Positions 1 through 41,307 of a DNA stretch of 41,307 nucleotides are shown piece after piece. Every line of letters begins with the position of its first letter. Position 1 is the stretch's first letter. A program made the translations under genes and the position numbers. This DNA is from an uncultured Gilliamella sp. (GTDB lineage Bacteria; Pseudomonadota; Gammaproteobacteria; Enterobacterales; Orbaceae). The stretch spans positions 1-41,307 of the forward strand of contig CAMLIK010000015.1 in NCBI GenBank assembly GCA_946480175.1, given 5' to 3'. Under the pieces are notes generated by a model that was not told where the DNA came from, ran no database searches, and was given only the letters and a program-made list of their open reading frames with translations.

Positions 1-38
1 ACTGCTGTTTTATCGTTAAACATCAATAATAAATAAAA

Positions 39-56
39 TACCGCCGCAAGGCGGTA
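39..56. terminator. Hairpin, probable terminator of a gene left of the window
   Basis: A perfect 7-bp GC-rich stem (TACCGCC/GGCGGTA) closes on a GCAA tetraloop. An AT-rich stretch follows. No gene in the window lies upstream, so it probably ends a gene located before base 1. The rest of 1-238 is AT-rich leader DNA of the exporter. It includes a short inverted repeat (TAGTTA AA TAACTA, 143-156) that could be an operator. Confidence 0.5.
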
Positions 57-271
57 AATTCTTCCATCTTCAAAAATAATTGAATCAAATTTATCTTAGC
101 AATTAGCTATTCTGTTTGTTTTAATTCATTTAAATGGTAAAATAGTTAAATAACTAATGAACTATTAAACTATAAACTCAAATAAATTAGATACCATATA
201 GCCTAATAGATTAAAAAATCCAAATTAAGGAAATTATTTTGCCCAATATAGCCAAGCAGGAAGTTGACAAT

Positions 272-1642
272 ATGCAAGAAAGAAAGGTTAATTCATCAGC
301 TATCATTATTTTAACTTCTTTAGGATTTTTCATGTCAATGATCGATTCAATGATAGTTACCACAGCCACTACCGCCATAAGAAATGATTTTCAAATATCG
401 GTAAATTTATTACAGTGGTTGTTGAACATTTATAATATAACCATAGCGGCATTACTACTGGTTGGTGTAACACTGGGCGAAAAAATAGGCAGAAAAAAAG
501 TCTATATGATGGGTATTGCGATTTTCACTATTGCTTCTATATTTTGTGCTTTATCGAATAGTATTACCGAATTAATTATATCTCGAATGATACAGGCTGT
601 TGGTGCTTGTGTTATGACACCAATGTCCATGGCAATTCTAACGCATTCATTGCCCGTTGATATACGCGGAAAAGCTTTAGGAATATGGAGTGGCATTGGT
701 GGTTTAGCACTAATTGTCGGGCCAGTTTTAGGCGGATTTATTGTCGCAACTTTATCATGGCAATGGATATTTTGGATTAATTTGCCTGTTGGAATAATAA
801 CAATCTATTTTGCTCATAATTTATTACCTGAAAGTAAAGGTAAGGATGATAAGTTGAACTTTACTGATATTCTGCTTATTGCCATCTCTTCCGCCGGGAT
901 AATATGGTCATTATCCACCATAACCACAAATACCACACACGTTATAACCATTATTACCGGATTATCTAGCCTCGCACTAGCTATTTTATTTACTGTTAGG
1001 CAAAAAATAAGTTCTACCCCTATGATTCCATTAAGACTATTTCGCAACAAGGTATTCAATAATGGTAACATTGCAACTTTTTTATTATATGCCTCGATGT
1101 TTGGTGTGTTATTCTTTTTGCCACAATTTTTTTTAGTATTAGAAAACGTTAATCCACTCGTGGCGGGATTACAATTATTACCTTGGACAGCAACATTAAT
1201 CGTTATCGCACCTTTTGCAGGTAGCGCTGTAGATAGATTTGGCGAAAGGATTATTGCAACATTAGGATTATTCTTACAGGGGATCGGTTATCTATTAATT
1301 ATTTTTTTATTTAATACAACTGATTCATATATAGCAATGGCAATACCTTTAATGATCGCTGGTATGGGACTTTCGATGGCAGGACCAGCGCTGCAAAAAG
1401 CGGTGTTAAGCGCTGTCGAACCAATATATTTAGGGAAAGCATCTGGAATATACAATATATTTCGCTTATTTGGTGGAGCAATAGGTACCACAATATGCGT
1501 AATTGTATTTAATATTTTCGGCGGAACCACTAATTCAACAGCTTTTGCCGAAGGATTTGATGCAGTTATTATTACATCTGGTCTGATATCATTATTAGGA
1601 ATAGTTTTTTCAATAAGGTTAACAGCAAAGGATAAAAAATAA
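272..1642 (+). CDS. DHA2-family MFS drug exporter (EmrB/QacA type, 14 TM)
   Basis: This is a proton-driven inner-membrane exporter of the major facilitator superfamily. The MFS loop 2-3 motif is visible (GEKIGRKK), as is the antiporter motif C (GPVLGGFI). The WQWIFWINLPVG stretch after it is typical of the DHA2 (EmrB/QacA) branch. About 14 hydrophobic segments and roughly 456 residues fit that family. The substrate cannot be read from sequence. I chose ATG 272 because AGGAAG lies 8 nt upstream. An in-frame TTG at 239 with AAGGAA 6 nt upstream would add 11 residues and remains possible. The gene converges on an ArsR-type repressor, a frequent partner of such pumps, but co-regulation is only inferred. 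Confidence 0.9.
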   Translation: MQERKVNSSAIIILTSLGFFMSMIDSMIVTTATTAIRNDFQISVNLLQWLLNIYNITIAALLLVGVTLGEKIGRKKVYMMGIAIFTIASIFCALSNSITELIISRMIQAVGACVMTPMSMAILTHSLPVDIRGKALGIWSGIGGLALIVGPVLGGFIVATLSWQWIFWINLPVGIITIYFAHNLLPESKGKDDKLNFTDILLIAISSAGIIWSLSTITTNTTHVITIITGLSSLALAILFTVRQKISSTPMIPLRLFRNKVFNNGNIATFLLYASMFGVLFFLPQFFLVLENVNPLVAGLQLLPWTATLIVIAPFAGSAVDRFGERIIATLGLFLQGIGYLLIIFLFNTTDSYIAMAIPLMIAGMGLSMAGPALQKAVLSAVEPIYLGKASGIYNIFRLFGGAIGTTICVIVFNIFGGTTNSTAFAEGFDAVIITSGLISLLGIVFSIRLTAKDKK

Positions 1643-1695
1643 TATTTGATAAAATCAAAGCGATAAATTCAACAATAAATCAATATTTGAGTATT

Positions 1696-1995
1696 TTAAA
1701 GATTATCAAAAAAACCGGTGACATATTTATCAAATGTTGATTTATTAAGCCATACATATTTTTCCCTAGCACTCTTTCTTACATTAATTAATTCTGCTTG
1801 TTGTAACAACCTAAAATGATAAGTTCCTGAGGGTTTACTAATACCAACTGCTTGACCAATTTCACCACAGATAACCTCTGTTTCTATACTTTTTAAATAT
1901 TTAATTATTTCTATTCTAACCGGATCAGATAATGCTTTGAAAATAAGCACCATTTTTTCATTTAATTGGTTATCAATCGTACTATTATTCATCAT
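1696..1995 (-). CDS. ArsR-family winged-helix transcriptional regulator
   Basis: A 99-residue DNA-binding protein. The N-terminal pattern FKALSDPVRIEIIKYL is the classic ArsR/SmtB start. A helix-turn-helix (EIGQAVGISKPSGTYHFRLLQQAEL) and a wing (VRKSAREKYVWLN) follow. I see no ELCVCDL-type metal box, so a metal sensor is not supported; one Cys lies in EVICGEI. The regulator is convergent with the exporter gene, whose stop is 53 bp away. Its own upstream region holds a 12-bp palindrome and a GTGAA/TTCAC dyad that could be an autoregulatory operator. No strong ribosome-binding site is visible; tandem ATG codons mark the start. Confidence 0.85.
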   Translation of the reverse strand: MMNNSTIDNQLNEKMVLIFKALSDPVRIEIIKYLKSIETEVICGEIGQAVGISKPSGTYHFRLLQQAELINVRKSAREKYVWLNKSTFDKYVTGFFDNL

Positions 1996-2010
1996 ATTTA
2001 TAGAGTTTAA

Positions 2011-2051
2011 TTATAATTATAAATTATATAATATGTGAAGGATTTGTTCAC
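2011..2051. promoter_or_regulatory. Candidate operator region of the ArsR-type gene
   Basis: A perfect 12-bp palindrome TTATAATTATAA (2011-2022) is followed by an imperfect dyad GTGAA-N7-TTCAC (2035-2051). Both lie just upstream of the regulator gene. ArsR-type proteins usually bind such dyads in their own promoters. The assignment is by position and shape only. Confidence 0.35.
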
Positions 2052-2117
2052 CTTAAAAAAACCTACTTCAACTTTAATATTGAACGTTTTATGTGTCACA
2101 AAAATAAACTCAATCTA

Positions 2118-2145
2118 TTGGAAATATAAATGTTTATGTTTCCAA
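2118..2145. repeat. Inverted repeat TTGGAAA/TTTCCAA
   Basis: Seven-base arms (2118-2124 and 2139-2145) flank a nearly symmetrical centre containing TAAA-TG-TTTA. It lies in a 613-bp gene-free stretch (1996-2608). Function unknown. The rest of that stretch holds only a short open segment that looks like a coding relic and the adhesin-type terminator at 2443. Confidence 0.3.
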
Positions 2146-2154
2146 TTAAGCTAG

Positions 2155-2265
2155 AAGAGCGTTAGTTACTGGTTTGGTAAAATTAGTAACGACTTAGAAA
2201 CAGGCCTGATATTTGATAAGCTCAAACAGATCGTTACATTAATACCAAACGATGGGGTAAGGTGA
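2155..2265 (+). pseudogene. Short possible coding relic (37 codons, no start)
   Basis: The segment is bounded by TAG at 2152 and TGA at 2263. It reads as well-composed protein, including SYWFGKISNDLE and FDKLKQIVTLIPNDGV, with no start codon or ribosome-binding site. The composition is unlike random AT-rich DNA of this region. I do not recognise the family. It is probably the remains of a gene lost by deletion; chance cannot be excluded. Confidence 0.2.
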
Positions 2266-2442
2266 GCATGCAGTCATTGCGCTAACGGAGAGCACAATGC
2301 GGATAAATTTACTGGCATAAATTTGATATTTTCTCAAACAAGCCTTAATAACATAAAAATTGAAATAATTATAATTTACTGAATTTACGAACAAAAAAAT
2401 ATTCTGCAACTTTTTACTGTGAAAACACCATTAAACAAAATA

Positions 2443-2466
2443 AATCCGCCGCTATTGGGGCGGATT
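2443..2466 (-). terminator. Terminator of the decayed adhesin gene
   Basis: Perfect 8-bp stem AATCCGCC/GGCGGATT followed, on the minus strand, by a U-rich tract (TTATTTTG). The same terminator type, with related flanks, lies downstream of the duplicated adhesin genes at 25661 and 27809. Confidence 0.6.
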
Positions 2467-2608
2467 GTTCACGCATTACTACGTCATAAAATCACTTTAG
2501 TTCACCTACTTCGTCAGTTTGGTTGACTTTGCGAAGCGCTATTATATAACAAATTAACTCTATTTTTCCTGACTATATCATGCCAATCCAAAAATTAAGA
2601 AATAAGAT

Positions 2609-3123
2609 TTAAGGATAGACGCAAAGCCCATTGCGCGGAGACACAAGGCCCATTGTAACCGCGCTACCAACGAACGAGCCTACGATAAATTCTTCACTTG
2701 TCCAGTAATATTGACCTCGTGCACCGATACCATTAAAGTTGTAGAAATACATGTCGCCCCACTCTGCAAAGAACCCGGTTCCTATGTGACGCTAGTATAA
2801 AATATTTGGTGATGAAGGTGTAGCACCGACAGTACCTTGACAGTTATCAGAAATAGCTCCCAGACAAGATGCATTACCATGAATAATATTCGAAGTTTTG
2901 GACGTTAACGCGTAGCTAGTATAGGAAGTTATTAGCAACGAGCTAAACGATAATCCTAAAAAAGATCTGCCGAAATAAAAAGGATTGAAGGAAGGATCGC
3001 GCAAAATTTCGCGAATTTATGTATAACTTCGATAAAAATAAACTATGGTTAAAAATGAACGTTGAGAACTTAACTTTGACGAAATTAAATTATAGGTTGT
3101 GCGTGTTGAAAATTATAATGCAT
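2609..3123 (-). pseudogene. Adhesin-like gene with large internal deletion, nonsense codon and frameshift
   Basis: This is a broken paralogue of the 523- to 561-aa genes at 25.7-31.6 kb. The 5' end starts MHYNFQHAQ, matching MYYNLQKAK. It then shifts frame: YNLISSKL resembles YNLSSTKL of the paralogue at 30.0 kb. The secretion-signal region follows (SSLLITSYTSYALTSK). After IIHGNA the sequence jumps straight to the C-terminal module (ASCLGAI...). Its intact counterparts read IEGNAPYF and LTNASSCNG, so about 300 codons were lost at a shared NA. An in-frame TAG at 2792-2794 precedes the C-terminal core RHIGTGFFAEWG...YYWTSEE, which ends at TAA 2609-2611. The promoter region is still recognisable upstream. 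Confidence 0.85.
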
Positions 3124-3187
3124 TTCGACGTTCCTATTAATTATACCTTTGATTTATTTTAAATTTAATGCTAATTATTTAGATATT

Positions 3188-3242
3188 TATCGTTTGCATT
3201 AAACGATACGAAAAGTATCGTGACTGAAAAAATACGATGCAA
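3188..3242 (-). promoter_or_regulatory. Decayed adhesin promoter with 5' stem-loop
   Basis: Read on the minus strand: -35 TTGCAT (3237-3242), a 17-bp spacer, then -10 GATACT (3214-3219). An inverted repeat TATCGTTT/AAACGATA (3188-3195, 3201-3208) would begin about 6-7 nt after the -10. The layout matches the promoters of the duplicated adhesin genes. A second overlapping hairpin (ACGATAC/GTATCGT, 3203-3221) competes with the first. From 3243 to 3618 I see only flank sequence shared with the adhesin units and AT-rich DNA. Confidence 0.5.
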
Positions 3243-3255
3243 TATTTTTTTACGT

Positions 3256-3276
3256 TTAATTGTTAACTTTCGTAAA
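3256..3276 (-). promoter_or_regulatory. Conserved upstream element of the adhesin family
   Basis: On the minus strand this reads TTTACGAAAGTTAACAATTAA. It is nearly the same as the block at 27550-27570 and 29698-29718, and is also recognisable at 31737-31757. Conservation across diverged copies suggests a regulator-binding or UP-like element. The bound protein is unknown. Confidence 0.4.
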
Positions 3277-3561
3277 GAGAAGTAAAAAAGAGTATAAAAA
3301 ATAGATGGCCTAATCCTTATTCCAACAGGAAATAGCTTCTTTGCTTACATATCATTGGCTATAGCGTATTGACGAGGTAAATTTTGTTTTAGTGGTTGAA
3401 ATTAGTAGTTATTATTGAGAACAAGATTTTGATTTTTTAAGCACGTTATTAACAACAAAAAGTGCATTACTTAACTTATTAGCAGTATAGTGCAATTAGT
3501 TAGTTTCAATAAAATTTTAATAGTTTAACCAATAGAATAATTATAAACTTTAATAAATTGA

Positions 3562-3609
3562 TGCCCACCAAAAGACCTTTTCTCAATTTTTCCTAACTTT
3601 AAGTGGGCA
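3562..3609 (-). terminator. Long-loop inverted repeat after the VOC gene
   Basis: Arms TGCCCAC (3562-3568) and GTGGGCA (3603-3609) lie just downstream of the VOC gene stop. The 34-nt loop contains AAAAGACCTTTT, which could fold internally. There is no clear U-tract, so terminator function is tentative. Confidence 0.3.
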
Positions 3610-3618
3610 AATATTAAC

Positions 3619-3999
3619 TTAATCACAATAATTGGCTAGTTCGACAAGGTTTCCATCCGGGTCTCTCAGATAAAGACTTTTGATATTACCTTTAGCGCCA
3701 TGTCGATCAACGATCCCTTCTACAATCGGATAACCTTTTTTTATAATCTCTTTTTTTACGCTCTCAATATCGTCTTCAACTATTAAACAAAAATCTTGGC
3801 TGCCATATTCTGGATGTAATGCTGCTGGCTGAAATTCGCCTTTTTTGGCATGAATGTTAATCTTTTGATTACCAAAGACAAAAGCATGGCGCCCGTTGCG
3901 TTCGACATGTTTTAATCCTAAAATATCTTGATAAAATGCAATACTTTTAGTGAGATCATGACTAGTAATGACAAAATGATCGATATTTTTAATTTTCAT
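3619..3999 (-). CDS. VOC-superfamily (glyoxalase/dioxygenase-fold) protein
   Basis: A small cytosolic protein of 126 residues. It shows the paired beta-alpha-beta-beta-beta modules of the vicinal oxygen chelate fold. IDHFVITSHDLTKSIAFYQDILGL forms the first module; LYLRDPDGNLVELANY closes the second. His8 and Glu120 sit where VOC proteins place metal ligands. The family includes glyoxalases, dioxygenases and antibiotic-binding proteins. The reaction here cannot be told from sequence. It looks monocistronic, with GAGGAT about 10 nt before the ATG. The flanks are AT-rich, with an adhesin relic on one side and the T6SS cargo array on the other. Confidence 0.8.
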   Translation of the reverse strand: MKIKNIDHFVITSHDLTKSIAFYQDILGLKHVERNGRHAFVFGNQKINIHAKKGEFQPAALHPEYGSQDFCLIVEDDIESVKKEIIKKGYPIVEGIVDRHGAKGNIKSLYLRDPDGNLVELANYCD

Positions 4000-4155
4000 C
4001 AGTATCTATCCTCTCTATCTAATCTAAAAAAGAGTATATATTGAAACTATATTGATTATTTGACTTGCAATAGTTTTATCGATTAAATAATTATTATTCA
4101 ACTTAATATATAAATTAACAAATTGATCAAACAAGGCAAAATTTTTGAATGTTGT

Positions 4156-4422
4156 CTAGAGCTGTTTCTGATAAAAGAATATTAGTATCAATCCTGATAT
4201 AAACTCTGAATAATTGTTAAGCATTTTCTTCAGATAATGTATACAGAAATGAGGTCTACTCTGTTTATTATCCCTGATAGTTAAATCAAAATATTTCTTT
4301 ATTATCTGGCTGTGGCAATTTTTCAAAACAATTTCAGTAATACCATCTCTATCAAACTTCATTATTATAATATTATTACGAGTAGGTATACCCAATTTTA
4401 TTGGCATACTAAAAAGGGGCAA
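4156..4422 (-). CDS. Small hypothetical protein at the end of the T6SS cargo operon
   Basis: An open frame of up to 88 codons lies 26 bp after the 166-aa secreted protein, in the same direction. It starts at TTG 4422 or ATG 4407, neither with a good ribosome-binding site. The predicted protein has a basic central part (KKYFDLTIRDNKQSRPHFC) and a hydrophobic tail. I recognise no family. It could be a small cargo-associated gene, a relic of one, or chance. The AT-rich stretch 4000-4155 downstream shows nothing. Confidence 0.3.
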   Translation of the reverse strand: MPLFSMPIKLGIPTRNNIIIMKFDRDGITEIVLKNCHSQIIKKYFDLTIRDNKQSRPHFCIHYLKKMLNNYSEFISGLILIFFYQKQL

Positions 4423-4448
4423 AAAATACTTAATTTTTTTTATTTATT

Positions 4449-4946
4449 CTATTTATCCATCATAATAGGCTCAAATTGATATTCACTTTTACCCGCTAAA
4501 AGTTGATCGATTTTATCCAAAAATTCTGCGACATCTTTATCTTTGCGATCTGGCGTGTTAGAGCTAAATAAACGACAACCGTAAATTGGACCATCACAAA
4601 TGGCAATCTTATAGCCCGAACCATCGTACTCTAGCATATTATAATATTCATCATCTCTATCTATTAAATATCTTTCAGGGATTAATTGAAAAAAATCATG
4701 ATGACCTGTATATTTACTGTAAGGCACATTAACTGTACAATTTCGAACATTCTCGTTTGGGACACAAGTTAATGTTGCGTATTTAACAATATAGTTTTTA
4801 GCGATTTCAAAGCGCATTCTTCCAATCGGTGCTTCTGGTGTTGAATCATAGATAATCATTCTTACATAACGAGTATCAAATATTTTTGCATTAACTGCAA
4901 AACTTAAAATAAAGAATAACCACCCCAAAAATATCTTTGTTTTCAT
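4449..4946 (-). CDS. Secreted protein, putative T6SS immunity protein (single-domain)
   Basis: About 165 residues with a clear Sec signal peptide (MKTKIFLGWLFFILSFAVNA), so probably periplasmic. The mature part aligns with the C-terminal half of the 309-aa protein at 5575-6504. Shared landmarks are FEIAKNYIVKYA with ITKNAIIKYA, YTGHHDFFQLIP with YKGHDYFKLFP-like text, a Cys pair after YKI, and the C-terminus YQFEPIMMDK with YKFEPVVMNK. Four Cys in the mature part suggest disulfides. It lies downstream of a T6SS effector, and several related copies are present; this is the usual pattern of immunity arrays. The immunity role is inferred. Start: AGGA is 6 nt before the second of two tandem ATGs. 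Confidence 0.7.
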   Translation of the reverse strand: MKTKIFLGWLFFILSFAVNAKIFDTRYVRMIIYDSTPEAPIGRMRFEIAKNYIVKYATLTCVPNENVRNCTVNVPYSKYTGHHDFFQLIPERYLIDRDDEYYNMLEYDGSGYKIAICDGPIYGCRLFSSNTPDRKDKDVAEFLDKIDQLLAGKSEYQFEPIMMDK

Positions 4947-4957
4947 CATTATTCCTA

Positions 4958-5385
4958 TTATTCTTTTGTTTTCTTAATATTAGTTTTAATATTCACTTTA
5001 TCGTAATAAAGTTGTGTTATTTTGCTTTGAAATTCTTTTGCTTCATCATCATTACAACGATTAAAAAAGTTATCAAACTCACGATTCCCAATATACAAAT
5101 CCCATATATTGCAATGACCATCAGTAAAACAACTTTCTATTTTGAATAATGGATGCTCATTACTAATATTTCCTCCACCATATTTCCTGAAATCAATAAA
5201 ATTAGAGCCTGATAAAAACAAAGTTGGAAAAGCCTTAAAAATATTATATTTATCTTGGTACTGAATACTTTTACTTTTTACCTCACATTAAAGTTCACCA
5301 AAGTATAAATGCATATTTTCGAAGAATATTCAGTTATGGAATCCGCAGTAATGGTATAGGACTGTATTTTTCATATAACTCACAA
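4958..5385 (-). pseudogene. Frameshifted copy of the putative immunity protein
   Basis: A relative of the flanking secreted proteins survives in pieces in different frames. Fragment one (about 5360-5310) reads YRCELYEKYSPIPLLRIP, like YVRMIIYDSTPEAPIGRM. Fragment two reads DSITEYSSKICIYT, like NAIIKYANKICQLT. Fragment three is open to the end: YQDKYNIFKAFPTLFLSGSNF, then KIESCFTDGHCNIW, ending KKTKE at TGA 4958-4960. At least two frameshifts and stops separate them, and no signal peptide is recognisable. The upstream limit is approximate. The last part alone could be mistaken for an 87-aa gene. Confidence 0.75.
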
Positions 5386-5450
5386 CGGTATCACTTTATC
5401 TCTTCACTAGCTAATATTTTTTTAATTTCCAAAATCTTCCATATTTACTT

Positions 5451-5477
5451 AAAGTTAAGAAAGTTAAGAAAGTTAAT
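5451..5477. repeat. Three tandem 9-bp repeats (AAAGTTAAG)
   Basis: AAAGTTAAG, AAAGTTAAG and AAAGTTAAT follow each other between the broken and the intact putative immunity genes. About 20 bp to the right, the minus strand reads ATTATGGTGGATAAA, like the end of the 166-aa gene (ATTATGATGGATAAA). This suggests a further copy once ended here. Confidence 0.45.
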
Positions 5478-5574
5478 TTAAATCTTAATTTATCCACCAT
5501 AATGACATGTAAAACAGATAGTTATCTTTATTTTCCATAATAAAAAAACTCGCTATAACAAATATTAAATTTTT

Positions 5575-6504
5575 TTATTTATTCATTACGACGGGCTCAA
5601 ATTTATACTGCGTTTTTTCTGTTACCAATTCATCAAGTTTTTCTGTAAATAGTCTAATTTCATTACCTTTATAATCGGGATAATGGTCATTCCAGATAAC
5701 GCAATCATTTTGTTTAAAACAGCTTTCTATTTTATAGCCATCTTTGCCATTTTCTCTCGGATCTGAAAAATCAGAGCCTTTTAAAAACAAAGTTGGAAAT
5801 AGTTTGAAATAATCATGTTTACCTTTGTATTTGGTTTCATTATTTTGTGTTAAACATTGAATTTCGCCATTAGTTAGCTGGCATATTTTGTTTGCATATT
5901 TAATTATTGCATTTTTGGTAATTTTGTATAATAACGTTTCATTAAAAGGATAAGCGCTCAATTTATAGATATTAACTTCAGTTAAATCCTTTTTATCAAA
6001 AATCGCCTTAGTTTGTAGTTGACGAAATCGATGATAAGGTAAATCATCACTACCCATTAAAATCATTTGCATGTCATGATATAAAGTATGAAATTCCTGT
6101 GGGTAAGATTCTCTATTCCATCTATTACAGCTTCCATCCGTAAAACAGATTTCCAATTCCGATTTATAATTATCAGCATTCTCGGGAGTGACATAATAAG
6201 ATTTCGTTAAAAAAACATCTGGCACAAAATCATTAATATAATTATGCACTAAATGTAAGCTTTCTTTAGGACAATAAAATGAATTACAATTTGCGTTTTT
6301 ATTTAATAGTATTATTAAACTAGCTCTAATTTTATAATCAAATAACGACAAACGCCGGGTATCACAAACAATTGGATTACAAATGCCAAAATTATACAAA
6401 GTAACCGACATAATATCTTTACGATTATGCATGTCGGCATTAGCCATAAAATTAATGAAGAACAGTAATAATAATATTTTATAAAAAAAAAATTTTAACT
6501 TCAT
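5575..6504 (-). CDS. Two-domain secreted protein, putative immunity protein of the adjacent T6SS effector
   Basis: 309 residues. The start is ATG 6504, with AAGGA 7 nt upstream; an upstream GTG at 6543 lies inside the effector reading frame and is unlikely. The signal peptide is MKLKFFFYKILLLLFFINFMANA, giving a periplasmic or outer-membrane location. The mature protein is two repeats of one domain. Both carry an F-P-x-x-FL motif followed by E-x-C-F-x2-(G/N)-x-C-x-(R/I)-W (EICFTDGSCNRW and ESCFKQNDCVIW). The C-terminal repeat resembles the 166-aa neighbour. The gene starts 10 nt after the stop of the protease-like effector, and translation is probably coupled. Paired Cys predict disulfides. 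No known domain is recognised; immunity is inferred from position and copy number. Confidence 0.75.
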   Translation of the reverse strand: MKLKFFFYKILLLLFFINFMANADMHNRKDIMSVTLYNFGICNPIVCDTRRLSLFDYKIRASLIILLNKNANCNSFYCPKESLHLVHNYINDFVPDVFLTKSYYVTPENADNYKSELEICFTDGSCNRWNRESYPQEFHTLYHDMQMILMGSDDLPYHRFRQLQTKAIFDKKDLTEVNIYKLSAYPFNETLLYKITKNAIIKYANKICQLTNGEIQCLTQNNETKYKGKHDYFKLFPTLFLKGSDFSDPRENGKDGYKIESCFKQNDCVIWNDHYPDYKGNEIRLFTEKLDELVTEKTQYKFEPVVMNK

Positions 6505-6514
6505 AAGGTATTCC

Positions 6515-8010
6515 TTATTTTTTTTCAATACTTCGATCTTCACGCATCAAATCCCATTGCCATTTATAAAATGAATACATTTTACCTTTGTAACGATTAT
6601 CTTTTTGGTATAGGACGGTGTTACCTTCACTATCAGTATAAATATTTTTTTTATCGACTAAATTATTAAAAGTAGGAGAAAAAACATAATCCATATAGTT
6701 TTCGGTGTAACCATGATGAAAGACATATTTGCTATTCTCATCTTCAAATATATGGCTTAAAGAAAACGTATGTGCAGCTTCGTGAACAAGCGTATGATCA
6801 TCATTAAGACCTTTTGCAAATATACTAAAAATATTTCCAAACTCTAATTTTGACCTAGATTTGAAATTATTTTTCTTTTCAACTGTAGCTAGACCATAAA
6901 ATTCACCATTAAAAGGCGATAATGTTGTAAATAAAAGATAAGTATAAAAATGCCCCCCCCATCGACTTCCCCTCCTTCTGGTCGATTTTTCCCGTAATTC
7001 TCATATAATCTGCATAAGCGTTTAGTTATAGTAGTAGCATAATAGTAATTATCCATAAAGGTTTTATCTTTTATATCATCTAAAAAATTTTTAACATCAT
7101 AATTACTCTCAACGTTAGATAATTTAACCAGATCTAACTCTTCACCTAAAATAACTTCCGTTCGAATCATAGCTTGATTAAAGGATTGATATTTATAAAG
7201 ATACTCAAATGATTTATGCACCTGAGGATATATTTTATTACCTTTTTCATCATATTTAGTAATCACATTTACCACTACAATCTTGGCTTTACCAATATTA
7301 TCATTTTTATATACCATTAGTTTACCAACTTCAACTTCCGTTGGTCCTAGTTTTGCAAACACCCTTATCTCTTCATGATCCTTAAGAGTATCACCAAAAC
7401 ATTTAATATTTATGGTGTTATCGAGTTGATAATAATTTATTGTTGGTGTACCCGTATCGATATCCAGTATGCGCGTTTTTTTTGGTGTTTTTAGAAAATG
7501 TGAAATAGAAATTTTATTAGGGGTAATTTTTAAACATGGCTTACCGGGTTTGAAAATAATTTCAGTGCCATCGTCAATAATCTCATCAATTTCATCAAGT
7601 TGCAGGGTTAGATTGACCCCTTTTTTATGCATTGTCGATCCTGCATTACCTTTAACATTATAAGCAAAAATTGACAACCATGCTGGATAATAATCTTTTC
7701 CATAAGGTGTAATTGAATTTTTTATATCTCTCTTATATTCTTCTCGCAAATCGTCTGGATTTCTGCATAAGGGTACCGCTTTATTTAAGTAAACAAAATC
7801 ATCAATCGACTTATAATCAACATCTACCTTTTCTATTGGATAAATATATTCATCACGTAACCAATCAAAACCATATTCACCTCGATAAATATAATTACTT
7901 TTTTCTTTAAGTGTATCAGGTCGTCTAAAATGAATAGTAAATTTTCGCAAACAAGAAGTTGAAGTTTGACCTATTGGTGGACTAGTTTTAGGAAAATCAC
8001 ATATTGCCAT
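6515..8010 (-). pseudogene. T6SS cargo effector, metzincin-like zinc protease, frame-split at a G8 tract
   Basis: The 5' part is open from ATG 8010 (AAGGA 8 nt upstream) for 373 codons to a stop at 6889. It has no signal peptide and begins with a region including KFTIHFRRP and EYGFDWLRDEYIYPI. On the minus strand at 6960-6953 there are eight G. After this tract the reading frame meaningfully continues in another frame for about 145 codons to TAA 6515. That part holds VHEAAHTFSLSH (6752-6784), an HExxHxxxxxH zinc site with Ser instead of the usual Gly. About 20 residues on comes NYMDYVFSP, a candidate Met-turn. Nine or six G would join both parts into a protein of about 498 or 497 residues. 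The putative immunity gene starts 10 nt later. Phase variation, decay or a sequencing error are all possible. Confidence 0.8.
6953..6960. repeat. Homopolymer C8/G8 inside the effector gene
   Basis: Eight C on the plus strand, the longest GC homopolymer noticed in this AT-rich window. It lies exactly where the effector loses its reading frame. Slippage by +1 or -2 G restores the protease domain. Such tracts are classic phase-variation sites and also common sequencing-error sites. Confidence 0.7.
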
Positions 8011-8103
8011 ATCTATATTCCTTTTTTATTACTATTAAAATCAGAGTGATATAAAAATGAGTTAAACTCGATTTAGTCATCAAAATAGTGAAATATTATT
8101 TCA

Positions 8104-8982
8104 TTAAAAATCATATTGATTCTCCGGTTTATTTATATTCATTTCAATCAAACTAGGTAACCAAGGGAACTGCTGGCAAAAACGATGATAAATTGAATTA
8201 CAGTTAGTACTTTCATAGTATATTGTTTTTGGTGCTATTTGAGTATTGTCCATCAATTCGCCTGACAAAAATGGATCTTGATCAAAATGACTTCCAAATA
8301 TAAACATCAAGATGATTACTGTGGCAATTTCTGTAGGATGATTCATAAAAAGATGATTTTGAGCTCGATCAATACCAAATAAAAATAGATTATCAAAATC
8401 TTCAGATTCAGTAATTTGGAATTTTGATTGAACTATTTCATTCAAAGCTGTAATTACTTGTTTTTTTATGGCTGATTTATCTAACAAGCTCTTCACTTTT
8501 GAAAAGACATAATTTGTGGATTGTGATTTTAAATAATCATCTAGTTTTTTTAATATTTCATTCTTTTTAGATAAGTTTTTACCATAAGCTACTTCTAAAA
8601 AAGGTATAGCTTTAAAGTAAAGTTCTTCTGCTTGAGTAACTTCAGTAAAATCTTGATTGTTATCTAAAATTTTTTTTGCCCAACGATATTGGGGATCATG
8701 GATAAACTCAATACCAAACAATATAATCAAATCGATATAAAATCGAGTGGTATCTTCTTGATTAAATCCGATCTCTTTTGTGATAGTTAAACATGAATTT
8801 AATATTTTTTTTAGTTGATGATGATCGGTTTTTTCTTTTAAATACGGATAACGATCATGGCAATGTTTGACTAATTTATCCAAATAGAGATCTGTTGCCT
8901 GCTGTTTTAAAATGCTGTCGATTTTATCATCAATTTTCAAAACTATATCAACTATCCTTATTAATATAATGATATTGACCAT
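8104..8982 (-). CDS. Unrecognised T6SS cargo-operon protein (292 aa)
   Basis: A probably cytosolic, helical, charged protein. After a short hydrophobic start (MVNIIILIRIVDIVL) comes KIDDKIDSILKQQATDLYLDKLVKHCHDRYP, then several helices and PTEIATVIILMFIFGSHFDQDP near residue 220-245. I recognise no named domain. It overlaps the DUF4123 adaptor gene by 35 nt if ATG 8982 is used. A TTG at 8940 just after the adaptor stop is an alternative that would remove the hydrophobic stretch. Proteins of this kind often sit between adaptor and effector in vgrG operons, so a role in loading the effector onto VgrG is plausible but inferred. A 93-bp gap separates it from the effector. Confidence 0.7.
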   Translation of the reverse strand: MVNIIILIRIVDIVLKIDDKIDSILKQQATDLYLDKLVKHCHDRYPYLKEKTDHHQLKKILNSCLTITKEIGFNQEDTTRFYIDLIILFGIEFIHDPQYRWAKKILDNNQDFTEVTQAEELYFKAIPFLEVAYGKNLSKKNEILKKLDDYLKSQSTNYVFSKVKSLLDKSAIKKQVITALNEIVQSKFQITESEDFDNLFLFGIDRAQNHLFMNHPTEIATVIILMFIFGSHFDQDPFLSGELMDNTQIAPKTIYYESTNCNSIYHRFCQQFPWLPSLIEMNINKPENQYDF

Positions 8983-9517
8983 CTAAATAATATGCCCAAC
9001 ACTCTATTTTTTGGAGATATAAGTCAATGTTATTATCAGCTTTGAATATTTCCAACATGTTAATAAAACATCGTGGGTCATAGAATCTTAAAAAATATTT
9101 TTTTCCATCTTGATTTTCAGCAAAGAGTAGTTCTTTCAAATATTTTTTCAAAAACAAAAAATGGACTTTACTCCAAAACCAAAGTACGGACGGTTTCTCT
9201 TCTTGAGCAAATAAAATCTCCTTAATAATATCTTGATTCTCTTCTCTATCTGGTTCTATTTTTACTAATAGTGGCCCTGCCTCAGATGATTTAGAATAAG
9301 GTGTATCAGCAAGTAATGGATAACACGTTATCTTAGGATTTTTAATAAACATTTTATAAAAGCACGCATCAAAATGCCCGCAATCAACAATGGCATAGCA
9401 ATAAACAGGTTCAGATTCATTTTCATTTTCATGTTTATATGAAAATTCTTCATTTATTGGTTCAAGTATATTTTCAGTTATTGAAAACTGTGGTAGTAAT
9501 GTTTTAGGTGTTGTCAT
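8948..9517 (-). CDS. DUF4123-domain T6SS adaptor (Tap/TEC type)
   Basis: 189 residues, cytosolic. The DUF4123 hallmarks are present: an N-terminal YAIVDCGHFDACFY strand, LLADTPYSKSSEAGPLLVKI in the middle, and FLRFYDPRCF followed by a C-terminal WAYYLDGQYHYI. Known members (Tap-1, TEC) bind a specific effector and deliver it to the cognate VgrG without being secreted. The start codon overlaps the vgrG stop by 1 nt (TGATG), so translation is coupled. It is followed by the 292-aa protein and the protease-like effector, which makes that effector the likely client. Confidence 0.9.
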   Translation of the reverse strand: MTTPKTLLPQFSITENILEPINEEFSYKHENENESEPVYCYAIVDCGHFDACFYKMFIKNPKITCYPLLADTPYSKSSEAGPLLVKIEPDREENQDIIKEILFAQEEKPSVLWFWSKVHFLFLKKYLKELLFAENQDGKKYFLRFYDPRCFINMLEIFKADNNIDLYLQKIECWAYYLDGQYHYINKDS

Positions 9518-11931
9518 CAGCTTATCTCCAACATCGAGTTGGCATTACGAGCGGCACGTTTTAAACACTCTACGCACAAAGACATCGGAGGCATATTCAT
9601 AAAATGAACTTCCTGAGTATTTACATTCATACTCGCTGGACCCATTTTTTGTAACGCATTAGATTTTATGATTACATTTCCTGACGTACCGAGTTCTATT
9701 CCTTGACCATTTATCTTAATATAAGAGCCACCACTGATTAACGTAATATCACGAGGAGCGGTCAAAGTTACCGAATTATCAATACTATTAATTTGTATTT
9801 CATCTTTAGCCATAAGCGAAAGTTCATCATTTTGAGCTTGTATTTCAACCTTTCCCTTAGATGCAAGAAGTTTTATTCCCATTTTATGAGCGAAAAAGCT
9901 TAATGCTTCACCAGCGGCCAATGTGATCTTTTTAATTACATTAATCTCAGTGTTATTCTTAGCAATGATTGAAATATTTTTGCCTGTCGATAATTGAATA
10001 TTTTTGGGGCTGGTCAAACCAATGCCTTCTTGAGCATACCCCACTATTCCACTTTCTTTAAGTTGTGTAAGAGTATTTTTAAGTTCTGTTTGACTTTCGA
10101 TATCGGCAGAATGACCATTTGAATGTTTTACCACTTTTTGCAATGATTGAACAATAGAAAGCGCATTACTAAGCTGGATCTTTGCGCCTTCCATATCCAA
10201 TTGTTTACCTTTTGCTTTTGATTCAGTTTCGGTGGTAATATAAATTCCTTTTTCTGCCGATATTGCTCCCCACTCATCGGTTCGCAGTTCGAAACCTTCT
10301 CCTCGTTTCGTTTTTTCACTGTCCACCAAATGTCCCAAATTGAGTTGGGTTTTACCATATTCTGTTGCCAGTTTAATGTGCTCCCGACCGCGTTTATCAT
10401 CCATTCGCAGTTTATTATTCGCTGGGGTACGTATTACATTACGATGTTTATTGATTGTCGTAATATGGTCAGGGTGACTGCTGTCGTGCATGGCATGAGC
10501 TATATACGGGCGGTCTGGATTACCATTAGTGAATGCAACTGCAACTTCTGTTGAATCTATCAAAGGAAAATGAAAACCATACGTATCGCCGGCATATGGT
10601 TTTGCCAGTCTGACCCATAAACTTTCCTCACCTTTTTGCCAATTTTTCAAATCAAAATTGAATTTAATTCGATAACGACCCTGCGTATCAATATAACCAT
10701 ATGTATCATTATCTTTACTGGTTACTCGGGCTGGCAAGGTGCCACTTACTTGTGGCCAAGGTAATGGTGCTGGTCGATACGGTTTAAGGGCATCATAAGG
10801 GATAGCAGTAAAACGTGTTTGATAAGATTCGGTTCTGTCACCATAACATTCGGTTGCAACAATCACCACACCGTCTTTAATCTCGGCTATTGGGCAATCT
10901 GCTATAGTCAGTAACTGTCCCGGTGTGAGTTCATAAGCATTACAGTGTCCTGTTAAAATAAATTGCTCGCTTACATAGTATTGATGCCGAATATGCGCAT
11001 ACCAATTGCCACTTTCGACTATCTGTATATCACCCTGGATTTTGTGGTGCTCTTCATACCGATAGTCTTCGCCTCGCATTGTCATATCTTTTGGCTGACT
11101 GTTGTCACTGCTGTAAAGATTGCTGTCAGACATCCGATAGTTATAATCGTTAACACTGACCTGACTTGGCTTAGTTTTACTGCTGAATTGTAAATCCCAG
11201 ACACTGTAGCGAAGACGGTCATTGAGGCCACTCGGTTGCTTTATGGTCACGCTACCACCATCAGCATATCCTTTCTCATAATCACTTATTACCATCACAT
11301 CACAATGGTGCTCCGGATGCGTTTCAAAGTAAAAGTAGAGACCCACATCTGCTAACAAACGCTGTATAAAATTTAAATCACTCTCTTGCCATTGCGTAAT
11401 AAATTCTCGTACAGGATAGGTTTCTTTTAATTCAAAACGAAAATCAATGCCGATAAAATTGTGGTTTCGCAATACTTCATCGACCACATCGATGACATTC
11501 TTATTTTGAAAAATGGCACTTTGATGGTGGTTTGCAAGCAATGCCATTCGAGATTCAAGGCTCACCCGATAACGCGCTTCATCTTCGCTGATTGAGACTA
11601 AACTAAATTCTGTGATTATTCCGTAAAGCTTCCTTGTTTTAGCAACACGATCAAATGAGCTGATTTTTGTCATTTGTAGCGGCGATTGGTTAGGATGAAA
11701 AGTCAGTGAGGCGGTTTGGCTGAGCATGGATGCAATTGAAATTTGCTTATCTTCGCTGGTGAAATCTATCTGATATTGCCAAGGTTCATTTAACCGCTCT
11801 TGACCTTTAATTGATACTACAGAAATGCTTGATAATGCGTCGGCTCCATCAACTAACAACGAATAGTTATTGTGTGATAATTGCCCAGAAAGCGAAGTTA
11901 AGCTATCGCTGAGCTGTTCCATTATACCCAT
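9517..11931 (-). CDS. vgrG: VgrG, T6SS spike protein (TssI)
   Basis: 804 residues. It forms the trimeric puncturing tip of the T6SS tube. The gp27-like base is N-terminal (SVVSIKGQERLNEPWQYQIDF, then FITQWQESDLNFIQRLLADVGLYFYF near residue 180). The gp5-like OB fold follows (TYGYIDTQGRYRIKFNFD, WVRLAKPYAG, FPLIDSTEVAVAFTNGNPDRPYI). The C-terminal half is a DUF2345-type beta-helix. The last about 35 residues (MPPMSLCVECLKRAA) form a Cys-containing tail. No enzyme domain is fused, so killing depends on cargo encoded downstream. ATG 11931 has AAGGA 8 nt upstream. No tss structural genes occur here, so this is an orphan vgrG island. The leader carries AATATC/GATATT (11951-11968). Confidence 0.95.
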   Translation of the reverse strand: MGIMEQLSDSLTSLSGQLSHNNYSLLVDGADALSSISVVSIKGQERLNEPWQYQIDFTSEDKQISIASMLSQTASLTFHPNQSPLQMTKISSFDRVAKTRKLYGIITEFSLVSISEDEARYRVSLESRMALLANHHQSAIFQNKNVIDVVDEVLRNHNFIGIDFRFELKETYPVREFITQWQESDLNFIQRLLADVGLYFYFETHPEHHCDVMVISDYEKGYADGGSVTIKQPSGLNDRLRYSVWDLQFSSKTKPSQVSVNDYNYRMSDSNLYSSDNSQPKDMTMRGEDYRYEEHHKIQGDIQIVESGNWYAHIRHQYYVSEQFILTGHCNAYELTPGQLLTIADCPIAEIKDGVVIVATECYGDRTESYQTRFTAIPYDALKPYRPAPLPWPQVSGTLPARVTSKDNDTYGYIDTQGRYRIKFNFDLKNWQKGEESLWVRLAKPYAGDTYGFHFPLIDSTEVAVAFTNGNPDRPYIAHAMHDSSHPDHITTINKHRNVIRTPANNKLRMDDKRGREHIKLATEYGKTQLNLGHLVDSEKTKRGEGFELRTDEWGAISAEKGIYITTETESKAKGKQLDMEGAKIQLSNALSIVQSLQKVVKHSNGHSADIESQTELKNTLTQLKESGIVGYAQEGIGLTSPKNIQLSTGKNISIIAKNNTEINVIKKITLAAGEALSFFAHKMGIKLLASKGKVEIQAQNDELSLMAKDEIQINSIDNSVTLTAPRDITLISGGSYIKINGQGIELGTSGNVIIKSNALQKMGPASMNVNTQEVHFMNMPPMSLCVECLKRAARNANSMLEIS

Positions 11932-12270
11932 ACTTCAATCCTTAGTTTATAATATCAGAATTGATATTTTTCCAAAGAACAGATAATTTCAAATTATAAT
12001 ATTTATTATAGAATATAAGTATTTTTTTTAATCAGGTCAATTTTTTTATTTATTCCAGATAATAACTAAAAATAACTAAACCAACTAATGAATGCGGATT
12101 TTCAATTTTCATGATAATTATATTAATAATTTATTAATCAATTAGTTATAAAATATAATGATTTATAAACACATATAAAATTAATTGTTAATAATAAACA
12201 CAACTTATAATAGATCGTATTGATATGAATTTTAGGTTATTTATTAAGAGTATTAAACGACGAATTATTT

Positions 12271-12293
12271 ACGAGGAGTTATTCGCTCCTCGT
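12271..12293. terminator. Hairpin downstream of the universal stress gene
   Basis: Perfect 8-bp stem ACGAGGAG/CTCCTCGT with a 7-nt loop, 27 bp after the stress-protein stop. The U-tract is poor, so it may stabilise a 3' end rather than terminate strongly. The remainder of 11932-12319 is very AT-rich and shows nothing else except vgrG leader sequence. Confidence 0.5.
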
Positions 12294-12319
12294 TATAGTT
12301 TAGAGAATAAATTTAGAAA

Positions 12320-12748
12320 CTAGCGAACGACTAACACTGATGTTTTTGCACCTCGTACCACACCAGAGGCATTTGATCCTAGTAGATGCGTTGAGATATT
12401 CGGCCGTCTTGAACCTATGATGATCAGATCGGGCTTTATCTCTTCAACTAAACGTAAGATCTCATCTCTAGGGTTACCAAACGCGATAGAATAAGATACA
12501 TTGTCTTTTGGCAAATCAATTGAATCGATCAAGCGAAGTAACGACTGCTGTGTTTGTACTGTTGCTTGATCTTTAAACTCATCAAAACCAAATGAGTAGG
12601 CATTTACAATAGCAGATGAAACCGGTAAGCTATGAAAGAAGATAACTTGCGCATTAGATAATTTTGCTAAGCACTCAATATGTGGGATCATTTTTTGAGT
12701 AAGTTCATCTTCAAGCACATCAATTGGAACTAATATTTTTTTGTACAT
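12320..12748 (-). CDS. uspF: Universal stress protein, UspF/UspG type
   Basis: 142 residues, single Usp domain, cytosolic. The start MYKKILVPIDV and the C-terminal ATP-binding pattern GSRRPNISTHLLGSNASGVVR (G-x2-G-x9-GS-like) identify the family. The text RPNISTHLLGSNASGVVR..SVLVVR is close to the E. coli UspF ending as I remember it. Such proteins bind ATP and support stress survival and adhesion-related phenotypes. GAGGAAG lies upstream of ATG 12748. The gene stands alone between the T6SS island and a dead acetyltransferase. Confidence 0.85.
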   Translation of the reverse strand: MYKKILVPIDVLEDELTQKMIPHIECLAKLSNAQVIFFHSLPVSSAIVNAYSFGFDEFKDQATVQTQQSLLRLIDSIDLPKDNVSYSIAFGNPRDEILRLVEEIKPDLIIIGSRRPNISTHLLGSNASGVVRGAKTSVLVVR

Positions 12749-12915
12749 AATACTTCCTCACAATAATTAAATTTGGCTTTATCATTTTAACTAGTAAAGG
12801 CCAATGGCATAGGTTTAGTATGATACTAATTTGACATTAAATCCAACATTATTATCCTAACGCGAATTTAAAAGATTGAAATAATTTTTTTGCAAAATCA
12901 TGATGGAGATTAATA

Positions 12916-13347
12916 ATGGCAAACATTATTGATCACAATGATATGACGCTAGAACAAGTAACGCTGTTATACGGTCATTGTTTATTAGGAGAACGTCAAC
13001 CAATAAATAACAAATCTTGTTTTCAAAAAATACCAGATAATGTCAATTTAGTAATTACAGCATGAGATGGAGCAAAACTAATCGGTATTGCTCGCTGTTT
13101 AACTAACTTTGTTTACATATTTAGCTAATTTGGTTGTTAACGAAGTTCATTAAAAATAGGGTATTAGTAATCAATGACTAAAGCGATCCAAAATCATGCA
13201 GATAATCGCTGTGCGATTACCTTAATTACAGTGCCACAGGCAGTTGATTATTAAAGTCATATCGGTTTTAATGTTCATCCTTCAGTATCGATTTTAAGAG
13301 AAGCGTTAAATGAGAATTATCCTAGCATCGACATCATTATCACGTAA
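12916..13347 (+). pseudogene. GNAT-family acetyltransferase, inactivated
   Basis: ATG 12916 with GGAG upstream opens MANIIDHNDMTLEQVTLLYGHC. At codon 50 the conserved AWDGAKLIGIARCLTNF has its Trp codon changed to TGA (13063-13065). After FVYI a frameshift moves the acetyl-CoA-binding part to another frame (YLANLVVNEVH), with further stops. The C-terminal text NHADNRCAITLITVPQAVDYYSHIGF is recognisable, with Tyr-Tyr becoming Tyr-stop. The last open segment runs to TAA 13345-13347 and overlaps the yceF start. At least three disabling changes make this a dead gene rather than an error. Confidence 0.8.
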
Positions 13348-13891
13348 AAAAGTGCTGGAAAAATTAGCCATTCCTTTTGAATGTGTGCCTCCGATTTGTG
13401 ATGAAACACCCCAAGCAAACGAGAGTGCACAGCAGTTGGTAGTGCGATTAGCTTACGCTAAAGCGCAGTCATTAGTTCCAAGCTATCGTGATTGTTTGAT
13501 TATTGGTTCCGACCAAGTGGGCGTTTTAGATGGGCAGATTGTTTGTAAACCACATACCGTTGAAAACGCCCAGCAACAATTAAGAAACAGCAGTGGCAAA
13601 GCGTTTTACTTTTATACGGGGATGACTGTGATTAATAGTCACACAGGTCAATCGCAAACAATTTGTGAACCATTTAAGGTCACTTTTCGCCAATTAACGG
13701 ATGCAGAAATTGATGCTTATATCACTAAAGAGATGCCACTACAATGTGCTGGCAGTTTCAAATGTGACGAGTTAGGTATTACGCTGTTTGATAAACTCGA
13801 AGGCGATGATATCAATTCATTAGTTGGATTACCGCTGATAAAGTTAAATAAAATCATGATTAATATGGGCTGTAATCCGTTATTGTTATAA
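13310..13891 (+). CDS. yceF: Maf/YceF-family nucleoside triphosphate pyrophosphatase
   Basis: 193 residues. Family marks are ILASTSLSRKKVLEKL at the start, DETPQANES, the catalytic IIGSDQVGVLDG, KPHTVENAQQQL, FYTGM and CAGSFKCDELGITLF. The CAGSFKCD...LEGDDINSLVGLPL text follows the YceF branch (7-methyl-GTP pyrophosphatase in E. coli) rather than the dTTPase branch (YhdE). It is a house-cleaning enzyme that hydrolyses modified nucleotides. The gene overlaps the remains of the acetyltransferase and converges on the iron operon 25 bp away. The E. coli neighbours (rpmF, yceD) are not present. Confidence 0.92.
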   Translation: MRIILASTSLSRKKVLEKLAIPFECVPPICDETPQANESAQQLVVRLAYAKAQSLVPSYRDCLIIGSDQVGVLDGQIVCKPHTVENAQQQLRNSSGKAFYFYTGMTVINSHTGQSQTICEPFKVTFRQLTDAEIDAYITKEMPLQCAGSFKCDELGITLFDKLEGDDINSLVGLPLIKLNKIMINMGCNPLLL

Positions 13892-13916
13892 TCGTTAATA
13901 ATACCATTAGTGTAAA

Positions 13917-14582
13917 TTAATCTATTAACCGACCGGACGACATTTTTAGCGTTCTTTGGCTATAATTTGCTACGTCATTATCATGGGTAACAATCAATAG
14001 CCCTGTGCCTTGTTGGTGAATATCGGTTAATAACGTCATGATTTGTGTTGAGCTTTCCTCATCAAGATCGCTGGTTGGTTCGTCGGCAATCACGATTTGT
14101 GGTTGGCAAATTAGCGCGCGTAAAATAGCAATTCGACGCATTTCACCACCCGACATATTGGCCGGGTAGGTATCTTTTAGATAACTAATTTTTGCTTTTT
14201 CAAGTAGTTGCAGAGCATAATCTAGGCTCGATTGGTTTTCACGTTTGGTTAAAGAAAACGGTAATCGAATATTCTCTAGTGCAGTCAAGTTTGGTAACAA
14301 ACTACTACCTTGTGGAATATAACCGATGTTTTGATTACGAAACGCCGATACCTGTTTATCATCAAGTTCAAATAAGTTGGTACCATTAATGGTAATTTTA
14401 CCTTGAGTCGGGGTCAATAACCCAGCAATCATATTAAGTAACGTCGTTTTACCACTGCCTGATTTGCCCATAATACTGATAAAATCGGTTTGTGCCATTG
14501 AAAAACTAACATTATTTACCGCTGAGAAATGTTGCGAACCACGTTGATAATCTTTGCGAAGGTTTTTGACATCCAATAACAT
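13917..14582 (-). CDS. ABC transporter ATPase (MacB/LolD type), last gene of the iron operon
   Basis: 221 residues. Walker A is GKSGSGKT (residues 39-46). The Q-loop region reads YIPQGSSLLPNLTALENI. The signature is MSGGE, with Walker B IVIADEPTSDLD and an H-loop VTHD. It pairs with the FtsX-type permease immediately upstream; start and stop overlap by 1 nt (TAATG). ATPases of this class drive mechanotransmission or periplasmic transfer rather than classical import. The operon context suggests energising the periplasmic steps of ferrous iron acquisition. Confidence 0.9.
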   Translation of the reverse strand: MLLDVKNLRKDYQRGSQHFSAVNNVSFSMAQTDFISIMGKSGSGKTTLLNMIAGLLTPTQGKITINGTNLFELDDKQVSAFRNQNIGYIPQGSSLLPNLTALENIRLPFSLTKRENQSSLDYALQLLEKAKISYLKDTYPANMSGGEMRRIAILRALICQPQIVIADEPTSDLDEESSTQIMTLLTDIHQQGTGLLIVTHDNDVANYSQRTLKMSSGRLID

Positions 14583-15787
14583 TATTCACCCTCTCTTAAT
14601 GTTTGATAAGTATCAAATTTAGTCAGCGATAATGCCGAATAAATACTAGACAGTGGACCAATAATCAACGTCAACATAAATACCATTAATGCATAAATTA
14701 AACCATCCGTAATTGAAATATTCATACATGGCAAACCTATCGACTGGCAAATCAATAAGCTAAAGGCATAAATTAATACACTAGCAATCACAATACCTGC
14801 AATACCACCTAAAGCGCTAATTATAAGCGATTCTCGCAGTAACATTTTGACCAGATCACCACGTGATGCACCTAAAATGCGTAATAAGCTAATTTCGCGT
14901 TTACGTTCATTAAGCGATGAAGAAAATATCACAAAGATCACAATAATTGCCAGTACCCAAAATATCGCCGATAAGCTATAGACAATGGTTGAAAAGCCAT
15001 TTAGCCATTTGGAGATATTACTCAATATGCCTTTAGTCATCACAAAATCAATATTGTAATCGATGGCATATTTCGGCATGATTTGATTAACAACGTCTTT
15101 AGGTTGATAATCAGGATCGACTTTAATAAAAATTGATGACACATAATTAGCAAAGTGATCAATATCGCCTTCAATTAAATTAGCTTCTTTCATCAGCGAT
15201 TGCGCAGTTGGGATGGTCATAAAAACCGAGGTGTCAAAGCCCATACCGGTACTATCCATTTTTGCGGCGATTTTAAAAGGGTGATTGAAAAACATGATTT
15301 CCTCACCCACATTTGAAGTAATTTTGCTCCCCACCACTACCTGATCGTCGGCCAATGGTTGGTTTAATTGTGTTTGTAACCAAGGTTTGATCACAAAATC
15401 ACTTTGCTGATCAAATCCTATTAGTTGCACTTTAGACGTACAGCAAGCAGCACTTAATGAAGCGATAAACAGTTGTGGTGAGGCAGCTTCGATCTCTTTG
15501 ATATCTTTGATTTTATCAATCAAGTCAGCTTTTAGATAAAAACTACTTGGTTCGCCTCGTAATAAGGCAACTTCAAGATTTTTTTCATAACCATAAGGCA
15601 CCACCAAAATGTCCGCCCCTAACCGACTAGCCATGCCAGAAATCCCTAGGCTTAGGTTTTTCATTAACACACTACCACCAAATAGCGTAGCGGAAAAAAG
15701 CATAATGATGATAATCAAACAGCAACTTCGAAATGGTCGTCGTTGAATGTTTCGCCATGCTAAATTCGCGATAGTTATTTCTTGCAT
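14582..15787 (-). CDS. FtsX/MacB-type ABC permease (third permease of the iron operon)
   Basis: 401 residues. TM1 follows the N-terminal IQRRPFRSCCLIIIIMLFSATLFGG. A periplasmic domain of about 220 residues comes next, then three C-terminal helices including LNERKREISLLRILGASRGDLVKMLLRESLIISALGG, the FtsX hallmark. The periplasmic part has neighbouring Cys (ACCTSK) and LPCMNI near the last helices. Partner ATPase is the downstream gene. 74 bp separate it from the DUF4418 gene. Homologous clusters (E. coli fetMPABCDEF, Campylobacter p19 locus) have permeases of this kind; a third one is an extra. Confidence 0.88.
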   Translation of the reverse strand: MQEITIANLAWRNIQRRPFRSCCLIIIIMLFSATLFGGSVLMKNLSLGISGMASRLGADILVVPYGYEKNLEVALLRGEPSSFYLKADLIDKIKDIKEIEAASPQLFIASLSAACCTSKVQLIGFDQQSDFVIKPWLQTQLNQPLADDQVVVGSKITSNVGEEIMFFNHPFKIAAKMDSTGMGFDTSVFMTIPTAQSLMKEANLIEGDIDHFANYVSSIFIKVDPDYQPKDVVNQIMPKYAIDYNIDFVMTKGILSNISKWLNGFSTIVYSLSAIFWVLAIIVIFVIFSSSLNERKREISLLRILGASRGDLVKMLLRESLIISALGGIAGIVIASVLIYAFSLLICQSIGLPCMNISITDGLIYALMVFMLTLIIGPLSSIYSALSLTKFDTYQTLREGE

Positions 15788-15861
15788 GTTTTGCTTCTCG
15801 TTATTGTCTAGTGAATGTTAACGCTAGTTAATGCTATTTACTAAATGCTATTTACTAATAG

Positions 15862-16350
15862 TTACCAACGTTTAGTTTGTTTATTTAAATACCATACATT
15901 GATGATAGCAACAATCGCCAAAACCAAGGACAATAAAACCAATGCCGGTTTAGCACCCATATTGCAACGCATCATTTCATTACCACATACACCGATTAAA
16001 ATGGTTGGAATCGCAGCAGCCAATACAGCAGTGCAAGCAATAGCCATGCTTAATCCTATACGCACAAATAGCGAACGGCTAACTAGTACTAATAATCCAA
16101 TAGCTATAACTAGACTACCAATTCCAATTTCCGCTCTAGATGTCCAAAAACATTTCATGATTTTGCCGGGTGTATTGTGCATATGTCCATCCATTGGCGC
16201 TGCATGCATAGCATCGGCTGGCATTGCGGTAGTAGCCGGCATCGCTTGCACATCCGGTAGTGGACAAACCGGTAAAATATAGAGTGGAAATAAAATAAGT
16301 AGCGCCCCAAATAACATAAACAATACAGATGAAACAATACGATTTTTCAT
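15862..16350 (-). CDS. DUF4418 family membrane protein with Met/His-rich loop
   Basis: About 162 residues with four hydrophobic helices. Marks are FWTSRAEIGIGSLVIAIGLLVL and IGVCGNEMMRCN, typical of DUF4418. Between helices 1 and 2 lies a short extracytoplasmic loop rich in Met and His (MPADAMHAAPMDGHMHN). This could bind a transition metal, although the family has no assigned function. ATG 16350 has AAAGGG 9 nt upstream; an ATG at 16369-16371 overlapping the ATPase stop would add 7 residues. It sits between two ABC sets in the iron operon. Confidence 0.8.
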   Translation of the reverse strand: MKNRIVSSVLFMLFGALLILFPLYILPVCPLPDVQAMPATTAMPADAMHAAPMDGHMHNTPGKIMKCFWTSRAEIGIGSLVIAIGLLVLVSRSLFVRIGLSMAIACTAVLAAAIPTILIGVCGNEMMRCNMGAKPALVLLSLVLAIVAIINVWYLNKQTKRW

Positions 16351-16370
16351 AAATATAGACCCTTTAATCA

Positions 16371-17030
16371 TTAATTATTGATAATATTTGCTATTTTACC
16401 ATGTTCAAGAACCACCGTGGTTTGCGCATGTTTAGATACTTCAGGTGAATGCGTAACTACGATGATTGTGCTTCCTTCTTCATGAAGCTGATGTAGTAAG
16501 TTCATGACCATTGCTTCATTGCTTTCATCTAAATTACCGGTTGGCTCATCAGCTAAAATCAGTTTAGGATAATTAATTAACGCTCTGGCAATACAGACGC
16601 GTTGCTGTTCACCACCCGATAATTGACGCGGTAGATGTTTAGCGCGCGCGGCAAGCCCAACGCGTTCTAATGCTTGTAGGGCTTCTTTTTCGTCTACCAT
16701 ACTGTGATAATATTGTGCGACCATCACGTTTTCTAATGCGGTTAAATAAGAGACAAGGTGGAACTGCTGGAAGATTAAGCCAATCTTGTCGCGCCGAATT
16801 TCCGTTAACTGTGGTAATGAAAGTTGGGTGATATCTTGTCCATCTAAAATTACCGTTCCTAGTGATGGTTTATCCATACAGCCAATAATATTCATTAACG
16901 TGGTTTTACCACTGCCTGATGGTCCCATGATGGATATCCACTTGCCCTCTTCAACGGTTAAGTTAACTTCTGACAAGGCATGTAATGAGCCATAGATTTT
17001 AGAAACATTATTCACTTCGAGCATATTCAT
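16371..17030 (-). CDS. ABC transporter ATPase (MacB type) of the iron operon
   Basis: 219 residues. Walker A is GPSGSGKTT; the Q-loop reads GLIFQQFHLVSYLTALENV. Signature LSGGEQQR, Walker B LILADEPTGNLDE and H-loop VVTHSPEV are all intact. This is the FetD-like partner of the two FtsX-type permeases encoded just upstream (gap 11 bp). AGGA lies 8 nt before the first ATG. It is more similar to MacB/LolD than is the second ATPase of the operon. Confidence 0.9.
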   Translation of the reverse strand: MNMLEVNNVSKIYGSLHALSEVNLTVEEGKWISIMGPSGSGKTTLMNIIGCMDKPSLGTVILDGQDITQLSLPQLTEIRRDKIGLIFQQFHLVSYLTALENVMVAQYYHSMVDEKEALQALERVGLAARAKHLPRQLSGGEQQRVCIARALINYPKLILADEPTGNLDESNEAMVMNLLHQLHEEGSTIIVVTHSPEVSKHAQTTVVLEHGKIANIINN

Positions 17031-17041
17031 ACTTTACTATC

Positions 17042-18181
17042 CTATTCACCTCGTAAAACTAAGGCTGGTTCAACTTCAAGCGCACGTTTTACCGGAATCA
17101 AACACGCTATAATGGTAACCACAGCGGAAATAACAATCGTTGTGGGTATCAAATAAAATTCAATTACAATTGAGCGCCCAAAGACATTGGTGCTGATCAC
17201 TTGAGCAAAAATCAGACCACAAATAACGCCAATAACCCCCCCTATAATACCTAGAATTAATCCTTCGGCTAAAAACTCTTTGGCAATACTCTTATTGGTG
17301 GCGCCGATGGCTTTTTTCAGACCGATCTCCTTACGCCGTTCCATGACGACGGTCATCATAGTTGTGGCAACACAGATCATCGTCAAAATTAACACCACTA
17401 AGGTTACTAAATAGAGTAAAGATGAGAGCTTGCCGAGCACCGATGCTTCGGACTGCGTTACCCATTTTATAAGATGCGGTTCGACGGTAGTGGAGTGCTC
17501 TTTAATGGTTTGAATATAATGCTGTAATTCATCTTGCGTTGCGGTGATACTAATTTCGACCACTTCGGCTTGATTGCTTTCCTCAAGTAATGTTTCCAGA
17601 TCGTTGAGATCGATAAAAATAAAGTTATCCTCAGCCCTGCCGGTTTTTACGATGCCGGTAATGGTTAACTCTTCATCAAAGCGCGAATCTTGTTTAGATT
17701 TTCCTGAAATCAGCATTGTGCTGCCAATGCTAAGTTTAGCAAACTGGGCAATATCAGTACCGATCATAATTTCATTTGGATTTTTGGGCAGTTCGCCATC
17801 TATTTTCCAATACGGGCTAGTTTTACTGACTTGATCAAACTGCGTGCCAACAAGGGTATACGGCTGTTGATTACTACGGATGGCATCATAACGAAACGGC
17901 GTAACCCCTAATAGTTTATCTTGTGGTAATAAACCTACTGCTTTTTTTACCTCAACCATTGATATGGTGGGGTGATTATTGGCTGGCATCAACAATAAGT
18001 TAGCGCCATAAGAGCGAAATTCCTGTCCCATTTGCCTTGGAATATCATAACAAAGCGTTATCATACCCAGTAATACCGTTGCCCCTATCGCAACACCAAG
18101 TAAAGCAATCGCAATCCGAGAACGTCGGCGAATTAGCGAGCTAAATAGCGTTTTTAAAATAAAGCGTTGGTTTTTATTCAT
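17042..18181 (-). CDS. FtsX/MacB-type ABC permease of the iron operon
   Basis: About 379 residues. Layout: basic N-terminus (LIRRRSRIAIALLGVAIGATVLLG), a periplasmic domain, then three helices with the FtsX text VVMERRKEIGLKKAIGATNKSIAKEFLAEG. The periplasmic part shows TGIVKTGRAEDNFIFIDL. The best start is the second of two tandem ATGs (18181), 6 nt after GTGAGG. A GTG at 18193 directly after the upstream stop is possible. It forms a pair with the next permease upstream and uses the ATPase downstream, as FetB/FetC with FetD in E. coli. Confidence 0.88.
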   Translation of the reverse strand: MNKNQRFILKTLFSSLIRRRSRIAIALLGVAIGATVLLGMITLCYDIPRQMGQEFRSYGANLLLMPANNHPTISMVEVKKAVGLLPQDKLLGVTPFRYDAIRSNQQPYTLVGTQFDQVSKTSPYWKIDGELPKNPNEIMIGTDIAQFAKLSIGSTMLISGKSKQDSRFDEELTITGIVKTGRAEDNFIFIDLNDLETLLEESNQAEVVEISITATQDELQHYIQTIKEHSTTVEPHLIKWVTQSEASVLGKLSSLLYLVTLVVLILTMICVATTMMTVVMERRKEIGLKKAIGATNKSIAKEFLAEGLILGIIGGVIGVICGLIFAQVISTNVFGRSIVIEFYLIPTTIVISAVVTIIACLIPVKRALEVEPALVLRGE

Positions 18182-18193
18182 CATCAGCCTCAC

Positions 18194-19468
18194 TTACCGA
18201 CCATGTAGCACATCGGTAGGGCGTAAGAACATCATAATACGCAATGCTGGCAAGCTACCTAACAAAGTAATCAAACCTACCATAATTAATACCAGTGGAA
18301 CAATAATCATCTTCGGTTCAACAAACGAACTAAATACCGTCTGACCAATGATTTGCGCAAAGCCCAATCCAATAAAATACCCAACTATACCACCCAATAA
18401 TGCAATGATCACTATTTCGGTAAGAATCAACATCGCCACTGAGGTATTCGTTGCACCCAGCGCTTTTAATAAACCGATTTCTGTACTGCGTTCAATCACA
18501 TTGGCGGTTACTAAGTTAGATATTGCAAGTGCCGAACAGATTAACGATAAGATCGTCAGCAATAACATTAATAATTGGGTTTTTTGTAAGATAGAGCCTT
18601 CTGATTCGGCCACTTGCATTATCGCTTTTACCCGCACATCTGGCATTAGCTCCTCTAATTGATAGGCAATTGAACTGATATAAGCGGTGCAATACCAAGT
18701 ATCCCACTCGGTTCGCGATAAGCTATTAGGATCTTGCGCTGCTTTGCGGGCTAAATCGTTTTCAGGTGTGGTGAGCGCACTCACTTCAACTCGTTCAACT
18801 AAGCCTTCTTTATTAGCCAAATTTTGAGCAACTGGCAGTGATACATAAAGCTCTCTATCTTCAACCCCACCACTATGGAAGATATTATTCACCGTTAGGG
18901 TGATTTTTTTGGTGGGTGATATTAGCTCAATACTATCACCCAATTTGAGATTCAATTGCTTGGCAATAGTTTCACCTACCATTACACCTTGCAAATTATC
19001 ATCCTTCATGGTGTTGCCTTCAATTGACCACCACGATTTCATGGCTAACATTCCAGTGTCAACTTCATCACCTGTTGGAATTGTCAGATGCTTATTAAAC
19101 CAGGTTCCAACTAGCGTTACCGGTTTATCATTAACCACAACTTGGGTTGTTATATAAGGGGCAAAATCAACAATATTATATGCCCAGAAGATCATCTTAA
19201 TCTTAACTAAATCATCTTGCTTAATATATTGAATCGCATTTTGTATATCATCGAGTTGATATAACTCATTGACCAACGCCGCACCTTTTGGCACGATATT
19301 TAAATTAGCGCCATAAGCTTTTAATTCTTGGTTAACTTTATCGCCAACATCAAACATCACATTTAACATAGCAGTTGCAAGCGAAACACCCAAAGCAACG
19401 GTTAAAGCAATTAAAAATAGCTTCTTTTTTTGACGAACTAACACGCTAAGCAACATTCTACGAAACAT
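18194..19468 (-). CDS. FtsX/MacB-type ABC permease of the iron operon
   Basis: 424 residues with the FtsX layout. TM1 is FLIALTVALGVSLATAMLNVMF. A large periplasmic domain follows (about residues 40-290, with LVGTWFNKHLTIPTGDE and FHSGGVEDRELYVSL). Three C-terminal helices carry VIERSTEIGLLKALGATNTSVAMLI. AAGGAAG lies upstream of ATG 19468. It directly abuts the second permease (no gap), so the two are probably made as a heterodimer. The DUF2318 gene lies 21 bp upstream. Confidence 0.88.
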   Translation of the reverse strand: MFRRMLLSVLVRQKKKLFLIALTVALGVSLATAMLNVMFDVGDKVNQELKAYGANLNIVPKGAALVNELYQLDDIQNAIQYIKQDDLVKIKMIFWAYNIVDFAPYITTQVVVNDKPVTLVGTWFNKHLTIPTGDEVDTGMLAMKSWWSIEGNTMKDDNLQGVMVGETIAKQLNLKLGDSIELISPTKKITLTVNNIFHSGGVEDRELYVSLPVAQNLANKEGLVERVEVSALTTPENDLARKAAQDPNSLSRTEWDTWYCTAYISSIAYQLEELMPDVRVKAIMQVAESEGSILQKTQLLMLLLTILSLICSALAISNLVTANVIERSTEIGLLKALGATNTSVAMLILTEIVIIALLGGIVGYFIGLGFAQIIGQTVFSSFVEPKMIIVPLVLIMVGLITLLGSLPALRIMMFLRPTDVLHGR

Positions 19469-19489
19469 ATTTTCTTCCTTTTCACACCT

Positions 19490-20704
19490 TTACTTAAAGC
19501 GACTTTTTTCAGCTTCAAGATGAGCAGGTCGAATAATCATATTGCCATCTACTATTTCATATTTAAGCGGGACAGGATTACAACCACCAGGAAATCCAAT
19601 CGTCGCAATATTCATCACCACATCACACAAAATACAGACAACTTGATTACCGCGTTGATAATAACCACTTGCACCGCAGATATCACAAGCATCAAAACCA
19701 ACACCATAAGCATTTTCGCTTTTCTTAATCACAATAAACCGAACTAATGTGCCATCCATTGCTGAATAGCCATAACGGTGCAAATTACCATCATTGACTC
19801 TATCTAACGCAATCACAATCAAACCATCGGCGTTGGGGGTTACTGGTTCGGCCGGGGTTAATTCCACCCCTTTTTCAAAAATATAACGCGCACGGGTAAC
19901 GGTATAAGCCGTAATGGCAACGCCAGCCATTAACAATAATGAAGTGCGACGATCACGACGTAAACTCGCTTTCACTTTACGCACTTGGGCTGGATTACTA
20001 CCAACTAATGAGGTCGTTTTGGACTTGGTGTATAACAAAATGCTCATTAATAACACCAAAATCATAAAGATAAAGGTAAACAAATTGACATGTGCTAAAA
20101 CAAAAATCACTAATTCCATCATCCATTTTTGTGACGAGATAAACCGTCTGACAATCAGGATCTGTAGCAAATTAATGGCATTTTGCGAAGTAAAAATAAT
20201 AATTGCCAACGAAGTTATGGCAATAACAAATCGACTTGAAAACCTTGTACAAAGACGATAAACAAACAACCCAATTAAAATGCAAACTAATAAAGCAAAA
20301 CCATAACCCACCCATTTAAACAGATAGTCATTATTGAATATGGACTCCATGCCAACATCAAATTCAAATGGATAAAGTAAAATATTTGGTAGGCATTGTG
20401 CGGTAATAAGCCCTATGGCAATTACCATCAATAAAATACTTAGAGGTTTTCTTAAAAATAAGCAGATAAGCAATGGAATGGCAATGATGCACCAAGCAAC
20501 AATCACACCAAGATCATAAAATTCACGAACGGCAATACCCGTGTTTCGTTTTAATATTGCATAAACCAATGCAGCCATCATTCCCAACACAAAACCAGTC
20601 ACAAGATATTTTTTACTTGTTTGAACAAATGCCGCACTAAGTAGAGCAAACATAATCACTGGTACAAAAGTGTTATCGGTAATATTGATAAGGTATTGGA
20701 GCAT
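19490..20704 (-). CDS. DUF2318 multi-helix membrane Fe-S protein (FetA-like)
   Basis: 404 residues. About eight hydrophobic helices occupy residues 1-270. A C-terminal soluble domain follows, with Cys340-x2-Cys343 (CDICGA), Cys357-x2-Cys360 (CILC) and Cys375 (GGCNP). This is the DUF2318 pattern predicted to hold a metal or Fe-S centre. In Fet and P19-type operons it is placed between the P19 protein and the ABC permeases, and is thought to pass electrons to periplasmic iron chemistry. That role is inferred for this family. The start is weakly supported (no strong ribosome-binding site). Confidence 0.85.
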   Translation of the reverse strand: MLQYLINITDNTFVPVIMFALLSAAFVQTSKKYLVTGFVLGMMAALVYAILKRNTGIAVREFYDLGVIVAWCIIAIPLLICLFLRKPLSILLMVIAIGLITAQCLPNILLYPFEFDVGMESIFNNDYLFKWVGYGFALLVCILIGLFVYRLCTRFSSRFVIAITSLAIIIFTSQNAINLLQILIVRRFISSQKWMMELVIFVLAHVNLFTFIFMILVLLMSILLYTKSKTTSLVGSNPAQVRKVKASLRRDRRTSLLLMAGVAITAYTVTRARYIFEKGVELTPAEPVTPNADGLIVIALDRVNDGNLHRYGYSAMDGTLVRFIVIKKSENAYGVGFDACDICGASGYYQRGNQVVCILCDVVMNIATIGFPGGCNPVPLKYEIVDGNMIIRPAHLEAEKSRFK

Positions 20705-20801
20705 AATGATTGCCTAAAGATTACAACGTATATTGGCGAGCTTTAACCCTCACCAACAGTCCAGCTAATTATCTAATGATTAAATTCAATTAAAATCATC
20801 A

Positions 20802-21365
20802 TTACCATGCACGTGGGATGAAGTCAAAGTCCCAAGAAACTTCGATTGGTTTAGTCCAGAAACGACCTTCAACCCCAGTTTCTTTATCAACATGTAATAA
20901 ATAACCTTGTTTTTCAGGGTTTTCGATAGTGAAAGTAACTTTATATTTACCTGCACCGTCTAATTTAATATTGTTACCATAGTGAGGGCCGTCTGATGCG
21001 TTCATCGGCATAAAAGTACCTTCGATAGCTTTAGCGTTGCCTTCTTTTTGAATTTTATATTTTACGGTTAAGTAAGGCACAAAATCACCGGTACCAAAAC
21101 CTAATTTATTACCCTCAGCCGCTGAGATATCCGCTTCGATATGCATATCTGATTTAGACGCAGGTAACCCCCCCATGCCAGCAGGTTCCATATCAACAGG
21201 TTGGAAGTAAACCGCACCGATATGTAAAGGACCAACGGTTACTTCATCACCAATTGGAAACTCTTCGAAACCCTTTTCTTCACCTGGTGCAGGTGCAGCA
21301 GCATAAGCCATTGAAGAAAGCGCAAGTATTGATGAAATACCAGCAGAGACTAATAGTTTTTTCAT
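20802..21365 (-). CDS. fetP: P19/FetP-type periplasmic iron-transport protein
   Basis: 187 residues with a signal peptide (MKKLLVSAGISSILALSSMAYA). The mature part is the P19/Tp34 immunoglobulin-like fold. The expected metal ligands are present: His48 (PLHIG), Met74-His75 (SDMHIEAD), His128 (GPHYG) and His158 (LLHVD), with acidic residues around DMEPAGMG. In E. coli and Campylobacter this dimeric protein binds copper and iron and works with the FTR1-type permease to bring iron across the inner membrane. AAGGAG lies just upstream. The 97- and 130-bp gaps on either side may hold mRNA-processing sites. Confidence 0.93.
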   Translation of the reverse strand: MKKLLVSAGISSILALSSMAYAAAPAPGEEKGFEEFPIGDEVTVGPLHIGAVYFQPVDMEPAGMGGLPASKSDMHIEADISAAEGNKLGFGTGDFVPYLTVKYKIQKEGNAKAIEGTFMPMNASDGPHYGNNIKLDGAGKYKVTFTIENPEKQGYLLHVDKETGVEGRFWTKPIEVSWDFDFIPRAW

Positions 21366-21495
21366 TGAAAACTCCTTAATTTTGTTTTTCGTTTTGAAAA
21401 CTAATCAATAAAATCATGACTAACCAATCACAATTTACTACCAATGTGTTAATTACGACTTAGAACGAATCATCAATCGTTTTTATTCTTCTATT

Positions 21496-22686
21496 TTAAC
21501 TATTTGCTTTTCTGGATCGATAATAGATAACCGACGCTATCACCGCCATTATCATAAACAATTGTGGTACTAATGTCTCAACTGTTGGATAAATACCCAA
21601 AATCTCAACCGAATGAACAAAATCGACTGGCGTAACTTGAATAATGTCGGCTTCTTGCAACTCTTTCACGCCGCCACCTGCAAACGCGATCGCCATTAGA
21701 TACATTAATGCACTGGTACAAATAAAGAACGGTTTAAGTGGCAATTTAACGGTACCAAAGCGGATAACTACAAACACAACGGTTAACACAATCGTACCCA
21801 CCCCCAAGCCATACCAAACCATATCCATATGCTCTTTGGCATCTGCCAACATGGCTTGATAAAAGATGATGGTTTCTGCCCCTTCACGAAATACCGCTAA
21901 AAAGGCTGCAAATCCTAAAGCAAAGCTACTACCGGTCGAAACCGCGCTTTGTACCTTACCTTCCACATAGTTTTTCCAGGCTTTCGATTCTGATTTAGAC
22001 AACATCCAATTACTAATAAAGAACAGCACCACCGTTGCGAGTAACATGGCCGCGCCTTCCATAATTTCTTGGTTGGCACCGCTTAAACCGACAACCGTAT
22101 GCAACAAAATCGCAGCTAAAACGCTAGCGAACACCGCAAACAAACTGCTGAAATAAACCACTTTAAGCATCGGTTTATTATTCGAACGCACAAGATAAGC
22201 CGAGATTGCCGCAATAACCAATATCGCTTCTAACCCTTCACGGAAAATGATGATAAAAGATGCCAAAAAGACACTCCAACCACTCTCTTTTTTACCATCT
22301 AACTCGTTGGCATCTTCATGTAGCATTTTTAAAATCACATCAATTTCGGCGCGCACTGTCTTATTAGATTCATTTTGCGACATTAATCGTTTGATTTTTG
22401 CGAATTGGTATTCTGTATCAGTGCCACGTTTACCTGAAATATAAGACATCACCGCCCGTTCAACGCCATGCTTTTCATAAAACCCGAAGTAAGCGTTGTT
22501 TACGCGGGCTTTAGCACCCTCGACATCTTTCATAAAATAGATATTGTAGGCATCATTAAGAATGATATCCATCTCATCAATAATCGCATTCCAGCTTTCG
22601 TATTTCTTTTCGTTTGCATAAGAAGGAGAGCTAAAAACCGCTAAACTTGCAATAAGTAGAGCAACTAAAGTTAAGTACTTTTTCAC
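21496..22686 (-). CDS. fetM: FTR1-family iron permease (FetM/EfeU type)
   Basis: 396 residues with a signal peptide. An N-terminal periplasmic domain (about 25-135) precedes seven membrane helices. Two REXXE iron-binding motifs are seen: REGLE at 149-153 and REGAE at 267-271, both required in FTR1 permeases. Translation starts at GTG 22686 behind GGAGTAGGAA. The N-terminal domain before the permease is shared with E. coli FetM and Campylobacter Cj1658. It moves iron through the inner membrane together with the P19 protein encoded next. It follows the nitroreductase-like gene by 11 bp. Confidence 0.93.
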   Translation of the reverse strand: MKKYLTLVALLIASLAVFSSPSYANEKKYESWNAIIDEMDIILNDAYNIYFMKDVEGAKARVNNAYFGFYEKHGVERAVMSYISGKRGTDTEYQFAKIKRLMSQNESNKTVRAEIDVILKMLHEDANELDGKKESGWSVFLASFIIIFREGLEAILVIAAISAYLVRSNNKPMLKVVYFSSLFAVFASVLAAILLHTVVGLSGANQEIMEGAAMLLATVVLFFISNWMLSKSESKAWKNYVEGKVQSAVSTGSSFALGFAAFLAVFREGAETIIFYQAMLADAKEHMDMVWYGLGVGTIVLTVVFVVIRFGTVKLPLKPFFICTSALMYLMAIAFAGGGVKELQEADIIQVTPVDFVHSVEILGIYPTVETLVPQLFMIMAVIASVIYYRSRKANS

Positions 22687-22697
22687 TTCCTACTCCT

Positions 22698-23324
22698 TTA
22701 TTTTCCTAACAACATTATCCCTATTGGTTTGCTGTTTTCAGGCAATTGTAACGATTGACGTATAAATTCAGCATTGATTGAATTGATGTAGCGCGTACTT
22801 AGTTTTAGCGCTGCCGCCGCCAAATAAACATTTTGGCTCATAGCGCCAACGGCAATTTGGCTAAAATCATTGGCTTTTTGGGCATCATAATCTTCAAGGC
22901 TATCGCCATCAGACACAAAAATAAAAATATAAGGGGCTCGCTTAGTAAAGTTCTGCTTACCAATATCACTACGAATATCTTGCTTATTAATTTCACGAAG
23001 ATAATGGCCTTCCCACTCATATAAAAAGGTCCCATTCTCACTGGCAACATACAGGCGAATATAAGGTGGCTTACCACTTGCCATTGGCACTGTCCATCCG
23101 TTTTTACCACGATTTAAGCCACTGGCAGCCCAAAGTACGCTTGAAAGCTCATCGTCTGACACCATTGCGGTAGGAAATCCCCCACCCGGCGTTGAAGCAC
23201 GCTTTTTGAGACTATCAAATAATCCCATGCCATCTTTTTTTTGTGGGGCGGGCAAAGTGACATCAGCATAACAATAGGTAATACAAGACATTAACAAAAT
23301 AATGGCAAATCTACGTAATAACAT
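22698..23324 (-). CDS. Periplasmic nitroreductase-like protein, first gene of the iron operon
   Basis: 208 residues. The signal peptide is MLLRRFAIILLMSCITYCYA. The mature part has nitroreductase/SagB-fold text: MVSDDELSSVLWAASGLNRGKNGWTVPMASGKPPYIRLYV, then IAVGAMSQNVYLAAAALKLSTRYI and a C-terminal KPIGIMLLGK. The family binds FMN and reduces small molecules. A secreted version opening an iron operon could reduce ferric iron or maintain a periplasmic redox partner; this is inference. It replaces the thioredoxin-like genes that end the E. coli and Campylobacter versions of the cluster. Confidence 0.8.
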   Translation of the reverse strand: MLLRRFAIILLMSCITYCYADVTLPAPQKKDGMGLFDSLKKRASTPGGGFPTAMVSDDELSSVLWAASGLNRGKNGWTVPMASGKPPYIRLYVASENGTFLYEWEGHYLREINKQDIRSDIGKQNFTKRAPYIFIFVSDGDSLEDYDAQKANDFSQIAVGAMSQNVYLAAAALKLSTRYINSINAEFIRQSLQLPENSKPIGIMLLGK

Positions 23325-23360
23325 AGCCTTAACCTTTCAGCTTAAAAAAATATAATAGCT

Positions 23361-23389
23361 ATCTTATTGCTAATGCTATCAATTATCAA
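23361..23389 (-). promoter_or_regulatory. Sigma70-type promoter of the iron operon
   Basis: On the minus strand, TTGATA (23384-23389) and TAAGAT (23361-23366) are separated by exactly 17 bp. The predicted start gives a leader of about 30 nt before ATG 23324. A Fur box lies 7 bp upstream of the -35. Confidence 0.5.
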
Positions 23390-23396
23390 CAACAAA

Positions 23397-23411
23397 CAAT
23401 AATAATTATCA
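23397..23411. promoter_or_regulatory. Fur box
   Basis: Minus-strand TGATAAT-T-ATTATTG matches the 7-1-7 Fur consensus TGATAAT-N-ATTATCA at all but two positions. It sits between the divergent iron operon and the phosphoglycerol-transferase gene, next to the iron operon promoter. Iron-dependent repression is what this class of operon normally shows. Confidence 0.65.
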
Positions 23412-23540
23412 TTAATCGTACTGCAACTAATAAAATTAAGGCATTAATATTATAACTCATCAGCCATTTTTATTTTTCGGTTTAAAAAGTATATACTGAT
23501 GCAATTTTCCTATTTTAAGTAAAACTGAGTACTATTTTTT

Positions 23541-24983
23541 ATGCCATTATCGACTTTAATTGTATTGCCACTTTTTATCTTAACTATCACTTTAGCTTCG
23601 TTTTTTAAACACAAAAAATGGCAACTACTCACCATTATCTTAATGACAGTTATCATTGTGATGGAACTCACCTCAATCTATTTTAGTGGTGGATTTATTG
23701 ACTATCAGTTTTACGTCAACTTAAATGTGAATGACATTATTGAAGGGTTATTCATTTTCAAATTGCAAGCTCTACTAGTGATTGTGGTCTTTTTGGGATT
23801 GGTATTTATCCTTAGCAAATTAGCTAACTTGTTTCGCAATAAATGTCGATTACTATGGCGCTTACCATTCGCCGTCATTGCGATTGTCTCAATAAGCTAT
23901 CACAACGGCCCAATCAGTCGCATGTATGAAATCTATCAAGTTACCTGCGCGCCAAAAGCGACTTTCAAACAAGCGTTACAAACGCTAAACATGAATGATT
24001 ATGTTGAAAAATCACAGCTTAACAGCCAAAAAGGTAAGAATATTATTGTGTTATCGTTAGAATCGTTTGAACAAGGATTTTTAGATTTTGCTGATATCAC
24101 CCCAAATTTAAGACAGCTACAGCAACAATATACCTTTTTCCCTAATATGCCCATGAGTGCGGGAAGCACATGGACAACCGCCTCAATGTACACTTATATG
24201 AGTGGTGTACCATTTTTAATAGGCGAACACTCAACATCACCGCTAAAAAGTGCCAACACCACCCAATTAGTCACCTTAGCTGATGTGCTAAAACAAGCTG
24301 GCTACCAAACTCATTATGTGATGGCAGGCCCTGAATTTGCGGGCATTGGCCACACAGCTGAAGTGCTTGGTATGCAAGTCGTATCGGAAAAATCCTATCC
24401 CGGTAAATACCCAAATGCGCCATTTGGATTATACGATAAAGACATTTTAGACATCGCTAAACAACAAATTCAAGAGATGAAAAATACTGACAAACCCTTT
24501 GCACTATTTATCTCGACCGTTTCAACCCATGCACCAAATGGCTTTGATGATGAGCGCATGACCTCCGTCATCAGTCCGAAAAAAGATAATATGTCGTTTG
24601 TGGCTGCATCGCTTGATTACAACTTAGGGCAATTTATTGAAAACCTAAAACAGCAAGGCATATTAGACAACACCGTGTTCTACATCTTTCCTGATCATTT
24701 AATGATGGGTGCGGGCACCGAAACCGTTAAAAAATTGTCGGCAAAAGAGCGCAAACTCTACTTATTAACCAATGCGAGTACTGATGATTTACAAAAATCA
24801 CCGAATCAAACCATCTACCAAATCGATTTACCAAGATTGATTTTAAACGGAGCACAAATTAAAACGAATGCAAAATTCTTAACCGATTACTTAATTGGCG
24901 AAAATACTGATAAAAAACAGTTTATTGAACAACATAAATCGAGTATCGCGACATTAAACAATGCGGCACAAGTGCAAAAATGA
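23541..24983 (+). CDS. LTA synthase/phosphoglycerol transferase-like sulfatase-fold protein
   Basis: 480 residues. Four or five N-terminal helices (residues 1-130) anchor a periplasmic alkaline-phosphatase-fold domain. Catalytic landmarks are LSLESFE (metal-binding Glu), GSTWTTASMYTYMSGVP (nucleophile Thr), FISTVSTHAPNG and FPDHLMMG (Asp-His metal site). Relatives include LtaS, OpgB/MdoB and phosphoethanolamine transferases. In a Gram-negative cell it probably transfers phosphoglycerol or a similar group to a periplasmic glycan or lipid A-linked sugar; the acceptor is unknown. A possible -10 (TATACT, 23492) lies 44 bp upstream. The next gene overlaps its end by 4 nt. Confidence 0.85.
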   Translation: MPLSTLIVLPLFILTITLASFFKHKKWQLLTIILMTVIIVMELTSIYFSGGFIDYQFYVNLNVNDIIEGLFIFKLQALLVIVVFLGLVFILSKLANLFRNKCRLLWRLPFAVIAIVSISYHNGPISRMYEIYQVTCAPKATFKQALQTLNMNDYVEKSQLNSQKGKNIIVLSLESFEQGFLDFADITPNLRQLQQQYTFFPNMPMSAGSTWTTASMYTYMSGVPFLIGEHSTSPLKSANTTQLVTLADVLKQAGYQTHYVMAGPEFAGIGHTAEVLGMQVVSEKSYPGKYPNAPFGLYDKDILDIAKQQIQEMKNTDKPFALFISTVSTHAPNGFDDERMTSVISPKKDNMSFVAASLDYNLGQFIENLKQQGILDNTVFYIFPDHLMMGAGTETVKKLSAKERKLYLLTNASTDDLQKSPNQTIYQIDLPRLILNGAQIKTNAKFLTDYLIGENTDKKQFIEQHKSSIATLNNAAQVQK

Positions 24984-25603
24984 GCGTCGATACCTTAATT
25001 TTAGTTATCACTATTAGCTGTTTAGGCATGATATCACCTGGGCCAGATTTCTTTCTGGTCTTAAAAAACAGCTTAAGTTATAACCGAAAAATGGCATTAA
25101 TGACCTGTTTAGGTGTAATTAGTGCTATCGCAATTCATATGAGCTACTGTGTAGCTGGTATTGCCGTGTTAATTATCACAACTCCGTGGCTTTACAATGT
25201 CTTGCGTTATGCTGGTGCTGCTTATTTGCTATGGATTGGTATTAAAGCGTTGTTGGCCAAAAATAGTGGTGCCACTTATGTCACCAAGCAATCTCAGCAA
25301 CTCAATATCACCGCAAAAGCAGCATTTATGCAAGGACTGTTATGCAACTTACTAAACCCCAAAGCGACGCTATTTTTTCTGGCTATATTCACCCAACTAC
25401 TTAATGCTGACTCAACTATAATGGATAAATTGCTTGTCGCATTTATTATTTGGTTTGAAGCCTTACTTTGGTGGCCTTTGGTAGTATTTATCTTTCAAAC
25501 GCAAGTCGTCCAGCGGCGTTATTTTAAGTTGCAAGCGATTATTGATAAGTTATTAGGCATGATATTGATTGTGATTGGAGTTAAAGTAGCGTTAGGGCTT
25601 TAG
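24980..25603 (+). CDS. LysE/RhtB-family amino acid exporter
   Basis: 207 residues, six hydrophobic helices. The family signature is the N-terminal SPGPDFFLVLKNSL, followed by GAAYLLWIGIKAL and GLLCNLLNPKATLFFLAIF. Members export amino acids or related compounds by proton antiport. The substrate here is not known. The ATG overlaps the upstream stop (ATGA), so the two genes form an operon. It converges on the adhesin cluster. Confidence 0.9.
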   Translation: MSVDTLILVITISCLGMISPGPDFFLVLKNSLSYNRKMALMTCLGVISAIAIHMSYCVAGIAVLIITTPWLYNVLRYAGAAYLLWIGIKALLAKNSGATYVTKQSQQLNITAKAAFMQGLLCNLLNPKATLFFLAIFTQLLNADSTIMDKLLVAFIIWFEALLWWPLVVFIFQTQVVQRRYFKLQAIIDKLLGMILIVIGVKVALGL

Positions 25604-25660
25604 AGCATAAAAAGTGCTTTCCTCAACTTTTTCTACAAAAACCCCGTTCCTCAAAAATAA

Positions 25661-25684
25661 ATCCACCCCAATTTTGGGGCGGAT
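25661..25684 (-). terminator. Terminator of adhesin copy 1
   Basis: ATCC-A-CCCCAA and TTGGGG-C-GGAT form a stem with one A/C mismatch. On the minus strand it is followed by TTATTTTTGA. It lies between convergent genes and might also serve the exporter gene on the plus strand. Confidence 0.65.
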
Positions 25685-25728
25685 ATTTAGCTATGCACTT
25701 TACTTGCCTCTTGGTAAGACTCTATGTG

Positions 25729-27414
25729 TCAATTTGTGGTGCAAATTGCAGTTCTCTTAAAATTAGTATTACTATATCCATATATTTTACCAATCAGATG
25801 GCTGACGAGGTAGTAAACGTTAATGCCCTTACTTGACATGTCACTTGTCCAGTAACCATTATTTGGATCAAAGTTTCCTTCATCCATTTCGTATTTTCCT
25901 AAAACGCCCCACTCGCTTAAAAGCCCTCCAGCAATTTTACGTTGGTAATAATTACCAATTGAGGCGCCTTCAAGATTTTGAGCTTCACAACTTTCAGCAT
26001 CGACGAACGGACATTCAGCTCCTTTTGCATTAGTTAAATCCTTAATTTTGGAAAGACTATAACCTATCTTTTCACACCATTTTTCTTGCATGTAAGGAGC
26101 TTCGGATCCGGGTTTATTGTCCTTATTGTCTTGGTCATTAGGATTTGGAGCATCACTTGGATACTTATCTAGTCGTTGCTTATCCCCTCTATTAACAAAC
26201 CATTGCTTTAATTCAAAACCATACTTCACCACAACATCATTATCATTACTATCTTTACCTTTTCCAACTAACTCAAATACCTGAGGCAAAGTAGGTTTTT
26301 CAACAGTTCCTATCAGATTTGCCTCTGCCATTATCTGGTCCTCACTAGCCCTTATCTGGTCCTGACTAGCAGTAGGCCCTTTTAAGGTGACCCGAACAAC
26401 ACTTGTATCCGATTCATTTAAATACCTCATAGTTACTTTAATCTCGCCATGAGAAACAGTGGTCCATGTCAATTTCTGATTAACACCACCTATCTTTAAA
26501 TCAAAATATAAACCATTTGCGCCTGTAGTTGGGAAATTTTGGTTATAACTCGATGGATCGTATGACTGAGGAATAAACCCATTTTTAGGGTCCCACTCAT
26601 TAGCTAAACCTTTGAAATCCTGACCATCCTCTATGTCAGAATACTTCATATTAGGTTTAGCAAAGCAAGCTATAGGCGAAGCCTTAGGACTAATATAATA
26701 AGTCACATTACTTGCTGCAAAATGACTACTTTTAGGAACACCGTAATTCGTCTCTAATGTCCCATCTGTACTGGTTAATGTTACTTTATAAGGTGCATTA
26801 CAGATCTTTGGAATAGTATCACGTGATACAGCTTGATTGTCGTTATCAACAATAGATAAACTTAAACCACCTGTAGCAGTTATACCATTAGGACCTTCAC
26901 CATCTCCATCACTATCTCCCCAATAATAATAAGGTTCCCCAATAAGAGACTTTAATTCGATTGAATCACTATCAGTTGGCACCAACATACCAATATCAGC
27001 AAAGCTCTGATCAGCGATAGGCAACACAATAGGTTTTGTTGGGCTTGAATCATTAGATGATGGTGTATATTTATCCCCATTAGAAAGGGATATTTCAAGT
27101 AAGCCTTCGGCATCAGTTATCCGAGTCTGACCGCCGTCGGTAGTAAAATATGGTGCAGTTCCGTTAATAGTATTCGTGGTTTTAGTCGACAAAGCTTGAC
27201 TAGAAAAGGAAGTCATTAAAGGCAAGCTAAACGATAGAACAATAAAAAGCTGTCGGATTGATAAAAATCGGCGAGGAAACCGCAATAAAATTGGTGAGGT
27301 CTTATGGAAAAACAAACTACAATAGCAAAACGAACGCCGAGAGTTTAATTTTGCCGAATTTAAAATATAGGTTTGCCAGTTTGGCTTTTTGGCTTTTTGT
27401 AAATTATAATACAT
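25729..27414 (-). CDS. Secreted adhesin-like protein (DUF823-type), tandem copy 1
   Basis: 561 residues from ATG 27414 (GGGA 9 nt upstream; an upstream TTG would add 6). An unusual basic leader of about 50 residues precedes the hydrophobic core LFIVLSFSLPLMTSF and a likely cleavage after SSQA. The mature part starts with repetitive beta text (SLSNGDKYTPSSNDSS). DUF823-like features follow: FADIGMLVP, YYYWGDSDGDG (acidic, possibly calcium-binding), YKVTLTSTDGTL and a YYI segment with Cys. The C-terminal 130 residues resemble a lectin-like/Lcl fold: WCEKIGYSLSKIKDLTNA, AGGLLSEWGVLGKYE, GYWTSD. It lacks an LPXTG motif and a beta-barrel, so the mode of surface retention is unknown. Confidence 0.75.
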   Translation of the reverse strand: MYYNLQKAKKPNWQTYILNSAKLNSRRSFCYCSLFFHKTSPILLRFPRRFLSIRQLFIVLSFSLPLMTSFSSQALSTKTTNTINGTAPYFTTDGGQTRITDAEGLLEISLSNGDKYTPSSNDSSPTKPIVLPIADQSFADIGMLVPTDSDSIELKSLIGEPYYYWGDSDGDGEGPNGITATGGLSLSIVDNDNQAVSRDTIPKICNAPYKVTLTSTDGTLETNYGVPKSSHFAASNVTYYISPKASPIACFAKPNMKYSDIEDGQDFKGLANEWDPKNGFIPQSYDPSSYNQNFPTTGANGLYFDLKIGGVNQKLTWTTVSHGEIKVTMRYLNESDTSVVRVTLKGPTASQDQIRASEDQIMAEANLIGTVEKPTLPQVFELVGKGKDSNDNDVVVKYGFELKQWFVNRGDKQRLDKYPSDAPNPNDQDNKDNKPGSEAPYMQEKWCEKIGYSLSKIKDLTNAKGAECPFVDAESCEAQNLEGASIGNYYQRKIAGGLLSEWGVLGKYEMDEGNFDPNNGYWTSDMSSKGINVYYLVSHLIGKIYGYSNTNFKRTAICTTN

Positions 27415-27475
27415 ATTCGACAATCCCGTCAAGTAAATTTTTAATTTTTTTACATTTTTATGTTAATTATTTAAA

Positions 27476-27504
27476 ACTTAACCGTTTGTATTAAACGGTT
27501 AAGT
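27476..27504 (-). promoter_or_regulatory. 5'-terminal stem-loop of adhesin copy 1
   Basis: Perfect 12-bp inverted repeat ACTTAACCGTTT/AAACGGTTAAGT with a 5-nt loop, about 62 nt upstream of the start codon. The -10 ends 2 bp before it, so transcription should begin inside the first arm and the mRNA would start with the stem. The pseudogene at 3188-3208 has the same arrangement with a compensatory base-pair change. Confidence 0.55.
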
Positions 27505-27505
27505 A

Positions 27506-27534
27506 AGTATAGTGACTAGAAAAACACGTTGCAA
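27506..27534 (-). promoter_or_regulatory. Promoter of adhesin copy 1
   Basis: Minus-strand TTGCAA (27529-27534), 17-bp spacer, TATACT (27506-27511). The spacing and both hexamers are conserved in the pseudogene copy at 3214-3242. Confidence 0.6.
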
Positions 27535-27549
27535 CACTTATTCGCACCC

Positions 27550-27570
27550 TTAATTGTTAACTTTTGTAAA
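27550..27570 (-). promoter_or_regulatory. Conserved upstream element of adhesin copy 1
   Basis: Minus-strand TTTACAAAAGTTAACAATTA, centred on the palindrome GTTAAC, lies 15 bp upstream of the -35. The element is shared by all four family members, including the diverged one at 31737-31757. The rest of the 27.6-27.8 kb spacer is AT-rich and related to the spacer at 29.7-29.95 kb. Confidence 0.4.
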
Positions 27571-27808
27571 GATAATAGAAAATGAATAGAAAAATATTGG
27601 AAAATTAATTAATTGATAGTTATTATTAACCAAATAATCACTCCTTTACATATCTTTAAAAATCTAACTATTTTGATGATAAAATTATTTTTGGGGGAAT
27701 TTTAGTGGTTATTATCGGACTGAGAATTTTGATTTTAGCAGGATTTTAAACCTTAAAAAGTACGTTACTCGACTATTTTTCCATAAAAACCCCGTTCCTC
27801 AAAAATAA

Positions 27809-27832
27809 ATCCACCCCAATTTTGGGGCGGAT
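27809..27832 (-). terminator. Terminator of adhesin copy 2
   Basis: Same hairpin and U-tract as at 25661-25684. It separates copy 2 from copy 1, so each gene is its own transcription unit. Confidence 0.65.
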
Positions 27833-27876
27833 ATTTAGCTATGCACTTTACTTGCCTCTTGGTAAGACTCTATGTG

Positions 27877-29562
27877 TCAATTTGTGGTGCAAATTGCAGT
27901 TCTCTTAAAATTAGTATTACTATATCCATATATTTTACCAATCAGATGGCTGACGAGGTAGTAAACGTTAATGCCCTTACTTGACATGTCACTTGTCCAG
28001 TAACCATTATTTGGATCAAAGTTTCCTTCATCCATTTCGTATTTTCCTAAAACGCCCCACTCGCTTAAAAGCCCTCCAGCAATTTTACGTTGGTAATAAT
28101 TACCAATTGAGGCGCCTTCAAGATTTTGAGCTTCACAACTTTCAGCATCGACGAACGGACATTCAGCTCCTTTTGCATTAGTTAAATCCTTAATTTTGGA
28201 AAGACTATAACCTATCTTTTCACACCATTTTTCTTGCATGTAAGGAGCTTCGGATCCGGGTTTATTGTCCTTATTGTCTTGGTCATTAGGATTTGGAGCA
28301 TCACTTGGATACTTATCTAGTCGTTGCTTATCCCCTCTATTAACAAACCATTGCTTTAATTCAAAACCATACTTCACCACAACATCATTATCATTACTAT
28401 CTTTACCTTTTCCAACTAACTCAAATACCTGAGGCAAAGTAGGTTTTTCAACAGTTCCTATCAGATTTGCCTCTGCCATTATCTGGTCCTCACTAGCCCT
28501 TATCTGGTCCTGACTAGCAGTAGGCCCTTTTAAGGTGACCCGAACAACACTTGTATCCGATTCATTTAAATACCTCATAGTTACTTTAATCTCGCCATGA
28601 GAAACAGTGGTCCATGTCAATTTCTGATTAACACCACCTATCTTTAAATCAAAATATAAACCATTTGCGCCTGTAGTTGGGAAATTTTGGTTATAACTCG
28701 ATGGATCGTATGACTGAGGAATAAACCCATTTTTAGGGTCCCACTCATTAGCTAAACCTTTGAAATCCTGACCATCCTCTATGTCAGAATACTTCATATT
28801 AGGTTTAGCAAAGCAAGCTATAGGCGAAGCCTTAGGACTAATATAATAAGTCACATTACTTGCTGCAAAATGACTACTTTTAGGAACACCGTAATTCGTC
28901 TCTAATGTCCCATCTGTACTGGTTAATGTTACTTTATAAGGTGCATTACAGATCTTTGGAATAGTATCACGTGATACAGCTTGATTGTCGTTATCAACAA
29001 TAGATAAACTTAAACCACCTGTAGCAGTTATACCATTAGGACCTTCACCATCTCCATCACTATCTCCCCAATAATAATAAGGTTCCCCAATAAGAGACTT
29101 TAATTCGATTGAATCACTATCAGTTGGCACCAACATACCAATATCAGCAAAGCTCTGATCAGCGATAGGCAACACAATAGGTTTTGTTGGGCTTGAATCA
29201 TTAGATGATGGTGTATATTTATCCCCATTAGAAAGGGATATTTCAAGTAAGCCTTCGGCATCAGTTATCCGAGTCTGACCGCCGTCGGTAGTAAAATATG
29301 GTGCAGTTCCGTTAATAGTATTCGTGGTTTTAGTCGACAAAGCTTGACTAGAAAAGGAAGTCATTAAAGGCAAGCTAAACGATAGAACAATAAAAAGCTG
29401 TCGGATTGATAAAAATCGGCGAGGAAACCGCAATAAAATTGGTGAGGTCTTATGGAAAAACAAACTACAATAGCAAAACGAACGCCGAGAGTTTAATTTT
29501 GCCGAATTTAAAATATAGGTTTGCCAGTTTGGCTTTTTGGCTTTTTGTAAATTATAATACAT
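27877..29562 (-). CDS. Secreted adhesin-like protein (DUF823-type), tandem copy 2
   Basis: The 561-residue product is identical to that of copy 1, with its own promoter, 5' stem-loop and terminator. All features described for copy 1 apply: long basic leader, secretion signal, acidic YYYWGDSDGDG segment and lectin-like C-terminal domain with EWG and YWTSD motifs. Two identical genes may raise expression, or may be a transient state that resolves by recombination. A collapsed or falsely expanded assembly is possible but less likely, because the outer spacers differ between the copies. Confidence 0.75.
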   Translation of the reverse strand: MYYNLQKAKKPNWQTYILNSAKLNSRRSFCYCSLFFHKTSPILLRFPRRFLSIRQLFIVLSFSLPLMTSFSSQALSTKTTNTINGTAPYFTTDGGQTRITDAEGLLEISLSNGDKYTPSSNDSSPTKPIVLPIADQSFADIGMLVPTDSDSIELKSLIGEPYYYWGDSDGDGEGPNGITATGGLSLSIVDNDNQAVSRDTIPKICNAPYKVTLTSTDGTLETNYGVPKSSHFAASNVTYYISPKASPIACFAKPNMKYSDIEDGQDFKGLANEWDPKNGFIPQSYDPSSYNQNFPTTGANGLYFDLKIGGVNQKLTWTTVSHGEIKVTMRYLNESDTSVVRVTLKGPTASQDQIRASEDQIMAEANLIGTVEKPTLPQVFELVGKGKDSNDNDVVVKYGFELKQWFVNRGDKQRLDKYPSDAPNPNDQDNKDNKPGSEAPYMQEKWCEKIGYSLSKIKDLTNAKGAECPFVDAESCEAQNLEGASIGNYYQRKIAGGLLSEWGVLGKYEMDEGNFDPNNGYWTSDMSSKGINVYYLVSHLIGKIYGYSNTNFKRTAICTTN

Positions 29563-29623
29563 ATTCGACAATCCCGTCAAGTAAATTTTTAATTTTTTTA
29601 CATTTTTATGTTAATTATTTAAA

Positions 29624-29652
29624 ACTTAACCGTTTGTATTAAACGGTTAAGT
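29624..29652 (-). promoter_or_regulatory. 5'-terminal stem-loop of adhesin copy 2
   Basis: The same 12-bp perfect inverted repeat as at 27476-27504, 62 nt upstream of ATG 29562. Confidence 0.55.
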
Positions 29653-29653
29653 A

Positions 29654-29682
29654 AGTATAGTGACTAGAAAAACACGTTGCAA
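29654..29682 (-). promoter_or_regulatory. Promoter of adhesin copy 2
   Basis: TTGCAA-17-TATACT, identical to copy 1. The upstream element recurs at 29698-29718. The stretch 29732-30028 is spacer related to other family spacers, ending in AT-rich DNA; no clear terminator is seen for the next gene. Confidence 0.6.
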
Positions 29683-30028
29683 CACTTATTCGCACCCTTA
29701 ATTGTTAACTTTTGTAAAGATAATAGAAAATAAATAGAAAAATATTGTAAAATTAATTACTTGATGATTATTATTAACCAAATAATCGCCCCTTTACATA
29801 TCTTTAAAAATCTAACTATTTTGATGATAAATTATTTTTTAGGGGAATTTTAGTGGTTATTATCGGACTCACAATTTTGATTTTAGCAGAATTTTAAACC
29901 TTAAAAAGTACGTTGCTCGACTATTTTTGCCATAAAAACCCCGTTCCTCAAAATAAGTTACAGTTTATGCGGATAATCCAGTTGTGTTTCGCGTTTTATC
30001 ATCTCACTCAATAGCGTTTTTTAAAGTG

Positions 30029-31600
30029 CTAGTTGCCTTCTTTGTTTGTCTTCTTTCCATCAAAGACGCAAGCTGCCGCATAATCACTTGTTTTATTACT
30101 ATGATAAATCATGCCGATATCCTTGGTCGCAGTTAATTGGGTGTTTGAACTCGTACCATCGAGCTTTTCGGACTGTTCGCTCGCCCAGAAGGAATAAACG
30201 TCCCTAGCCTCACGAGTGTAATAAGCTATATTACCCCATTCAGCAAGAAATCCTGCGCCAATTCGTCGCGAATAGACATAAGTATTTGATGGGTAAGCAA
30301 TTCCTCCAGGACATTTAAATTCACGAATACCATTACACGATGATGCGTTAGTTAATTCCCTAAGATGTGGAAGGCGATAACCTATATTGCTACACCATGA
30401 TTCCTGTTCGGCAAGTGGACGACCTCTGTATCGAATAAAGAACCACTGCTTTAATACAAAACCATACTTCACCACGATATCATTATCATTACTATCTTTA
30501 CCTTTTCCAACTAGCTCAAATGTCTGAGGCAAAGATGGAACAAGTTTTTCCTTATCTTCTTCATCGATGTTACCCGTTATATCTCTAGCGGCAGGCCCTT
30601 TTAAGGTGACACGAACAACGCTGGTATCCGATTCATTCAAATACCTCATAGTTGCTTTAATATCGCCATTAGGAGAAACAGGCTTCCATGTCAATTTCTG
30701 ATCAACACCAACTATCTGTAAATCAAAATATAAATCATTTGCGCCAGTAGTAGGAAAATTTGAATGGTAAGATGATGGCCTAGTTGATTGAGTGAGAAAG
30801 CCTTTAGTAATACTCCAAATGGAAGCTGGACCAGCATAGTGGCGATCACCGTTTACCATATTAGGTTTAGCAAAGCAAACATCAATCGTTGACTTAGGTT
30901 TAATATAATAAGTTACATTACTTGCAGTAAAATAAGTACTTTTAGGAACACCGTAACGGGTCGATAATGTACCACCATCAGTCCTTAACATCACTTTATA
31001 AGGTGCTCTACAAACGCTAAGCGGTTCATTACGAGTGACAGACAAGTTGTTTGCATCAACGATAGATAAATATAAATTACCCGTAGCAGTAACACCACTA
31101 TCCCCATCAGCGTCACCCCAATAATTATAGGGAGCCTCAATAAGGGTATTTAATGAGATTGTGTCAAAATTGATTGGTATCATCATGCCAATATCAGCGA
31201 AACTCTGACCTGCAGAAGGTAACTCGATAGGATTAGTTAAACTTGAATCATTGGACGAAGGTGTAAATTTAACCCCATTAGAAAGAGATATTCCGAGCAG
31301 ACCGTCAGTGTCAGTCACTTGAGTGTGACCACCATCGACAGTAAAATATGGAGCATTACCCTCAATACTATTCAAAGTTATAGACGTTAGTGCTTCACTT
31401 GCAAAGGAAGTTACAAGCAAAAAAACAAATATTAAAAAGATCTGCCAAGATAAATAGAAGCGTTGGAAGAAATCTGCAAAAATGCTCGCAATTTTGTTGA
31501 AAAATAAACCGTGGTAAAAAAATGAATGTTGGCACCCTAACTTCGTTGAACTTAGATTATAGATTGGCCATGTTGCTTTGTTATAAATCATGATACACAT
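30029..31600 (-). CDS. Secreted adhesin-like protein (DUF823-type), diverged paralogue
   Basis: 523 residues; AGGA lies 7 nt before ATG 31600. It keeps the family plan: a basic leader (IYNLSSTKLGCQHSFFYHGLFF), a hydrophobic core (IFLIFVFLLVTSFASEA), SLSNGVKFTPSSNDSS, FADIGMMIP, YNYWGDADGDS, a GKGKDSNDND hinge and the C-terminal module WCSNIGYRLPHLRELTNA, AGFLAEWGNIAYY, FWASEQ. The DUF1566-like LP-x-x-REL text is clearer here than in the duplicated copies. The linker before the C-terminal module is shorter. The promoter region has lost the stem-loop but keeps the upstream element. Confidence 0.75.
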   Translation of the reverse strand: MCIMIYNKATWPIYNLSSTKLGCQHSFFYHGLFFNKIASIFADFFQRFYLSWQIFLIFVFLLVTSFASEALTSITLNSIEGNAPYFTVDGGHTQVTDTDGLLGISLSNGVKFTPSSNDSSLTNPIELPSAGQSFADIGMMIPINFDTISLNTLIEAPYNYWGDADGDSGVTATGNLYLSIVDANNLSVTRNEPLSVCRAPYKVMLRTDGGTLSTRYGVPKSTYFTASNVTYYIKPKSTIDVCFAKPNMVNGDRHYAGPASIWSITKGFLTQSTRPSSYHSNFPTTGANDLYFDLQIVGVDQKLTWKPVSPNGDIKATMRYLNESDTSVVRVTLKGPAARDITGNIDEEDKEKLVPSLPQTFELVGKGKDSNDNDIVVKYGFVLKQWFFIRYRGRPLAEQESWCSNIGYRLPHLRELTNASSCNGIREFKCPGGIAYPSNTYVYSRRIGAGFLAEWGNIAYYTREARDVYSFWASEQSEKLDGTSSNTQLTATKDIGMIYHSNKTSDYAAACVFDGKKTNKEGN

Positions 31601-31736
31601 CCGACAATCCTGTCAATTAACTCCGTATTTTATAGCCACTTACACTTTATCAGTTAAAATATAATCAATAATTCACTTAAAAACGAGGTGGGGTAGCATA
31701 GCGCTTTCAAAAAATAACCACAATTTAATATAATTA

Positions 31737-31757
31737 TAAAATTGTTAATTTTTGTAA
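31737..31757 (-). promoter_or_regulatory. Upstream element of the diverged adhesin gene
   Basis: Minus-strand TTTACAAAAATTAACAATTTT matches the element of the other family members, with GTTAAC changed to ATTAAC. It lies about 137 nt upstream of the start codon. Confidence 0.35.
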
Positions 31758-31873
31758 ATTAAAATGTTAAAGCCCATCTAAAAAATACACATTTAACGAT
31801 TAAAATGACCAATTTTAAAACTCAAAAAACTGTTCCTCAACTTTTTACTGTAAAAGTCCGTCCTTCTAAAAAA

Positions 31874-31891
31874 CCGCTTTAGTAGGAGCGG
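31874..31891 (-). terminator. Terminator after mltB
   Basis: CCGCT/AGCGG stem with an 8-nt loop, followed on the minus strand by TTTTTTAGAA. It lies 130 bp after the mltB stop. The flanking text (GCTACGTCAAAAAATCAC) resembles the sequence beside the pseudogene terminator at 2.47 kb, so it may come from a lost fifth adhesin unit. Otherwise 31601-32020 is AT-rich and empty. Confidence 0.5.
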
Positions 31892-32020
31892 ATAGTTCTG
31901 CTACGTCAAAAAATCACTTTTTATCTCCGACGTTAATCAACACCTTTTTAAAATAAACAAATTCACCTGTCATGAGCTTGATTAACAAACATCTGGCAAT
32001 TGCGACGTTTTCTTGTGGAT

Positions 32021-33088
32021 TTATCTTGCCTTTCTAACAGCTAAACCCAATTGCCATACCGCCATGGCATAATGCGTACTGTGATTGTAGCGGGTGATAA
32101 CGTAAAAGTTAGGTAAACCATACCAAAATTGGTAACTATTTCCCATGTCTAGACGTAATAAGCTGACTTCTTTATGACCGTCGATTGAGCTTTTTGGTTT
32201 TAATCCTGCTTTGGTTAAATGTTCAACAGGGTATTTAGTGCTAAATCCTGTATCAAGCTCAAGCGCTTGACCATCAGCCACCACGGCAACTTTTTTGTTA
32301 CGTTGCCAACCGTGTGCTTTGAAATAGTTCGCTACACTGCCAATTGCGTCAACCGGATCCCATAAATCGGTATGGCCGTCACGATTGAAATCGACTGCAT
32401 GATGTCTAAAAGCCGATGGCATAAATTGGCCATAGCCCATTGCTCCCGCAAATGATCCACTTAAATCAAATGGATCAACACCTTCATCACGACACATAAC
32501 TAAAAAGTCTTCAAGTTCGTTAGCAAAGTATTGAGATCGTCTTGGGTAATAAAATGCAAGAGTTGATAGCGCATCGATAATTTTGGTTTTGCCCATAACA
32601 CGGCCCCAGCCTGTTTCAACGCCAATAATACCGACGATGATTTCAGGTGGTACACCATACTCTTTGTAAGCACGTTGCAGGTCTTTGTCATATTTATTCC
32701 AAAATTCGACACCTTTAGGTAAGTTACTTGGTGTAATGAATTTATTTTTGTAACGAATCCATGCGCCATTTGGTACATTTGATGATCCCGATTTTGGTGC
32801 TTGTTTATCCATTAAGCCAATAACCCAATCAAGTTTGTTTGTTTGCTCTAGAACTTTACGTAGTTGCTGGCGATTAAAACCATGTTTTTTAACCATCATG
32901 GTGATAAACTTCTCTTTATCTACTGGTGCGCTATTTGCTTTCGGTTTTTCGTGCTGTTTTTCTAAATAAACGCCACCTTTTACATTTGAATGGCCCCGAT
33001 GCTGCTGCATTGGGGACTTTGAAGATTTCCCACCAGAACAAGCAGCAAGCCATAAAATCATCATGACATAAATAACGATACGTTGCAT
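32021..33088 (-). CDS. mltB: Membrane-bound lytic murein transglycosylase B
   Basis: 355 residues. A lipoprotein signal ends in LAAC (Cys17), so the protein is anchored to the outer membrane facing the periplasm. The SLT_2 domain carries the catalytic Glu158 in GIIGVETGWGRVMG. ALSTLAFYYPRRSQYFANELEDFL, GAMGYGQFMPS and the acidic DFNRDGHTDLWDP (calcium-binding EF-hand-like loop in E. coli MltB) follow. It cleaves glycan strands to 1,6-anhydromuropeptides, which the nearby AmpG-type permease could recover. Length matches E. coli MltB. Confidence 0.95.
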   Translation of the reverse strand: MQRIVIYVMMILWLAACSGGKSSKSPMQQHRGHSNVKGGVYLEKQHEKPKANSAPVDKEKFITMMVKKHGFNRQQLRKVLEQTNKLDWVIGLMDKQAPKSGSSNVPNGAWIRYKNKFITPSNLPKGVEFWNKYDKDLQRAYKEYGVPPEIIVGIIGVETGWGRVMGKTKIIDALSTLAFYYPRRSQYFANELEDFLVMCRDEGVDPFDLSGSFAGAMGYGQFMPSAFRHHAVDFNRDGHTDLWDPVDAIGSVANYFKAHGWQRNKKVAVVADGQALELDTGFSTKYPVEHLTKAGLKPKSSIDGHKEVSLLRLDMGNSYQFWYGLPNFYVITRYNHSTHYAMAVWQLGLAVRKAR

Positions 33089-33142
33089 AAACCATCCATA
33101 TTTAGTTAGTTAAAAAACGACGATATATTAAATTATTTACTT

Positions 33143-34144
33143 TTATTTAACAATATTTTGACAATCTCTTCCTGCTGCTATTTGTGCAATATTGTTTAGG
33201 GTAGTGTCCGAGATATTTAATAATGCCTCTTGAGTTAAAAAGGCTTGATGACCGGTAAAAATCACATTATGACACGCAGATAATCGACGAAATACATCAT
33301 CTAAAATGACATCGTTAGATTTATCTTCGAAAAATAGGTCTCGCTCGTTTTCATAAACGTCCATACCTAGAGCACCGATTTTAGTCTGTTTTAGTGCTTC
33401 AATTGCAGCAGTAGCATCCAATAAGCCACCACGGCTAGTGTTAATAATCATCACACCGTTTTTCATTTTGTCAAATGAATCTTTGTTTAATAGATGATAA
33501 TTTTCAGGTGACATTGGGCAATGTAAGGTTATTACATCTGATTTTGCATAGAGTTCGTCTAATTGAACATACTGAGCACCTAATTCGACAACGATATCGT
33601 TTGGATAAGGATCATATGCAAGAATATTCATGCCAAATCCCTTTAAGATACGAATCACTGCTTGACCAATTTTACCTGTACCAATCACCCCAGCAGTGCG
33701 ATTATGCATGTTAAAACCTGTTAGCCCATCTAACGAAAAATTAGCATCGCGAGTTCGTTGATAAGCTTTATGGGTTCTGCGATTTAGTGTCATCATTAAT
33801 GCAACGGCGTGTTCAGCAACTGCTTCTGGCGAATAGGCTGGCACACGAACGACAGTGATCCCTAATTTCTTTGCTTCAGCCAGATCGACATTATCAAAAC
33901 CTGCACAGCGTAATGCTAGGATTTTAATACCATAATGCGCTAATTTTTGTAGGACAGCTTTATCAACTTCGTCGTTAACAAATACACAAACAGCATTATA
34001 ACCTTGAGCTGTGACAACCGTTTTGTGGCTTAATTTATGCTCGTAATATTCAATATCAAAACCAAAGTGTTCGTTGGCGATTTCGAGATGTTCTTTGTCG
34101 TAATGTTTACTGCTAAAAACAGCAACCTTAACTGTTCCTTTCAT
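33143..34144 (-). CDS. ldhA: Fermentative D-lactate dehydrogenase
   Basis: 333 residues from ATG 34144, behind AGGGGG. A longer TTG reading would add 32 residues of non-family text. Family marks: substrate-binding RCAGFDNVDL, NAD-binding GVIGTGKIGQ, and the catalytic Arg in INTSRGGLLD, Glu in MDVYENE and His in TGHQAFLT. It reduces pyruvate to D-lactate with NADH during fermentation. It is followed by mltB after 54 bp but probably has its own promoter. Confidence 0.95.
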   Translation of the reverse strand: MKGTVKVAVFSSKHYDKEHLEIANEHFGFDIEYYEHKLSHKTVVTAQGYNAVCVFVNDEVDKAVLQKLAHYGIKILALRCAGFDNVDLAEAKKLGITVVRVPAYSPEAVAEHAVALMMTLNRRTHKAYQRTRDANFSLDGLTGFNMHNRTAGVIGTGKIGQAVIRILKGFGMNILAYDPYPNDIVVELGAQYVQLDELYAKSDVITLHCPMSPENYHLLNKDSFDKMKNGVMIINTSRGGLLDATAAIEALKQTKIGALGMDVYENERDLFFEDKSNDVILDDVFRRLSACHNVIFTGHQAFLTQEALLNISDTTLNNIAQIAAGRDCQNIVK

Positions 34145-34338
34145 ATTATGCCCCCTTGTCGGCAATAAATAGATGTATTGTTTCAGCTTTAATGATGATC
34201 GAAACACATTGCTTGCTTGATAATTTTTGACGAATGTCAAATATTGATTTAATGTTTGCTTTGAAATATCCGGTTAGTAAAATTCACATATAGTAAAACG
34301 CGTTATGTTAGCTTTAGCAATAATTTTTTTTATTTGTA

Positions 34339-34351
34339 TGCTATGATAGCA
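34339..34351 (+). promoter_or_regulatory. Extended -10 promoter of ampG
   Basis: TGCTATGATAGCA is palindromic and contains TG-N-TATGAT, an extended -10 close to consensus, 38 bp before the ampG ATG. No good -35 is visible, which fits extended -10 promoters. Confidence 0.45.
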
Positions 34352-34384
34352 CTTTGTTATAAAACTCACCAATAATGTTAACTG

Positions 34385-35650
34385 ATGAATAAAAAACAAG
34401 ATCCCCTTTTCAAAACTATTTTTTCGACAAAAATGCTCATTTGTGTTTTTACCGGTTTTGCTTCAGGACTTCCTTTTTTTTTATTAATACAACTTTTACC
34501 AGCATGGTTAACCAGTGAAGGACTGGATATCAAAGCAATTAGCGCATTTTCATTAACGCAACTACCTTACATTTTCAAATTTGTCTGGGCACCATTTATG
34601 GATGATATTTCATTGTTTAAGATGGGACGACGTCGAGGGTGGATGTTTTTGTCGCAAATAATATTGCTATTTTTCATAGCGATATTAGGTTGTTTTTCAC
34701 CAACATTGAATATTTGGGTTATTGCTACTATATGCTTTATTATTGCACTGTTTTCCGCCACACAAGATATCGCTTTAGATGCATTTCGACGCGAAATACT
34801 TCTCGATTCCGAACTTGGATTAGGAAATAGTATTCATATTAATATTTATCGCATCGCAGGCTTGGTACCTGGTTCATTATCGCTAATTCTATCTCAATTT
34901 TTGCCATGGAGTAGCGTTTTTATTATCACAGCATTATTTATGTTACCAGCCATAGTTATGACTCTTTTGGTGAAAGAACCACTTAATCAACAAATACCAA
35001 AATCCCGTAATCTTGAAGATATTATTATAAACCCGTTTTTAGAATTTATTACTAGGAAAGGCTTTAAATCAGCCATGGTTATTTTGTCCTTTATATTTTT
35101 ATATAAATTAGGCGATAGCATGGCGACGTCCTTAGCGACCACTTTTTATATGAAAATGGGATTCAGCCGATTAGACATTGGTTGGATCGCCAAAAATGCT
35201 TCATTATGGCCTAGTATATTAGGTGGCATAATGGGCGGAATTTTGATGATAAAAATCGGGATTAATCGCGCTTTATGGTGCTTTGGTTTGGTGCAAGTCT
35301 TTTCTATTTTAGGTTTTGCGTGGTTGTCAATTGAAGGACCATTTAATGAAATTGGTTCACATGAAAAAATTATGTTAGCGTTAGTTATCGGAATTGAATC
35401 ACTAGGCGTGGGTCTTGGCTCAGCAGCATTTGTTGCATTTATCGCCAAAACGACTAATCCACTATATACTGCAACACAGTTTGCATTATTCACCAGTATC
35501 GCATCAATTCCTCGAACACTTATTAATTCGACAACAGGAATTATGGTTGAATATTTAGGATGGACGACCTTTTTTGGTTTATGTACGATATTAGCCCTAC
35601 CGGGCATGGTGCTTTTATTGAAAGTAGCACCATGGAATCTAAAATCTTAG
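34385..35650 (+). CDS. ampG: AmpG-type muropeptide permease (MFS)
   Basis: 421 residues, about 12 membrane helices. Typical AmpG text: MLICVFTGFASGLPFFLLIQLLPAWL at the start, YIFKFVWAPFMDD, and FSATQDIALDAFRRE. It imports anhydro-muropeptides through the inner membrane for cell-wall recycling, linking functionally to mltB. It is shorter than E. coli AmpG (about 490), lacking the two extra C-terminal helices. The ribosome-binding site is weak. The nitroreductase gene starts 8 bp after its stop. Confidence 0.9.
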   Translation: MNKKQDPLFKTIFSTKMLICVFTGFASGLPFFLLIQLLPAWLTSEGLDIKAISAFSLTQLPYIFKFVWAPFMDDISLFKMGRRRGWMFLSQIILLFFIAILGCFSPTLNIWVIATICFIIALFSATQDIALDAFRREILLDSELGLGNSIHINIYRIAGLVPGSLSLILSQFLPWSSVFIITALFMLPAIVMTLLVKEPLNQQIPKSRNLEDIIINPFLEFITRKGFKSAMVILSFIFLYKLGDSMATSLATTFYMKMGFSRLDIGWIAKNASLWPSILGGIMGGILMIKIGINRALWCFGLVQVFSILGFAWLSIEGPFNEIGSHEKIMLALVIGIESLGVGLGSAAFVAFIAKTTNPLYTATQFALFTSIASIPRTLINSTTGIMVEYLGWTTFFGLCTILALPGMVLLLKVAPWNLKS

Positions 35651-35658
35651 GAGACATT

Positions 35659-36312
35659 ATGGACAAACTATCATTAGCTTTCGAATTTAGGCACGCTTGC
35701 AAACGTTTTGATCAATCAAAGAAAATTAGTCATGCCGAGATTGAAGTTATTTTAGATGCTGGTCGTTTATCACCGTCATCATTTGGCTTGGAACCTTGGC
35801 ATTTTGTGGTTGTCGATAATACAGATATTAAAGCACAATTGCGTGCAGCTTGTTATAATCAAGAACAAGTTACTAGCTGTTCGCATTTTGTGATTTTACT
35901 TTATCGTAAAGCAAATAACTTCACTTCACAAAGCCCTTATTTGCGTCAAGCTGTAGCAAGAACTTTGCCAGATCAAAACGATCAAACGGCAATTGATAAA
36001 GCTAGCCAAGATTTTCTTAACTATATTAACTATGGTTTAGGAGAAGGATTGAATACTAATAACTGGTCAGAAATGCAGGGTTATATAGCGGCTGCAAATA
36101 TGATGACTACAGCGGCTTATCATAATATAGACTCTTGCGCGCTTGGTGGATTTCAATATGATAAAGTGATTAACATCTTAGAAAAACATATTCCTACATT
36201 TAGTCATGAAGTGTTTGGTGTCGGACTATGTTTAGCATTTGGTTATCGCATTGATGAGCAACCGCCACATATTCGTTGGTCACTCCAAGATGTAACAACT
36301 TACTTATCTTAA
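35659..36312 (+). CDS. NAD(P)H-dependent nitroreductase (NfsB-like)
   Basis: 217 residues from ATG 35659, with AGGAGA 4 nt upstream; a reading that starts further upstream overlaps ampG and is not supported. N-terminal RHACKRFDQSKKIS, SPSSFGLEPWHFVVVDN (FMN-binding) and the C-terminal GFGYRIDEQPPHIRWSL-type end identify the nitroreductase fold. It is an FMN enzyme reducing nitro compounds or quinones. It is probably cotranscribed with ampG and terminates at the hairpin that follows. Confidence 0.88.
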   Translation: MDKLSLAFEFRHACKRFDQSKKISHAEIEVILDAGRLSPSSFGLEPWHFVVVDNTDIKAQLRAACYNQEQVTSCSHFVILLYRKANNFTSQSPYLRQAVARTLPDQNDQTAIDKASQDFLNYINYGLGEGLNTNNWSEMQGYIAAANMMTTAAYHNIDSCALGGFQYDKVINILEKHIPTFSHEVFGVGLCLAFGYRIDEQPPHIRWSLQDVTTYLS

Positions 36313-36330
36313 TTGCAATTATCATCCTTA

Positions 36331-36348
36331 TGTCGCCTTTTGGCGGCA
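36331..36348 (+). terminator. Hairpin terminator after the nitroreductase gene
   Basis: Stem TGTCGCC/GGCGGCA (one G-T pair) with a TTTT loop, 18 bp after the stop. It separates ampG-nitroreductase from trxB. Confidence 0.6.
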
Positions 36349-36511
36349 TTAATTGAAAACACAAAGAAAACCAATACTATTGTGCGTTACTCAATATTAT
36401 CACCTTCACCTATTGCTGCAATAAACAATTTTGTTACAAGAGAAAGATTGATAATGTTAGACTTATTAACTATAAATTGCGCTAACCATATTTTATTTAG
36501 CCAGAAAATAG

Positions 36512-37477
<966 letters not shown>

Positions 37478-37492
37478 AACACGCTAAATAGT

Positions 37493-39220
37493 ATGTCACT
37501 AGATAAAAAACGTCAAACCTATTTACTTAACTGGTTAAAACAGCACACAAAAATGTATAAATCAGATTTGCGTGCTTCGGTTTTATCTGGTTTTTTGTTA
37601 AGTCTATTAATGATTGGTCAAGCAGCGTTATTGGCAATTATTCTGCAAAAATTAATCATCGATCGGACTTCGTTTTCTATGGTTGTTCCCTATTTTTTAT
37701 CTTTAATCGTCATTTTATTGTTACGTGGCTTGCTTATTTATCTTCGTGAGAAGATTAACTTTGCCTTAGGGCAAAAGATCCGTCAACAAATTCGGCAAAA
37801 AATTATCGATCAGTTTGAGTTATTTGGCCCTGCCTATTTAAGCCAAAGCACCACTGGCGCATGGAGTACTTTAATAATTGAGCAAGTCGATAATTTGCAT
37901 GATTTTTTTGCTCGCTACTTACCGCAAATGCGCTTAGCAAGTATGGTACCGATATTAATTTGTATTGCCATCCTCCCTTTTAATTGGGCTGCGGCCGTTA
38001 TTTTGCTTTGTACCGCTCCGCTAATTCCTATTTTTATGATTTTAGTCGGCATGGGCGCTGCGGATATTAATCGTCGTCATTTTAAGGCACTTGCTTATTT
38101 AAGTGGGCATTTTTTAGATCGCCTAAAAGGACTTAGTACCATTCGTTTATTCAATCAAGGCGAACAACAAACTGAACAAATTGCCCATGCATCTGAAGAT
38201 TTTCGCGTTAAAACCATGCAAGTGTTAAAAATGGCATTTTTATCATCTGCAGTTTTAGAATTTTTTACATCGATTTCGATTGCAATTGTGGCGGTTTATT
38301 TTGGTTTTTCGTATCTAGGAGAGTTTAATTTTGGCACTTACAATGGCACTGTCACTTTGTTTGCTGGTTTTTTTGCCTTAATTTTAGCACCCGAATATTT
38401 TCAACCATTACGCGATTTAGGAGTATATTATCATGCCAAAGCCGAAGCCATTGCCGCAGCGGATAATATTGAAACGTTTTTAAATAAAAAAATGGCACTT
38501 GCTGGTGATCAGCAAAAAAGCAAATCTAATCAATTATCATCAAACAGCCCCTTAAAAATAACTGTTTTAAAAACGATTGAAGCGAACGATCTTATTGTGT
38601 TATCAAACGAAGGGATACCAATAGTTGGTCCGTTTAGCTTTTCATTACACTCACCATTTAAATTAGCGTTAATTGGTACGAGTGGTGAGGGTAAAAGTTC
38701 TCTTATGCAGGTATTATTAGGATTTTTACCTTATCAAGGATCGCTCAAAATTAATGGTATTGAATTTAATCAACTTGATTTAACTAGTTGGCAACAACAA
38801 ATCAGTTGGATTGGGCAAAATCCTTATCTGATTAATGGTTCAATTCGGGAAAATATCCTACTGGGCAAACCAATGGCTACCGCCCGGGAGCTTGACGAAG
38901 TCATCTCCAAAGCGCAACTATCTGATGTTATCGCACAATTACCTGAAGGTGTCGATACTAAGGTTGGTGAGGATGCCGTAAGATTGTCTGTTGGACAAGC
39001 TCAGCGTATTGCTCTTGCTAGAGCGATGCTCAAACCTTGCCAATTACTGATCCTTGATGAACCAACTGCCAGTTTAGATAAACAGACAATCCAACAATTA
39101 GCTCCCTATCATATTGCGACAAATAGTATCACTATCACTCACCATGATATTGAGGATTTTGACCAAGTCTGGAAACTGTCAAAAGGGCAACTTACCGCCA
39201 TTAAGGAGAGCTTATGCTAA
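37493..39220 (+). CDS. cydD: CydD, subunit of the CydDC thiol exporter
   Basis: 575 residues. Six membrane helices (about 30-320) precede the nucleotide-binding domain: Walker A GTSGEGKSS, Q-loop WIGQNPYLINGSIRENILLG, signature LSVGQAQR, Walker B LLILDEPTASLD and H-loop ITHHD. With CydC it forms the heterodimeric ABC exporter of cysteine and glutathione needed for cytochrome bd assembly. It starts 15 bp after trxB without a strong ribosome-binding site and overlaps cydC by 7 nt. Confidence 0.95.
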   Translation: MSLDKKRQTYLLNWLKQHTKMYKSDLRASVLSGFLLSLLMIGQAALLAIILQKLIIDRTSFSMVVPYFLSLIVILLLRGLLIYLREKINFALGQKIRQQIRQKIIDQFELFGPAYLSQSTTGAWSTLIIEQVDNLHDFFARYLPQMRLASMVPILICIAILPFNWAAAVILLCTAPLIPIFMILVGMGAADINRRHFKALAYLSGHFLDRLKGLSTIRLFNQGEQQTEQIAHASEDFRVKTMQVLKMAFLSSAVLEFFTSISIAIVAVYFGFSYLGEFNFGTYNGTVTLFAGFFALILAPEYFQPLRDLGVYYHAKAEAIAAADNIETFLNKKMALAGDQQKSKSNQLSSNSPLKITVLKTIEANDLIVLSNEGIPIVGPFSFSLHSPFKLALIGTSGEGKSSLMQVLLGFLPYQGSLKINGIEFNQLDLTSWQQQISWIGQNPYLINGSIRENILLGKPMATARELDEVISKAQLSDVIAQLPEGVDTKVGEDAVRLSVGQAQRIALARAMLKPCQLLILDEPTASLDKQTIQQLAPYHIATNSITITHHDIEDFDQVWKLSKGQLTAIKESLC

Positions 39221-40845
39221 CGCTATTACGTCCCTATATTGCGCTTTATAAGCACTACTTTTGGCAAATTGTTATTGGACTGGGCTTAGCTATTCTTACG
39301 TTATTTGCCAGTGTCTTTTTACTTTCTTTATCAGGATGGTTTTTAGCGTCTACCGCGGTGGTTGGTGTTGCAGGACTATATACCTTTAATTACATGTTAC
39401 CTGCTGCAGGCGTGCGAGCCGCAGCTATTATGCGAACAGCGTCGCGTTATGCTGAACGTTTGGTCGATCATAATACTACATTTAAGATATTAGCCTATTT
39501 AAGAACGCTGGCATTTAAAAAGATCTTACCATTGAGCACCAACCAATTAGCTCAATATCAAAAAGCTGATCTGCTTAACCGCTTTATTGTGGATATTGAT
39601 GCACTTGATCATCTCTATTTGAAACTATTTTCGCCGATTGTAACAGCTCTCGTCATCGTTATGATACTATTTGTTGGATTAAGTTATATTAACCTTCCTA
39701 TCGCCTTAATTATCAGTATTGTACTCACTATTACTTTACTTGCCATTCCTGTAGTCTTTTATCATGCAGGTAAACAGTTAGGTGAAAACCTAGCTAAACA
39801 GCAAAGTGAATATCGAGCGTTATTAATTAACTATCTTCAAGGTCAAGCTGAACTGACTTTATTTAATGCGCAAAATCGTTACCGTTCAAAATTGGACAAG
39901 CTTGAATCAGACTGGCTTTATTATCAGAAAAAACAATCCACTTTAATGGCTCTATCCAGTGCTCTTGTGGTATTAATTGCCGGATTTTTGACTTTGTTGG
40001 TGCTTTGGCTTATCACCCAATATACATTATCGCCTTTCATTGCCCTATTCGTGTTTGTCTGCCTTGCAAGTAGTGAGATTTTAGCCCCTATTCCTACTGC
40101 ATTTATCTTTTTAGGCCAAGTATTGGCATCAGCAAAACGAACAACCGCTTTATTTACTCAAACTCCCGATATCAAGTTTACCGAGCAAGGTAAAGTGATA
40201 GATTTAACCACCGCCAAACTACAATTTAATGACATTAACTTTTGCTACCCAAATCAACCGTTTACAATCTTAAATCACTTTTCATTAACCGTTGAAGCAG
40301 GCAAACATATTGGCTTAATTGGTAAAACCGGCTGCGGTAAGTCGACCTTACTTAATTTAGTCACCCGCGCGTGGGAACCAACTTCGGGCAATATTCTTAT
40401 CAATGATATACCAATTAATCAACTTAACGAACCAACTTTACGACAAGTAATTGCAGTGGTACCGCAAATGATTACTATCTTTAGTGATACATTAAGACGA
40501 AATTTGTTAATTGGTGATCCACACGCATCAGACCAACAACTAATTGCTGTTTTACAGCAAGTTGAGCTATCGAAATTGCTATCAACTGAGCAAGGATTGG
40601 ATTTACCTTTAGGACAAGGTGGGCGTTCACTATCAGGTGGTGAAATTCGACGTATCGGTATTGCTAGAGCACTATTGCATAACTCGCCATTAGTCTTAAT
40701 GGATGAACCAACTGAAAGCCTTGATCAGCAAACTGAACAACAGATTATTCAGCTTATCAAGCAAATTTGCCATAATAAAACCCTACTAATGGTAACCCAT
40801 AGATTAACCGATAGTCCTTTATTTGATCGGGTGGTTGAGTTATGA
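39214..40845 (+). CDS. cydC: CydC, subunit of the CydDC thiol exporter, short C-terminus
   Basis: 543 residues. Six helices are followed by an ATPase domain with Walker A GKTGCGKST, Q-loop VVPQMITIFSDTLRRNLLIG, signature LSGGEIRR, Walker B LVLMDEPTESLD and H-loop VTHR. AAGGAG precedes the ATG, which overlaps the cydD end. The protein stops at RVVEL, just after the H-loop, where relatives usually have about 25-30 more residues (a G-x-I-x-E-x-G turn and final helix). The two other frames after the stop do not contain the missing text. It may be a natural short form or a recent truncation. Confidence 0.93.
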   Translation: MLTLLRPYIALYKHYFWQIVIGLGLAILTLFASVFLLSLSGWFLASTAVVGVAGLYTFNYMLPAAGVRAAAIMRTASRYAERLVDHNTTFKILAYLRTLAFKKILPLSTNQLAQYQKADLLNRFIVDIDALDHLYLKLFSPIVTALVIVMILFVGLSYINLPIALIISIVLTITLLAIPVVFYHAGKQLGENLAKQQSEYRALLINYLQGQAELTLFNAQNRYRSKLDKLESDWLYYQKKQSTLMALSSALVVLIAGFLTLLVLWLITQYTLSPFIALFVFVCLASSEILAPIPTAFIFLGQVLASAKRTTALFTQTPDIKFTEQGKVIDLTTAKLQFNDINFCYPNQPFTILNHFSLTVEAGKHIGLIGKTGCGKSTLLNLVTRAWEPTSGNILINDIPINQLNEPTLRQVIAVVPQMITIFSDTLRRNLLIGDPHASDQQLIAVLQQVELSKLLSTEQGLDLPLGQGGRSLSGGEIRRIGIARALLHNSPLVLMDEPTESLDQQTEQQIIQLIKQICHNKTLLMVTHRLTDSPLFDRVVEL

Positions 40846-40857
40846 GTTTTGCAAGAC

Positions 40858-41184
40858 TCAAAACACCAGTTTAGTCATTAACAATTGATTAGCTTGGTTG
40901 AAAGTGATTTCACCAATTGCTTCTATTACCGCAAAAATCACTGTGCACGATAAGCACGTTGACGGTAATGTCAGATTCTTGTCGTAATTAACATCACATT
41001 TGATACCACCTCGCATTAAATCATAAGCAACTAGTAGTTTGGTCCAGTTTTTTAGTCTATTTAGGCGCAGCTTTTAAGTTCAATAGTTGCTCAACTATGT
41101 ATAACGATGGGTTATAATGCCCTAAATGGTTACCTTCGGCAATAAAAGTAACAGTTTTATTACTCTAATATCTTCAATCTTCAT
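40858..41184 (-). pseudogene. Frame-broken unrecognised gene
   Basis: ATG 41184 has AAAGGAG 9 nt upstream, an excellent start. The frame begins MKIEDIRV and soon stops. Another frame reads NKTVTFIAEGNHLGHYNPSLYIVEQLLNLKAAPK. A third frame carries WTKLLVAYDLMRGGIKCDV and NQANQLLMTKLVF to TGA 40858. The pieces are in order and look like one protein of about 105 residues with two frameshifts. I do not recognise the family. It is convergent with cydC. Confidence 0.5.
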
Positions 41185-41240
41185 TTTATATTGCTCCTTT
41201 AATATTCAGGTTTATACATCTAATACCACCCCTGCGATAG

Positions 41241-41279
41241 TGGCGGCTAGATTTCATTGTGCAATCTAAAATTCCGCCA
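41241..41279. other. Nested inverted repeat near the right edge
   Basis: TGGCGG (41241-41246) pairs with CCGCCA (41274-41279). Inside, TAGATT (41248-41253) pairs with AATCTA (41263-41268). It lies about 60 bp upstream of the broken gene's start. It could be a terminator of a gene beyond the window or a leader structure. Confidence 0.4.
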
Positions 41280-41307
41280 ACACTGTCTGTTTATTTACCT
41301 ATCACAA

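What the first reader, a model, noticed from the sequence alone, without database searches (positions are those of the whole stretch)
6515..8010. T6SS effector with a metzincin-like active site switched out of frame by a G8 tract
The N-terminal 353 codons and a C-terminal domain with HEAAHTFSLSH and a NYMDY Met-turn candidate are both intact, and only an eight-G tract separates their frames. One added G or two lost would restore a protein of about 498 residues. A single lesion at a homopolymer, with the protease domain otherwise free of stops, fits phase-variable arming of a T6SS toxin better than random decay. The HExxHxxxxxH site has Ser where metzincins have Gly, and the N-terminal part matches no family I can name, so this may be an undescribed protease effector. 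The adjacent gene starts 10 nt later and probably protects the cell.
Basis: partly seen in the sequence, partly recalled or inferred. Interest (0 to 1): 0.85.

Follow-up and report, generated by a model that had tools for sequence, protein, structure and literature searches.

The report
Broken T6SS protease effector, immunity kept
A bee-gut-type bacterium carries a weapon gene from an unnamed family of injected zinc proteases; in this genome the gene is broken at a run of G's while its antidote gene is intact, which looks like recent disarming rather than a built-in on/off switch.

Summary
On the minus strand two open stretches (8010-6961, 6952-6518) lie in different frames around an eight-G tract at 6953-6960; the second carries HEAAHTFSLSH and NYMDY. 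Relatives encode both stretches as one gene (482-531 aa in ten Gilliamella copies), and others occur in Bacteroidota and Moraxellaceae; the neighbours I scanned include VgrG, DUF4280 and T6SS core genes. A model of an intact relative shows a beta-rich N domain and a metzincin protease domain (residues 234-497) nearest pappalysins, so the tract falls inside the protease domain. Pfam and NCBIfam gave no whole-protein model. Phase variation is not supported: 0 of 33 intact family genes has a G/C run of 7 or more, and the family also decays in Gilliamella sp. wkB108. The exported immunity gene is intact; at the same chromosomal site genome G025 keeps two immunity genes and no effector. Best reading: a probably periplasm-acting antibacterial T6SS metzincin effector, recently disarmed here with its shield kept. 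Assembly error and a nascent switch are not excluded. Against: G029 has four effectors but no detectable immunity homologue.

The parts
6961..8010 (-). Effector gene, 5' part (350 codons): beta-rich N domain plus the first half of the protease domain
7312..7971 (-). N-terminal beta-rich domain (residues 14-233), folded on its own from the window; Ig-like arrangement, no confident family
6953..6960 (-). Eight-G tract where the frame breaks; not present in intact relatives
6518..6952 (-). Effector gene, 3' part (145 codons): second half of the metzincin domain; stop codon 6515-6517
6752..6784 (-). Zinc site HEAAHTFSLSH
   Evidence: His/Glu/His/His invariant in 33 of 33 rows
6686..6700 (-). Met-turn candidate NYMDY
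   Evidence: Met at 90% or more of rows, Asp-Tyr invariant
5575..6504 (-). Intact cognate immunity gene (309 aa, hydrophobic N-terminus, two repeats of the immunity domain)
   Evidence: (85% to G005, 78% to G012)
4961..5358 (-). Broken remnant of a second immunity gene of another effector type (73-76% to G012 copy 3)
   Evidence: one TAA
4449..4949 (-). Orphan short immunity gene (166 aa), no matching effector beside it
   Evidence: 77-78% to two G012 copies; 32% to the C half of 5575-6504
8104..8982 (-). Protein of about 290 aa between adaptor and effector, kept in G012, G015 and G029; no family
8948..9517 (-). DUF4123 adaptor
   Evidence: E 2e-17, over cut-off; Tla1 69 bits, under its cut-off of 200
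9517..11931 (-). VgrG spike protein, 804 aa
   Evidence: 94% to G012 and G015

Best explanation
The gene is a T6SS cargo effector of an unnamed family: an N-terminal beta-rich domain (perhaps for loading) followed by a pappalysin-like metzincin protease. It would be loaded on the neighbouring VgrG by the DUF4123 adaptor, injected into a neighbouring Gram-negative cell, and cut proteins in the periplasm; the downstream exported protein would protect producer and kin. In this genome the reading frame is broken inside the protease domain at a G tract that arose in this lineage, in a gene that is also a recombination mosaic. The product would lack the zinc site, so the strain is disarmed for this effector but keeps the shield. 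Shown: broken frame, intact relatives, T6SS context, metzincin motif and predicted fold, intact immunity gene, a shield-only state at the same site in G025. Inferred: secretion, proteolysis, periplasmic target, protection, and that the break is a plain loss.
Against: No activity, secretion or protection is shown. G029 has four intact effectors and no detectable immunity homologue, and the first G012 copy has none directly downstream: either other immunity types or non-bacterial targets. Foldseek had no match at E <= 0.001 and its top rows are not proteases; the fold call rests on the second aligner, the motif and profiles. The G025 long immunity protein is only 36-41% identical to the window's, so it matches another effector type. 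Reads were not available, so an assembly error or a switch is not excluded. dN/dS of the C part is not clearly raised, which fits recency but also function.
Confidence: 0.6

Rival explanations
1. Phase-variable arming: the G tract gains and loses bases often, so a population mixes armed and disarmed cells.
For: An eight-G tract at the single lesion; both sides otherwise open; six window-only substitutions within 25 bp around the tract, reached in 1.8% of random placements, as if a tract had formed there.
Against: No tract in any of 33 intact family genes; at that place relatives have mixed sequence; other G8+ tracts of the genome sit in open frames; my one search for papers on phase variation with homopolymers in T6SS effectors gave 5 papers, 4 listed, none on this by title (listing only).
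Confidence: 0.12
2. Assembly or sequencing error: the real gene is intact.
For: Draft of 173 contigs, 86% complete; the tract is the only lesion; window-only changes cluster there.
Against: Six of seven other G8+ tracts, one of them ten G long, lie in frames that stay open; five flanking genes align over 98-100% of their length to G025 and VgrG over 804 of 804 to G012 and G015, so indel errors are not common in this contig.
Confidence: 0.15
3. The break is bypassed: ribosomal frameshifting or polymerase slippage on the G run makes some full-length protein.
For: A homopolymer run permits slippage in principle (general knowledge); a purine-rich stretch lies just upstream.
Against: Relatives need no shift; the purine-rich stretch is also in them; no RNA structure stands out (z 0.42 and -0.30).
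Confidence: 0.07
4. Two separate functional proteins, the C part with its own start.
For: The C part is open.
Against: The split would cut the metzincin domain in two; all 33 family rows used carry both parts in one frame (five of 29 loci were left out as short or split).
Confidence: 0.03
5. The protease targets eukaryotic host or microbial eukaryotes rather than bacteria.
For: G029 carries four copies and no detectable immunity homologue.
Against: In most other copies an exported small gene follows at once, and shield-only remains exist.
Confidence: 0.1

Closest known systems
Pappalysin-type metzincins (mirolysin 6r7w, ulilysin 2cki, PAPP-A 8a7d)
   Different: These are secreted or surface proteases by their titles and by recall; here the domain is joined to a T6SS-associated N domain. 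Only 16-18% identity
VgrG2b C-terminal domain of Pseudomonas aeruginosa (PMC6899460, abstract and sections 9 and 10 read)
   Same: T6SS zinc metallopeptidase acting in the periplasm with an immunity protein
   Different: A gluzincin (MA(E)) with Glu as third zinc ligand, per that paper; here a third His as in metzincins
Reprolysin_4-type T6SS candidate effector of Salmonella SPI-6 (PMC10469887, passages read)
   Same: Metzincin-type motif in a candidate T6SS effector, with a signal-peptide immunity candidate
   Different: 243 aa, prediction only; relation to this family was not tested
Metzincin and TIMP-like lipoprotein pair of Listeria (PMC8235301, start of abstract in a listing only)
   Same: A bacterial metzincin paired with an exported inhibitor-like protein
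   Different: Phage-derived and secreted, not T6SS, as far as the abstract shows
vgrG satellite loci of bee gut Orbaceae (PMC8125069, passages read)
   Same: vgrG genes far from the core cluster, with disruption by nonsense mutations and mobile elements reported
   Different: The passages I saw name no protease effector ('protease', 'peptidase', 'metallop' 0 occurrences)

Membership tests
Metzincin metallopeptidases | HExxHxxGxxH/D zinc motif | tested here: met
   His, Glu, His, His invariant in 33 of 33 rows; the Gly is Ser in this copy, Gly in 15 of 33
Metzincin metallopeptidases | Met-turn after the motif | tested here: met
   NxMDY-type turn, Met at 90% or more, Asp-Tyr invariant
Metzincin metallopeptidases | Metzincin fold | tested here: met
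Metzincin metallopeptidases | Proteolytic activity with zinc | not testable with these tools
   Needs purified protein
Pappalysin family (M43) | Closest to pappalysins among metzincins | tested here: inconclusive
T6SS effectors | Encoded with VgrG, adaptor or PAAR-like proteins | tested here: met
T6SS effectors | Cognate immunity gene | tested here: met
   By position and exported N-terminus only; protection not tested; no homologue in G029
T6SS effectors | T6SS-dependent secretion and toxicity | not testable with these tools
   -
VgrG2b-type T6SS metallopeptidases (gluzincins) | Glu as third zinc ligand on a later helix | tested here: not met
   Third His of HExxHxxxxxH invariant in 33 of 33; ligand type of VgrG2b from PMC6899460 section 9
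Phase-variable (contingency) genes | Simple repeat in the coding frame | tested here: met
   G8
Phase-variable (contingency) genes | Repeat kept in relatives | tested here: not met
   0 of 33 intact genes with a G/C run of 7 or more
Phase-variable (contingency) genes | Tract length varies among cells or sister strains | not testable with these tools
   No reads; one genome per species

The most novel reading that the evidence does not exclude
A cross-phylum, so far unnamed family of T6SS metzincin effectors in which one Gilliamella lineage has just evolved a G-tract switch inside the protease domain, so that kin vary in armament while all keep the antidote.
Probability: 0.1. Interest if true: 0.75.

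Novelty: new variant of a known kind. Interest (0 to 1): 0.42.

Why it matters
T6SS metallopeptidase effectors with evidence of function are few in the papers I saw, and the best studied one, VgrG2b, is a gluzincin. A metzincin family shared by Bacteroidota, Moraxellaceae and bee gut symbionts, coming in tandem effector-immunity arrays, gives a tractable case of protease toxins, matching exported inhibitors and their turnover. The states seen in Gilliamella (tandem array in G012, broken effector with intact shield here, shield only in G025) make the question of how strains disarm and stay protected directly testable. The frame break by itself is ordinary.

Tried and rejected
Phase variation, tested by looking for the tract in relatives and by looking at the other G tracts of the genome: not supported. 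Programmed frameshifting, tested by folding RNA around and after the tract: no signal. A separate second gene: rejected because the split cuts the protease domain. Relaxed selection on the C part: dN/dS 0.36 and 0.73 for window against G012 and G005, 0.34 between the two intact genes; N part 0.69, 0.39, 0.39; no clear signal, few sites. Foldseek with the whole model and with the N domain: no match at E <= 0.001; the N domain has only weak Ig-like matches, so its fold family is open. Pfam and NCBIfam on the immunity proteins: none. Paper searches for T6SS metzincins; on Gilliamella T6SS; on phase variation; on orphan immunity and frameshift: (0 papers). They cover only open-licence PMC papers.

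The structure alignment used the 25 rows only.

Full report
What is there. The window belongs to genome G000, a draft of 173 contigs at 86% completeness. On the minus strand the order is VgrG (9517-11931), a DUF4123 adaptor (8948-9517), a protein of about 290 aa (8104-8982), the effector (8010-6515), an immunity gene (6504-5575), a broken immunity remnant (5358-4961) and a short orphan immunity gene (4949-4449). The same genome has a T6SS sheath gene (VipB/TssC family) on another contig and four places with the VgrG-type hub domain, this one included.

The break. The effector is open in one frame for 350 codons up to a G8 tract at 6953-6960 and open in another for 145 codons after it. The second stretch would not stay open by chance (0 of 20000 simulations). 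Ten intact Gilliamella copies in four genomes (G005, G012 with four, G015, G029 with four) carry both parts in one frame. In all, 6 of 35 genus genomes searched, the own one included, have a match to the N part.

T6SS link and immunity. Of nine neighbours of relatives scanned, four are VgrG (L049, L051, L057, L065; the last by DUF2345 and T6SS_Vgr), two DUF4280, one TssM, one a ClpB/ClpV-type AAA protein (L073) and one unassigned. DUF4280 is fused inside 5 and PAAR inside 1 of 33 members. In 26 of 34 copies, the window included, the script found a hydrophobic N-terminus on the next gene; I would drop one of these (L033, gene 164 nt away). The window's immunity gene is intact, 85% identical to that of G005 and 78% to that of G012, and consists of two copies of one domain; the short one has one copy. 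None of ten downstream or nearby proteins of relatives had a Pfam family.

Island states. G012 has four effectors in a row with immunity genes between them. In the window one broken effector, its immunity gene, a remnant and an orphan are left. In G025, between the same flanking genes (Usp on one side; glyoxalase-like, ArsR-like and MFS on the other; 86-98% identical, names by recall), only two immunity genes remain, and no effector was found in that genome. The long one is of another type than the window's intact gene (36-41%), the short one is 75% identical to the orphan 4449-4949. G032 has a weak immunity match and no effector. Against a simple antibacterial story, G029 has four effectors and no immunity homologue at E <= 0.001.

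Switch or loss. Intact relatives have mixed sequence at the tract, and 0 of 33 intact family genes has any G/C run of 7 or more. Of the seven other G8+ tracts in the genome, six lie in frames of 205 or more codons open through the tract, one of them ten G long in a gene that I recognise from recall as ftsZ; the seventh lies in no frame over 90 codons. So long G tracts do not mark switch points in this genome, and homopolymer errors are not frequent. The gene is a mosaic: the window is closer to G012 up to about column 700 and after about 1350, and closer to G005 between (max chi-square 37.2, 0 of 5000 permutations as high). The tract neighbourhood has the densest cluster of window-only substitutions (6 in 25 bp, 1.8% by random placement), which fits a mutation or recombination scar, a young tract, or an error there. 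dN/dS shows no clear relaxation, so the break is recent. I judge plain loss the most likely.

History. The tree puts the ten Gilliamella rows in one clade (100/100) and on the same side of a 100/100 branch as all 18 Bacteroidota rows and one Psychrobacter row, against four other Moraxellaceae rows (midpoint root). This suggests, but does not prove, a transfer between phyla.

Prior work. VgrG2b is a gluzincin (PMC6899460, sections 9 and 10). A Reprolysin_4-type candidate T6SS effector was predicted in Salmonella SPI-6 (PMC10469887, passages). Salmonella Dublin SED_RS06335, with an M91-type domain, works in competition (PMC8867033, passages). Bee gut T6SS surveys report pseudogenized vgrG satellite loci (PMC8125069, passages), and the other bee gut survey holds none of the words metallop, protease, peptidase or frameshift in its main text (PMC5727410, word search only). 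I found no paper naming this family, which is no proof that there is none.

Noticed in passing
window 25637-27583 and 27785-29731: Exact 1947-base direct duplication (offset 2148) covering a 567-aa gene, with a diverged third copy at 30029-31600; recent duplication or assembly effect.
   Followed up: partly
L096 7192-8686 (G025): Shield-only remnant: two intact immunity genes at the same chromosomal site, no VgrG or effector.
   Followed up: yes
L032 5008-9747 and L033 6559-8154 (G029): Three tandem effectors plus one elsewhere, the latter downstream of genes that look phage-like by eye; no immunity homologue in the genome.
   Followed up: partly
L043 and L044 (contig C46 of the own genome): Two similar lipoprotein-like genes each with a G8 tract at the same codon (152), both open.
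   Followed up: no
window 1996-3618: About 1.6 kb without an ORF of 80 aa or more between the ArsR-like and glyoxalase-like genes; in L096 the same gap is about 0.4 kb.
   Followed up: no
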